Below, piece after piece: positions 1-64,000 of a stretch of 64,000 bases of DNA (positions are counted from its first letter, which is position 1; each line of letters begins with the position of its first letter). Below the pieces are notes generated by a model. It worked only from the letters and a program-made list of their open reading frames with translations, made no database searches and was not told the DNA's origin. Both the position numbers and the translations under genes were made by a program. Origin of the DNA: Spiroplasma corruscae (lineage in GTDB: Bacteria; Bacillota_I; Bacilli_A; Mycoplasmatales; Mycoplasmataceae); contig NZ_CP022535.1 in assembly GCF_002237575.1 (NCBI RefSeq), positions 434,001 through 498,000 of the forward strand. The letters are read 5' to 3'.

Positions 1-319
1 CTTTTGATGCAAGTTCATCAATTAATCTATAATCGTCATCTTTTACTCCAACGCTTATTGATGTAAATAATTTTTGACTTTTCATTCTTTGTACAAATTT
101 AACTGCATCAACATTAAAACGATGCATTACATAAAAGTAATTCTCTTTAGCTAATATTTCAGCTAAATCTTCATTAATTACTGATGCCATATTAGCGGGA
201 ACTACTGGTAACTTGAATTTGAATCCACCAAGTTCTACAGAAGTATCACATTCACTTCTTGATTTTACCTTACAAAAGTTAGGTATTAATTGAACATCTT
301 CATAATCTATTACGTACAT
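1..319 (-). CDS. guaC: GMP reductase, N-terminal part (cut by window edge)
   Basis: GMP reductase converts GMP to IMP with NADPH in cytosolic purine salvage. About 106 residues are visible. They start [13 protein letters not shown] and continue with [17 protein letters not shown] and YFYVMHRFN, the N-terminal TIM-barrel signature of the IMPDH/GMPR superfamily; the short N-terminus without CBS domains fits GuaC rather than GuaB. The ATG at 319 follows a GGAGGAAGAAA ribosome site. The gene lies 22 bases downstream of the azoreductase gene on the same strand, so the two are probably co-transcribed. The catalytic cysteine loop lies outside the window. An IMPDH fragment is the main alternative. 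Confidence 0.9.
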
Positions 320-341
320 TTTCTTCCTCCATAATTAGATA

Positions 342-944
342 TTAAAATTTAGCAACAACATTTTTAATTGTATCATTGATTGTACTAATTGCTTCTTTTG
401 GGTTCATTTTTGAGATTGGGTCTACTTTTGTTCCTGCAAATAAAATTGGCTCATTAACTTTTGCACCTACAAATTCAAATGTTCCTTTTAAAAATGCTGT
501 ATGATCACCAAATGGATATCAACCTAATGGTGCTCCTTGGGTTGTTAAAATCTGAACTTTTAAATGATCTAATAGTCCTACAGAACCATCTTTTTTTGCA
601 TACTTATATGAAAAACTATGGTCAGCTAACAATACGTGATCCAAGTAATTTTTTATCAGTGCACTAACATTAAAGTTATTCATTGGACTTGAAATTATAA
701 CTTTATTAACTTCTTTTAATTGATTAATATATTTAATTGCATCATTTTCATTAAAATAATTTGACATATTTTCTCTTGTCAAAGTCTTTTGTGCCATTTC
801 TTCTTTGTTTAAATCAAGATATATAATTTCATCTTCTTTATTTAATTTTTTGTATTCGTCTACAAATTGATTTGTTAGTTCTATTGAATATGATTTTTCA
901 ATAGGACTAACTGTACCATTAATTACTAATACTTTATTTTTCAT
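342..944 (-). CDS. azoR: FMN-dependent NADH:quinone/azoreductase (AzoR/AcpD family)
   Basis: A 200-residue flavodoxin-fold oxidoreductase, the usual AzoR length. The N-terminus MKNKVLVINGTVSP is the phosphate-binding strand-loop, and the SSPMNNFNVSALIKNYLDHVL region matches the FMN and dimer segment of the family (P-M-x-N-F). The middle segment TTQGAPLG is followed by a TGA read as Trp, giving GWYPFGDH; a standard-code reading would truncate the protein there. These enzymes reduce quinones and azo dyes with NADH through FMN; the natural role is probably quinone detoxification. The ATG at 944 has an AGGAGG site. It is divergent from udk and lies upstream of guaC. Confidence 0.88.
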
Positions 945-1057
945 AAATCCTCCTGGTATATATTACATATATATTATTATTTTAATTAACTTTGTATTAA
1001 AAAACTAAATTATTTTAATATTTTAATTTATAATAAATTATAAATAATGAGGTTTTT

Positions 1058-1696
1058 GTGGAAAAAGTAACTATTATATCAATTGCTGGTGGTAGTGCTA
1101 GTGGTAAAACAACATTTGCTCAAACATTAAGTGATAAAATTTTTGAAAATCACTCTGTATCACATCTGTCAATGGATAACTATTATAAAGATTTTAGTAA
1201 TCTTAGTTTTGAGGAAAGACAAAGCTTAAATTTTGATCACCCTAATTCTTTAGATATAGACTTGATTTGCCAACATTTAGATGATTTAAAAAATTTTAAA
1301 TCAATAAAAGTACCAATTTATAATTTCACAACTCATAGTCAATCAGGGGAGTATAAAATAATTGAACCATCAGAAGTAATTATTTTAGATGGTATATTGG
1401 CGCTTCAAATTGAAGAAGTAAGAAAAAGAAGTAATATAAAAATTTTTATTAGAACTGATGATGATATTAGATTCATAAGAAGGTTATTAAGAGATGTTGG
1501 TGATAGAGGACGTAAATTAGAGGATGTTGTTCATCAATATTTAACAACAGTTAGACCAATGTATAAATTCTTTGTTGAACCGTCAATTGAGCATGCTGAT
1601 ATAATTGTTCCTTATTATGAAGGTAACACCATAGCAATGGATTTAGTTGCTGCAAAAATTAATACATTATTATCTAAAAACATTAAAACTAGTTAA
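1058..1696 (+). CDS. udk: Uridine kinase
   Basis: Phosphorylates uridine and cytidine to UMP and CMP in pyrimidine salvage, in the cytosol. The 212 residues begin with a P-loop GGSASGKT (residues 11-18), followed by the LSMDNYYKD nucleoside-site motif, the FDHPNSLD motif and the RRLLRDVGDRGR lid segment, all typical of bacterial Udk of about 210 residues. The start is GTG at 1058, five bases after a GAGG ribosome site; no ATG fits as well. The gene ends inside its own terminator hairpin. No tryptophan occurs, so the reading is code-independent. Confidence 0.95.
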   Translation: MEKVTIISIAGGSASGKTTFAQTLSDKIFENHSVSHLSMDNYYKDFSNLSFEERQSLNFDHPNSLDIDLICQHLDDLKNFKSIKVPIYNFTTHSQSGEYKIIEPSEVIILDGILALQIEEVRKRSNIKIFIRTDDDIRFIRRLLRDVGDRGRKLEDVVHQYLTTVRPMYKFFVEPSIEHADIIVPYYEGNTIAMDLVAAKINTLLSKNIKTS

Positions 1697-1714
1697 TTAA
1701 AACTAGTTTTTTTT
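1685..1714 (+). terminator. Rho-independent terminator of udk
   Basis: A 9-bp perfect stem (AAAACTAGT / ACTAGTTTT) with an 8-base loop is followed by a run of T. The left arm overlaps the last codons of udk. Confidence 0.85.
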
Positions 1715-1858
1715 ATTAAAATTAATTTCCTATAAATAAATTATTTATTTTAATAATATAAAAGATAGATAAATTAATGACATAGTTAGCTTATCTTTAC
1801 ATAAAAACATTATTAATTTAATTTTAGTAATAATAAATATAAGAAAAGAGCAAATAAA

Positions 1859-4192
1859 ATGAGAAAAATATTAAATATATTATCATCTATAATAATTTTT
1901 GCTATGCCTTTTACGTCTGCTGTATCTTGTGGTAAAAATAAAAACTCAAATAAGAATGATTTAAATTTAACAAGCATTCAAAGAGAAATGGTTGAAGGTG
2001 CAGAATTCATGTCTAGATTAATTATTTCAAGTAGACATGAGAATATAAACATAAATTTAAACGAAATGTTATCAATATATTTAACGCCAATACCAACTTC
2101 ATTGATGATTCCAACTTCATTTAAATACAATAATAATAATGTTAATTTTAGTACTAAAATAGATAAGTATAGGAATTACTTAGCACCAAGTATACAAAAA
2201 TTAAATAAAACTGGTTCTGCAGGAACATATGCTAGTTATGTAATGGGAATGTATGATGATAGTTTTTATACAAATTTTTTAAAAAACAATTACTTTGAAG
2301 ATTCGTTTAATTTGAATGGTGACATTGGTTTTAATAAACCTGGTGATAAAAATGAGATGGGGTATTTTTCAGGTTTAGACAAAAATTTAAAATTATCAAA
2401 TGAAGAAAGTAGAAGAGATTTATCTTGGGGGATTCAAGACACAGGGCCACTAACTAATTATTTATTAGATTTAGATTATGATGGATCATATCCAGGTGAT
2501 TATAATGGCACTAATGGGTTAAGTACATTTTTCCATGGAAAACCAGATATTAATGGTGGTGGTACAAATTCATCAGGCTATCTTCATTATAATTCAGTTA
2601 TTTCAAAAGGAAAAGGATATTGAAATGGAAATGATATCTACAAAGATATTAATGATAAGTTAAAAAGTGGTAAATACGAAAGTGCTAAAACTTCAAAATT
2701 CCAAAGTGATAACTTTTCTTCTTATCCAAAAATTAATAATATTGAATTTAACAAAAATGGAATTGATTTAATGAACACAGCAAGTAATTTAAATATTGAT
2801 GGTTATATAAATAATTTTGTATCCTCAATCGAAGGTGTAAGTAGTACTGATTTTGGTGCTAGTATGTTATTAAATATTGTAAATATTTTGACACCAATCT
2901 TAACAAGTGATATTGATTGAGTTAATACAAGCATACAAATGATTGGAATCAGCCTAATTTATAATATTCAAAATGCTATTAATAAAATTCAAGAAAGTGA
3001 TGATTTAACAGCATTTTTAATAAACAATGGATTTAATCAAGAAATACTGAATAATAAAACTAATAAGCGTCCTCAAGTAAAAGCTAATGACATAACTAAA
3101 CCTAATGTTGAAACTGCTAAAATAACAAGAATATATAATGAACAAGAAAATGACATTATTAAAGACCAATTAGAAAACCTAAAACAAGTAGGTATTTTTA
3201 TCGATGAACTAGTTAAATTTAGCGATAATTTAAAAGATAATAATATTAAAAAAGAGTTTATTGAAAAGTTCTTTAAAAATAAAAGAACACCTTTTTGAGA
3301 TTCTTATGAAGTAATAATAAAACCTAATGTAATGGGTATTGGAGCAAAAGGTTTAACACAAGAAGGCTGAGATATGTTATTAGATAATGGTGGTGAAAGA
3401 ATTATAAACTTATTGAGCCTTTTATCAGACTCTTATAAAGAGTTATCTAAAAAAGAGAAAAGTAAACAATTACTAGAGATTGAAAATAGTGATATATATA
3501 AAAATAAATCATTACAACAATTATCAAAATCTGAATTTACAAAACTTAGAAGTGTTCTTGGTTATAGTATCGCTGAAAACAACTTTGTAGAAGGGTCAAT
3601 TTTAGATAGCTATTATAATCTTATAACCAATAAAAATATAAGAGGAGTTTCTGAGTTTGATTTTATGCTAGATATACTTAAAGATGGATTAAATTATGAC
3701 ATGGAAAATGTATATAAAGATTCATTACAATATATTTATGATGACAATTACTGGAATATTTCCAACATAAAAATTAATAGCACAGACTCAAGCAAAATAA
3801 ATGGTGAATTAGAATTTGAATTAAATTATACAGGAGTGGGTGATATAAGTTCAAACGCAGATCAGCAACTTAAAAAAGTTGATGTTCCTATGAATTTTAA
3901 TCCATATCAGACATTAGTTAAGCATCAAATGAATGACCCAAATGTTAATAAAATTAAGAATCTAATTGATATGGATCGTACATCTGGTGTAGTCCTTGGT
4001 AAGGACCAATTAAAACTAACTCAAAAAGATTTATTGGAATATGATGGTACAGCTATGAATTATAAAAATGTAAATCACAATTATAAAGTGGTATGAAAAA
4101 ATTTAAGTAATGACATAAATAATCCATATTGAGTTGTAACGGGTATAAAATCATTTAATGAAAATGGTCAAGAGTTTTTCAATATTTACTAA
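1859..4192 (+). CDS. Long lipoprotein, paralogue 1 (unknown function)
   Basis: A 777-residue exported protein. The leader MRKILNILSSIIIFAMPF ends in lipobox SAVSC (Cys23), so it should be diacylated and anchored on the outer face of the membrane. Several in-frame TGA codons read as Trp join what would otherwise be separate ORFs. It is clearly paralogous to the protein at 4990-7308: both share EGAEFMSR or KGAEFMSR, SSRHEN, a GGTNSSGY motif, QYIYDDNYW and a C-terminus ending FNIY or YNIY. No known domain was recognised. The pair probably arose by duplication with a membrane-protein gene between. Function unknown; surface adhesion or nutrient capture would be guesses. Confidence 0.85.
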
Positions 4193-4209
4193 TTATAATA
4201 AAGTAATTA

Positions 4210-4238
4210 TTGAATAATTTTTATTTTTTTTATATAAT
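4210..4238 (+). promoter_or_regulatory. Promoter predicting a leaderless mRNA
   Basis: TTGAAT at 4210-4215, a 17-base spacer and TATAAT at 4233-4238. The expected +1, seven bases after the last base of the -10 box, is 4245, the A of the downstream ATG. No Shine-Dalgarno sequence lies before that ATG. Confidence 0.6.
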
Positions 4239-4244
4239 TAAGAA

Positions 4245-4946
4245 ATGAATTTAAACACTTTTATTAATTATAAAAAAAAGTTAATAACTTTTTTTATAGT
4301 TGCTTTTTTAATTGCTAACTTTTTAATATTTATTTTAACAAATACATCTATAATAAGAATTTTTATTTTTATTGATTCAATAACAATGATTTTACATTTA
4401 CTTTACTTTCTGTTTATTATTAATAATAATATTAAAATAAGTAAATACGAGATTAAAAAGCATATTGAATCAAATAATTTAATAATTATAAATTATCTAT
4501 TAATACTATTAGTAACATTATTATTTATTTATTATGAAATAAATGGCATTAATGGTGTTTTTAACTATAATTTATCGATTAAATATATTTTTTCCAGCAC
4601 AAATATATTTGCGAATAATTATTCAAAAGTACTTTATTTAGGTTTTTTATTATTCTGAACTGTTTTTATGATTGCATTAGTAGTAATTTTTATAAATATA
4701 TATTATTTAATTAAATTATTTAACGTATTTACAAGTTTATCGCTTTATACTTCACTAAATAATATTAATTATGAAATTAAAGTATTTTTTGCTATCTTCA
4801 TATCTGCATACAAATTGATAAATATTAGTTTTAATAGTGTATATCAACTAATATATAAATTTTTCGTAAAAATATTTATAGAAAAAGTTTTTTTTAGATT
4901 GGTTTATTTTAATGTACATTATATTTTGATAGATATTAGTGATTAA
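4245..4946 (+). CDS. Hypothetical integral membrane protein
   Basis: 233 residues with about five or six hydrophobic segments, very rich in Ile, Leu, Phe and Asn. One TGA (near 4659) must be read as Trp, giving GFLLFWTVFMIALVVIF. No domain recognised. It sits between two paralogous long lipoprotein genes on the same strand, 52 bases after the first and 43 bases before the second, so it may assist or co-localise with them. The start lacks a ribosome site but lies exactly where a consensus promoter would start transcription, suggesting leaderless expression. Confidence 0.7.
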
Positions 4947-4989
4947 TAAAGAATTAAATTAAAAATAGTTTAAAATAGGAGGAAAAACT

Positions 4990-7308
4990 ATGAAAAAATT
5001 AATGAATTCTTTATTAGTGATAACAATTTTAAGTACACCTTTATCAACTATAATTTCTTGTGATCCTAGCTCTACTGAGGATAATAACAACAAAAACAAT
5101 GATGACTATATGACTAATATGCAAGATGAAATGCTAAAAGGTGCAGAATTTATGTCAAGAATTGTTTTATCAAGTAGGCATGAAAACTTAAATTTCAACC
5201 TTAATGAAATTTTATCAATGTATTTAACACCATTACCAGTGATGTTAAATATGCCAGTATCATACAAATATAATGATCAAAATATTAATTTTTTAAGTTA
5301 TATAAGCAAGTTCAGAGATGTAATGAGTCCTTCAATAAATAAAATAAATGGGGATAATTATTCTGGAATGTATGCCAGTTATATAATGGGAATGTATGAT
5401 GATAATTTTTATAATGATTTTGTAAAAAATGAGTATTTTGAAGATTCTTTTAATGAAAAAGGTGACACAGGATTTAATAAAAAGGATGATAAAAATGAAT
5501 TAGGTATTTTAGCAGGGTTAAATAAAAAGTTAAACTTATCAACTGATGAAAATAGAAGAAATTTATCGTGAGGTATCCAAGATACAGGAGCTTTAACAAA
5601 CTATTTATTGAGTAAAGGTTATGATGGTGCTTATCCAAGTGGTACTTCGGGCATTTCTAATACATATTCAAGTGCAAATGTTACTACTGGAGGTACAAAT
5701 AGCTCTGGTTATTCATTTTATAACTCAGTTTTATCAACTGGAAAACCTAATAGAGTATCAATAAGTGATTACAGTAAAAAGACGGTTAATGATAAATCGA
5801 AGGGTTTTTCGTTTGAACCAATGAAAAAAACAGAGTCAACCAATATACTAGAAGATTATTCATCAAAGCTAAATAATATGAATTTTAATGGTGTTGGATC
5901 ATTATTAACTAATACTGCTGGTAGTTTAAATTTAAATGGATATATTAATAGTTTTTCATCATTAAAAGATAGTATTGGTGAGAGTGATTTTGGAGTCGAT
6001 GTTTTACTTCAAGTTGCAAACATAATAACACCATTGCTTGCTGATAATAGTGAGAAAGTAAATTTGTTAATGCAGTCTACTGGTTTTAGCTTGTTATATA
6101 ATGTTCAAAATGTTATAAATACAATTCAAAATAATACAAAACTTTGTACTTATTTAAAAGGAAAGGGATTTAATGAAGATATTTTAAATAATAAATTAGA
6201 TAAAAAAGAAATAGTTAACCCTATATCTCAATATATGAAACCAGATGCTTCTAAAGTTAGAGTGTCTAGATTCTATAATAAAGAAAATGGTGATAAAAAT
6301 GACCCTATAAGTACAATGAAAATGACTGAGTCTTTTTTACGCGAACTTAAAAAATGTCATGAAAATCTTGATGATAATGAAAAAATATTTTTTACTAAAA
6401 GTTTATTTATCAATCCTAACTCACCATTTTATGAATCTTATAAATCAATAATAAGTAATTCATTAATCGGTGGAATTGAAGTAGAGGGTTGGACGAATTT
6501 AATTGGTAATGATGGTTCTAGCGGTATGAACCTACTTAGTTTGGTGGCTGACTCATATAAGGAATTATCCAAAAATGAAACCAAGGATCTTATTTTAGAA
6601 ATCGAAAAAGAATATAGTGGTAAAACACTTAAATCTATTACAAGATCTGAAAAACTTAAGTTATTTAAGAAATTAGGTTATGACATTTCAAGCAAAAAAT
6701 ATACAGAAGATTCATTTTTAAGCAACTATTATAAGTTTATGACTGATAAAAAAATTAGTGGTGTAAATGAATTAAATGGATTCTTTGATAAACTAAGAGA
6801 TGGTGTGAACAATTCAATGAAAAATGTTCACGAAAAAGCTCTTCAATATATTTATGATGACAAGTATTGAAATACTCAGGATAAAAAAATTAATGTAACA
6901 GATCCATCTGAATTAAATGGAGAAATTTCATTTGTTCTTGATTATTCTGGTAATGGTGATAAGGAATCAAATGCCGATCAACAAACTGAAAAAGTTAATG
7001 TACCAAAGAATTTTAACCCATATCAAACATTGGTTAATTATCAAGATAATTATGCTAAAAGTGAATCTTTAAAATCAAAAATTGACTTAACAAGAATATC
7101 TGGTGTAGTACTTGGTAAAGAACAACTAAATTTATCAGATGAAGAATTAATAAGTTATGACGGAAAAGGTGTTAAATATGATAAAGTTAACCATAAATAT
7201 AAAATAATATGAAAAAATGTAAGTAATGACGTCAATAAACCTTATTGAGTAATAACAGGTATTCAATCATTTAATAGTGATAATGAAGAATTTTATAATA
7301 TTTATTAA
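4990..7308 (+). CDS. Long lipoprotein, paralogue 2 (unknown function)
   Basis: 772 residues, with leader MKKLMNSLLVITILSTPLS and lipobox TIISC (Cys24). The start has a strong AGGAGG site. It aligns along its whole length with the lipoprotein at 1859-4192: KGAEFMSRIVLSSRHEN, YASYIMGMYDDNFY, GGTNSSGYSFYNSV, a RISGVVLGKEQL segment and the shared C-terminal PYWVITGIQSFN. TGA is Trp near 5569, 6868, 7210 and 7246. The mature part begins with an Asn/Asp-rich linker typical of surface-exposed mollicute lipoproteins. No enzymatic motif was seen. It is followed directly by a strong terminator. Confidence 0.85.
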
Positions 7309-7332
7309 ATATTGACTATGTCAATATTTTTT
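7307..7332 (+). terminator. Rho-independent terminator after lipoprotein 2
   Basis: A 10-bp stem (AAATATTGAC / GTCAATATTT) with a 3-base loop, then T residues. It begins within the stop codon. Confidence 0.85.
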
Positions 7333-7394
7333 ATATTTATATCAAAAAAATAATTATTTCTTTTTCTATGTTTTATTGGTAAAATACATTTATA

Positions 7395-7422
7395 TTGACA
7401 AAAATATTTTTTATATTAATAT
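7395..7422 (+). promoter_or_regulatory. Likely promoter of the parE-parC operon
   Basis: A consensus TTGACA at 7395-7400 is followed after 16 bases by TAATAT (7417-7422). Several overlapping TATA-like hexamers make the exact -10 uncertain. The roughly 60-base leader contains a weak AATTAAAT/ATTTAATT inverted repeat. Confidence 0.5.
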
Positions 7423-7485
7423 ATATAAGACTAATATTAATTAAATAGGTTTTTATTTAATTATTAAAATGATAGGTGGGGCAAA

Positions 7486-9414
7486 ATGTCAAATGAAAAT
7501 AATTTAAATTATACCGAAGATAGTATTCAGGTTTTAGAAGGTTTAGATGCGGTCAGAAAAAGGCCGGGTATGTACATCGGTTCTACCGATGTACGTGGAC
7601 TTCATCACTTGGTATGAGAAATAGTAGATAATTCAATTGACGAATCTTTAGCAGGGGCTTGTACTGAGATTAATGTATCAATTGAAAAAGATGGTTCAAT
7701 TACTGTAAAAGATAATGGTAGAGGAGTTCCTATAGGTAAATATAAGGGATCAAAAAAATCAACACCTGAAATAATATTTTCTGTTTTACACGCAGGTGGT
7801 AAGTTTGGTGGAGATGGATATAAAACATCTGGTGGATTACATGGTGTTGGTTCATCTGTTGTTAATGCTCTTTCAAGTAAATTTAAAGTTACAATTTATA
7901 GAGATAATAAGATTTCAACTATTAAGTTTGCTAATGGTGGAAAATTAACTCAACCACTAAAAGAAACAGGGTCAACAAAACAAACTGGAACAATAGTTAA
8001 CTTTTTACCTGACGAAACAATCTTTTCATCAACAAAGTTCTCTTTTTCAACTATTTCAGAACGTTTAAGAGAGTCAGCATTATTAAACTCAGGTCTTAAA
8101 ATTACATTAAAAGATAATAGAAGTGATAAATATGTTGAGTATCTGTTTGAAAATGGTTTAATAGAATTTGTTAATGAACTTAAAGGAACACAAAAAGCAT
8201 TAACTGCACCCATTATTATAAAAGGTAACAATTCTAATATTGATGTTGAAATTGCGATGTTATATACAGATGAGTTCTCAGAAACTGTTTTAGGTTTTGC
8301 AAATAATGTTAAAACTAGTGAAGGTGGAACTCATGTTATTGGTTTCAGATCTGGGTTAGTTAAGGTATTAAATGAATATGGTAAAAACCAAGGAATATTA
8401 AAAGAAAGAGACAAAAAACTTGATGCATCTGATATAAAAGAAGGTTTAATAGCTGTTGTAACTGTAAAAATACCTGAAGACTTAATTCAATATGAAGGAC
8501 AGACAAAAGGTAAATTAGGTACAGCAGAAGCTAAAACTGTTTGTGAAAAAATAACTGAAACTAGTGTAAATTTTTGATTACAAGAAAATAAAACATTAGC
8601 AATTTCATTAATTGAAAAAGCATTATTAGCAAGAAGAGCAAAAGAAGAGGCAAGAAAAGCAAGACAAGCAGTTAGAGATCAAAAAAATAAATCAAAATCA
8701 AGAACAATGCTTGGTAAATTAACACCTGCACAAGGTAAAGATAAAGAGCTTAATGAATTATTCCTAGTAGAGGGTGACTCAGCGGGTGGTAGCGCTAAAT
8801 CAGGAAGAGATAGAAAATTCCAAGCAATATTACCATTGAAGGGTAAGGTTATTAATGCAGAAAAAACAAAGTTAATTGACCTACTAAAAAATGAAGAGAT
8901 AGTCACAATTATGAATGCAATAGGTGCTGGTGTTGGTAGTGAATTTGATGTTAATGATATCAATTATGGTAAAATTATTATAATGACTGACGCAGATACA
9001 GATGGTGCGCATATACAAACATTATTGCTTACATTTTTCTATAGATATATGAAAGATTTAATAATTAATAAGAAAGTATACATCGCCTTACCACCTTTAT
9101 TTAAAGTTACCAGTTCTAACAAAAAAGACTTCAAATATCTTTGAACTGAGGATGAATTAGTTTCACATATGAAAAAATCTAAAACTAAATGTGAAATTCA
9201 AAGATACAAAGGTCTTGGTGAAATGAATGCAACTCAATTATGAGAAACTACAATGGACCCAGATGAAAGAAAATTAATCCTTGTAAAAATTGATGATGGT
9301 TTAGCAGCTGAAAATTCATTTAGAACATTAATGGGTGACAACTCAGATAAAAGAAAAGAATGAATTGAAGAAAATGTTAAATTTACATTAGAAGAAAACA
9401 TAGAGTTCTTATAG
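7486..9414 (+). CDS. parE: DNA topoisomerase IV subunit B
   Basis: The ATPase subunit of topoisomerase IV, which decatenates chromosomes with ParC. In the 642 residues: GHKL ATPase motifs [22 protein letters not shown] and [14 protein letters not shown]; the transducer; then a TOPRIM domain with EGDSAGG (about 429-435) and DADTDGAH; and the C-terminal [10 protein letters not shown]. The length fits ParE/GyrB of the short type. ParE rather than GyrB is inferred from the ParC-like gene downstream in the same operon. Trp codons are TGA (near 7615, 8575, 9142). The start ATG follows AGGTGGGG. Confidence 0.93.
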
Positions 9415-9434
9415 TATTATAAGCGATTAGAATA

Positions 9435-10421
9435 GTGGTGAGTAAAGTGGCTAAAGAATTTCAATATAACAAATTAGTAAATGTTGTATTAAAAAAAATA
9501 AATGAATATAACAAGATAAACTCAGATATTAAAAGATACAATATTTTTAATAGTTTTAGTATTTCTTATGAAATAGAAGATACTGCGCTTTACTTTGAAA
9601 TGCATAATACTGATGATACTGAAGAAATGTCTTTGACTTCATTATCTACAGAGCAGTCTATTAGAATCGATATTGATAAATTAAATGAAGTTAATTGACT
9701 GATGAAAACTCTTAATAGATTTATTGAAAAAGCAAATGAATCGTTAACTAAAGCTAGAGAATTATCAAAACCACATGTAGGAATTTTAATATACGATGAA
9801 TTTACAGATTCTTATTACTTAAATCCGTCAAGTGGACCGATATTACTTAGAACAAGAGAAATTGAAAAGGAAATTGCAGCCACTAGATTTGATATATTCT
9901 CAATTTTTATTAATTTACGTTCCGCATTAATTGGTAATGATAATCTCGCTGAAATAATTGGCGCATCACCAACAAAAGTCTTGGAAAGAATAAGGTCATC
10001 AGTTGAATTTATAAAAAGTTGTGAAACAAAGTTAGTTAAAATAGAGGGTATACCAAGGTATATTGTAAATTTTAATGAATTTAATAAAATAATTACTTAC
10101 TCTACATTTGCAACAAATGGTTTTGGTAAAAATATTGTTACTCCCAAAAGAATTAATGAAAAAGTAATAACCGCTTCAATTGATAGACTTAGGGAATTGG
10201 ACAAAGTCTATGCTCAAGTAAGAAAAGACGAAGAAGTTTCAAAAAATATGTTAGACTTAGCAAGAAGTCTAGTAGCGAAAAATAATCCTAAATTGTTTAC
10301 TCTTGAAGATTCAACCAAATATTGAGTTTTAACAAAAGAAGGAAGAACAACTATCAAAAACCTTAATATACTAGACTTTTTAGATAATGATATGAGTGAA
10401 GTTGATTTTTACTTAAATTAG
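9435..10421 (+). CDS. Conserved-looking protein of unknown function between parE and parC
   Basis: About 328 residues, soluble, with no recognised domain. The N-terminal third is mixed; the centre ([18 protein letters not shown], then [16 protein letters not shown]) and C-terminal [17 protein letters not shown] are predicted helical. It lies 20 bases after parE and 13 bases before parC on the same strand, so it is almost certainly co-transcribed with topoisomerase IV. The start is uncertain: GTG at 9435, 9438 or 9447 are all possible and none has a clear ribosome site. Two TGA codons are Trp. A link to chromosome segregation is only inferred from position. Confidence 0.75.
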
Positions 10422-10434
10422 GAGGAGTATTTTA

Positions 10435-13098
10435 ATGTCAGATAACAACAAGAACGGTATAATTGATTATTCTCTTGAAGATTTGATGAGCGAGAGATTT
10501 GGACGTTATGCAAAATACATAATTCAAGAAAGAGCATTACCAGATGTTAGAGATGGGTTAAAGCCAGTTCAAAGACGTATTTTATTTACAATGAATGAAA
10601 TTAATCTAACTCATGATAAGGCATATAAAAAATCCGCTCGTATCGTTGGAGATGTAATTGGTAAATATCATCCACACGGTGATACATCAGTTTATGAAGC
10701 TTTAGTTAGAATGTCTCAATCGTGAAAACTTAATATGCCTCTTGTAGATATGCAAGGAAACAATGGTTCTATTGATGGTGATGGAGCTGCTGCTATGCGT
10801 TATACAGAATCAAGATTGTCAAAAATAACTAGTGTGTTACTTGAGGATTTACAAAAAAATACTGTATTGTTTGCTCCAAACTACGATGATTCAGAAAAAG
10901 AACCAACAGTTTTACCGGGTTATTTTCCAAACATTTTGATTAATGGTTCTACAGGTATTGCAGCGGGTTATGCAACAAATATGCCTCCTCATAATTTAGG
11001 AGAAATAATTGATGCAACAATATTATTGATCAAAAAACCAAAAGCAACATTAAGTGATATTACAAAAATTGTACAAGGACCAGATTTCCCAACTGGTGGT
11101 ATAGCTATGGGTAAAGAAGGAATTGAAAGCGCATTTACAACCGGTAAAGGTAGAGTAATACTTCAATCAAGAATGGTTGCAGAAGACGATAAAATTGTAA
11201 TTGATCAAATACCATATGAAGTTGTAAAACAAGACTTAGTTCGAAAAATTGGTGAAGTAGTTGAAGCAAACCCTCAGCTTGATGTAAAAGAAGTTAGAGA
11301 TGAAACAGATAGAACTGGATTAAGAATTGTAATCGAATTAAATCCTGATTCTGATTATGATTTTATTAGAAAATTTTTATTAAAAAACACATCTTTACAA
11401 GTATCTTATAATTATAATAATGTTGTTATTGTTGATAAACAACCTAAACAACTTGGTATTATTGAAATAATAAAAGCCTATATAGGTCACTACAAAGATG
11501 TTTTCTTAAAGAAAACAAAATTTGATTTAGATAAATCAGAAAAAAGACTAGAAATTATTGAAGGTCTTGTTAAAGCTATTTCAGTTTTAGACGAAGTAAT
11601 CCAAATTATTAGAAATTCTGCAAATAGAGGTGATGCGATAACAAACTTAATTAACGCATTTGAATTTACAGAAAATCAAGCTATTGCTATAGTTGATTTA
11701 AGATTATATAGATTAACCTCAACAGATATTGTAAAATTAAATGAAGAAAAAGATTTTCTAACTGGTTTAATTGAAAAACTTAAATCAATAATCAATGATC
11801 AATCAGTACTTAATAATGAAATTATAAGTAAGTTAAATGAATTTAAGAGAGAGTTTAGTATTCCTAGAAGAACTAAGATTATTGATGAAATTGAAAATAT
11901 CGATGTTGAAATTAAAAAAACAATAGTTGAAAAAGATTATACTGTTTGAGTTTCACAAGATGGTTATTTAAAAGCGATTGATGATGCTCATTTAGGTAAG
12001 TTTCCAATATCTGAGTTTAAAAGAAAACCCAATGACATTTGAATCGCTCAATTCCCAGCATCAAGTTTAAATTATATTATTTTAGTTTCAAGTGCAGGGA
12101 CATATTTCTCGATTCCAGTATATAAAATTAATCCAAGTAAGTGAAAAGAAATTGGTATGCATTTAAATGAAGTTGCAACTATATCTGGATCTGAAAAAAT
12201 ATTAGCGGCATTCGTTGTTAAAAAGTTTGAAAATGCAAAACAAGAAATTTTATTAGCTACAAGAAAAGGTATGATTAAAAGAACGCCTATTGAGGACTTA
12301 GAAACTAAGATGTTCTCAAAAGCATTTAGGATTATGAAAATGCAAGAAGGTGACGAATTAGTATCAGCTTCATTAGTTACTTCAAAAACTAGATATGTGA
12401 CTATGCTAACAAAAAACGGTTTTGCAGTGAGATATGATATAAATGAGATACCTAGTGCAGGACAAAATGCAAAAGGTGTAAAATCAACTGTTGTTAAAGA
12501 TGATTATATAATTGCTGGTAAGGCTTTTGATAAACAAGGCGATATATTAGTATTAACTAATAAAGGTAATATTAAAAAAGTTAAACAAGAATTAGTACCT
12601 CTTATGGCAAGACCTAAACGTGGTGTGAGATTATACCCATGAAATAAAAAGAGAGATGAATTTGCAACATTCTTATATAACGTTCAAGACAAAGATACAT
12701 TAAATATTCTAGATGATGAAGATAATTTAACTCAAATTAATGTAAAAACATTTAAGTATGCTGATCTTGAAGATGTTCCAGAAGACTTGGATATGACTAA
12801 TATTGTAACAACAACTTTAGAAAAATCATTTATTGTTAAAAACAATGATATCCCAATTCCTCCTAAATCTGGAGATGACGATAATGGTGGTAATAATTCT
12901 GGAGATAGTGGAAACATAAAGCCATTAAAATCTAAACAAGATATTACCAAAAAAGAAAATATAGTTCATAAAAATAATGAAAAAATAATAAAAGTTATTA
13001 ATAAACCAAGTGATTCAAATAATAATAAACAATCTGAAAATAAAAGCGAAGATTTAAATACAGAAGAATTAAAAATCGATATTGATGATCTGTTATAA
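10435..13098 (+). CDS. parC: DNA topoisomerase IV subunit A
   Basis: The DNA-cleaving subunit of topoisomerase IV. It has the winged-helix segment [26 protein letters not shown] and the catalytic tyrosine in [12 protein letters not shown] (Tyr123), then the tower and coiled-coil region and a C-terminal beta-pinwheel (repeats such as [14 protein letters not shown] and [12 protein letters not shown]). At 887 residues it is somewhat long for the family: the last 100 or so residues are a low-complexity Asp/Asn/Lys tail ([18 protein letters not shown]), probably disordered. The start ATG follows GGAGGAG. Trp codons are TGA. Last gene of the parE operon. Confidence 0.93.
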
Positions 13099-13181
13099 TG
13101 CTTTTATTTTTTTTACACATATTATTTATTTTTTAACGAATATATAATTATAAATATATTAAAAATATAAAGGAGATTATT

Positions 13182-14078
13182 ATGATAATCCAAGTAATAG
13201 GACAACCGTTTTCTGGGAAAACTTCTCTTGCAAAATACATTTCAAAAAAATTAAACATTAAATACTTTTGTGCAGAGGACATGTATTACAACGATTATCA
13301 AAAAGTTACTGATGATTATGCTGATTTAATTTTAAATAATAATGATTTTATTATTGATGGTTCAATAAGTTGGTTTTATAAAAGTGCTTTTTTTAAAAGA
13401 GATATTTTAATATGAGTTGAAACTGATGATAATGAAAGAATAGAAAGAATAAATAATCTAGAGATGAAAATAGATTGATTAAAGAAAATCGATTATAATA
13501 AGTATTATAAATATAATGATGAATATTTTGAACTTTCTAGAAATTATCAAGAGAAACAAAAACTTTTAAATCTACTATTTATGGAGTTTGAAATCGCGGA
13601 CTCTAAAAAAATTATCATTGACGGTGCAATATCAAATAAAGAACAATTTAAAATAATAATAGATTTAATATTAGAAAAAAAGAAAAAAAATTATTTAAAA
13701 GGTAATATTGATTTATTTAAAGTATACAAAAAAGAAGTTGGTATGAGTATAAAAAATATTAAACAAAGTTTAAAAATAGTAAAAAGTACTAATATTAAAC
13801 AAACAAAGTTGTTTGAAAAACAATATATAAAATATGAAAAACTAATCTCAAATGACAAATATATTTCTTATAAAAATAATCTAAAAAATAGTTTTAGAAA
13901 TTCTAAAAAAAATATAAAAAATATTTATAACGTATCAAACATAAGTTTACAACCCGATAAAAAATTAGTAAAAGATTTATCGAGTTTAACTAATTATAAA
14001 ACTGCAATTGAAACTTCTAAGTTTATAAAAAACATTATTAAGATATTAGATATAGAAAAGCACAAACTAAAGAGATAA
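13182..14078 (+). CDS. P-loop NTPase, kinase-like, with basic coiled-coil tail
   Basis: 298 residues. The N-terminus MIIQVIGQPFSGKTSLAKYI is a Walker A motif (GQPFSGKT, residues 7-14). It is followed by YFCAEDMYYNDY, the layout of small nucleoside or adenylate-type kinases, and DFIIDGSISWFYKS, which resembles the region where uridine or dephospho-CoA kinases bind substrate. From about residue 160 the protein becomes very Lys-rich and probably helical, unlike a normal kinase. Start ATG with AAGGAG. It lies 7 bases upstream of recD2, likely co-transcribed. Substrate unknown; it could be a degenerate nucleotide kinase. Confidence 0.7.
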
Positions 14079-14085
14079 GGAATTT

Positions 14086-16305
14086 ATGAAAAAGTTTAAA
14101 GGAAAAATTTATAAATATATTTTTAGTTCAGAATCAGGTTTTGGTGTTGCTCTTTTTAGTTTATTTGAAAATCCCAAAAAAATAATTAAGATAATTGGTG
14201 ATATTTCTCATATGAAAAAAGATTATCTATATGAAATAAGTGTTCAACAGTTCAATGATAGCTCAAGAAATGAAGTAAACTTTAAAGTAATAAATATTAT
14301 TACAGTTAAGGATTTTGAAAATGACCCTGACTCATTAATAAAGTATTTAAGTTCTTCTCTATTCCCAACAATTGGAAAAGGTCTTGCAACTAATTTAGTA
14401 AATCATTTTAAAACAGATGTAATTAATAAAATTTTATTAAACAAAGATAGTTTAATTGATATTGATGGAATGAATAGTGTAAAAGCAAAAATATTGTATG
14501 ATACTTTATTTGAATTAAAAAATAGTTTTATAGATTTATTTATAGAAAAAAATTTAAAATTAGATTTTTTTTATAAGCTAAATAAAAATTTCAATAACTA
14601 TAAAGATATTGAAATGGTTTTAAAAAATGACTTCTATAAATTTGCTTATGAAAATAATTTAACTCCTTTTAGTGAAGTCGATAAAGTAGCACTTGCTTTT
14701 GGTGAAGAGCTATTAAGCGAAAAAAGAATATCTTGATTAGTTCATAGTGTTGTTAAAAATATGTTGTTCAATAGTGGTGATACATACACAGATATAGAAA
14801 AAATAAAGAGTGTATTATACAAAGAAAATTTATTAGATTATACTGTTCCTTTTCAAGAAATAATAAATAAATTAGTATATGCAAAAAATGAAACTATTTT
14901 ATATTTCAAAGATCAAAAAATTTATACAAAGGATAGTTACGAAGAAGAGCAATGCATATCAGAAAAACTTATAAATATTTTAAAACTTAAGAAAGACAAT
15001 GAATTCGATGAAGATTATGTATTAGATAAAATAAAAATTATAGAAGATGAATTTAAGATAATAAAAAAAATAGATAATTTTAAATTTAATAAAGAACAAT
15101 TAAACTCATTATTAAGTTTTGTAAATAATAATATTTTAATAATAACAGGTGGTCCGGGAACTGGTAAAACAACTTTGATTCATGCCATAGTTAGGTTATA
15201 TGAAATTTTATATAATAAAAATAAAAATGATTATTCTATATTAGCACCAACAGGTAGAGCTGCATCAAGAATAAAAGAAGATTCGAATTCTTTGTATACG
15301 TCAACAATACATAGATATTTAAAATATACTGGTAATAATATGTTTGATGTCAATGAAGGAAATCCAATTTATACAAATTTAATAGTAATAGATGAATCAT
15401 CAATATTAGGAAATCAATTATTTTCAAAACTTTTAAAAGGTGTAAAAGGTATTGAAAAGTTAGTTCTAATTGGAGATATAAATCAATTACCAAGTGTTGA
15501 ATATGGTAACTTATATGAAGATCTTATTAAAAGTAAAAAATTTAAAACAGAATACCTAGTTGCTAATAACAGACAATCAAGTGAAAATGATATTCCAGTA
15601 TTTGCAAATTCAGTTTGAAATGGTGTAGAAGATTTAAGTTTAAAAGGATATAAAAATGTAATTTTTGATTATGATGAAGACGAAAATAAATTATTAGAAA
15701 AACTAAAAGATTATTATATTAAATATTGCCCTGATAAACTTGAAGACTCAATTACAGGAATACAAGTTATTGCACCAATGTATAAAAATAACTTAGGAAT
15801 TAATAATTTAAATAATTATATACAAAGTTTTAAAAACAATTCTTCTGGTGTAAAAGTTAAAAAGGGAAATTCTCAATTTAAAAATAATGATAAGGTAATC
15901 TTTAATGAAAATAATATTAAATTAATGTTATTTAATGGAGATGTTGGTTATATTAAATCAATAACTAAGGTAGAAGAAAAGATTAATATATCACTTGATT
16001 TTTGTTTAAGAGATATTAATGTCTCAGTGGATTTAATAAAAAATCTTGACTTAAGTTATGCATGTTCAATCCATAAAACTCAGGGTAGTGAATATGATAA
16101 TGTAATACTTGTTTTGGATGCAAGTAATTGATCGACTTTAAGTTTCGTTGATAAAAGAATGATTTATACAGCTATTACTAGAGCTAAAAAAAATCTTGTA
16201 ATATTATCAAATGAAAAAACTTTTATTAAATGTGCTAGCTTCTTAAGGGAATCAAGAAAAACAACTCTTATAGAATACATTAATTACAAATTAGAAAATT
16301 TTTAA
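14086..16305 (+). CDS. recD2: ATP-dependent DNA helicase, RecD2/TraA type
   Basis: A superfamily 1B 5'-3' DNA helicase. The 739 residues fit RecD2. An N-terminal OB-like/HhH region (FPTIGKGLATNLVNHF, then IDIDGMNSVKAKIL) precedes Walker A TGGPGTGKTTL (about residues 354-364), motif Ia APTGRAASRI, Walker B VIDESSI, motif III GDINQLPSVEYG, motif V YACSIHKTQGSEYD and motif VI YTAITRAKKNL. RecD2 lacks RecBC partners and acts in DNA repair and mismatch processing. TGA codons near 14734, 15616 and 16129 are Trp. It starts with an AAGGAA site just after the P-loop gene. Confidence 0.92.
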
Positions 16306-16398
16306 CAAATTGAATTTATTAGTTTAAAACCATAATAAAAATGTAAAATATTAATAGTGATTTTTTAATCAATTTCAGTTTTTTGGAGAGGTATTTTT

Positions 16399-17571
16399 AT
16401 GAGACAAAAAGGGATTTTATTAACTTTTATAGTTTTTGCAGTGTTGTTTTTAATAGTATTGATTGTTAGTCTTTCATTCAGTTCATTGATTGATATTAAT
16501 AAAGAGTTAAGTTATTCAAACATTGATGAAAGTACTAGTAAAAATATTAGTAACCCATATGATTTATCATATTTTATATTTGGTTATAAAGGTTTTTTAT
16601 CAATATTAACTAATAATTCACTAAACTTTATTATTTTTTCTTTATTTTGAGTATATCTACTACCATTATTTTTCTCATTCTTTGGATTATTTCTTTTAAT
16701 ATTTATTTTTACATTAATAATTCACAATATAAGACGTGATTATAAATACCAATTTGCAAAAAGAGTTGGTAAATGAGGAATGTACGTAACCTTCTTTATA
16801 TTATTGGCTTTTGCATTTATTTCAATTATTTTATTCTCATTTCTTGAAGTAGAATTTAAAAAAATCCAAGCATTAAAAGATAAGTTTGATAATGAATTTT
16901 TCGATACATTCTCTGCAATTTCATTACTAAGGGTATTAGCAAAAGGTTATATCTTTGGGATTAATTATGAAAATGTTGGTTCAATATTAGGAGACGATTT
17001 TAACTATGCATTATTAGTAGTTTCATTGGTCTTTGGGACAATATTTTTACCAACTGTTGGTATTATGTTTGTAGTGTTTAGTTCAATTTGAATTGCTACA
17101 TTTATTTCCTCAAGAAATAGTTCACATTCTAAATTTAGAATGTGATTAAAAAATATTAGAATTGATTCTAAACGTGAATTTTATTCACTAATACTTAAAA
17201 ATATATGACTATGAATTGTAGCTGCTTCATTTATTATAACAATTATCTCACCTGGTTTAGTTCACCCATACAATGATGGTTTTCAAATAACTCTAACAGT
17301 AATTTCAATTATTATAGTACCACTTGTTTTTATTCCATTAATAATTGGAATGTCAAGAGTTGTTAAAATTAGAAGATTTAATTATAACTTATTAATGTTT
17401 CTTCAAATAATGATTCTAATATTTACAGTTATTTTATTACAATTAACAATATGAATTTTATTCAAAGAAGAAATTCAAGTTCATTCTTCAGTTTCTTCAT
17501 TAATTCCTTTTGCTACAATTACTTCATCTGTATTTGCAGAGTTTGGTTTTGTGAAACTTCAACAAAGATAA
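16399..17571 (+). CDS. Polytopic membrane protein of unknown function
   Basis: 390 residues with about eight to ten membrane segments (for example ILLTFIVFAVLFLIVLIVSL at the N-terminus and LLMFLQIMILIFTVILLQLT near the C-terminus) separated by short basic loops. No known transporter motif was found. It has its own GGAGAGG ribosome site and terminator, so it appears to be monocistronic between recD2 and the nagA operon. Several TGA codons are Trp. Function not inferred. Confidence 0.72.
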
Positions 17572-17595
17572 AATTTATATTTTATCTTTTTTTTT
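17566..17595 (+). terminator. Rho-independent terminator
   Basis: A 9-bp stem AGATAAAAT / ATTTTATCT, 4-base loop and a long T run. It overlaps the stop codon of the membrane-protein gene. Confidence 0.85.
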
Positions 17596-17642
17596 ATTTT
17601 AAGGTGAAATTAAATTAAAATATATTTGATGGAGGATTAATA

Positions 17643-18788
17643 ATGATAATCAAAAATGCAAAAATTGTATTGGAAGATAATATAATTCAAAACGGATGGA
17701 TTGAAATAGAAGGAAGTATTATAAAATCTATAAATGAAGGTTCTACTACTTTGGATGGAATTGATGCAAATAATTCATGATTAGTACCTGGCTTTATTGA
17801 TTGTCACGTTCACGGTGGATATGGTGTAGATTTTGAAACAGGGACAATAGAAGGTTATGAAAAGTTCTCTAAGGAAGTTGTAAAAGAAGGTATCACAACT
17901 TACGTTCAAGGCAGTGTGACTAATTCATTTGAAAATAATGTTAAATATTTCAATAATTTTAAAGAATTTATAAAAGATAAAACAAAGCAATATGCCAAAT
18001 GTTTAGGTGTACACCTTGAAGGACCTTTTATTTCAGCTGAGAAAAAAGGTGCACATGAATTATCATTATTAGAAAATCCAAATTTAGATACATTAAAAAA
18101 ATTAATAGAGGTTTCTGATAATACAATTAGAATCATAACTTATGCACCAGACCTCCAAGATGGAACTTTTACAAAATATTTAATTGAAAATAATATTATT
18201 CCAAGTGCAGGACACACCAATATAAGTTTTAGTGATTGTGAAAAAGATTATAAAATAGGGTTTAGACATGTAACACATTTATTTAATGGAATGAGTGGTG
18301 TGTCTCAATATGAACCAGGTTTAGCAGCTTATGCATTATATAGAGATGATATTTTATGTGAAGTTATTAGTGATGGAATTCATATAAAAACTGATACATT
18401 GAAATTTATATATAAAGTAAAAGGTCCAAATAATATTTGTATAATCACAGATGCTATGAATGCAAAAGGTTTACCTGATGGAGATTATAAGCTTGGCAAT
18501 TTAGAAGTTGTTAAAGAAGGTATGAAAGTATGTCTAAAATCAAGTGGAGTACTAGCTGGAGCTGGAGCAACTTATGATCATAACGTAAGAACATTTTATA
18601 ATGCAATTGAAAATTTAGAAATGAATGATTTAATCAAAATGACATCAATAAATATTGCAAAGCAACTAAATATTTATGATGTAACTGGAAGTATAAGTGT
18701 CAACAAAAAAGCTGATATAGTAATGCTAAGTAAAGATTTAAAGGTACTAAAAACATTTGTTGAAGGTAAATTAATTTATGAAAAATAA
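17643..18788 (+). CDS. nagA: N-acetylglucosamine-6-phosphate deacetylase
   Basis: Hydrolyses GlcNAc-6-phosphate to glucosamine-6-phosphate and acetate in amino-sugar catabolism. The 381 residues carry the amidohydrolase signatures in order: PGFIDCHVHGGYGVDF, LGVHLEGPFIS (catalytic Glu region), SAGHTN, HVTHLFNGMSG, VISDGIH, ITDAMNAKG (catalytic Asp) and the C-terminal TGSISVNKKADIVML. The length is typical. Start ATG with GGAGG. It overlaps the next gene by 11 bases. No nagB or GlcNAc PTS is adjacent; the stand-alone EIIC at 29950 could serve. A short relic resembling its 5' end is at 48817. Confidence 0.95.
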
Positions 18789-19362
18789 CATAAATCCAAA
18801 AAGTTTTATTATAATAAAATTTTTATTTACTATTGGTTTCTTATTTTTATACTCTGCAAGTTTTCTTCTCTTAATAAAAATTCTAAAAGAGCAAAAAGAA
18901 GATGTTACTTTATTTATTCAAACCAAAACCTATTTGGCCATAACTATATTCTTAGTAACACTTGGATTAGTATGCTTTATTGCTTTTTTGTTAATCAGAA
19001 TTAATATTAATAAAAAAACAAAATATATTTATTCAAAGAAAGAGAAGTTATTCCTTTATATTTCTGTTTCTTTAATTTTAGTTTCGGTAATTTTATCAAT
19101 TTTTACTATTTCTTCAATATATATAAAAAATATTAATCTATTAGCCGTTTCAATAAGTGTACTTTCTATACAAGTAATGTTCAGTATAACTTGTTCTATA
19201 CTCGAAGGTTTAACAAGAATGAAAGAACAACAAATTATAAACAGTTTGTGATTTGAAAATGAGTTAAAAGAAAATACAAAAAACAATAATTCGGTAACAA
19301 AACCTAAAAAACTCGATAGTAATATTAATCCTTTTAAAGATGGAGATGATAAAGATGATTAA
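18778..19362 (+). CDS. Small membrane protein in the nagA operon
   Basis: 194 residues with four predicted membrane segments (FIIIKFLFTIGFLFLYSASF, TYLAITIFLVTLGLVCFIAF, LFLYISVSLILVSVILSIF, LLAVSISVLSIQVMFSITC) and a charged cytoplasmic tail ending KDGDDKDD. The ATG lies inside the end of nagA, so it is likely translationally coupled to it. One TGA is Trp (SLWFENE). It overlaps the oxidoreductase gene by 8 bases. No domain recognised. Confidence 0.72.
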
Positions 19363-20323
19363 GATTGCAACAATAGGTACTTCAAAAATCGTTGAACAAT
19401 TTATTGATGCAGCAATAAAGTCAGGAAGTTTTAAAGTTTCTTGTTGTTATTCAAGAGATAAAGCTAAAGCAAGAGATTTAATAAATAAATATTCAATTTA
19501 TGCTGTAGCTACAAACAAGTTTGAAACAATAATAGATGAGTCTGACGCAGTTTATATTGCTTCACCTAATGGTTTGCACTATGAACAAGCAAAATACTTT
19601 TTATTACAACAAAAACATGTATTATTAGAAAAACCATTAACACTTGATTACAAACAAGCTGTTGAATTATCAGAGATTGCAATTAAAAATAAAGTTATAT
19701 TTATGGAAGCTTACAAGACAATACATTTACCACAGTTTAAATATTTAATTGATTTTACCAAAACACACCAGCCTTTTATGATGAACTTAAATCTTAATAG
19801 AATAACTTCTAGAATTAATAATTTAAAAAATGGAGTTATTGATAATATATTTGATTATAATTTAGGTAGAGGTTCAACATATGATATGTTAGTTTATCCA
19901 GTTGAATTAAGCGTTTCTCTGTTTGGTAAAGTTCAGTCTGTTAAAGCGTTAGGGCAAAAACTTGAAAATAATAGTGGATTAAATGATATTGTAATTCTGA
20001 AACACGAATGTGGAGTACTGGTAAACATTACTTGCAGTAAAGTGACTAACGGTATTATTCAAAATGAAATTTTATCTGATAGTATTACGCTTACATTTAC
20101 AGATGCAATAAATATTAAAGATATAAAAATATACTTATCAGATGATAATGATAACCCTAAAGAAATAGACTATGAAACTGATGATAATAATCTTGTATAT
20201 GAATTAGCAGTATTTTCAAAAATGATTAATGATAATGATTTTACTCTAAGGGATAATTTAATGAATATATCATTAGAAGCATTACATACTCTAAATAGAA
20301 TAGAATTAGATCAGAGAAGGTAA
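19355..20323 (+). CDS. Gfo/Idh/MocA-family NAD(P)-dependent oxidoreductase
   Basis: 322 residues. The Rossmann strand IKIATIGTSKIVEQF is followed by YIASPNGLHYEQAKYFL and HVLLEKPLTLDYKQA, the EKP motif of the family, and a C-terminal alpha/beta substrate domain. These enzymes oxidise or reduce sugars and inositols; the exact substrate is unknown. I place the start at 19355, where GGAGATGATAAAG gives a ribosome site, rather than at upstream in-frame ATGs (19340, 19346). The ATGATTAA overlap couples it to the gene before. It lies between nagA and deoC, which suggests a sugar catabolism role. Confidence 0.85.
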   Translation: MIKIATIGTSKIVEQFIDAAIKSGSFKVSCCYSRDKAKARDLINKYSIYAVATNKFETIIDESDAVYIASPNGLHYEQAKYFLLQQKHVLLEKPLTLDYKQAVELSEIAIKNKVIFMEAYKTIHLPQFKYLIDFTKTHQPFMMNLNLNRITSRINNLKNGVIDNIFDYNLGRGSTYDMLVYPVELSVSLFGKVQSVKALGQKLENNSGLNDIVILKHECGVLVNITCSKVTNGIIQNEILSDSITLTFTDAINIKDIKIYLSDDNDNPKEIDYETDDNNLVYELAVFSKMINDNDFTLRDNLMNISLEALHTLNRIELDQRR

Positions 20324-20326
20324 AAC

Positions 20327-20992
20327 ATGAAAAAACTAAGTAAATATATAGATCATACAATTTTAAAACCCGATGCAACTAAAGAAGAAATTAAAAAATT
20401 ATGTGAAGAAGCATTAGAATATAATTTTGCGACAGTTTGCATAAACCCATATAGAATAAAAGATGCTATATCATACCTAAAAGATAGTAATGTTGGCATA
20501 ACTACTGTAATTGGTTTCCCATTAGGAGCAAATATTACAGAAGTAAAAGTATTAGAAACTAAAAAGGCAATAGATGATGGCGCAAGTGAAATAGATATGG
20601 TAATAAATATCGGAGCAGTAAAAGATCAAGACTGAGAATATGTATATGATGATATGAAAGCAATTAAATTAGCAGCAGGTTCAAACATTGTTAAGGTTAT
20701 TTTAGAGAACTGCTTATTAACTAAAAATGAAATAATAAAATGTTGTGAATTAGCTGTCAAGGCTGGACTTGATTTTGTTAAAACTTCAACAGGCTTTTCA
20801 AAAAGTGGAGCTACATTTGAAGATGTTAGACTAATGAAAATGACTGTTAAAGATAATTGTAAAGTTAAAGCGGCTGGTGGTGTAAGAACTACTTTAGATG
20901 CACTTGAAATGATAAAGAGTGGTGCAGATAGACTTGGAACTAGTGGTGGAGTTAACATTGTAAAAGGTGAAGATAATAAAAATACATATTAA
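20327..20992 (+). CDS. deoC: Deoxyribose-phosphate aldolase
   Basis: Cleaves 2-deoxyribose-5-phosphate to glyceraldehyde-3-phosphate and acetaldehyde in deoxynucleoside catabolism. The 221 residues contain [42 protein letters not shown] and the Schiff-base lysine in [15 protein letters not shown] (Lys152), plus [12 protein letters not shown]. The length matches short bacterial DeoC. One TGA near 20635 is Trp. It starts three bases after the oxidoreductase gene and ends in a terminator shared with the convergent nicotinamide phosphoribosyltransferase gene. Confidence 0.96.
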
Positions 20993-21020
20993 AAATAAGT
21001 GATTTCTCACTTATTTTTTT
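20991..21020 (+). terminator. Terminator between convergent deoC and nadV
   Basis: A 12-bp stem AAAAATAAGTGA / TCACTTATTTTT with a TTTC loop and flanking A and T runs, so it could work in both directions. It touches both stop codons. Confidence 0.85.
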
Positions 21021-22512
21021 AAAACAATCATTTTATTTTTATTAGTTTTTCTTCTGATAATGAGTCTTTTCATTCATAAAGTGATAATCCATCATTTATT
21101 GTTACACTTCATTCATTATTTTCGTTAATAAAATTGAATTTAATTAAGCCTAATCTTGATTTTTTATTATTTTCTTTATAAGGTGCTTTTTGTATCATTA
21201 AATTTTTATTATCAATTTTAGCAAATGTAACTTTTTGGGCCATGCTTAATGAGTCTCTTCTTATACTCCAAGAATAATTATAAGCACCAATACCAAAAAC
21301 AACATTACTAGAAGCGTAACCCATTTTCTCTAATTCTTTAAAAATGCACAATGCTTTTTTATAATTTATATTGTCGCCAAGTATAACTCCTATTTTCTCG
21401 TTAAGTATTTTATAGCCTTTACTATTGATTTTATGACCAAAAATTGTATCAATATATTTTATAATTCCAAGTTTTTCACTTTCGAATAACTCTTCATTTA
21501 AATTTATTTGTTTTTTACCAGCTATTAATTCTAACGGGTCTAATGAATCTGGTCTTATTACAAATTTACCATTTCTTGCAATAATTTTGTTTTTTAGCTT
21601 TGGTAAATATACTTCTAAAACATTAAATATATTTCAAGTATCACTAACTACTGATAGTACTCCATTTGGGTATAAATCAATTAATCTTTCATATGTAATA
21701 AATTCTTTTTCTTTTAATCCTGCTGACATAACTGAATGTTCTGTTGCATAAACACTTGTGCCAAGAATCTTTCTACTAAAATTTCCAAAATAATCTTTAT
21801 ATTTATATAGCTCCTTTATGCTAGGTAAATTATCGCTTCCAACAAAGTTCATTAAATGACCAATTCCTGTTTTGATAGCACCATAGTTTGTACAAATACC
21901 TCTTTGGGAAAAATCGTGGAATTGATAATCTATATGACTATCATCATCACAAGTTATATGAGAATATTTCTGAGCTAATTTTCTAAATTGGTAGCTTACA
22001 TTCCCTGATGTAATAATTGGTCAAATTTCACTAATTAATCAAGTTTCAATATAGCTAACTAATCAATAAAATCTAGGGTGTGTATTTCATAAAAGAGCAA
22101 TAGGAGTATTTTCTTTTATTTTAATTTTAGACTCAATTTCTTTTTCGTGATGTTCTAATGTTAAAAAATCTATTGGTAATGATTTCAATTCTTCATGTAG
22201 GTATTTAAAATCATCAATCATACCGCTTGTAAATTTTATGTTTGTGTATGATTTCATTTCCTCGATTTCATTAATTATTTCTTCTCAAGTTAGTCTAAAA
22301 AAATTATAATCTCAGTCTTCGAATAATTTTTTAAAAGTATATTCTACTCCATATGAATATATATAATCAATTTTATCATTAGAAAAGTTGTACTCTTCAT
22401 CAAACTTTTTAAAACTTCTTGGTGTAATATTAGCAAATAAAAATGTTGTTTTATCAGGGTACTGATCTTTATGATCTAATTTATAACTATCTGTTTTAAA
22501 TAAACTTATCAT
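21019..22512 (-). CDS. nadV: Nicotinamide phosphoribosyltransferase (NAMPT/NadV type)
   Basis: Makes NMN from nicotinamide and PRPP for NAD salvage. The 497 residues match the NAMPT length, and the family motifs appear in order: KTDSYKLDHKDQYP, FYWLVSYIETWLISEIWPI, FHDFSQRG, LMNFVGSD, ATEHSVMSAG, VLSVVSDTWNIFNV, VIRPDSLDPLEL, KGYKIL and FGIGAYNYSWSIRRDS. Many Trp are TGA, which splits the gene under the standard code. The start is ATG 22512, nine bases after AGGAG; an in-frame TTG at 22521 abuts that site. A nicotinate-specific enzyme is less likely from these motifs. Confidence 0.88.
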
Positions 22513-22724
22513 TACTTTCAACTCCTAAATAATTATATATAATAAACATTAATATTTTAACTATATTATAAGTTTAGAAATTTAATAAATATCCAAGGTA
22601 TTTAATTATTTATATATATAATAAAGTTGTAATTCGTAGATTAAGAATATACTAAAAGCTATTAATTACATTATTAAATATATAAATAATATAAGTAAAC
22701 AAATATTTATATTACGGAGGAATA

Positions 22725-24005
22725 ATGAAAAAATTATTGACAATCATTGGTAGTTTATCAATTTGTACTTTGCCAGTAACAACAATTATATCTTGTGATT
22801 CTACAAGAAATACTTTTGACATTGTATTTATACCATCAGTTAATGCAACTGATATACAAAATACTATTAAACCTTTAGAAGAGGCATTACAAAAATATTT
22901 GAAGGAAAAAGATAGCACTTTTAATAAACCTGTAAAAATAACAACAGCCACTGATTATGAAGCCGCTGGAAGCTCGCTAAAAAATGGTAAGTCAGATTTA
23001 GCTTTTTTACCGGTTAATACTTATGCATCATACAGAGGTTCATCTAATGATGATGGAACTTATAAGGATGCAGGTGTATTATTGATATCATCTCGTAATG
23101 GTTTAAACGCTGAAACTAATTACGATAAATTTAAAGTAGGAGATGATTTTTCAGACTTTGAAGCTTCAAAACAAGACTTATCGTTTGAAGATTTAAGTGG
23201 GTTAGCATTAAATTATAATAAATTACTAAGTGATAATCTTAATTTAAATGAAGAAGAAAATTCTGATAAATTAGATTTAACCGTAGACAATGTAAGTAAT
23301 ACTTTATTCGATAAAAACAATATGGTTAGTTATTATCGATCATATGTATTTGCAAATAAAAGTTGATTAGAAAGTGAGAAAAATAATAATACAAGCTATA
23401 GTTCAAAATCATTAGATGAATTTATAAAAGATAAAGAAGTAATGAAAAACCTTATATTATCAGCTGGTAAAGGTTTATCAATGGGAAAAAGCCTTACATC
23501 AAGTGGTTCAGTGTTGTACCCATTATTATGAATGAAAAAATCTTTAGGTTTATCAGATGAAAACCTTAGAGATGTTTATAAAAATAGTTCAAGACAAAAT
23601 GGTTATCCAGATGCTGCAAGATTAGTTAGCATAAATGGAGATGTAAAAATGTCAGTTGGTTATGGCGATATAAGATATGATTTAAAAGGAAATGTTGCAG
23701 ATATGAAAACAGCTTTTAAAAACTCAATTGTAATTGCATCAACGACTGGTATACCTAATGATGGAATAATGTATTCTAGAAAAACTGTAAATGAAACTCT
23801 TGTTAGTACTCTAAGATCAGCATTTCAAACATTTGTAAAAGACCCAAATTTAAAATCTGTTTTTGATTTATATAATCATAATCAATATATTGGTTTAAAA
23901 ACAGAACAAACTTCTTTAGAATACGAAAAGGAAAGGGAAAAATTAATATCAGATAATTTTGAAAACATTGAACCTATTATACAATTAACAAAAAACTTTA
24001 ATTAA
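22725..24005 (+). CDS. ABC transporter substrate-binding lipoprotein (p37/PhnD-like)
   Basis: 426 residues with leader MKKLLTIIGSLSICTLPV and lipobox TIISC (Cys25). The mature part has the PhnD/p37 type II binding-protein layout: DIVFIPSVNATDIQN, then SLKNGKSDLAFLPVNTYASY and a late VIASTTGIPNDGIMYSR. With the ATPase and permease that follow, it matches the mycoplasma p37-p29-p69 operon. The M. hyorhinis p37 structure (Cypl) was reported with thiamine pyrophosphate bound, so thiamine or a phosphorylated metabolite is as likely a ligand as phosphonate. TGA Trp near 23363 and 23528. Start with ACGGAGG. Confidence 0.82.
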
Positions 24006-24067
24006 AGATTAAAAAAGATATAATAAAAATATGTGATATTCATTACATATTTTTTTATGGAGGAATA

Positions 24068-24838
24068 ATGATTAAGTTCAAAAAAGTGAACAAGGTTTGA
24101 CCAAATGGAAAGCATGCCTTAAGTGATATTAACCTTAATATTGATGATGGTGAGTTTGTTGCTATAGTTGGATTATCAGGTGCTGGTAAAACAACGTTAT
24201 TAAAAACAATTAATAAATTTACACCTATTAACTCAGGTGAAATAGAAATTACTTTTAAAGATGACATTTTTAATATAAATACTACAAAAGGTAGAAAATT
24301 AAAAGAGTTGAGAAAAAAAATAGGTCTTATGTCTCAAGAATATAACAACATTGAAAATCAAGTTGCATTAAAAAATGTCTTAAATTCAAGAATATCTAAA
24401 ATGAGTTTTTGAAGGTCTATAATTGGTTATTTTAATAAAAATGATAAGTTAATAGCTTTAAGTAATTTGGAAAAACTTAATCTACTCGATTATGCATATG
24501 TTAGAGTTGATAATCTGAGTGGCGGTCAACAACAAAGAATTGCATTAGCGCGTACATTATCTCAAGAACCAGAACTTATAATTGCTGATGAACCAGTTTC
24601 TGCACTTGACCCAATTTTAGCAAATCAAGTAATGCAAGATTTTAAATTAATTAATAAAAAAGAAAATATAACCATTATTATCAACATACATCATATAGAT
24701 TTAGCAATTAAATATGCTGATAGGATTATTGGCTTAAAAGATGGTTTATTAGTGTTTGATGGTAAACCAAAAGAACTTACAAAGGATAAACTTTCAGTCA
24801 TTTATGGTGATAGTTATGGTGATTTAAAAAATGATTAA
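24068..24838 (+). CDS. phnC: ABC transporter ATP-binding protein (p29/PhnC-like)
   Basis: A 256-residue cytosolic ATPase of the p37-p29-p69 importer. Walker A is GLSGAGKTT, the Q-loop lies near GLMSQEYNN, the signature LSGGQQQRIALARTL and Walker B ELIIADEPVSALD are intact, and the H-loop is INIHHIDLA. The length is typical of PhnC. Start ATG with GGAGG; TGA near 24098 and 24410 is Trp. It overlaps the permease start by 8 bases (ATGATTAA). Which ligand is transported cannot be told from this subunit. Confidence 0.88.
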
Positions 24839-27425
24839 GAGAAAAATTAATTCATTATTATCTAGAAATGTATTTAAGGTTGGGGAACGTTATTCTAAAT
24901 CTCCTTCAAAAATTTTCATGTGATCAATGATTATAATTACGTCTTTAATAGTATTATTTGGTTTTTATTATCTAGAAAATAGCTGAGAAGAATTTTTTAC
25001 TAGTTTATCAAATCTGGGTACGTCTATAAAAGAAATGCTTAACTGAAATTTTAAAGAATTTGCAACACCAAATATGTTTGGGGAAACTTTTTTGAATAAT
25101 GCGTTACAATCAGTGTTAAGTACTATAACAATGTCTTTTTCTGGAACAATTTTGGGCGTTTTATTAGCTGTACCAGTTGCGTTGTTATCATCATATAATT
25201 TAGTCCATAATAGATTTGTAAATAACTTATGTAAATCTATAATGGCATTATTCAGAACAGTTCCAGCTTTCACCTTTGCTTTATTTTTAATAGGATATTT
25301 TGGACAAACAACATTATCAGTAACATTAGCAATTGCAATATTTACATTTGCAATTACCGGTAAACTTTTCTTAGAAAAAATTGAACACATTAATTTTAAA
25401 ATATATACTTCATTACAAGCAACAGGAGCATCAAAGTATAGTTCATTTAGAAGTGCTGTAATGCCACAAATTTCACATAGTTTACTTTCACTTACATTTT
25501 ACTCTTTAGAGACAAATATTAGATATATAGCAATTATTGGTGGTATGACTTCTGTTGGTATTGGAGAACTAATTCAAAGAAACATTGGTTTTCAACAATG
25601 AGATAGAGCTGGTTTTTTATTGTTTCTTCTAATTATGGTAGTTCTACTATTAGAGTTAATTATATACTTAATTAAAAAATATATTCTTAGTGATAAAGAT
25701 TTTATTCTTGATAAAAAAGAAAGAGATAATATAATAAACAAATCAAAAAAACTAATTAGAAAAAGCAATCTGAGATATTATATTTATGAAGAATTTATTC
25801 TTAAATATAAAATAGAAATTAAAAAAACAATCTCTTGAAAGTCAAAATTTTTATTATATAAAGAAAGAACTAAAAAAATTAGTCAGTTTAAAAAACTACA
25901 CAAAAGTAAAATATTAGAAGACAAGGAAAAGTTTAAAGAACTTAAATCAAAAGAATTTAATTCAAAAAACTGATTTATTTATAATGATAAATTATCTCAA
26001 AGTGTAAGAAGAGATAAATTATATTTAACTGACTTTAATTTAATGGTTGAGTCAAGAAAATCTGAGTATTATTTAAGAACAAAAAAGGAAGTTGAAGAAA
26101 AACATGAAGAATTTTTAAAATCTTTAACAAAAGATGTTGTTTTACATAAAAATCCACGAAAGTACTTAAAAAGATGGTTTTTATATGCAATAATATTTGC
26201 TTTCTTTATTTATTCTTTTTCTACAATTGAATTTCATATTGAGTCAAAGGAAGTTATACAAAATACAAATAAAACTATTTGATCAGTACTAAATATTAAC
26301 TGGGAGTCCTTATTTTCAAAAACTTCTAATGCTCCGTTTTCTGTTATTCAACTTATGTTTGAAACATTATCAATTGCTATTGTAGGAACTACTTTAGGAG
26401 TGTTGTTTTCTTATATTTTAGGATTAATAAGCTCTGAAACAATTGTCAATTTTTACGTAGCAAAATTTTTTGTTATATTAACTTCGATAGTAAGAGCAAT
26501 ACCAACATATATATATGCAATTATATTTGTTGCTCTTGTTGGTTTAGGTCCATTTAATGGTGCTATTGCACTTGCGATGGGTTCGATAGGAATGTTAACC
26601 AAATATAATAGAGAAACATTTGAAGATATTAATTTAAAAATATCAACTCAACTACAAGCTACTGGTCTAAATGGATGGCAAAGATTTAGATATGGAATAA
26701 TACCTCAAACATCAAGTAATGTTATTTCTTATATTATTTACAGATTTGATATAAACTTTAAAGAGGTATCATCACTTGGTATTGTTGGTGCTGGTAATAT
26801 GGGTTATTTGTTAAATACATATTTTAATGATCGTTATTTTAATGAATTTGGTGCACTATTATTTGGTATTATGGTATTTACTTTGTTAATCGAAACCTTT
26901 ACAACAATATTAAGAAATAAAATTAATTTAGGTATAAATCCTAAATATGTTGATTATTTAATTCTTAAAATAAAAAATTATTTATTCATCAAATATAAGA
27001 CAAATGAAATGTTATATTTAAAAAAACAAGGTTTATCTTTTAATGAATCATGTGCACTTTACAGCTTTACTAATAATGAATTATTTAAAAGTATAAAAGC
27101 AATTCAAAAAAAGGATAATTTAAGTAAAAAAAATTCTTATTTAAAGGCTTATAACGAATTATTTAATACTAGTTTTGTAAGCATTAAAGAAGTAAATGAC
27201 AATTATAAACAATTGTATAAAAAATACAAAACTAATAGAATTGAATATATTGAAAAACTTAATAATGAATATATTGAAAGTTTGAAAACTTACAAAGATA
27301 ATTTAAAAGTATTTAAAAATAATGAAATATACAAAAATGATATAAAATTTTATATTAAAGAATATTATAAAAGTAAAAAGAATGCAAAAAGAATATTTAG
27401 AATACAAAAAAATAGTCTAGATTAA
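24831..27425 (+). CDS. phnE: Double-domain ABC permease (p69/PhnE-like)
   Basis: 864 residues, the membrane part of the importer. Two BPD_transp_1 permease domains are fused in one chain: the first at about residues 80-290 with EAA loop SLQATGASKYSSFRSAVMPQ, the second at about 505-700 with QLQATGLNGWQRFRYGIIPQ. A highly charged, Lys/Glu-rich cytosolic linker of over 150 residues joins them, and a charged tail of about 150 residues follows. A fused permease is known for mycoplasma p69, but this one is much longer. One chain can supply both halves, so no second permease gene is needed. Many TGA Trp codons, with a few TGG. Confidence 0.85.
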
Positions 27426-27435
27426 TAGGTATGAT

Positions 27436-28395
27436 ATGTTAAATAAATTAGTAGAACAAATAAAAAAACACAATAAGATAATTTTATTAAGGCATATTTT
27501 CCCTGATTTTGATGCTATTGGTTCTCAAATGGCTTTATATCATTTTATAATAGATAATTTTGAGAATAAGATTATAAAAATCGGTGGAAAAGTTCCGAAT
27601 GAATATAAAAAAATTGCTTTTAATCATAAACTTAGAAAAGAAGATTTTGTTGATGCATTAGTTATAGTAACCGATACCGCGAATAGACAAAGGATTGATA
27701 TTGATGATATTGATTATTTAAAAGAAGCGAATATCATATTTAAAATTGATCATCATGTAAATGTTGATAATTATGCTAATTTAGAAATAGTGGATTCTAC
27801 TTTTCCTGCTACTTGTGAACTATTAACTATTCTATTTAAAAACAGTAATTATATTTTTTCAAAAGAAGTTGCATTTAAATTATTTCACGGATTAGTAACT
27901 GATACAGAAAGATTTTTGTATAGAAACGTAACGAAACGAACATTTGATAGTGCATCAATTCTAATATCAAAAGGGATTGAAATTAAAGATGTATATGAAA
28001 ATGTCTATAATCTTAGTGAAAGTGCACTTAGACTAAAAGGTTATATATTATCCAATTTTGTTTTATTAAATAATAATTTAGCATATATAAAGTTGGATAA
28101 AAATATATTAACCAAGTTTGGAATTTATGATGTGAATCAGGTAGCTTTATGGGTTAATATACTTGGTGAAATTAGCAGTGCAATGATTTGGATATTTTTT
28201 ATAGAAACTGATGATGGTTGTAGAGTTGAGTTAAGATCAAGATATATTTCTGTTAGAGAAATAGCTACTAAATTTGGTGGTGGGGGACATGAAACAGCTT
28301 CAGGAGCTAAGTTAAACAATATAGAAGAATATAAACAAGTAGTTAATTATTGTATTAAAGTATTAAGTGAAAATAACACAAATAGTAATATATAA
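27436..28395 (+). CDS. DHH/DHHA1 phosphoesterase (NrnA/pAp-phosphatase type)
   Basis: 319 residues. The N-terminal DHH domain has HIFPDFDAIGSQMAL, VIVTDTANRQRID and IDHHVNVDNYA; the C-terminal DHHA1 domain has the FGGGGHETASGAKL nucleic-acid-binding loop. Bacterial relatives degrade short oligoribonucleotides and 3'-phosphoadenosine-5'-phosphate; several paralogues are common in Mollicutes, so the exact substrate is open. It begins 10 bases after the permease. Both tryptophans (near 28148 and 28187) are TGG and no TGA occurs inside, unlike its neighbours. Confidence 0.88.
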   Translation: MLNKLVEQIKKHNKIILLRHIFPDFDAIGSQMALYHFIIDNFENKIIKIGGKVPNEYKKIAFNHKLRKEDFVDALVIVTDTANRQRIDIDDIDYLKEANIIFKIDHHVNVDNYANLEIVDSTFPATCELLTILFKNSNYIFSKEVAFKLFHGLVTDTERFLYRNVTKRTFDSASILISKGIEIKDVYENVYNLSESALRLKGYILSNFVLLNNNLAYIKLDKNILTKFGIYDVNQVALWVNILGEISSAMIWIFFIETDDGCRVELRSRYISVREIATKFGGGGHETASGAKLNNIEEYKQVVNYCIKVLSENNTNSNI

Positions 28396-28429
28396 GTAAA
28401 TAGAAATTGAACCTTTCGCACTGGTTATA

Positions 28430-28458
28430 TTACATTTATACTGGGTTTTTGGTATAAT
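28430..28458 (+). promoter_or_regulatory. Promoter with extended -10 box
   Basis: TTACAT at 28430-28435, a 17-base spacer and TATAAT at 28453-28458 preceded by TGG (extended -10). It lies 33 bases before the coiled-coil gene at 28491. Confidence 0.65.
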
Positions 28459-28490
28459 ATTACTATATTTTCCAGTTAAGAGGTGTTATT

Positions 28491-29873
28491 ATGAAAAAAG
28501 AAGTTTATAAAATTCCTAATTTTGATTTACCTGCCCCAATTAGGAAGCGAATAAATGATCTTGTAAAACTAAATATCAACCCAACTACAATAAATTTAAT
28601 AACTGGAGAGTTTTCAAAAGCTAGTGATGAAACTAAAGAGAATATTGGTAGATACATTGCAAGATTAATAGAAGTTCAAAACGAAATACTTGAAAAACAC
28701 TATGAAGATATAAAATTAAATGGTGGAGTTTTGAACCTTAAACAGGAACTTAATATAACAAAAACAAAATCTAATCTTTTAAGAATTCAACAGATATTTA
28801 TGAAAAAAGATATTGAAGAAGATAGAATAAATAAGCATAGAATGGCTTCAGCTGCAATTAACTCTGAACAAACATTAGAAAATTTAAACTTTAGGGATGC
28901 TATGTTTATAGACAATAGTTTTTCATCAAAAGAAGATGAAAGAAAAGAGTGACTTAAAAAAATCTCAATACAAAAAACAAGAATTGATAATGCGATTAGT
29001 TTAGAGAAATCGAAACTACGTAAAGCAAAACTTTTATTCATGGATAGTGAAAAAAACAACGATTTTGAAAAATCTGAAATAATAAAAGAATATATTAAAA
29101 AGACAGTTAATAGAATTAAAACAATATTAGATGCTAAAAAAAGTTACAAAAACATACTTGATATTCCAGATGAAATAATAAATGGAGAAATAGATACAGG
29201 TAATTCATTTAAAACTAATAGTGATAATTCAAGTAATGCATTTTTAAAAATAAAAGAAACTATGAAAAAATCAACTAATAACGGAACATTAAATATTGAC
29301 TTAAAAACTTTTTTTGAAGTTCCAGAATTTGATGAAAAAAAAAATCTTTTAACTAGTGATTCAAGTTTGTTAGATAAAAAATTTTCTAATAATTCAAAGG
29401 AAAAAAATTTTCATAATAATCTAGATGATGATCTAATAAAATTAAGAGATATTAAGAAACCAGAAGGCTTATCTAGTAATAAAAAATCCTTAGTCAAAGA
29501 CTTAGATGATGATTGAAAAGAAAAAGTAATTCAAAAGATTAAAAAAAAGTCTAAAGCTAAAGATAGAAAAATTGAGCAAGTTGAAAATGATAAAAGAATG
29601 ATTGAAGAGCAATTGAAGCAATTAAAAAAAGATCTCAAAGTTGAAGAGCTTCGTAATCTTGAAATGCATAGAAAAAAATCAATCGAAAATACAGAAAAAG
29701 TTATTAAAAGAGATAGACAGAAATATGAAACATCATTTAATATTTTAGAAAAAAAATGAAAAGCATCAATTATTAGTGATTTTTTATCTTCTAAACAAAA
29801 AGCATTTAATGTAATGACAAATATTAAATTAAAAGCAAAAAAAGATGTTAATAATGATGAAAACAATAATTAA
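28491..29873 (+). CDS. Coiled-coil protein of unknown function
   Basis: 460 residues, no membrane segment or signal peptide, rich in Lys, Glu, Asp and Asn. Long helical, heptad-like stretches occur at about residues 60-200 and again at 345-440 (DKRMIEEQLKQLKKDLK, then RKKSIENTEKVIKRDRQKYE), separated by an Asn/Ser-rich linker. Three in-frame TGA are Trp. It has its own promoter with an extended -10 box and its own terminator. It could be a cytoskeletal or scaffold protein of the kind that shapes wall-less cells, but no family was recognised. Confidence 0.75.
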
Positions 29874-29880
29874 ATTTTTT

Positions 29881-29905
29881 AAGACCCTATTATTGGGTTT
29901 TTTTT
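29881..29905 (+). terminator. Rho-independent terminator
   Basis: Stem AAGACCC / GGGTTTT (one G-T pair), 7-base loop, then T run, just after the coiled-coil gene. Confidence 0.75.
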
Positions 29906-29914
29906 ATAGACCTA

Positions 29915-29943
29915 TTGTCATTAACTAAAATTTTATATAACAT
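29915..29943 (+). promoter_or_regulatory. Possible promoter of the EIIC gene, nearly leaderless
   Basis: TTGTCA at 29915-29920 with TATAAC (29936-29941, spacer 15) or TAACAT (29938-29943, spacer 17). Either would start transcription within about two bases of the ATG at 29950. Confidence 0.4.
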
Positions 29944-29949
29944 ATTTAT

Positions 29950-31500
29950 ATGAATAAAAACAAAAGAACAATTAAAAGTATGTTTACAATAAGTAAAAAT
30001 ACAAAATTGAGAATGAAGTCTTTTTTACAAAAGTTATCCTCTTCATTTGGATTTGTCATAATCTTGATGCCGATTTTTGGTATCTTTTACTCAATTGGTT
30101 CATTATTTGAGAACAATATAACAGGAGAGCTTTTTAAGAACTTTGGAAAAATATTGTTTTCAAATATAGGGTTATGATTTTGTTTATCGATTATAATCGG
30201 CTTTACAAATAATAAAGGTGCGGCTGTTTACAGTGGAATAATTTCATATTTTGTTTTTAATATTTTTATTTCGGTATTTATTGTTAGTGAAAACTACTAC
30301 TTTAACATATGATTTTGAAAAAGCCTTGAAACTAAAATTTTTTTAACAAGCTTCTTATTTGGGAATATACAAACTTTCAATACGGGAGTTGTTGGTGGAA
30401 TATCAATAGGTGCTGTAATTACCATTTTATATAATAAATTCAAGAACCAAAATCTAATAAAAAGTCTAACTTTTTTTTCTAAGGAAAAATTTGTAATATT
30501 GCTTACTCCTTTTGTTTCAATGATTTTGGCAACGATATTTATTATAGTTTGACCAATTATTGGTTATTTTATGATGGTGATTGGTAAAGTAGTATCAAAA
30601 TCACCAATTGGTTTGGACGCATTTATTTTTAGAACGTTCCAAAGAATGTTGATTCCATTTGGCTCAAGTTTATTATGACAAGCACCGATGTGATATAGTT
30701 CAATCGGAGGAAGTGTCTCAGATTATGAATTGCCTTTATTGGTTGAATATATCTATAGAACAAATCCAAATCTATCCGCTGATGCAATAGAAAAGATAAG
30801 AGGTGCTTTATCACAATATAAAAATTATGCAGATTTCTTTGATTATTTAAATACTAATTTATCAACAGAAATAAATAATTTATTAGATATTAATAGTAGT
30901 TGAAAACCAGCTTTTGATAGTTTTTCTAAAATAGAAGGTGATCAATTTCTTTCTTATGCGGCATTGAATAGTAAGTATATAACAATTGATGATTGTTGAA
31001 ATGTTGGACTTAGATTTTCGAGATTTATTACTGGCGGATTTATTAATTCAATGTTTACATTACCAACTATCGGATTTACAATGCTAATTTTTGTAAAAAA
31101 AGGTGAAAGAAAAAAAGAACTAGGTGTATATTTAACTGCTGCATTAACCGCCTTCCTATTAGGGATTACAGAACCAATAGAGTATATGTTTTGTTATACT
31201 ATGCCATTATTCTTCTTTGCTATTTATGCACCATTTAATGGAATTATTGCTATGGTTACATCATTATTAAAAATTAAAGTAGGGACTATGTTCTCTACTG
31301 GTCTATTTGATTTTACATTTAGTGGTATTATACCAACTGTAAATGGTCAAGAAACTAATATATGATTGTTACCTATAGTAGGGATATTTGCATCAATACT
31401 AATTTTTATAATTACCTATGTTTATATTAAATATTATTCAAGTAAAAAAATAAAAAACGATGTTAATAAAGAAGAAGGTTTAAATTCTTCCACTATATAA
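29950..31500 (+). CDS. PTS EIIC component, glucose/maltose/GlcNAc superfamily, without EIIB
   Basis: 516 residues, polytopic. The C-terminal half carries the conserved FLLGITEPIEYMF motif that contacts sugar in glucose-superfamily EIIC proteins, and the hydrophobic N-terminal half begins SFLQKLSSSFGFVIILMPIFG. No EIIB cysteine motif or EIIA domain is attached, so it needs partners encoded elsewhere. Candidate sugars are glucose, maltose or GlcNAc; nagA nearby makes GlcNAc possible. No ribosome site precedes the ATG, and TTGTCA plus TATAAC/TAACAT-like boxes lie just upstream, so the mRNA may be leaderless. Its end overlaps coaBC on the other strand by 8 bases. Confidence 0.8.
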
Positions 31501-32662
31501 TATCGTTTATTTTTTCAATTATTTTTAAAGCAACATCACTTTTATTTAAATTTTCATATTCGTATAAATTATTATCTTTTGTCAATATTTTTATAGTATT
31601 ACTATCAGAATTTAAGGCATTTGTTAAGTTAATAACAATCATGTCTAAATTCTTTTCTAATAGCTTATTTCTTGCCTTATCTAAATTAAAGTCGTTTGCT
31701 AATGAGAAACCAACTAAGAACTGTTTTGTTTTTTTCCTAGATAGTTCTTTTAGTACATCTAATGATTCTTTAAATTTGATTTCATTAATATTTTTATCAA
31801 CTCTTTTTTCTATTTTACGATCTAGGGGATTTGTTACTTCAAAATCAGTTAATGCCCCACAACATATTACTATATCCATATCATTAAAATGCTTTATCAT
31901 TTCTTCATACATTTTAACATTTGTATTTGCATAAATATTGTTTGCATTTTGAATCACATTAAAATCAGTATCACCGAATATACTTACTAACTTATTACAT
32001 TTACTTATTAAACTTTTTTTAAGTTCATTACCCATCTTACCACTACTGGCATTAGTGATATATCTCACCTTATCAATATAACTTCTTGTTCTACCAAAAT
32101 TAAGTAATATGTTTTTGTCTATTAAATTACTAAATTTATTAAAATAGTTATCTACTATACTTACAACCTCAATTGGTTCATAAGCTCTACCAATGCCATA
32201 ATCTCCACTGGCAAGTTTTCCAAATTTTGGTTCAAATCATTGCGTATTACTTAAATTAGTAATTATTTTCTTGTTTTTTTGTAATATTTCATTATTGTAC
32301 ATATTTGTATTCATGCTTGGAAAAAATAAACTATCGAAAGTACATACAGCAAGTAATAATGATGGTAAATCATCACTTATGCCACTAGCAACTTTACCTA
32401 TAAAGTTATATGTGGCTGGGTAAATTATGTTTAAATCACTATTAAAAGCAAGTTTAATATGATCGGCATAATGATGCCCATTTTCATAAAATTCCTTATC
32501 GAATATTTCATTGTAAGTAATAAGTCCTTCGGTATCTACAAATTTATAAGCATTTTTAGTCATTATTATATTTACTTCATATTTTTTGATTAACAAATTA
32601 TATAATTCTTTTGCCTTAGTAGCAGCAATCCCTCCTGTTATAATTAAGTTAATTATCTTCAT
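31493..32662 (-). CDS. coaBC: Bifunctional phosphopantothenoylcysteine decarboxylase/synthetase
   Basis: Joins cysteine to 4'-phosphopantothenate and decarboxylates it, in CoA synthesis. The 389 residues show the FMN-binding CoaC half first: INLIITGGIAATKA, HHYADHIKL, PATYNFIGKVASGISDDL and PSMNTNMY. The CoaB half follows: YGIGRAYEP, GRTRSYIDKVRYITNASSGKMG, ALTDFEV, FLVGFSLAN and DMIVINLTN. The start is ATG 32662, five bases after GGAGG; an in-frame TTG at 32674 lies in the ribosome site. One TGA (near 32241) is Trp and joins the halves. It is convergent with and overlaps the PTS EIIC gene. Confidence 0.9.
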
Positions 32663-32838
32663 AAATACCTCCAATATATCAAATATAATGCTATTTTATA
32701 ACAAAATATTATAAAATAAGGTTTAGTTAGGTTATTTATCATATATTTTTATAAAAAACTTTTACTTTTTTATAAAAATATATAGACAGAACCAAAAACA
32801 TTATTTATAATTTATATGAATTGGAGTTGAAAAATTAG

Positions 32839-33003
32839 ATGGCAAGCATCGTTGTAAAAGAAGGAGAGCCTATTGAAAAAGCTCTTAAGCGTTTCCAAAA
32901 AGTAGCTGCAGCAAATAAATCTGAAGCTAGAAGACGTGAATATCACTTAAGTAAAAAAGAGAAACGTATTTACAAACAAAACCAAAATAAAAAGTTTGGT
33001 TAA
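32839..33003 (+). CDS. rpsU: 30S ribosomal protein S21
   Basis: A 54-residue basic protein of the small ribosomal subunit. The sequence begins MASIVVKEGEPIEKALKRF and continues KSEARRREYHLSKKEKR, the S21 signature for interaction with the anti-Shine-Dalgarno region. The length is typical of short bacterial S21. GGAG is about 12 bases before the ATG. It is a single-gene unit with its own terminator. Confidence 0.96.
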   Translation: MASIVVKEGEPIEKALKRFQKVAAANKSEARRREYHLSKKEKRIYKQNQNKKFG

Positions 33004-33032
33004 ATTATAAATAAATACTTATTATTTGTGTC

Positions 33033-33057
33033 AAAATTCCTTTAAAAGGGTTTTTTT
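33033..33057 (+). terminator. Probable terminator of rpsU
   Basis: Imperfect stem AAAATTCCTT / AAGGGTTTTT (one T-T mismatch, one G-T pair), loop TAA and seven T. Confidence 0.6.
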
Positions 33058-33155
33058 ATTTTGGACATATTTTTTATTTTTATTAGTTTATTACTTTCTA
33101 AAATTATCTATATATTATATAATTAATTTAATAATACTTTGAGAGGAAGCACAAT

Positions 33156-33791
33156 ATGGGATATGATGATAACCAATATTTTAGTTCAAATGTTGAATTT
33201 AGTGATAATGTAGGGACAAAAAATGATACAAAGTTAAAAGCTGTTGTAAGACCAAAAATTCTTGCAGAAAACTTTAATAAAACTGAACTTATAAAACAAG
33301 CAAGGGTAACTATGTCTAGTAAGGCTGGTAAGGCAAACGTAAATGAAATGCCAGCTGGTATGAGAATATCATTAGCTAATAAAGACAGAATTGAGAAAAT
33401 AATTCATAATAAAGAACAAAATTCAGCTGATGAAATTAGAAAAAGACTAAACATCGAGGGCAAACCATTAAATAAAAAAAGAGCAGAAGAATTAAAAGTT
33501 GAAAGATTAGCATTTTTTCAAAAAAATATTAATAAAAGTAAATCAGGATCTTTAAATAAAATATCAGATTTATCAAAACCACCAGCAATTAAAGCTAAAA
33601 CAAATACTGTTAGTTTTAGAGATAAAAAAATTGATGATATTAATAAAGCAGAGATAAAAACTGTAAAAAAAGAAGTAAAAGCAACTAAATCTGCTCCAAC
33701 TACTAAAAAAGTGTCAGTTAAAGCAGAAAAAAATGTGCCTCAAAAAAATAAAAAAACACCTTCAAAAAACACTTCAACTACTAAAAAGTAA
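33156..33791 (+). CDS. Basic, low-complexity protein of unknown function
   Basis: 211 residues, very rich in Lys, Ala, Asn and Thr, no signal peptide or membrane segment. The first third contains ARVTMSSKAGKANVNEMPAG; the last 60 residues are lysine-rich repeats of the type TTKKVSVKAEKNVPQKNKKT, resembling nucleic-acid-binding tails. No Trp. A GAGAGGAAG ribosome site precedes the ATG. It lies between rpsU and a membrane protein. A nucleoid or RNA-binding role is possible from composition only. Confidence 0.72.
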   Translation: MGYDDNQYFSSNVEFSDNVGTKNDTKLKAVVRPKILAENFNKTELIKQARVTMSSKAGKANVNEMPAGMRISLANKDRIEKIIHNKEQNSADEIRKRLNIEGKPLNKKRAEELKVERLAFFQKNINKSKSGSLNKISDLSKPPAIKAKTNTVSFRDKKIDDINKAEIKTVKKEVKATKSAPTTKKVSVKAEKNVPQKNKKTPSKNTSTTKK

Positions 33792-33892
33792 CAAAATAAG
33801 AATGTAACCATTATTTAATTAATAATAAATATGGTTATTTTTTATTTACTCATTAGTTTATGTTTGTTAGAATAGTTATATAAGAGGGTATT

Positions 33893-34894
33893 ATGAAAGA
33901 AAGTATTTATAATAAAATAGATTTTTTATTTAAAAAAGATGTAGATTTTATTAAGTCTATTAAATGATATTCCAATGTTTTATTAGCCTTTAGATTTTTC
34001 TTTTATTTTGGCACACTATGTACTTTATTAGGAGTTAGTTTATTAATAGTATTTTTATATGGGTCAGAATCATTATCTAATTATGTACTTATAATAATTA
34101 TTTTTATTAGTTTTGGTGTTATTTTTTTATTAACGTCATATATTCTAAAGTTATTAATAAGTAAAAAAAATAGAAAAAAAAGACTAGTTGGTAAGCAATT
34201 TTCAAATGATAAAATGAAAATAATATACACAGAATTATTTAATGAAAATTACACTAATATAGACATAACAGATTTTGACTTAGTTTTTGATTTTAATACA
34301 AGGGTTCTTAATAATCTACACTTAAAATATAAAGGTAATAAGATTGTCTTTTATATTGAAAAACCATTAATAATAAATAAAAAGGATTTCTTATTATTAG
34401 ATTCAATTGGAGATGGATTTTTATTTGGATTAGTAATTGTATTATTTTATTGAATGTTCAAGCCAAGATATAAATGTAATGATACAACATTGGCAGAAAA
34501 TAAAAAGTTTGATAAAACATTTAATGGTTTAAAGGTCACAAAAGGTAAAAAAAGGGATAAAAACTTTCAATCGGAGTCAATAGAATTTAATAAATTGTAT
34601 GATATTAATATTGATAAAGATGACTTAAGAGCACCATTATTTTTATCTCCAAAATTAATTGATAAGTTAGTTGATTTTAACGAACCAGAATTTGTCTCGT
34701 TAGGTATCGATGATAAAATTTATTATAATAGATCTAGAGTAATTAAAGGTTTTCCAATGGATGAAGTTGGTATACCAACTTATGAAAGAATTAAAAATTA
34801 TAAAACTTTTAGAAAAGAACTATATAAAAAAATAATAGAAGATTTAAATTTATTATCAAATAGTTTAGCAATTTTATTCACTACATTAGATTAA
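33893..34894 (+). CDS. DUF3137-like membrane protein
   Basis: 333 residues with two N-terminal membrane segments (about residues 35-60 and 67-90) and another hydrophobic stretch near 170. The soluble C-terminal region has NFQSESIEFNKLYDINIDKDDLRAPLFLSPKL written here in parts: SESIEFNKLY, then KDDLRAPLFLSPKL. This matches the pattern of DUF3137 proteins (ES-x-EFN, A-x-x-LTP). Two TGA codons are Trp and are needed to join the frame (near 33965 and 34451). Start ATG with GAGGG. Function unknown. Confidence 0.75.
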
Positions 34895-34921
34895 AAAAAT
34901 CAACATTTAATGCTGATTTTC
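34895..34921. terminator. Hairpin between DUF3137 gene and RDD pseudogene
   Basis: AAAATCA-A-CAT / ATG-C-TGATTTT with one mismatch; a short A/T run on each side could terminate in both directions. Confidence 0.5.
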
Positions 34922-34929
34922 TAAATATG

Positions 34930-35310
34930 TTAATTGCTTTTATTTTCTTCTTTTACTACTTGATTTTGAACTATGTCACCTTTATTAACTAAGTAATTAT
35001 TAGATAATTCTTCTGCTCAAGTACCTTTTTTTGAACAAATCATGATCAATTGGATAAAAGCTATTTTAAATAATAAACAAACTAATCCACCCGATATTCT
35101 ATTTAAGAATAATGGTGCTTGATTTCTTGTTAGATAATCAGTGTTGTTGCTTTCATCCCTAAACTAGACTTAGATTGAAAAATCATATAATTAAAAATAT
35201 TACGTATATTCCACTTGAAACAAAAATTAATGGTACATTAACTAAGTTTATTAATACTCTTCTTCAAAATCCAATTGCTTTAACGTCTTTAATATATTTA
35301 CTCCGTGTAA
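34930..35310 (-). pseudogene. Decayed RDD-family membrane protein gene
   Basis: On the minus strand three reading frames in succession give pieces of one protein. First comes RSKYIKDVKAIGFWRRVLINL-VNVPLIFV (the RR-x-x-x-N-L start typical of RDD proteins) and a membrane helix. Then, after a stop and frame change, SSLGMKATT (the GQ-S-LGM-K-like RDD motif). Then, after a second frame change, APLFLNRISGGLVCLLFKIAFIQLIM and a charged tail to the stop at 34930. At least two frameshifts and one stop separate them and the N-terminus is unclear. The remaining 250 bases up to 35557 hold only the promoter and leader of the spiralin-like gene. Confidence 0.65.
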
Positions 35311-35490
35311 AATACAATTTTGTATTATATTATACTTACTTTAAGTTTACTATTGATGTTTTCAACTAATTTTATAAATAAATAACAGTTTTTTAGTCAA
35401 AAATTCATTTTATTTATATTTGTGATTTTATATACTTGAAAATATTATATGTTAAGTACAAATATGCTTATAAAAATAAAAATAAAAATA

Positions 35491-35519
35491 TTGTTTTTAT
35501 ACTTTTTTAAGTTTATAAT
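35491..35519 (+). promoter_or_regulatory. Promoter of spiralin-like gene 1
   Basis: TTGTTT at 35491-35496, 17-base spacer and TATAAT at 35514-35519. The predicted start is about 35526. Confidence 0.65.
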
Positions 35520-35526
35520 TATATTA

Positions 35527-35541
35527 GTTGGTTAATCCAAC
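35527..35541 (+). promoter_or_regulatory. 5'-terminal mRNA hairpin of spiralin-like gene 1
   Basis: GTTGG-TTAAT-CCAAC. It starts one base after the predicted +1 and ends three bases before the GAGGAGG ribosome site. The same stem with another loop is found at 38226-38240 before the paralogue. Confidence 0.55.
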
Positions 35542-35557
35542 GAGGAGGAAAAGAAAG

Positions 35558-36433
35558 ATGAAAAAATTATTAGGTATATTAGCAGCTACGGGGTTAGTTG
35601 CAACCACTGGAGCAACAGTGGTATCGTGTGGGGACAAAGCTTCAGCATTTAGTGAAGTTAAAGATTTATCAATGAAAGTTGGAGATGCTGATAAAGTAGT
35701 TGAAGTTACTGTAAGTAACCCAGTTAAAGATACTGCATTTAGTGCAACTTCTGCAACTGTTGCAGCTGCAACAGTAAGTGTTGCACCTGCTAAAGATGAT
35801 GGTACAGGTAAATTTAAAGTAACTGTAAAAGCAGTTGCTGAAGGTACTTCAGACATTACTCTAAAATATGGAGATAGTTTAACTAAGACATTCAAAGTTG
35901 CTGTATCAGCTGCAGAAGCTGCTGCTAAAAAAGATTTAAGTACTACAATTTCAACAAAAGCATTAGGTGAATTTAAAGGTGCTGGAGATAATCCAACATT
36001 AGAAGAATTGGTTGCTCAAGTTAATTCAAAAAATAGTGATTTAGGTTTAGCTGCTAGTGATGTTGAACTAGATGGATCAGCTACAACATCAGCAGCAAAA
36101 CTTAAAGCAAAATCAGAATCAGAAAAATTTACTGGTAGTGTTGATTTAACATATTCATATTCAAAAAAAGAAGCTGTTGCTAAAAAAGATTTAAGTACAA
36201 TTACATTAGCATTAGGTGCATTTCAAGGTGCAGGAGATAATCCAATAATTGGTGAATTGGTTGATCAAGTTAATGCTGTAAATGAGGGTTTAGGTTTATC
36301 TGTAAATGATGTTCAACTAAATGGATCTCCTACAACATCAGCAGCAAAACTTGATGCAAAAGCATTATCAGAAAAATTTACTGGTAGTGCTTCATTAACA
36401 TATACATATACAAAAAAAGAAGCTTCAAAATAA
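35558..36433 (+). CDS. Spiralin-like surface lipoprotein 1
   Basis: 291 residues. Leader MKKLLGILAATGLVATTGAT, lipobox TVVSC (Cys24). The mature protein starts with an Ig-like (Big_2-type) domain of about 90 residues (SMKVGDADKVVEVTV, then KDDGTGKFKVTVKAV), followed by two diverged repeats of about 80 residues at roughly 128-205 and 213-291, each with LG-x-F-x-GAGDNP, a SDVELDGS or NDVQLNGS block and KFTGS-x-x-LTY. These repeats resemble the repeated domain of spiralin and related lipoproteins. No Trp and no Cys after the lipobox. Strong promoter, 5' hairpin, GAGGAGG site and a 20-bp terminator all suggest high expression. Confidence 0.85.
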   Translation: MKKLLGILAATGLVATTGATVVSCGDKASAFSEVKDLSMKVGDADKVVEVTVSNPVKDTAFSATSATVAAATVSVAPAKDDGTGKFKVTVKAVAEGTSDITLKYGDSLTKTFKVAVSAAEAAAKKDLSTTISTKALGEFKGAGDNPTLEELVAQVNSKNSDLGLAASDVELDGSATTSAAKLKAKSESEKFTGSVDLTYSYSKKEAVAKKDLSTITLALGAFQGAGDNPIIGELVDQVNAVNEGLGLSVNDVQLNGSPTTSAAKLDAKALSEKFTGSASLTYTYTKKEASK

Positions 36434-36460
36434 TAAAATATTATTAATAACAATTATCAA

Positions 36461-36510
36461 ATTTAATATAAAAAGAAACTAATTTATTTTAGTTTCTTTT
36501 TATATTAAAT
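36461..36510 (+). terminator. Long perfect terminator hairpin after spiralin-like gene 1
   Basis: A 20-bp perfect inverted repeat (36461-36480 with 36491-36510) and 10-base loop; A and T rich arms let it work on both strands. Confidence 0.8.
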
Positions 36511-36633
36511 TATCATTAAAATATATATAATAACTTTTATTATTAATGAATAATATAATCACTGTATATATAACTTGTCATTTAGTAATATAATATTAAT
36601 GTTAATAATAAAGTTAACAAGGAGGATTCTCGA

Positions 36634-37458
36634 ATGAGTAATATTTTAAAAGAAAAGTATAAAATGAATAATGGTATTATGATACCAAAAGTTGGTTTAG
36701 GTACATATAAATTAACTAGTGAACAAGAATGTATTGATGTAATAAAAGAAGCTATTAATATTGGTTATCAATTAATAGATACAGCTAAAATTTATGAAAA
36801 CCATAAAACAATTGCTAAGGCATTAAAAGAATGTAATTATAAAAGAGAAGATTTATTTATAACTTCAAAAATATGAAACTCAGATCACAAATACGAAGAT
36901 ACTAAAAAAGCAATAGATTTAATTTTAGAAGAGTTAAATCTAGATTATATTGATTTATTATTAATTCATTGACCTACTGAATATCGTTTAGAATGTTATA
37001 AAGCACTTGAAGAAGCTGTTGATGATGGTAAAGTAAAATCAATTGGTGTAAGTAACTTCCAAAAACATCATTTAGACGAATTAATGCAAAATTGTAGAAT
37101 TAAACCAGTAATTAATCAAATTGAATTGCACCCTGCATTAAGAAACAAAGAAGTTGTTGATGCTTGTAAAAAATATAATATATTAGTTGAATCATGAGGA
37201 ACAATGATTCGTGGTAAATGTTTTGAAATAAAAGAGATTCAAGATATAGCAAAAAAATATAATAAAACAGAAGCTCAAGTATGTTTACGATGAGCATATG
37301 AATTAGGTTATATAATTATTCCAAAATCAAGTAAATTAAAAAGAATATTAGAAAATATTCAAATTGAAGACTTTAGTTTAACAAAAGAAGATTTATTATT
37401 AATTGAAGGTATTGAGGAATTTAGAGACGGTCCTGACCCTGATAATTTTAATTTTTAA
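36634..37458 (+). CDS. Aldo/keto reductase
   Basis: A 274-residue NADPH-dependent TIM-barrel oxidoreductase. MIPKVGLGTYKLT, then GYQLIDTAKIYENH (catalytic Asp and Tyr), LFITSKIWNSDHKY (catalytic Lys), DLLLIHWP (catalytic His), KSIGVSNF, NQIELHP and the cofactor-site IIIPKSSKLKRI. All tetrad residues are present and the length is usual for AKR5-type bacterial enzymes. The natural substrate is unknown; small ketoaldehydes such as methylglyoxal are common. Start ATG with AAGGAGG. It lies inside the lipoprotein cluster, between spiralin-like gene 1 and its relic. TGA codons are Trp. Confidence 0.93.
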
Positions 37459-37520
37459 TTTGTATTTATTGTAATATCAATAATATAGATCATAACTTTA
37501 GTGATATAAATCATATATTA

Positions 37521-37676
37521 ATGAACTTATGAGAAGTTAGTTTATTAGTTAAAGTTAATGGTGGTTATTTATCTAAGGATAAAATAATTAGCATAGCTTT
37601 TGAAAATGTTGCAGTTATAAAAGTATGTGTATTAATTGCTAAAGATGATGTTACAGGAAATTCAAAGCAACTTTAA
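37521..37676 (+). pseudogene. Relic of a spiralin-like lipoprotein (Ig-like domain)
   Basis: A short open frame (51 codons, TGA as Trp) reads EVSLLVKVNGG, then IAFENVAVIKVCVLIAKDDVTGNSK. It lines up with the Ig-like domain of the lipoprotein at 35558 (EVKDLSMKVGD, then ATVAAATVSVAPAKDDGTGKFK). There is no leader or start signal. A normal terminator hairpin lies at 37967, so the region 37459-37992 looks like a decayed full-length paralogue. The rest of the 800-base gap to 38255 shows no other frame I can support except the next gene's promoter. Confidence 0.5.
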
Positions 37677-37966
37677 CACTATTAAATAATAACCAATAAA
37701 TGATATTTATAATTAAAATACTGATGTTGCTAAATAAGATGTAAGGAACTAATTTTAGTTTAATTTCAACTATCACAACATTATTACTTTAATAATTGTT
37801 AATAAACATGTTGAAAAGGTTACTAGCTTAGTTTTAGTAGTGGTTATAATACCAAATGTTAACATTTAACCATTATTGAAGTAACATTTGATTTATTAAC
37901 AAAGTGGTTGAAAACAATATTAAAAACTAAAGTAGAAAATAATAATATCTTATTATATAAATGTTG

Positions 37967-37992
37967 ACACTAACTAATGTTAGTGTTTTTTT
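37967..37992 (+). terminator. Orphan terminator of the spiralin-like relic
   Basis: Stem ACACTAAC / GTTAGTGT, loop TAAT, then seven T, with no intact gene upstream within 500 bases. Confidence 0.75.
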
Positions 37993-38212
37993 GTAAAGTA
38001 TTTAAAAAATTTAACATAAAATTTAATTAATATTTTGTAATCTAGTAGCAATATATTTTCATATTTATATGATTATCATTATTTTATTAAAATTAATTAG
38101 TTTTTAACATATGTATCAATATGAAATTTATTTTACTTCATAAAACTAATTTCAAAATGTATTTATTGATCAAAAACACCATAAAAATAATGAAATTATT
38201 TATTGTAAAGTT

Positions 38213-38240
38213 TATAATTTACTTAGTTGGAAATTCCAAC
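38213..38240 (+). promoter_or_regulatory. -10 box and 5'-terminal hairpin of spiralin-like gene 2
   Basis: TATAAT at 38213-38218 (the -35 is poor) and, at 38226-38240, GTTGG-AAATT-CCAAC beginning one base after the predicted start. The AAGTTTATAATT context and the spacing match the element before 35558. Confidence 0.5.
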
Positions 38241-38255
38241 GAAAGGGGAAAAAAT

Positions 38256-38861
38256 ATGAAAAAATTATTAGGAATATTAGCAGCTACAGGGTTAGTTGCA
38301 ACCACAGGAGCAACAGTTGTTTCTTGTGGTAATGATACAAAAGAAACTACAAAAACAGATTTAAGTAAAATATCTACAAAAGAATTAGGTGATATTAGTG
38401 GAGAAGGAATAACACCATCACTTAGTGATTTAGTTAAAGCTATTAATTTAAAAAATGATAAATTAAGTTTAACTGATAATGATGTTACTTTAAATGAAGG
38501 TGCTACTACTGAAAAAGCTACTATAACAGCTAAAGAAGAATCTACTAAATTTACAGGTTCAGTTGAAGTAACATATAAATATACAAAATCAGAAGCTGTA
38601 GAAAAAAAAGACTTAAAAGATTTAGAAGTAAAAGAATTAGGTGATATTAGTGGAGAAGGAGTAACACCATCACTTAGTGATTTAGTTAAAGCTATTAATT
38701 TAAAAAATGATAAATTAAGTTTAACTGATAATGATGTTACTTTAAATGAAGGTGCTACTACTGAAAAAGCTACTATAACAGCTAAAGAAGAATCTACTAA
38801 ATTTACAGGTTCAGTTGAAGTAACATATAAATATACAAAATCAGATACAGTAGAAAAATAA
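38256..38861 (+). CDS. Spiralin-like surface lipoprotein 2 with near-identical tandem domain
   Basis: 201 residues. The leader MKKLLGILAATGLVATTGAT and lipobox TVVSC are the same as in the gene at 35558. The mature protein is just two spiralin-type repeats of 84 residues, each with KELGDISGEG, TPSLSDLVKAI, TDNDVTLNEG and KFTGSVEVTYKYTKS. The two DNA copies (38378-38593 and 38630-38845) are identical over 216 bases except one base. It lacks the Ig-like domain of its paralogue. No Trp. Ribosome site AAAGGGG. It probably shows size variation by repeat number. Confidence 0.85.
   Translation: MKKLLGILAATGLVATTGATVVSCGNDTKETTKTDLSKISTKELGDISGEGITPSLSDLVKAINLKNDKLSLTDNDVTLNEGATTEKATITAKEESTKFTGSVEVTYKYTKSEAVEKKDLKDLEVKELGDISGEGVTPSLSDLVKAINLKNDKLSLTDNDVTLNEGATTEKATITAKEESTKFTGSVEVTYKYTKSDTVEK
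38378..38593 (+). repeat. Tandem repeat unit 1 (period 252 bp)
   Basis: 216-bp copy in spiralin-like gene 2. Differs from unit 2 at one base, changing Ile (GAATAAC) to Val (GAGTAAC). Confidence 0.95.
38630..38845 (+). repeat. Tandem repeat unit 2 (period 252 bp)
   Basis: Second copy; the unit length of 252 bp is exactly 84 codons, so gain or loss of a unit keeps the frame. Confidence 0.95.
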
Positions 38862-38910
38862 GACTAAAAATATTTAGATAATAGAATTAAATAATATTAT
38901 TAAAAATTAT

Positions 38911-38936
38911 CCACTTTAATAAAAGTGGTTTTTTTT
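38911..38936 (+). terminator. Terminator of spiralin-like gene 2
   Basis: Stem CCACTTT / AAAGTGG, loop AATA, then eight T. Confidence 0.85.
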
Positions 38937-39053
38937 AATATTTATATTAATAAAAAATAACTATTTATAAACTATATTTTAATGCCTAGAAGAATTTCAT
39001 TTTGATAATAATTTTGGTTATAATAACTTATATTAATAAAAAAGGGGGATAAA

Positions 39054-39503
39054 ATGAAAAAAATATTAACATTTTTAGCTGCAACAGGGATTGTAGCTTC
39101 GACAGCGTCAACAGTAGTGTCATGTGATGATGATTTTGGATATAAAGTTGATTCAAATTTAGTGGTCAGTTCAAAGGATGAACTAATTGGATATGATGAT
39201 CAAATTGCACTATTTTTTATTATACCAAATAGCTTATACTTACAAAAACTATTAACTTTTGAAGTTAAAGCAACTATGTATGTAAATGATTTATCCACTA
39301 CTGCTGTCAATTATTTTAAATTAGAAAATATAAGTAAAAATAATTCAGATGATCACATATATTCAGCTAATTTAGTTTTAAACTTTTCATCAAATGATGA
39401 AAAACCATCTAATGAAACAAAATATGAATTAGTATTTAACATAAAGGATGATACAACAACATTTGGAAATTTCACAATTACTTATAAAGACAAAACAGTA
39501 TAA
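39054..39503 (+). CDS. Small lipoprotein, unknown function
   Basis: 149 residues with leader MKKILTFLAATGIVASTAST and lipobox TVVSC. The leader is of the same Vmc-like type as the spiralin-like genes. The mature part is short, without repeats, and looks beta-rich (TFEVKATMYVND, NLVLNFSSND, NFTITYKDKT). Ribosome site AGGGGG, preceded by TATAAT at 39019-39024. It is followed after 52 bases by a related lipoprotein with similar layout, so the two probably form one transcript. No Trp. Confidence 0.8.
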   Translation: MKKILTFLAATGIVASTASTVVSCDDDFGYKVDSNLVVSSKDELIGYDDQIALFFIIPNSLYLQKLLTFEVKATMYVNDLSTTAVNYFKLENISKNNSDDHIYSANLVLNFSSNDEKPSNETKYELVFNIKDDTTTFGNFTITYKDKTV

Positions 39504-39555
39504 TTGTTAGAATAATTAATTATTAGTTTTAAATTACTGTAAGGAGGTAATGAAA

Positions 39556-40023
39556 ATGAAAAGATTTTTAGTAATATTATCTGGTTTATCAATTGTTACA
39601 ACTACCATTTCAACAGTAGTATCATGTGGTGATGAAATTAGTAATACATTTCATACTTATAATAACATGGCATTTACTGATAAAAATAATTTAGTAGGTC
39701 TAGATGATAGAATAAATGTATTATTAGTTCTAGGAAACGATTATGTATTAGGTAAAGATATTAATATAGATTACGTATTAAGAGTTTTTGAAGAGAATAG
39801 TGGTTGATGAGTTACAAGTACTAAATTATTTAATTTCACAAATCCAACTAAAAAAGAAAAAAACAATAGGTTATACACATTAAGCTTTAGTATTAATGAA
39901 GAAGAGTTTAAAAATTATAAATTTGATGATAGTAAAAAATTTAAGATTACTTTTTCAGTTAAAGGTTTATTTGAATTTAATGATTTTGAAACAGGTGTCA
40001 TTAATTGTAAATTAAATATATAA
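39556..40023 (+). CDS. Small lipoprotein, paralogue of the preceding gene
   Basis: 155 residues, leader MKRFLVILSGLSIVTTTIST, lipobox TVVSC. It has the same general layout as the 149-residue lipoprotein before it: an initial NLVGLDDRI block comparable with ELIGYDDQI, a hydrophobic LLVL or LFFI strand and alternating beta-like stretches. Two adjacent TGA codons near 39806 are Trp-Trp. I chose ATG 39556, eight bases from GGAGG; ATG 39550 is only two bases from it. Ends at a palindromic terminator. Confidence 0.8.
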
Positions 40024-40049
40024 AAAAATGAACAATATTGTTCATTTTT
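40022..40049. terminator. Palindromic terminator between convergent genes
   Basis: Stem AAAAATGAACA / TGTTCATTTTT with loop ATAT; symmetrical, so it could serve both the lipoprotein and the permease gene. Confidence 0.8.
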
Positions 40050-40070
40050 ATGTTTAAATTTAATACTATT

Positions 40071-41774
40071 CTAGGGTTTTTTATTTAATCTATGATCAGA
40101 ATCTTCGTTTAAATTATTATTAGATGATTCGATATAATCAATCTTTAAATCTTTAGTTATAGGTTTATCAATATGAATTTCATTAATTTCACTACTATTA
40201 TTATCGATTGAACCACCATTTTTTCTTTCTTTTCTTTCAACATTAATTCAGTAAGCTAGCATTCCTGTTCCCATAAAGAAGACACAACCTCCAAAAATAA
40301 ATACAAAGTTTATTGCAGCTTTACCTGGATCTTCTTGTCATTTATTTGGACTTGGAACACAACCAAAGAAGAATGCTATCAAAAGAATAATAAGAGTAAT
40401 CGAACAAATAATAATTGGAAAGATTTTATTTTTAAAGAATCGGGTTCCTCTTTCCGTATCATCCATTTTTAGTCTTAAGCGGATATATCCTCAAAAGTAG
40501 AAAAACATTTGTACAATCGCTAATGTAGTTGTAGCATCAATTGATTTTACTAAGAATTCACTTGAACTTTCTAATTCACCATCTGTACTTGCTGTACTGG
40601 TAACACCAACAATTGTAAGTATTACAGTAACAACAATTGCTTGTGCAAGCAATGCGTTATGTGGCATTCCATTTTCATCTGTTTTAGATAATCATTTTCC
40701 CATTACATTTTTTGGTGTTTCAGAGAAAAATACTTTTGTTGGCGCGGCAGTTCAAAAGAATAGGGAACCAATCCCATTTAAAGCCGTAACTAAACCGGCT
40801 ATATGGATAATTGCCTTACCACCTGCTGAATTTTCTGATAATCCAATCATTTTAGGGAAAACTAAAAAGTCAGCGTTTGGTATTTTTCAATCACTAATTT
40901 GTTGTTGATCAATTGTTAATGATAGCACCAATCCACCAATAACCATTAAACTTATAACTATACTCATACCAATAATTGATGCTATTTTAAATGCTTTTAT
41001 TCCTTTTTTAGTATCTTTTATGAAAACACTCATTGTTTCGATACCATTATAACCAAATAATAATCAAGGAAATGCTGATAAGAATGATCACCAATCACCA
41101 TCGAATCCATTTTTTGAATCAACAGCATTTAAATCTGATCAACCTTTAAAATTTGATTGAATTCCATTAACAGGTATTGTGTAAAATAATGCAAATAATA
41201 TGAATACTACTCCAAGTATTAAACTAGCAGTACCACCTATATTTGTAACTCACCCTAATCATTTTGGACCTTTTTTTGAAATAAAAGTTCCTACTCAAAA
41301 TAATAAAATTGCAAACATTGCTAATACACATGCACTTGCCCTTGCAGATCCATCTGCTGAAAGCATATTTTCATCAACGAAGTATCTTGTTAATTCATCA
41401 AATCCATTAGCTCCATATAATCCATAACTTAATGCAATTATTGTAAATGGTGCAAGTGTAGCAAAGAAGAATAAGTTACCAAAATAACTTGATCAACTTG
41501 CAAGAAATCCTCCTTTTTCGCCTAAAGCAAATACACAGAAACTTCCTAACCCAGCTTCTTGATTTTTTAATTTTTTTATACTTCCAAACTCTGCTGTGAT
41601 AAGAACCATTGGTATTGCATAAATTGCACCTCCAACAAGAAATAACACACAAGCTAGTAAACCAAATTGATTTTGATTATTTACAATATTTCTAAAACCA
41701 AATATGATTGCAAAACTCATAAATATTATTGTCATTTTGGTTAAAGACTTAGCCCGAGATCTTTTCGACGACAT
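40071..41774 (-). CDS. APC-superfamily amino acid permease
   Basis: 567 residues with about twelve membrane segments. It begins SLTKMTIIFMSFAIIFGFRN and shows features of the amino acid-polyamine-organocation family, such as SFLSAFPWLLFGYNGIETM followed by DTKKGIKAFKIAS, and PKNVMGKWLSKTDENGMPHNALLAQ late in the chain. The C-terminal tail is hydrophilic and Asn-rich. Substrate unknown; glutamate/GABA-antiporter-like permeases of Mollicutes are similar. Start ATG 41774 is eight bases from AGAAGG; an in-frame GTG at 41783 lies inside that site. Many Trp are TGA. A long leader with structure precedes it. Confidence 0.85.
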
Positions 41775-41862
41775 TTTTTTCACCTTCTTTTTCTTTCTAT
41801 TAATTGCTATAAAAAAAAATAATACAAAAAGTATGTAAATACTAAATTATATTATTTTAAAT

Positions 41863-41899
41863 GCACACCAAAATCCTCTAGCTCAAGATTTTTTTGTGC
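41863..41899 (-). promoter_or_regulatory. Leader hairpin upstream of the amino acid permease
   Basis: On the minus strand, GCACA pairs with TGTGC and, after a 2x2 internal mismatch, AAAATCTT with AGGATTTT (one G-T pair); the loop is GAGCTAG. No T run follows, so it is not a plain terminator. It begins at the stop of a short leader ORF. Confidence 0.4.
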
Positions 41900-41949
41900 T
41901 AAAGTTTTCGACTCCCACGTATTAAATTTAAATTTATGATATTATTCAT
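41899..41949 (-). CDS. Possible leader peptide (16 residues)
   Basis: Minus-strand ATG at 41949, five bases after GAGG, encodes MNNIINLNLIRGSRKL and then TAG. The stop touches the base of the leader hairpin at 41863-41899, and a TATAAT (41975-41980, minus strand) lies upstream. The layout is like a translated leader controlling an amino acid permease. The Ile/Leu/Asn content may only reflect AT-rich codons, so this is tentative. The rest of 41775-42163 holds only these elements and the divergent promoter. Confidence 0.3.
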   Translation of the reverse strand: MNNIINLNLIRGSRKL

Positions 41950-42104
41950 AACTTCCTCACTTTTTATTAAAAATATTATATTTTAAAATACAGTAAAAAT
42001 TCACTTTTTTTTAAATATTTCAACTACTATTTTTAATTATTGTATGTAACCAAACCTGTAATTATAAATACGCTAGTTAAAGTGTTTTAAAATATAACTA
42101 TTTA

Positions 42105-42113
42105 TGTTATAAT
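42105..42113 (+). promoter_or_regulatory. Extended -10 box for the small membrane protein
   Basis: TGTTATAAT at 42105-42113; the -35 is not clear. The leader contains a short TTGAGA/TCTCGG hairpin followed by eight T (42125-42150), which may attenuate transcription before the ribosome site. Confidence 0.45.
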
Positions 42114-42163
42114 ATATGAGTTATTGAGATTTATCTCGGTATTTTTTTTATAGGAGGTAATTT

Positions 42164-42547
42164 TTGAGCAAATCTAAATTAACAGTTGTATCATCATCGG
42201 GTTGTATTGCATTAATGGGATTCATTTTAGCAATATTAGTTATATTTACAGGAAGTGCATTAACTATAGTGATACCTTCATTAATATTGGGGTTATTAAT
42301 AATTGCATTTTCATTAATAAATATATTATTCTGCTTTAGAGAAGTTTCGAAATTGAAAGTTTCTTTAGTTTTGTCAGCATCTTATACAATATTGGTGATT
42401 ATATTAACACTTGTATATTTAAAACTTACATCTTTCTCATCAGAAAGTTTATACATTTTATCAGCAATTCTATTATTTACAATAATATTCTATACAATAT
42501 TAATTGTTGTGAATTTCTCAGATAAAATCAGAACACTTGAATATTAA
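42164..42547 (+). CDS. Small four-helix membrane protein
   Basis: 127 residues with four hydrophobic segments (IALMGFILAILVIFTGSALT, IPSLILGLLIIAFSLINILF, SLVLSASYTILVIILTLVYL, LYILSAILLFTIIFYTILIV). The start is TTG at 42164, six bases after AGGAGG; no ATG is available nearby. No Trp, no recognised family. It stands alone with its own extended -10 promoter and terminator, divergent from the amino acid permease. Confidence 0.72.
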   Translation: MSKSKLTVVSSSGCIALMGFILAILVIFTGSALTIVIPSLILGLLIIAFSLINILFCFREVSKLKVSLVLSASYTILVIILTLVYLKLTSFSSESLYILSAILLFTIIFYTILIVVNFSDKIRTLEY

Positions 42548-42566
42548 TTTGAGTTTATTTTTTCAT

Positions 42567-42597
42567 AAAAAATCATTTAAAATAATGATTTTTTTTT
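42567..42597 (+). terminator. Terminator of the small membrane protein gene
   Basis: Stem AAAATCATT / AATGATTTT, 6-base loop, then a T run. Confidence 0.8.
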
Positions 42598-43604
42598 GTT
42601 TAAAATTTAATAATTAAATTACTAATCAATATGTAAAATATATAATAAGAAATTGTTTGATTTAGTTTTATATCAAAATAAATTAGCTCATATAAATAAA
42701 TTGATCTTTTTTAAAAAAGTTTTATATTTTTTAATTTAAGCAGTACATATATATATTTTTTTTATAAATATAATAACTTTATAAAAAAAATTAATAAACT
42801 TTTAGTATATAAATGAAAGAATAAAATTATATATAAAAAAAATAAATTGAAAGTAAGTTAAATTATTTTGTTTCATAAATGAACTAAATAAGTTCTTAAA
42901 AAAACTAATAAAACTTTAAATAATAAATTAAAAATTAATTTATTGATTTTAATCAAAAGTATAAAATAAAATAGTAAATAATAATAAAGACAAAAATTAT
43001 TAAAGAAAATCTTTAGTATAAAAACAATGGCCTTAATTGATTTATTGATAATGTTATTTAAATTTTATTTTTATTTTTAATAATTATTAGTTGTGAAGAT
43101 GGTTTTAATGAACCAACTATGGTTCTTATTTTATTTATTAGACTAAGTTTTATTCATTTGTTTATTATAATGACAAGTCATGTTGGAATAACTCATATTA
43201 GCAGTTATAAATTATATTTAAGAAATAATATATGCTTAAACAGTTTTCTTTATTATATGTTGGTGTTATTATTGTGTGTGGTTCACAATATATAATTGTT
43301 TCTTAGATTAATAAAAAATATTAAAAGTAGATGAGATTTTCATTAAATTGGATTTAAATGATTAAGTATATTTGTAATCTTATTTTTTTGTTTTTTTTAC
43401 TAGTTACATTTAATTATATTTAAACAAAAGAAAACTAATTAGTAAGTTTATATAGCAGAAAGGTATTTTAATATAAAATTTCGAATAATTATCTTTAACA
43501 TATTTTAATAACAGTATATTAACTAATAATAATTAATTAATACTGATGTGAACTTAAAAGGGTATAAAAATTTTAGAATATATTAAGATTTTAAAATTAA
43601 ATGA
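42598..43604. other. 1-kb gene-free, AT-rich gap
   Basis: No intact frame on either strand. Short coding-like scraps appear (plus strand TSHVGITHISSYKLYL near 43170; minus strand NKIRTIVGSLKPSSQLII near 43085-43135) but none is long enough or has start signals. It looks like decayed coding sequence. The end of the gap holds TGATATAAT (43602-43610), the probable -10 of the P-type ATPase gene. Confidence 0.5.
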
Positions 43605-43640
43605 TATAATTTTTAAAGCAAAAGAAAGTGGAGTAAGAAT

Positions 43641-46517
43641 ATGGAAGATTATCTTTCGTTAGACGCAAAGAAAATTGAAAAAAACTATGATGTTAATTTA
43701 GAAGATGGATTGACTGATAAACAAGTTGAAGAAAATTATCAAAAATATGGTAAAAATGAGATTAAAACAAAGAAAAATGAACATTGATTCATAATTTTTT
43801 TAAAAGCACTAGTAGAGCCAATTTTATTGGTATTAATATTGGCTGCTATATTTTCAATTACTGCACAATTAATTAGTAATAAGGGTAAAGTAGAACCCGA
43901 AGAATTTATTGATGCTATTGTTATTGTTACAATAGTATTGATTGACGCTATTTTAGAGACAGTACAAAAGATGAAGGCCAGAAAATCAACTAATGCTCTA
44001 AAGAATTTATCCAAACCTAGGGCTGTTGTAATAAGAAATGGTCAACAACAAGAAATCGATGCTAGTGAACTTACTATTGGAGATGTTGTAGTTTTAGAAG
44101 CTGGTAGATATGTTCCTGCAGATCTAAGAATTATTGAACAAAGTGATTTATATGTTGATGAGTCAATTTTAACAGGAGAATCAATTCCTGTATTAAAAAC
44201 ACATCATCCATTAAAACAAAAAACAGATATATTAGCAGAAATGAAAAATATTGCTTTTATGTCTACTTTTACAACTAATGGTAGAGCAATTGGTGTAGTT
44301 GTTAGAATTGCAAAAGAAACTGAAATCGGTAAAATATCAGAATCAATTACTAATAATAGTGAGGAATTAACTCCATTAGAAAAAAAACTTAATAAATTTA
44401 CTTACTGAGTAGCTGGGTTAAGTTTTATAATTGGGATTATTATATTTTTAACATTGTTCTTTAGTGGTAACCAAGAAGCTTGAGCAAACTATTTAATGGT
44501 TGGAATTACTTTAGCAATTGGTGTAATACCCGAATGTTTAGCGGCAATCGTTTCTATAACTTTAAGTTTAAGTACAAAAAAAATGGCTTCAGAAAATGTT
44601 ATAGTAAAAAAATTACAAGCAGTTGAAACATTAGGAAGTGTAAATTATATTTGTACTGATAAAACTGGAACACTTACTCAAAATAGGATGACAGTTAAAA
44701 GATTAATTATTAATAATGCTATCCAAGATGCAACCAATTTTGAATATAAGAGTAGTAAACAAAAAGATTTATTCTTAAAAGCGATGGTGTTGTGTAACGA
44801 CTCTATTGTTGAAGGTGGAGAAAGAATTGGTGACCCAACTGAATTAGCTTTAGTTGATTATTCAGAAATACACGAGTATGACGATAAAATAGTACGTAAA
44901 AAATGAAAAAGAGTTTTTGAAGTACCTTTTGATAGCGAACGTAAAATGATGACAACAGTTAATATAATTGATGATCAAAATCATGTATTTACAAAAGGTG
45001 CAATTGATGAATTATTAAAAAAATGTAATAAAATAATGATTAATGATGAAATTAGACCAATTACTCCTGAAGATATTGACTCGATGATGTCTTTATATCA
45101 AGATTTATCAGAACACGCTTTAAGGGTGCTTGGTTTTGCATATAAAATAGCAGATAGTGATAATAATAAAAAAGAACTTGAAAATAATCTTACTTTTATT
45201 GGAGCGGTAGCAATGATTGACCCTGTTAGAGATAGCGCTGTAAGAGCAGTTCAATTAGCTCATGATGCAGGTATTAGAGTTGTTATGATAACTGGTGACC
45301 ATGCGTCAACTGCATTAGCAATTGCACGAGATCTTGATTTAGCGCATAGTAAAGACGAAGTTTTAAGTTCTGATGATCTAAACAAAATGAATGATGATGA
45401 ACTTGCTAAAATAATAGAACAAATTAGAGTTTTTGCTAGAGTTAATCCAGAACATAAAGTAAGGATAGTGGATGCTTTAAAGAAACACAATTACATAGTT
45501 TCTATGACAGGTGATGGAGTTAATGATGCACCGAGTTTAGCAAAAGCTGATATTGGTGTTGCTATGGGTATTACCGGAACTGATGTTGCAAAAGATGCTG
45601 CTGATGTTATATTAACTGATGATAACTTTGAAACCATTATAAAAGGTGTTAATGAAGGAAGAAATGTTTATCAAAAAATTAAGCGAGCAATATCTTTTAT
45701 TATTGGAGTTAATTTAGCAAATGTATTATCAATATTTATTCTTTCATCAATAAATACAATTTCACCATTAGATGCTACAAATATTTTATGAATGAATTTA
45801 ATTGTAGAATCAATTATTGCATTAGCAATTGGTATGGGTGGTAATGATAATACATTAATGAAAGTAAAACCAATAAAAGGAAAGAATCCTATATTGCAAG
45901 GTTTATGGTATACATTGGCCAAAATTATTTTTTTTACTTCAATAGCAACAATTGGTGGTTTCTATTTAGGAATGATATATACAACTAATCAAGAAGTTAG
46001 TGATTTAACTGACGGTAAGTATACTTCATGATTTGAAGCGCTTAGAGCAAAAGACATAAGTTATAGTACTAAAACTTCATTACAAAGTCATGGTAGATTA
46101 ACAATGTTTATTACTATTACAAGTGCACCTTGTTTCTTTGCTAATTTTATAAAGTTATCTAATTGAAAAGCAAGCAAGAAAATAAATTTAATATTTAATA
46201 AAACACTTTGAATTGCAAGTTTTTGTTCAATTATGATTAATATAATTATTATATTTATACCTGTATTTAATAGCGAAGTTATGAAACTACCAACACTTGA
46301 TGAATACACAACTAAAAATTGATATTTAATTGCATTTTCAGTGCTTATAGCTATGCTACCTGGTATTGCGATGTTAATACTTGATGGAATTGTATTCTTT
46401 AGTTATCATTACTTACCAGATCCTTGAAGAAGAAATCAACTAATTTCTAGTGAATTTGTAAGTGAAGATATTAAAGCAAAAAAATTGAAAAAGAAACAAA
46501 AAAGAAAAAGTTTATAG
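43641..46517 (+). CDS. P-type cation-transporting ATPase (type II, Ca2+-ATPase-like)
   Basis: 958 residues. In order: N-terminal cation-ATPase region; first helix pair; actuator domain with the DESILTGESIPV loop; helix 4 with PECLAAIVSI (PEGLPA in calcium pumps); the phosphorylation site ICTDKTGTLT; nucleotide-domain DPTELALVDY; MITGDHAST; MTGDGVNDAPSLAKADIGVAMG; and a six-helix C-terminal domain. This is the order of type IIA pumps. The variant helix-4 motif leaves the ion open (Ca2+, Mg2+ or Na+). Many Trp are TGA. It is a single-gene unit with its own -10 box and terminator. Confidence 0.92.
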
Positions 46518-46524
46518 ATTAATT

Positions 46525-46576
46525 AAAAACTATACATTTATAACAATTATTGTTAATTAATTTGTATAGTTTTTTA
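46525..46576 (+). terminator. Terminator of the P-type ATPase gene
   Basis: Outer stem AAAAACTATACA / TGTATAGTTTTT enclosing an inner AACAA/TTGTT hairpin, followed by T residues. Confidence 0.75.
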
Positions 46577-46694
46577 TTATTTTTATTAGAAAATAAAAAA
46601 TGTTTTTTAATAACCTTATAAAATTTAATTGTTACACTAAAAAAGTAGTATTTAATTTTTATACTTTTCTGTTTTTATTAAAAAAAATTAATTA

Positions 46695-47510
46695 TTATAT
46701 TTCAAAACTTTCTATGTTTGGAAGTATTATCTTAATAAAGTGTTTTTTATCACTATATAATTTATTTTCTTTGATTACATAGTCTTTAATTTCATTAATA
46801 TTATAAAAATAATTTTAAATCAAAATAATAGTAATTATTATTTTGTATTTTCATAATTATAACTTTTAATTTAAGTTTCAAATATAATGGTTCAATCCAA
46901 AAAACACCGTTTATTTTATTATTGAAATAGATGCTTGACCCATTATTAAAGATATTGTTAAACTATATAAGAAATTATTATTAGGTACTTTACTAAATTT
47001 TAAAATAATATATTTAGAATAATTAATAGAAGCAGAAATGATTAATTAAATTTTTAAATTAGCATTATAATATGTTTTTCATATCTTGAGTCACTATAAT
47101 ATTTTTTACTTTTAATTTTTTTGTTCATTATCATTAAAGTGAAAAAAATAATTTACTAATGCTTTCTTTTGTGTTGTTAAAGTTATATTAGACAAAAAAA
47201 TATATAGATGTGTTTTGAACATTATATTAATTCATGAAATTTAATATTTTGTTTCTTAACATAATTTTTTTATTTTTATTAATTATTAAAATAACTTTGT
47301 TATATTTATTAATAATGATTAACTGACTTTGTTATTAAAATATATTTCTTAATACTTAAACACGATGAATTATGTTACATATAGTTTTAAATTCCCGTTT
47401 ATTAGTACTTTAATATATTTCATTTCTGGTTATTATCTTTTTTTGAACAATAATACTAGTAGCAAATTTATATTTTTTACTTGCTTTTAAATGTATTTAA
47501 TCTAAATTAG
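46695..47510 (-). pseudogene. Relic copy A of an unidentified gene
   Basis: Minus-strand scraps in changing frames: near 47237 KFHELI; near 47110-47185 NITLTTQKKALVNYFFHF; near 46950-47005 KFSKVPNNNFLYSLTISL; near 46890-46950 SSIYFNNKINGVFWIEP; and, running into a stop at 46695, NEIKDYVIKENKLYSDKK then FIKIILPNIESFEI. Copies B and C carry related pieces in the same order. No family recognised. The rest of 46577-47580 shows nothing else. Confidence 0.45.
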
Positions 47511-47583
47511 CCAAGTTTTTGAGTATATTTTATATATTTTTATTTATTAATATATAATATTATTAATAAGGATGAAATACACA

Positions 47584-47715
47584 ATGAAAAAAACTAATAA
47601 ATATCCATTAACTAAATTAGGAAATTTAAAAATTAAAAAGAAAATCACTTTAAATAAAAAGGATTATAAAATTGACATCGATGAATTTAATAATAGTTCT
47701 AAAAATGACGGATAA
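47584..47715 (+). CDS. Short ORF, 43 residues, basic
   Basis: ATG 47584 follows AAGGAT and TATAAT at about 47560. It encodes MKKTNKYPLTKLGNLKIKKK and then a lysine/isoleucine/asparagine-rich stretch ending NNSSKNDG. It may be a real small gene, the head of a deleted gene or chance. It lies just beyond the 5' end of relic A, in divergent orientation. Confidence 0.35.
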   Translation: MKKTNKYPLTKLGNLKIKKKITLNKKDYKIDIDEFNNSSKNDG

Positions 47716-47879
47716 ATCTTAAAATTATTATTATAATTATTGAATTATAAATATTTGTATATAATAATTAATTTTTTGCTAATTATTTTTTTTGAGTATT
47801 AATTTTATTACTTTACTTACAATTTAATATATAAGGATATAAAATTTAATATAGATTGTAGGATAATACTCATAGCTCT

Positions 47880-48740
47880 TATTTTAGGTTCTAAATAAGT
47901 ATTCCAAACACAAAACGCACAATTCATTTTTATATTAAATAGGTATTTGAACCATTATTAAAAAATATTGCTATCTAAATGATAAAGAATAATAGGATTT
48001 TCTGTAAATTTTTAATAACCAATTTCTAATAATTAATATGAACTTAAAATAATTTATTATATTTTAAATATTAATTTAAGATATTTACTAAACATTTCGA
48101 TTTTTATACAATTTAAAATAATAAAAATAAACTTCATTTGATTTTAAGAGCTCGATAACTTTCTCGTTCTCTATGTATTTAAGATCTAAGTACATTTTAT
48201 TAGCTATTACATTTTTATTGGAACACCTTATTTAATAAATCATTCTCTATTTATTTGATTATAACTTTCTGTAGTTTGTGCACAATTAAATAATCTACTT
48301 ATATTTTTACATTATATTTGTCAATCACACTGTTTAGATGTTCTATAAAACACTTTATTAATTTATTATTATAAATATTACTTAAAAATAAAGTTAGAAA
48401 TTTTATTATCTTTTTGAGATTGTTGAGTATGTTTTATAGCAGTAAAATCGGGGAACTAATTATTTACAATTTATATGTGAAAATTAAGGCATATTTTTAA
48501 TATAATTTTTTTTTATAATTAAAATCCTTAGGAACAATATTTATATACTCATAAGTTTACGATTTGTATGTCTTTTATATCAACTAAGTTTCAGTTTACT
48601 GGTATTAATATCATTTAATTTATTTTATAAGCCACTAATTACGTACAATTTTATCTGTTTCATTATGTCTAAATTAATCGTTTCTAAGATTACCTCTAGG
48701 TAAAATATACTTGTGACATAATCGCTTACTACTCATAATT
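47880..48740 (-). pseudogene. Relic copy B of the unidentified gene
   Basis: The best preserved copy. Minus strand from the likely start: MSSKRLCHKYILPRGNLRND (near 48670-48735); PDFTAIKHTQQSQKDNKISN (near 48400-48455); NISRLFNCAQTTESYNQINR and EWFIK (near 48231-48305); NKNVIANKMYLDLKYIENEK then VIELLKSNE (near 48120-48215); KFTENPIILYHLDSN and NNGSNTYLI (near 47935-48015). Stops and frame changes break it repeatedly. TGA may be Trp in places. An ancestral protein of roughly 290-300 residues is implied. Family not recognised. Confidence 0.5.
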
Positions 48741-48816
48741 TTTTCAAAAAAAATATAAAAATAGTATGTAAATGTTAACTTATAGTGTATACTTTTATTA
48801 TTATGAGGGTTCAATA

Positions 48817-48894
48817 ATGATAATTAAAAACGCAAAATTAATTAAAAATAATATTAATAAAACTATGTTTATAAACATTTTTATTTTTTATTAG
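48817..48894 (+). pseudogene. Relic of a nagA 5' end
   Basis: Reads MIIKNAKLIKNNINKTMF and stops. The DNA ATGATAATTAAAAACGCAAA differs from the nagA start at 17643 by two third-position bases over the first 20, and the ribosome-site context (GAGGGTTCAATA versus GGAGGATTAATA) is similar. A terminator follows 30 bases later, so it looks like the head and tail of a gene whose middle was deleted. Chance similarity is possible. Confidence 0.4.
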
Positions 48895-48923
48895 TTAAAG
48901 TTTTCTAAAAATATGATATTTAT

Positions 48924-48953
48924 AAAAGCTTCTAACTATAGAAGCTTTTTTTA
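48924..48953 (+). terminator. Terminator after the nagA-like relic
   Basis: Stem AAAAGCTTCTA / TAGAAGCTTTT, loop ACTA, then T residues. Confidence 0.8.
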
Positions 48954-49054
48954 AATAAATGTAATACATTATTTTGTTTTTAGATAATTATTAATAAATA
49001 TTAAAACATTAATAAGGACCAGCATAATAAAATTAAAATATATGAAAGGAAAAT

Positions 49055-50755
49055 ATGAATTTACGAAAAAAAATATCAGTTATATTAGTTTTTATATTTA
49101 TAACATTTTTATCAACACTTTTTATAAATATAAGTAATACTAAAAGTAATAACAAAAATGAATTTAATTTTGAGAATGTTACTTTTAAGGATTCTGCGTC
49201 TAATAATAAATATATAATGTGAAGCGGAAGATCACTACAATATTTTTTGTGAAAGCATTCTGACATATCTCAAAATAAGTATGTACAAGAAATAGAACAA
49301 TCTTATATAGATAGTTATAAAACTGAGGACAATAAAAATCAGAAGTTGATGGAACTTTTGGAAAATAGTAAAAGTTTATTTGAAATAAATCTAAGCTCAA
49401 GTATAACAAACTTATCTTTATATGGAATGTCAAATTATAAAGAGTTTTTTGCTGAAAGTTATGCAAGATGACAATCTACTAGTGATAAAATGAAAAACAA
49501 AGCTTGAGAAATTATAAATTATTATTTTTTACATATTTATAATAAATTAAAAAATAAATTTGATGGTGGAATTTCAGAAGAAGATTGACCAGAAGTTGAA
49601 TCAATAATAAATGAAGATTTTAACAAAGAAAGTAATAAAGATAATTTAATTTTAAAAACATCTTTACAATCAAAACCCACTGACCTTACAAATGAAGATC
49701 TATTATTTGATAATGATAACTTTGGAATGTTAGATTTAGAAGGTGTTAAAAATAATACAGGTTCATATGGAGCTAATGCATTGTATTCTTCATTACAAGC
49801 ATGATTATTTACTTTAAGATATAGTGGCGTAACACAAAATGACTTTAGTTATTCTAGCGGAAGATTTTCTGAACAAGTAATAACTCAATTAGAAAATGAT
49901 GTATTTAATCTTAAAAGTCCGTTTGATAAAAATGAGTTAGCTAGATTAAACTATGATTTATACACTAAGGCTAGTGAATCTTCAATTTTAGAATATTCAA
50001 ATCTTATAGAAGGTAAAACTGGTAAACTATCATTTAATTCATTTGATGAATTAAGCGATTATTATAAAAAAGAAACAGAATTTGAATTAAATAATGAAAG
50101 TATTTCTACAATTGATTTAAAATCTACATTTAATACTTTTGGGAAATTTTATAGTTTTACAGATAGCAAACTAAATTTAATTAAAAAACAAGTTTTAGAT
50201 ATGTTTAATACTTCTTTGTATATTGGAAGAGTAAAAGATAGTGATTACTTGTTGCATTATCTAACAGCTTTTATTATTACACCAGACTATCCATTGGCCG
50301 ATAACAAAGAAGGGGTAATGGCTTACACTTCAACCGTAAATGCCGATACATATAGTACAAGATACTCTTATTTAGTTTACACTGGTAAATCATTAACTAT
50401 GTATAAAAGTGATTCAGAAAATAGTGAGTATAAACAAAATTGGTGAAGTACAGCAAATATATGAGGTACTTTAAATCATGAGTTTGGTCATGTTATGGAT
50501 GGGTTTTTAAGTCAATCACAAAGTCAAGCTGAGTTTTGTGAGAATAATTATTCTGATATAATGCCTTCAGTATATCCAAAAGATATTTATAAAGGTGTAG
50601 TATTTGGAATTGATATTAAAGATAACGAAACTTCTAATCAAAGTGCATCAACTCCATCATGAGTTTTACCTACTTCAATAACACTTACTGCTGTTTTATG
50701 TTTAGGAGTAGGACTAGGTGTTGGTATATTAATACAAAAAAAATTTTTAAAATAG
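49055..50755 (+). CDS. Membrane-anchored putative zinc metalloprotease with permuted motif order
   Basis: 566 residues, with an N-terminal hydrophobic signal or anchor (about residues 8-25) and a C-terminal membrane helix (about 537-561) ending KKFLK. A zincin motif NHEFGHVMDGF has HEFGH at 475-479. The helix NYKEFFAESYARW, with EFFAE at 130-134, resembles EFFAEAF of anthrax lethal factor, where the second Glu region gives the third zinc ligand after HExxH; here it comes 341 residues before. After it, KNKAWEIINYYF also fits the family's last helices. All TGA (twelve or so) are Trp. Start ATG 49055 follows AAAGGA. It stands alone in a decaying region. Target unknown; an extracellular protease or a defunct one are both possible. 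Confidence 0.7.
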
Positions 50756-50795
50756 CATACAGTTAAAATTAAATATTTGAGTGAGTATAATAATT

Positions 50796-50822
50796 AAAAC
50801 CAGTTCAAAATACTGGTTTTTT
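50796..50822 (+). terminator. Terminator of the metalloprotease-like gene
   Basis: Stem AAAACCAG / CTGGTTTT, 9-base loop, then T. Confidence 0.8.
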
Positions 50823-50889
50823 ATAATTTTTAACCAGAATTTATCAAGTATTTTTGCAAACATTATAATTACAGTATCGTTGTATTTTA

Positions 50890-51870
50890 TTAAATAAAAG
50901 TAATGAAAATAATATTTTGACGTAATTATATTTGATAATTTAAATTCATTATTGGGTTTATTTTGATCTTTAAAATAACTAAAACAAAATTACTCACTAG
51001 ATTTTTAATGACATCTATTTTTATTTTCTTGCATCTTAATAATATTTTCTTTATTAATAGTAAATTTATTTCGAATTATTCAATTTTTAAATCCAAAAAT
51101 GCTATAAACATAATAATTAATAATAGTTAAATTAATTCAACATATTCATGAATTAATGTTGAATTATTTTTATTAAGTTTGCCAAAAGTATTTTCATCAA
51201 ATTTTTTCTTGTGTTATTAAAGTTTTTTTTGATGCAGTTTTTAAAGAATAAAAAATAAATTGCAAATGGGTATAAAACCATAAATTATCTTCATATTATC
51301 TATATATTTTAGTTAATTTCATTTTGATTATAATTTACATTTTTAATTGATAGTATATTTAATAAAAGCCAATTTCTATATTTTATAATATCTTGTGTAG
51401 TTGCATAGTCTCTAAAATAACCTGCTAATATTTTCAGCATATTTGACAATTACAATTCTAAATAAGTTATAAATACTCTACTAATTATTTATTTAAGTAT
51501 TATATTAAAAAAACAGTACGAAATTTTTGTTATTTTTTTTAGTTATAAGTTGCTATTACAATATATGCATCGGGATATAATATTATTATTAAATTCACTC
51601 ATGAAATTTAAGTTTTTATCACTTAATTTAATTTATCTTTTTATTTTTTGGTATATTTTTTAATTATTGATAACTAACTTAATTTTTATACGATTTCTCA
51701 TAATCAAAGATAATAAAGACAAAAATCTTTATTTATAAAGCTTATAATTTATCCTTAGGACTTTGATTTATTAAATTATTTGGTATTGTATTACCACTGT
51801 TTTTATATATAGCAACATCAACACTGATTTTGTGTTATTTATATAAAAAATAAAAAAAGCAAAAAAAACT
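50890..51870 (-). pseudogene. Relic copy C of the unidentified gene
   Basis: Minus-strand scraps parallel to copy B: LSDKNLNFMSEFNNN (near 51585-51625); CCCGATGCATATATTGTAAT region aligned with the PDFTAI block of B; NISRLF and, one frame on, RDYATTQDIIKYRNWLL (near 51375-51435); TLITQEKIWWKYFWQ (near 51185-51225) aligned with TLTTQKKALVNYFF of copy A; and KDQNKPNNEFKLSN (near 50945-50985). Many stops. The gap 50823-52173 holds otherwise only the short ORF and terminator noted next. Confidence 0.45.
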
Positions 51871-51922
51871 ATACAAAACTTAAAAATTTTGTTATTATAA
51901 AAGTGTTATGGAGGAAACGATA

Positions 51923-52018
51923 ATGTATAAAATGTGTAAAAATTCTACCAAGTTTATTTTGAATAATAATGATAGATACATTATTATTTTTGCATATTTA
52001 AAAAGCATTAAAGTTTAA
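51923..52018 (+). CDS. Short ORF, 31 residues, with strong ribosome site
   Basis: GGAGGAAACGATA precedes ATG 51923. The peptide MYKMCKNSTKFILNNNDRYI continues IIFAYLKSIKV. A perfect 11-bp terminator follows within 30 bases, so this is a complete small transcription unit or the fused head and tail of a deleted gene. It is divergent from relic C. Confidence 0.3.
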   Translation: MYKMCKNSTKFILNNNDRYIIIFAYLKSIKV

Positions 52019-52046
52019 CAATTATTAGGTATAGAATGACTATAAT

Positions 52047-52085
52047 AAAACCCTATTGTGAAAACTTCATAATAGGGTTTTTTAT
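52047..52085 (+). terminator. Terminator after the 31-residue ORF
   Basis: Stem AAAACCCTATT / AATAGGGTTTT, 13-base loop, then T. Confidence 0.85.
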
Positions 52086-52173
52086 TAAAGTCATCCTTCA
52101 TACAAAGAAAGGAGTATAGTTCAGTTCCGATAAGAGAACTATTTATTGAAAAAAAATGAGAAAAAAGACATAT

Positions 52174-52641
52174 TTATTTAAATGTGAAAATAAAAATTAT
52201 ACTAATAATTAGTAAAATTAAAGAAGTAAATAAAATTATTTTAATAATTCTTCTAAATAAACCTTCTTCTTCTGTCATAGTAGTCTGATATCTTCTTCTT
52301 TTATCATTAAAGAATTTGGCTACAAGATTATTCTTAAGTCATCCAGTTACTATTGCGGAAAATAAACAAATTAATGTAAAAGCTGATGTAACTCAACTTA
52401 CCATATTAATATCTTTTATAATAAAAATTGAAATTATAAAAGATAGTCCAATCATTAAAAGTGCAAGAGTTACAATAATAAAATAATCATATAATCTTAG
52501 TTTTCTAGATTTATCAAAGTTCATTTGCCTTTGAATAGGATTTTCAAACATTTGATCAATCTTATTATTTACATATTGGTTATGTTCATCTTTTATAGCT
52601 TTTCTTACTTCTTTAATTTGACTTCTTGTTTTTTTACTCAT
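52174..52641 (-). CDS. Small membrane protein, unknown function
   Basis: 155 residues. A basic, helical N-terminus (MSKKTRSQIKEVRKAIKDEH) is followed by three membrane segments (FIIVTLALLMIGLSFIISIF, SAFTLICLFSAIVTGW, IIKIILFTSLILLIISIIF). Two TGA Trp codons join the frame. Start ATG 52641 follows GGGGG. It is divergent from oppB, with the promoters between. No family recognised. Confidence 0.7.
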
Positions 52642-52711
52642 AATACCCCCTAATAAATAGTTTATATTTATTATATCTTATTTATAACTTGTGAATATAG
52701 AAAGAAAATAT

Positions 52712-53935
52712 ATGAAAAAAAACGGTTTAAGTTCTTCAGAAAAAAAATTTCAAAATAAAAGTTTACCAATAATTGAAGAATTAAATAATAAATTAAATAA
52801 CTCTTACAAAAAGCGTGCGCATTTTGAGAGATTTAAATATCTTTTTAGTAAGTTTAATACTATAAATAGAGATTTTATAAAAAAAACACCATTATTGACG
52901 TATTCTTTAAAAAGAATAATATATGCATTTATAAGCTTATATTTAGCAATAGGAACAGTTTATATACTTATTGCATTATCTATAAATGATATTTCAATAA
53001 TGAATGATTTTGATTTTCAGAAACCAACTGTAAGGCCTTACAGTCCTGAATGAAATGCTGTTGTAAATAATAGAAAAGAAGCGTTAGGGTTAAACGGACC
53101 AATTTTAAAACAGGTTTTAATATATTGAAGAAATATAACACCATTTATTCCAAAGCAAATTCAGTTACCTTTATCTGTTAGTCAAGTAAAGGTTGTCTGA
53201 GGTGAACCACAAACTAAGTGGTTTTGATTAGGTTTAATAATGAATAAATCAAATGGTATTATTAATTATCCTGTATATGATCAATTTAAAACTGCGATGC
53301 CAATTTCATTTACAATTGGTTTTAGTTCAATTATCTTATCGTTTGCATTAGGAATTCCATTAGGTATAATATGTGCAAAAAATAAAGAAAAGTCATTAGA
53401 TAACTCATTAAGTTGATTATTTTTAATAATGATTTCAGCCCCAGCAACAATATTGATATCGGTATTCTGACTATTGTCAGTACAGTATTTAGGAAATGCT
53501 GGTATTTGAGGTGTTGATGATTGAACGAACTTTATGGCTGTTATAGCTTTATCGATTATTACAATTCCAGGTATTGTCATTGAAACTAGAAGATATATTA
53601 TAGATGAAATGACCGCTGACTATACTAAGTTTGCTGAATCAAAAGGTTTAAGCTCAACTTATATTTTCTATGTACATATTTTTAGAAATGCTGGAGTAAG
53701 AATTATTAGAGTTATACCAGGTGCATTAATTCTATCATTATTTGGTTCAAGTCTTTTAATTGAGAGGTTCTGAGGTGCGCCAGGAATGAGTAAATATATA
53801 CTAACTGGTGTCGCAACAAATGATATATTCATTGTATTAGGTTTTATAACATTATCAGCTGGTGTTGGTGTATTCTCATCACTGGTAAGTGATTTAATAC
53901 TTGTACTAATGGACCCAAGAGTTAAATTAAGTTAG
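52712..53935 (+). CDS. oppB: Oligopeptide ABC transporter permease OppB
   Basis: 407 residues. A cytosolic N-terminal extension of about 70 residues precedes the first membrane helix (SLKRIIYAFISLYLAIGTVY). An extracytoplasmic region of over 100 residues is followed by the permease core with the EAA-type loop YTKFAESKGLSSTYIFYVHI and PGALILSLFGSSLLIERFWG. The long N-terminus and outer loop exceed E. coli OppB (about 306 residues), as in other Mollicutes. ATG 52712 is preferred to an upstream in-frame GTG at 52691; neither has a strong ribosome site. First gene of the opp operon. Confidence 0.88.
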
Positions 53936-53947
53936 AAAAGGAAAATT

Positions 53948-54916
53948 ATGAAATTTAAATATATAAATAAAAATTTTGATATTAGTAAGATCGATAAATT
54001 ATTATTTAAGTATATAGATAATGAGAATGAAAAAAAGGCTGAAGTTATAGATTCAAAACCTTACAGTTATTGAAAATCAGTATTTAAGTCTTTATTTACT
54101 AAAAAAATCTTTATGATTACACTCGTTATTATGATAATTTATATAATTATGACAATTACAGTTGCAAGAGGTGAGGTACCCGTACCTTCTGATAAAACAA
54201 CTTCAAGACCAGCTTCTCCTAGTAGTGAACATTGATTTGGATTAGGTTTACTTGGTGAAGATCTTTGAAATAAAATTTGAATTGGATCAAGAACTACATT
54301 AGTTTTTGCAGCAGCTATTTCATCAATAGAAATAGTAGTTGGTATTATATTAGGATTAATTTGAGGATATTTTTCAAAACTTGATATTATATTTATTGAA
54401 ATTATTAGATATATCTCATTAATACCATCAATTGTATTATGATTATTAATTATATTGTTGTTTGGTGGTGTTGCAACTATGCCAATTTTAATTCTTGCAA
54501 TATCTATAACAAGTTGAATGGGAATTGCTTCGGTAATTAGAGTACAAACAATTTTAATAAGACATGCAGAGTATAATGTTGCATCTAAAATCTTGGGAAC
54601 AAGAGGGTTTAGAATCATGTTTAAAAATATTTTGCCTAAAATATTACCAATAGTAGTACAAACTGCATCATATTCAATTCCTGGAGCAATTGCATTAGAT
54701 TCAACATTAACTTACTATAATTTTGGATTTGTTAAAGATTTAATAAGTGAAGCTTCATTAGGTTCTATTTTAAATTCTGCATTAATTGATACTACTTGAC
54801 AAGTATATCCTCACTTATTATATATTCCAATTGGAATTATAAGTGGAATGTCCTTATTGTTTTTCGTAACTGGTAAAATAATTTCTGATTCACTAGATCC
54901 AAAACTACATAGATAA
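53948..54916 (+). CDS. oppC: Oligopeptide ABC transporter permease OppC
   Basis: 322 residues, second membrane subunit of the peptide importer. An N-terminal helix (KIFMITLVI-like, about residues 55-75) precedes SSEHWFGLGLLGEDLWNKI, the OppC-type TD-x-x-G-RD-like entry region, then the permease core with EYNVASKILGTRGFRIMFKN as the EAA loop. It starts 12 bases after oppB, and its TAA shares one base with the oppD ATG (TAATG), giving translational coupling. TGA codons are Trp. Confidence 0.87.
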
Positions 54917-56832
54917 TGAAGAATAAAATACTATCATTAAATAATGTTGAGGTAAAATTTAGAATCAGAAAAAATATTTTAACAGCTATTAGAAATGTTT
55001 CTCTTGATGTTTATGATCAGGAAATATTAGCTATTGTTGGAGAATCGGGTAGTGGAAAATCAGTTATAACAAAAACCTTTACAGGAATGTTGGAAATGAA
55101 TGGTTATATTTCAGATGGTTCAATCATTTATTTTCCAAACGAAGAATCTAAAACTACGAATGAATCTTATTTTAAAGAACCAATTGATTTAGTTAGATTA
55201 CAAAAAAATATAATTGATAAATATACAATTAAAGCGGTTACTAAATCATTTAATAAAGAAATTAAGTTAAATAGAAAGTATAAAAATAAGTTAAAAAAAT
55301 TAAATGAAATTAAATTAAACAAAAAAATTAATTATTTTCAGTCGAAGCTAGAAAATTTAATTAATTCTAATAATAAACTTGGTTTAGATTTTTCGAAAAA
55401 ATCAAGTATTAAAATATATAAAGATAAAATTGATATCTTAAAAGATGAATTAAAATATATTAATAATATTGAGTATAGAAATAAAAAAAATGATGATATT
55501 GAATATGATTATTTTCAATTATCTTCAAATAAAAGAAAAATAAAAGGACCTAGTTTATTTGATAAATATAATCTTTTTAAGATAATAAGATTTTTAAAAC
55601 TTTTAAATAGATCCAATTTGGTACTTAATATAGACAGTCTAATAATATTTTTTAAATTAAATCATCTTAAGTTATTATTAAAAAATGTAAAAAATAAAAC
55701 TTTTATAGAAAATCAAAGTCTGTATATAAAAAATACTTTTATTGAATTTTATGAAGAAATATTTACAGAGGAATTTAGCAAATCTTCTTTAAAAATACTT
55801 ATAGAAAAGTACACTTTATTATCGAAAAAACTTGTAATCGATGAAAAAGAATTAATGTTTTATAAAAATAAAAGTTTTAATAGTTTTATTTGTTATTATG
55901 CTTCAAAAACATATAACTTTGAATTAGAAATTTTAATTGAAAATTACATTATAAATTTATTTAATAATAAAACCCTAGATTTAGACAAAATATTTAAAGT
56001 TTGAAATACAATTAAATCTATAAATATATTTAAAAAGTTTAAAGCTTTAAAAGATATTAGAAACTTAAGAGGGAAGACAATTTCTACAATATTTCAAGAT
56101 CCAATGACTTCGTTAAACCCATTGCTATCAGTAGGTTTTCAAATTTCAGAGGTTTTAAGAAAAAAAATAAAAATGTCTAAGAAAAAAGCTAAAAAAGAAG
56201 CAATAGAACTCCTAAAAAAAGTAGGTATTCCAGATGCTGAAAGAAGGTATAAAGATATACCTGGTCAATATTCTGGAGGGATGAGACAAAGGGTTGTTAT
56301 TGCGATTGCATTAGCATGTAGACCAAAAATATTAATATGTGATGAACCAACAACTGCACTAGATGTTACCATTCAAGCACAAATACTTGATTTAATAAAG
56401 GAACTACAAGAAGAGTACAGGTTTACTGTTATATTTATTACACATGATTTAGGAGTTGTTGCAAAACTTGCTGATAGAATTGCTGTTATGTATTCAGGTC
56501 AAATAATTGAGTTTGGAAAAACAGATGAGATATTCCATGATCCAAAACATCCATATACGTGAGCTTTATTATCATCACTCCCACAACTAGGAGAGAAGGG
56601 AAAAGATTTATATTCAATAAAGGGGTCTCCACCTTCCTTGTTTAAAAAAATAAAAGGGGATGCATTTTCTTTAAGAAGTGATTTTGCACTAGAAGTTGAT
56701 AGAGTGTATGAACCACCTATGTTTAAAATTAGTGAAACTCACTATGCTAAAACTTGATTACTTGATGATAGAGCACCAAAAACTCTTAAACCAGAAATTC
56801 TTAATGATTTAAGAAGTAAGATTGAAGATTAA
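54916..56832 (+). CDS. oppD: Oligopeptide ABC transporter ATPase OppD with large insertion
   Basis: 638 residues, about twice a normal OppD. Walker A is GESGSGKS (42-49). About 300 residues of Lys/Asn/Ile-rich sequence (roughly 80-385) then interrupt the ATPase before the Q-loop STIFQDPMTSLNP, signature YSGGMRQRVVIAIALA, Walker B ILICDEPTTALD and H-loop FITHDLG. All catalytic motifs survive, so the insertion must loop out of the fold. The C-terminal oligopeptide-transporter region with HPYTWALLSSLP is present. ATG overlaps the oppC stop. Confidence 0.88.
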
Positions 56833-56851
56833 TAATAGAAAGAGAATTATT

Positions 56852-59020
56852 ATGACAAATATAAAAAAGAGTAATCCTTTTCTGAAAATTCGAGATATTA
56901 GTATTGTTTTTAGGAACAAAGGAAAAAAACTTAAGGCTGTTAATGAGACAACAATTGATATATTTAAAGGAGAAATCTTTGGATTAGTTGGTGAGTCTGG
57001 TAGTGGTAAAACTACAATAGCAAGATCTATAGTTGGTGTTCAAGGTTTAAATGATGGTGCAATTTATATGGATGACGTGATAGTTGCAGGAAAAGCGGAA
57101 AGTTTATATAAATTAAACATTTCGATTACGAAAAAATTACAGGACTTTGAAAACAAAATCTATTCCATAACAAAGAATTTAAAATATTTGTTTGAAGATT
57201 TAAAAAAAATATATTCAAATAATGATGCATCTAAAAAAATAAAGAAAGAAGACTTTATAAATAAATTAAATATTAATAAAATAATTTACATTGATGAAAT
57301 GTATAAGTATAGTTTAGAAATTATTAATAGAATGAGTAAAAAACAAGAAAGAATAGTAAGATTTGTAAAAAATATTACGAAACAAATACCTGAGATTTCT
57401 TTGGAACTTGAAAACTCAATATTAACAAAGCAATATCAAATAAATAAATTAATATTTGAGCTTAAAAAAAATGTTGAAGAAATATTTCTATTAACAAACG
57501 GAATCTTAAATAAGTCTAAAGTTGATCTGAAAAAACTGTACGTATTTTCAGATTTAATAGAACCATTGTTTAATAGTTTAGATAACGTAATTACAAAGAA
57601 TTTATATTTAATTGATTGCATTGAAATATGTAAGAAAATTCAATATGAAAATACATTATTAGTAGCTCCTTCAAAAATTAAAGATAAAAAATTACCATTA
57701 TATTACAAAATGATTTATATTAAAAGAACAGATTTCATTAATGAATGTAATAACCAACTTAATATACTTTATAGTCTAGGAGAAGAAGCTGATAAGAATT
57801 ATATTGAAAAACTTGAATATTTTAAAAGAGACTTTTGGTCTAAAAAAAATATGAACATAAGTGTTTGTAAAAGTATATTGGATTCATTTAGTAATAATAA
57901 TTATGATTATAAGAAGTTGGATATTTATTATAAAAAATTACAAAATACCGACTTTGAAAATACATTAAAGGAGTTGATTACAAGTAGAAAAAAATTGGAT
58001 GATGAAAGTATAGATTCATTAAAAATAGAATTAAACTATATTAAAAAAATTGTAAAAAGAAATATTGTAAAAGATGCCGAACTGATTGAGCACTATTATA
58101 AGTGAAAATCAATTGAGAATAATTATACAAAAAGCGACTATGAAAATATAGTTGAGTTTATTGAATTCTTAGAATTACCTTCTATAGATAATCTGGTAAG
58201 AAAGTCATTTTTCTTTAAACCAATGAGTAAAAAAGATGTAAGAGAAAATAGAAGGAATATTCAAATGATTTTTCAAGATCCAGGTTCATCTTTAAATGAT
58301 AGAATGGCAATTGAAGAAATTGTAGGTGAAGGATTATGTAATTTCAAAAAATTATATAAATCAGAAGAATCTAAAAAAGAATATATGGACTATTATAATT
58401 TACATAATTCAAATAAAATAAGTGATATTAAAAGTATAAAACCAAAAGATGTTAAAAAATACTTAATTCTAAAAACTATTAAATCTGTTGGTTTGTTACC
58501 AGAACATTTATCAAGATATCCACATGAATTTTCAGGTGGTCAGAGGCAAAGAATTGGTATAGCAAGATCGCTTATAATGAAACCTAAAATTATTGTAGCG
58601 GATGAACCAATTTCGGCATTAGATGTTTCGATTAGAGCTCAGGTTCTAAATTTATTTAAAAAGTTTCAGCAAGAACAAGATATTACATTTATATTTGTAG
58701 CACATGATTTAAGTGTTGTTAGATTTATAACTGATAGAATAGCAGTTATATATCACGGGCAAATATTAGAAATGGCTGAAGCTGATGAACTATTCAAAAA
58801 CCCTATTCACCCATATACTAAATCTCTATTATCAGCAATACCTCAACCTGAGCCGTCACTTGCAAGAAATATAAAGAGCTTTGTATATGAGCCTGATAAA
58901 GAACATTATGACTATATTTTTGACTTACCATCATTTAAAAAGTTGGAAGAAGGACATTATGTTTATATAAACAATAGGGAATATAACGAGTATAAAGCTA
59001 AAATAAAAAATATAAAATAG
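56852..59020 (+). CDS. oppF: Oligopeptide ABC transporter ATPase OppF with large insertion
   Basis: 722 residues, over twice a normal OppF. Walker A is GESGSGKT (about 47-54). Some 375 residues, mostly charged and helical, precede the Q-loop MIFQDPGSSLNDRM (about 470). A second short insertion of about 30 residues (YKSEESKKEYMDYYN) lies before signature FSGGQRQRIGIARS, Walker B KIIVADEPISALD and H-loop VAHDLSVV. The C-terminus has HPYTKSLLSAIPQPEP, typical of OppF. ATG 56852 is chosen by homology of the start; an upstream in-frame ATT is not used. Fourth gene of the operon. Confidence 0.88.
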
Positions 59021-59041
59021 AATAAATGAAAGGTTAAAAAA

Positions 59042-61405
59042 ATGAAAAGATTATTAATATCATTAATGTCATTATCATTGGTATCTACACTATCAACTGG
59101 CTTAGTTGTTTCTTGTGGTAAAGATATAGACCCTGACAGTACATATAAGACTGTATTGACTAATGTCGAACATTGAGTGACAGCAAAAACAATGTCTGAA
59201 GGAGATTATTATACTTTAGCCAATACTAACGCAACACCTTTAGCGGGTGATGAGTATGGTAGAGTATTTGGTGATTTATTTTTACCTAAAAAGGAATATT
59301 CAAATAGTGATCCAACAATAGGTTGGCATGATGAAGCTAAAAAGGAATGAAAATATCAATTAAGATCAGATGCAAAGTGATATAGATATAATGGTGAAGT
59401 TGTAAGAAATATTACTGTTAATGATTTTGTCAATACAGCAAGATTTGTTTTAAATCCAATGAATGCATCACCTGTATATAACTTATGAGCTGACTTTATT
59501 AAAGGTGCTAAAGAGATAAATACAGAAGCGCTTGCACAAAAAGATAAAGATGATTATGATTTTGATAAAATATTTGATAATATGTCAAAATCAGGAGGAT
59601 TGGGTATAGAGGCTAATTCAAATGACAATACTGTTAAGTTTACATTAACTAAAAACACTCCTTATTTTGAGTCATTATTAACATATGGTGTTTTTGCTCC
59701 ACTACATGATGAAGTATTAGTAAATCCAAATATTGATAAAGATTATAAATTAGGGTACTACTCAGGGGCATTTTTACCAACAAACTATGTACAAGATTCA
59801 ACTTTAATATTGGATAAAAATAATGATTATTATTTCGCAAATAAAACAGAAGTAAACAGAATTAGAGAGTTAAAAGTGTCTAACGTTACACCTTCAACAG
59901 CTAGAACATTGTTTGAATCAAATCAAAAAACATTAAGTGGTTTTGTGGTTAGTATAAATGATGCACAAGGTTGAGAAAAATATGTAGGTGATCCGGAAAA
60001 TCCTAATAAGTCTGATGGTATGACTAGATACCCAGATAGAGGTGGAGGTTTAGGTTCTTGATTCTTAATGTTTAACTACTTAAACCAAGATTATTATGGT
60101 GCTGATCCAACTAAACAAAAAGAAGCAATTCTAAAATCTAAATTACTTCAAATGAAAGAAGTTAGAGCATATATTTCTGAAACATTAGACAGATCTCAAT
60201 GAGCAAAATATTACTCTTCAATATATGATGGAACTAGTGATATTTCAAGTCAATTAAGAAATACTTTTGTTCCACCTACTTTTGTTAGTGGTGAAGATGG
60301 TAAAGATTATATCGATTATTTTGTTGATTCATTAAATAGTCAAGAAGGATTCGATGCTGATAAAACACAAGAAGGTAAACAGGAGGCTACAAGAGAATTG
60401 CTTCTAGATGGTTCTGATTTTACTAGATCTATGGGACTTGGTGCAAGCTCACTTAAAGATGCATCAAAATTAAGTAGTCAATTAACTAAAAAAGCACAAG
60501 AGCTAAGAAAATTACTAAAAGAAAGTAAGGATGAAGATATAAAATCATACTTTGCAAACGATAATGCCAGCGTTCAATTAATTGATTATGAAAGTCCGGA
60601 TATAAAAACTTCAGTTGGACAAAACATAGGGTTAATGTATCAAAAATTTAATGATATAGAAAACAACCCACTTAAAGTAAATGTAACTTATGCAGCTTCT
60701 GATCAAGAATATACATCAAAATCTACATCAGGTTATTCAGATATTTCTCTAAGTGGTTGAAACCCTGATTATGCAGATCCTATGACATATTTATCAACTA
60801 TAAAAATGGATGGTGATTATGAAGGATATTTAAGAATGGGAAAACTATTTAATTATAGTACTTATGAAGAAGCTTCAAATGGTGGAAAACTAGATGCTTC
60901 TGCAGCATTCCAAGCATTATCAAATGCTGCAAGTTTAAATGTAAATAGTGCAATTAAAGAATTATATAGTAAAGTAATATTGAAAGATAAAAATGATAGT
61001 GGTAGTGGGCAAGCAATTTCTTCACTATTTGAAGACAGATTTAATTATACAAAACAGTTAGTTGAAGCTGATAATAAATTAACTAGTGTAAACTCTGATA
61101 GATATAAAGAATTTAGTAAATTAGAAGCACAAACATTCTATAGTGATTATTATGCAATTCCATTATTAAAAACTAAACCAAAATATCAATTCCAAGTAAC
61201 TTATACATTACCATATCAATTATCAAGTTATGCATATGGTGTAAGTTCAAATAAATACTTTAACATGAAAATGACATCTGTCTTATTACCATATGACGAG
61301 TTAGCAAAAAAACAAGAAGTATTCTTTAAAGAACTTGATGAAGTTAAATCAGATAAATTATCACACATAGACTCATATGTATGAGATAAAAAAGCAGATT
61401 TTTAA
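59042..61405 (+). CDS. oppA: Oligopeptide-binding lipoprotein OppA
   Basis: 787 residues, leader MKRLLISLMSLSLVSTLSTG and lipobox LVVSC (Cys25). The mature protein has an SBP_bac_5-like layout: WKYQLRSDAKWYRYNGEVVR, then ITVNDFVNTARFVLNP (the W-x-x-G-x-x-x-T-A-x-D-x-V motif region), TVKFTLTKNTPYF, and a late GWNPDYADPMTYLS, the peptide-binding WxxDYxDP-type motif. It is longer than E. coli OppA (about 540), as usual in Mollicutes. Ribosome site AAAGG. The last gene of the operon, 21 bases after oppF. Trp codons are TGA or TGG. Confidence 0.9.
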
Positions 61406-61412
61406 TATTATT

Positions 61413-61444
61413 TAAACCTATTCAAAATTGAATAGGTTTTTTTT
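61413..61444 (+). terminator. Terminator of the opp operon
   Basis: Stem AAACCTATTCAA / TTGAATAGGTTT with a very short loop, then T run. Confidence 0.85.
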
Positions 61445-61582
61445 ATGAAACTTATAATCATAGGTATATAACTTTCTAAAAATATGTTATTAAATATAAA
61501 TAACATATTAGACTAAATAATCAATATCTTTTATAACTTATTCATTAATGTATAATTATATTAATATTAAGGATAAAACGGT

Positions 61583-62281
61583 ATGGATAAAAAATGAGAG
61601 ATTGTTTTTGATTATTTGATGTATTTAATTAGAGAAAATAAAGTACATCCTGGTGAAGTTCTACCAAGTCAAAATATGTTAAAAACAAAATTTAAGTACT
61701 CAGAACAACCTATAAGAATAGCATTTAATAAATTAATTGAATTAAAAATAGTAAAATCTGTTAATGGAAAAGGATTTGTAGTTCAAGATAAAATTAAAAA
61801 TAATTTATTATTTAGTTTTAGAGAGTTATTTCCTGATTCAATAAACAAATATACTTATTTTAATGAAATTAATTGTGATACTAAGTTTTCTAAAATAAGT
61901 GGGTATCAAGAAGGTAGTGTTTTATTGGAATTTCATTGTACTAGAATGTCAAATGATAAAAAAGTAATATTATTCCAAATTAGCTATTTATTAAAAGAAA
62001 AGTTTATAGGTTTAACCCTAGAAAAATTAAATAATAACGGCTTAATGCATTACATTGAAAATAATACTAATTCTATTGTTAGTCATGCAACAAAAAAAAT
62101 TAATTATGTTAAAAACGTTGAAGATATATTAGATAAGTTTGACCATTTTGATGAATCAATCGATGCATTGATTCTTGATGAGGGCAAAGTTTATGATATT
62201 TTCGGAGAAGTATTAGAGTATAGAAAAAGTTATTATAAACCAGAAGAGTTTGAGTGAAATTTTATAGAGTGACGAAAATAA
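61583..62281 (+). CDS. GntR-family transcriptional regulator (HutC/UTRA type)
   Basis: 232 residues. An N-terminal winged helix (IVFDYLMYLIRE, GEVLPSQNMLKTKF, then EQPIRIAFNKLIELKIV and the wing NGKGFVVQDK) is followed by a UTRA-like effector domain (LEFHCTRMSNDKKVILFQIS, then GEVLEYRKSYY). Regulators of this group, such as TreR, NagR and FrlR, bind sugar phosphates. It starts with AAGGAT; TGA at 61595 is Trp. It lies 21 bases before the PTS gene on the same strand, so it probably controls it. TreR-like function is an inference from that pairing. Confidence 0.85.
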
Positions 62282-62302
62282 AATTACATAGAAAGGTATA
62301 TT

Positions 62303-64000
62303 ATGAAGAAAGTTAATTATGCAATTGAAGCACAAAGGTTTTATGATGCTGTTGGTGGTAAAGATAATATTGATAATTACTTACATTGCGTTACTAGACT
62401 TCGTTTCAATATTAAAGATAAAGAAAAAGTTAATATTAGTGCGATTAAGGAGTCTCCGATTGCCAAAGGTACTAATTGAACACAAAATCAATTACAAATA
62501 ATATTGGGAACCGGTGTTGTTGAATCAGTTTACGCTGAGGTACAAAAGATTTATAATAAAACAGAAAAAACTTCAACAGAAGATTTGCAAAAAAGTAAAA
62601 AAGAATCATTTGAAGAATTCAAACTTAAAGCTAAAGAGTCAAAAGAAGCAATTAGAAATAGGGGAGGAAAGTTTGCTTGAATACAATTAAGTATGAAAGC
62701 ATTAGGTGATATTTTCTTACCAATTGTACCAGCTATAGTTGCTGCTGGACTTGCAATGGGATTTGCAGCGTTATTTCAAAATATATTTCATTATGATACA
62801 GAATCTTTATTAGGAAAAATACTTGATATTATTACTAAAACAGCTTTTAGCTCGTTATCAGTACTAGTATGTTGATCAACTGTAAAAAAATTTGGTGGAA
62901 GCCCTGTTTTAGGGATAATAGTAGGATTAATGTTAATAAGTCCTTTGTTACCAGATAAGGGTTCAATTGCAACTTGAAATGCTCAACAAGATTTTGCAAG
63001 TTCATTTGACGCAAGTAAATTTGATGGTAAAGATATGCAAACTGTTTGAAAAGAAGCAACAGGATTGGGTTGAATGACTAATCCAGTTGTTCCAATTAAA
63101 TTGTGAATTATTCCAATAACAGGTTATCAAGGATCTGTTTTACCTGCATTAGTAATTGGTATAGGAGTTGCATATTTAGAAAAATGAATAAAAACTTGAA
63201 TGCCAAAGGCTGTTAACATAATATTTACACCATTTTTAACTATTGTAGTTTCATTATTAGTAGCTTTATTTGTATTGGGACCAATATTATTAATGGTTGA
63301 AGAAGGTATTTTAATAGCAACACAAGCAATTTTAAGTATTCCATTTGGTTTTGGTACAGGTTTAATAGCTGGTATTTTACAAGCTATCGTCATCACTGGA
63401 TGTCATCAAATATTACAAGGATTAGAAATGCAACTTGTAATTAAAGGTAACACACCAGATGCAGCAGGGCACTTAAGTGGTTCAATCTTTAATGCAATAT
63501 GAACAGCATCAATTATTTCACAAGGTGGAGCTGCAATGGCTGTTGCGATAAAAGCGAAATCTAAACAACAAAGAAACTTAGGTATATCATCTGCAACTTC
63601 TACATTTTTCGGAATAACTGAACCAGCAATATTTGGTGTCAATTTACCAGCAATAAAACCATTTATATTTGCATCAGTTGGTGGATTCGTTGGTGGTTTA
63701 TTTGCTGGAATATTTAGTGTAACATGCAAAGGAATGGGTGTTACAGTAATACCAGGACTTATATTATATACAAATGATATTAAAAATTTATTATTAATGA
63801 TTGCATTAAATGTAATTTCATTTGGAGTAGCTTTCTCTCTTACTTTCTTCTTTTATTGAGAAGCTGGTAGAAAAGTTACACAAAAAGCATTAGATGCATT
63901 TAATAAAAAAATAAATGAATTCAAAGTAAAATTAAGTAATATTAAAAATCAAGTATCTGAAGTAAAAAGCGAAGTAATTTTAAAAAGAATGGAAATAAGA
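62303..64000 (+). CDS. PTS EIIBC permease, sucrose/trehalose/beta-glucoside family (3' end outside window)
   Basis: 566 residues are visible. The EIIB domain comes first, with phospho-cysteine in NYLHCVTRLRF (Cys29) and GTGVVESVYAEVQ. After a charged linker comes an EIIC domain with about ten helices, containing LGDIFLPIVPAIVAAGLAMG, the NPVVPIKLW region, the ITGCHQILQGLE motif and TSTFFGITEPAIFGVNL, the sugar-contact signature of this family. Trehalose is favoured by the GntR-type regulator upstream, sucrose and beta-glucosides remain possible. The chain runs beyond 64000, where an EIIA domain could follow. Many TGA Trp. Ribosome site AAAGG. Confidence 0.9.

Follow-up and report, generated by a model that had tools for sequence, protein, structure and literature searches.

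The stretch of Spiroplasma corruscae DNA analysed here (the window, 64,000 nucleotides with a G+C content of 24.6%, in a genome of about 1.2 Mb) carries a gene encoding a lipoprotein that consists of a signal peptide followed by two almost identical domain units. The gene and its parts are as follows.

38256-38861, forward strand: coding sequence of a 201-amino-acid lipoprotein with two spiralin-type domains, read in the mollicute code (table 4)
38256-38327, forward strand: signal peptide and lipobox with Cys24 (NCBIfam NF038029, LP_plasma, residues 1-24)
38358-38609, forward strand: unit 1, 84 codons, spiralin-type domain and linker
38610-38858, forward strand: unit 2, 83 codons followed by the stop codon
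38378-38593, forward strand: near-identical block, copy 1, 215/216 identical to copy 2
38630-38845, forward strand: near-identical block, copy 2, 215/216 identical to copy 1
38859-38861, forward strand: stop codon TAA, aligned with AAA (Lys) of the linker between units 1 and 2 in the comparison at offset 252
38862-38899, forward strand: decayed start of a third unit, 3' of the stop codon, by local alignment with one 2-nt gap

An in-frame ATG further upstream, at 38121, was disfavoured as the start because the signal peptide begins at 38256. The lipoprotein signal model NF038029 matched the 201-residue protein with 37.0 bits (cut-off 24). The Spiralin family model PF05215, which was found in 48 of 60 genomes of the family, reached 28.3 bits over two stretches of the whole protein (Pfam gathering score 25), and single units scored 19.9 and 20.5 bits, both under that cut-off. 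An independent profile was made from 11 other spiralin domains, with the gene under study left out; searched against 191 window ORFs and the same number of shuffled ORFs, it matched the 38256-38861 ORF and no other (E 6e-7). From the PF05215 and profile matches, each repeat unit therefore equals a single spiralin-type domain together with its linker. The designation as a surface lipoprotein in the initial annotation is thus supported by the lipobox signal peptide and the two spiralin-type domains. The spiralin equivalog NF038030 gave no full-length match, scoring 33.7 bits against a cut-off of 140 over residues 1-41 only, and the product is not spiralin proper.

An AlphaFold2 model of the two units, computed from a two-sequence alignment, had a mean pLDDT of 85.3 and a pTM of 0.51, each unit being predicted as a strand, a helix and three strands. 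No fold was assigned to it, because the best Foldseek match in the PDB, at 2e-3, did not reach the E threshold of 0.001. A search of solved structures by sequence gave no convincing match.

When the gene was compared with itself at an offset of 252, both the coordinates and the reading frame of the previously described in-frame tandem repeat (252 bp, 84 codons) were borne out, as was the single-base difference between the two 216-bp blocks. This sole mismatch (A at 38409, G at 38661) exchanges an Ile for a Val codon. Tandem Repeats Finder placed the repeat at 38378-38889 (period 252, 96% matches, score 950), the top of its 14 rows in the window, and a chance origin is excluded. To the left of 38378 the identity falls immediately to 12/24. 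To the right of the block, similarity extends through the stop codon, with 27/33 between 38594-38626 and 38846-38878, and further on only 8 of 34 positions match (38627-38660). Altogether, the copies show ten differences over one full period, one of them inside the block. The extent first given to the repeat, 38378-38845, therefore holds for the blocks but not for its right-hand end, since similarity continues past 38845.

As DNA, the unit matched only itself and its neighbour in the whole genome, the remaining matches being 16-46 bases long, and a conversion donor elsewhere in the genome was accordingly rejected. In a tree of 239 spiralin-type domains, the two units formed a sister pair with a support of 0.998. 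The recent expansion or gene conversion proposed earlier is supported by this pairing, by the one difference in 216 bp and by the lack of another genomic copy.

The sequence behind the stop codon was also found to resemble the repeat. A local alignment of 38862-38899 to the linker and the first part of unit 2 scored 23.0; no dinucleotide shuffle out of 5000 (maximum 21.5) and no AT-rich control stretch out of 9339 from the window (maximum 21.0) scored as high. When the same test was applied to 31 genes with a C-terminal last unit, the 38256-38861 gene ranked first (z 5.6, runner-up z 2.9). Behind the other 30 C-terminal multi-unit genes no clear remnant was seen, the next best score being equalled or exceeded in 13 of 1000 shuffles. 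Positions 38862-38899 are the decayed beginning of a third unit, and on a plain reading of the sequence the array was once longer and then cut short. With the similarity running through the stop codon into this remnant, more than one round of turnover of the array is probable. The remnant takes up most of the gap between the stop codon and a terminator-like hairpin, which is listed below with the other features surrounding the gene.

35558-36433, forward strand: paralogous lipoprotein gene, with an extra N-terminal Ig-like region and two spiralin-type units
37497-37676, forward strand: decayed copy of the N-terminal region of the paralogue (35648-35828), by alignment
38190-38218, forward strand: promoter-like site, ATGAAA, 17 nt, TATAAT, by consensus only
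38226-38240, forward strand: small leader hairpin, GTTGG..CCAAC, also present at the paralogue (35527-35541)
38911-38928, forward strand: terminator-like hairpin and T run, fold z -3.2

The paralogue was not found by the 11-domain profile among the window ORFs and joined the family only on iterative widening. Its N-terminal Ig-like match is weak (17.0 bits, under the cut-off of 27). Its two units share 83% of their nucleotides and 69% of their residues, a moderate divergence, so that their earlier description as strongly diverged does not hold. The units of the 38256-38861 gene are 61-64% identical to those of the paralogue in ungapped comparison. Between the two genes, 37497-37676 aligned to 35648-35828 with a score of 65.5, the maximum being 26.5 in 500 shuffles and 30.5 in 179 window controls; a protein-level search of this stretch with the paralogue gave no match. 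It is read as the remains of another gene copy, and the locus displays both gene birth and gene death. A stretch just downstream of it, 37703-37942, is suggestive of a spiralin unit remnant when compared with the last unit of the paralogue, a score that 9 of 500 shuffles also reached.

The leader hairpin lies just 5' of the ribosome-binding site in both spiralin-type genes. The two genes also have a promoter-like stretch in common. The hairpin pattern, with TATAAT and the CCAACGA context, occurs just twice genome-wide, once at each of these genes, and for this reason it was rejected as a genome-wide element and taken as inherited by gene duplication. Promoter-like sites are not enriched here (29, against a mean of 33 in shuffles), and the region holds 4 terminator-like sites, where shuffles average 0.5. 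No RNA family matched in the window. Further downstream and in the same orientation lie two small lipoprotein-like genes; the one at 39054-39503 passed the signal model (33.4 against 24 bits) and the one at 39556-40023 missed it (18.4 against 24 bits), and neither has a Pfam match. In the genome as a whole, the MreB family has eight matches, seven of them strong; the presence of several MreB genes alongside spiralin domains is indicative of Spiroplasma or a close relative.

The distribution of the differences bears on the order of events. The 216 bp of the block contain only one, and the 33 bp that follow contain six (Fisher p 2e-5). This clustering outside the block disfavours a single duplication that aged evenly; it points to homogenisation after an older duplication and is a moderate argument for a second event, although faster change of the C-terminal (3') end under relaxed selection can also produce it. 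Within the block, none of the 30 informative fourfold sites differs, an outcome with a probability of 0.006 at the 16% divergence of the remnant and of 0.04 at 10%. This test is softened because third positions use almost no G or C (GC3 of the gene 2%, nearly all A or T), and the argument for a second event from synonymous rates is weakened by the codon bias. Recent homogenisation or re-duplication of the core is nonetheless likely. Since the RecA core is intact in the genome, recombination between the units is possible, with replication slippage as another possible route.

Taken together, these features make it quite probable that the repeat units of this spiralin-type lipoprotein gene recombined with one another, or slipped during replication, and that its array was remodelled in this way. 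An older array would have had at least one more unit start. Its last unit would have been lost by a nonsense change followed by decay, as the alignment of the linker AAA with the stop codon TAA suggests. A more recent event, whether unequal crossing-over, gene conversion or slippage, would then have duplicated the 216-bp core or homogenised its copies. As a whole domain would be moved in frame in this way, the length of the protein would change and the anchor would be kept.

A simpler history, in which the 252-bp unit of a one-domain gene was duplicated once and recently, with no prior array, and the tail then diverged fast, would account for the similarity at offset 252 spanning about 249 of the 252 positions of one period. 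We consider it unlikely, as the match of the sequence behind the stop codon to the linker and the first part of unit 2 extends past one period when the 2-nt gap is allowed, as a one-domain ancestor with this stop must have lost stop codons in the linker, and as the differences are strongly clustered. Still less probable is an old duplication whose near-identity was held by strong purifying selection; the 2% GC3 does leave little room for silent change, but the unchanged fourfold sites, the single difference in all 216 bases and the mere 83% identity between the units of the neighbouring paralogue speak against it. An assembly artefact, in which a single copy was doubled or a longer array was compressed to two units, is very unlikely, given that ordinary paired reads can cope with a repeat of 252 bp, that ten bases differ between the copies over one period, one of them in the block, and that the linker is unlike both ends.

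In-frame copies of nearly identical domains are found repeatedly in this protein family. The survey covered 40 regions of 18 genomes together with the window (429,538 bases), and yielded 247 domain matches. Neighbouring domain pairs were at least 93% identical at the DNA level in 16 of 124 cases, distributed over 9 genes of 7 genomes, a recurrence that is not an unbiased rate as the regions were picked for spiralin hits and some of them for visible arrays. One gene carries five near-identical 294-bp units (L094), another carries three units of 258 bp (L089), and a second case in the same genome as the 38256-38861 gene reaches 97% (L099). Tandem Repeats Finder gave 19 rows with a period of at least 120, corresponding to 17 distinct arrays, and all 17 periods were divisible by three; these arrays share one domain family and are not fully independent. 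In the domain tree, which comprised 239 of the 247 domains with the shorter ones omitted, 21 of the 83 closest pairs lay within the same gene and 12 of those were neighbours. The 38256-38861 case is thus ordinary for the spiralin-type family, but well preserved.

Two further arrays were observed in the surveyed regions. At about 2422-2946 of L117 (genome G018), a 96% identical tandem spiralin array has one unit with an in-frame TAA and is apparently decaying. In L092 (genome G058), positions 1526-15045 hold three tandem arrays of great length within 19 kb; their periods are 531, 276 and 276 bp, and the number of units goes up to ten. Contig scans for relatives in named genomes gave none in the first and four loci in the second, with only signal-region or 29% matches. 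A literature search of limited depth, in sources available in part, found no report of near-identical tandem spiralin units.

Judging by homology only, the 38256-38861 product is likely to act as a lipid-anchored surface coat protein or adhesin, as spiralin does in S. citri. The size variants that had been predicted for it are plausible by analogy with the arrays of the family, which hold up to five near-identical units, and "antigen" is likewise a label by analogy. A changed number of units would alter the length of the protein and its number of binding faces. More tentatively, the spiralin-type genes of the Spiroplasmataceae could be domain-level repeat-number loci, in which whole domains of 80-100 residues are gained, lost and homogenised in frame within single genes. 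This would be rapid enough for the arrays of close strains to differ, unit fossils would lie behind stop codons, and the coat would vary in length and valency and not by on/off switching. According to the accessible parts of two reports (PMC4804543, PMC5874924), spiralin-type lipoproteins are a main contact surface of spiroplasmas with their insect hosts. Repeated in-frame copying of a domain, together with a fossil behind the stop codon, offers a testable picture of coat remodelling in a wall-less cell with a small genome.

The same two reports, in the portions available, describe spiralin of S. citri as a lectin: it binds glycoproteins of the vector, and efficient transmission by the insect depends on it (PMC4804543; PMC5874924). 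The 38256-38861 protein shares a lipid anchor and the spiralin domain with this major surface lipoprotein (PF05215). Unlike it, it has two almost identical units, and NF038030 matches its signal region only; lectin activity is reported, in the available part of PMC4804543, for S. citri spiralin only. Spiroplasma poulsonii has spiralins A, B and C, an example of how genes for spiralin-domain proteins can make up a diverging set inside one genome, and the accessible sections of that report describe no tandem near-identical units in them (PMC5874924). The multiple banded antigen (MBA) of Ureaplasma is a mollicute lipoprotein with a conserved N-terminal anchor in which the number of tandem units varies, presumably by slipped-strand mutagenesis; as far as the available text of that source goes, its units are short (12, 18 and 21 bp), occur in tens of copies and are accompanied by recombinase sites (PMC3511179). 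In the 38256-38861 gene, unlike in MBA, the unit is a whole 252-bp domain present in two copies. What the gene shares with MBA-like, size-variable mollicute lipoproteins is the near-identical in-frame tandem units, and this likeness would be a parallel in behaviour.
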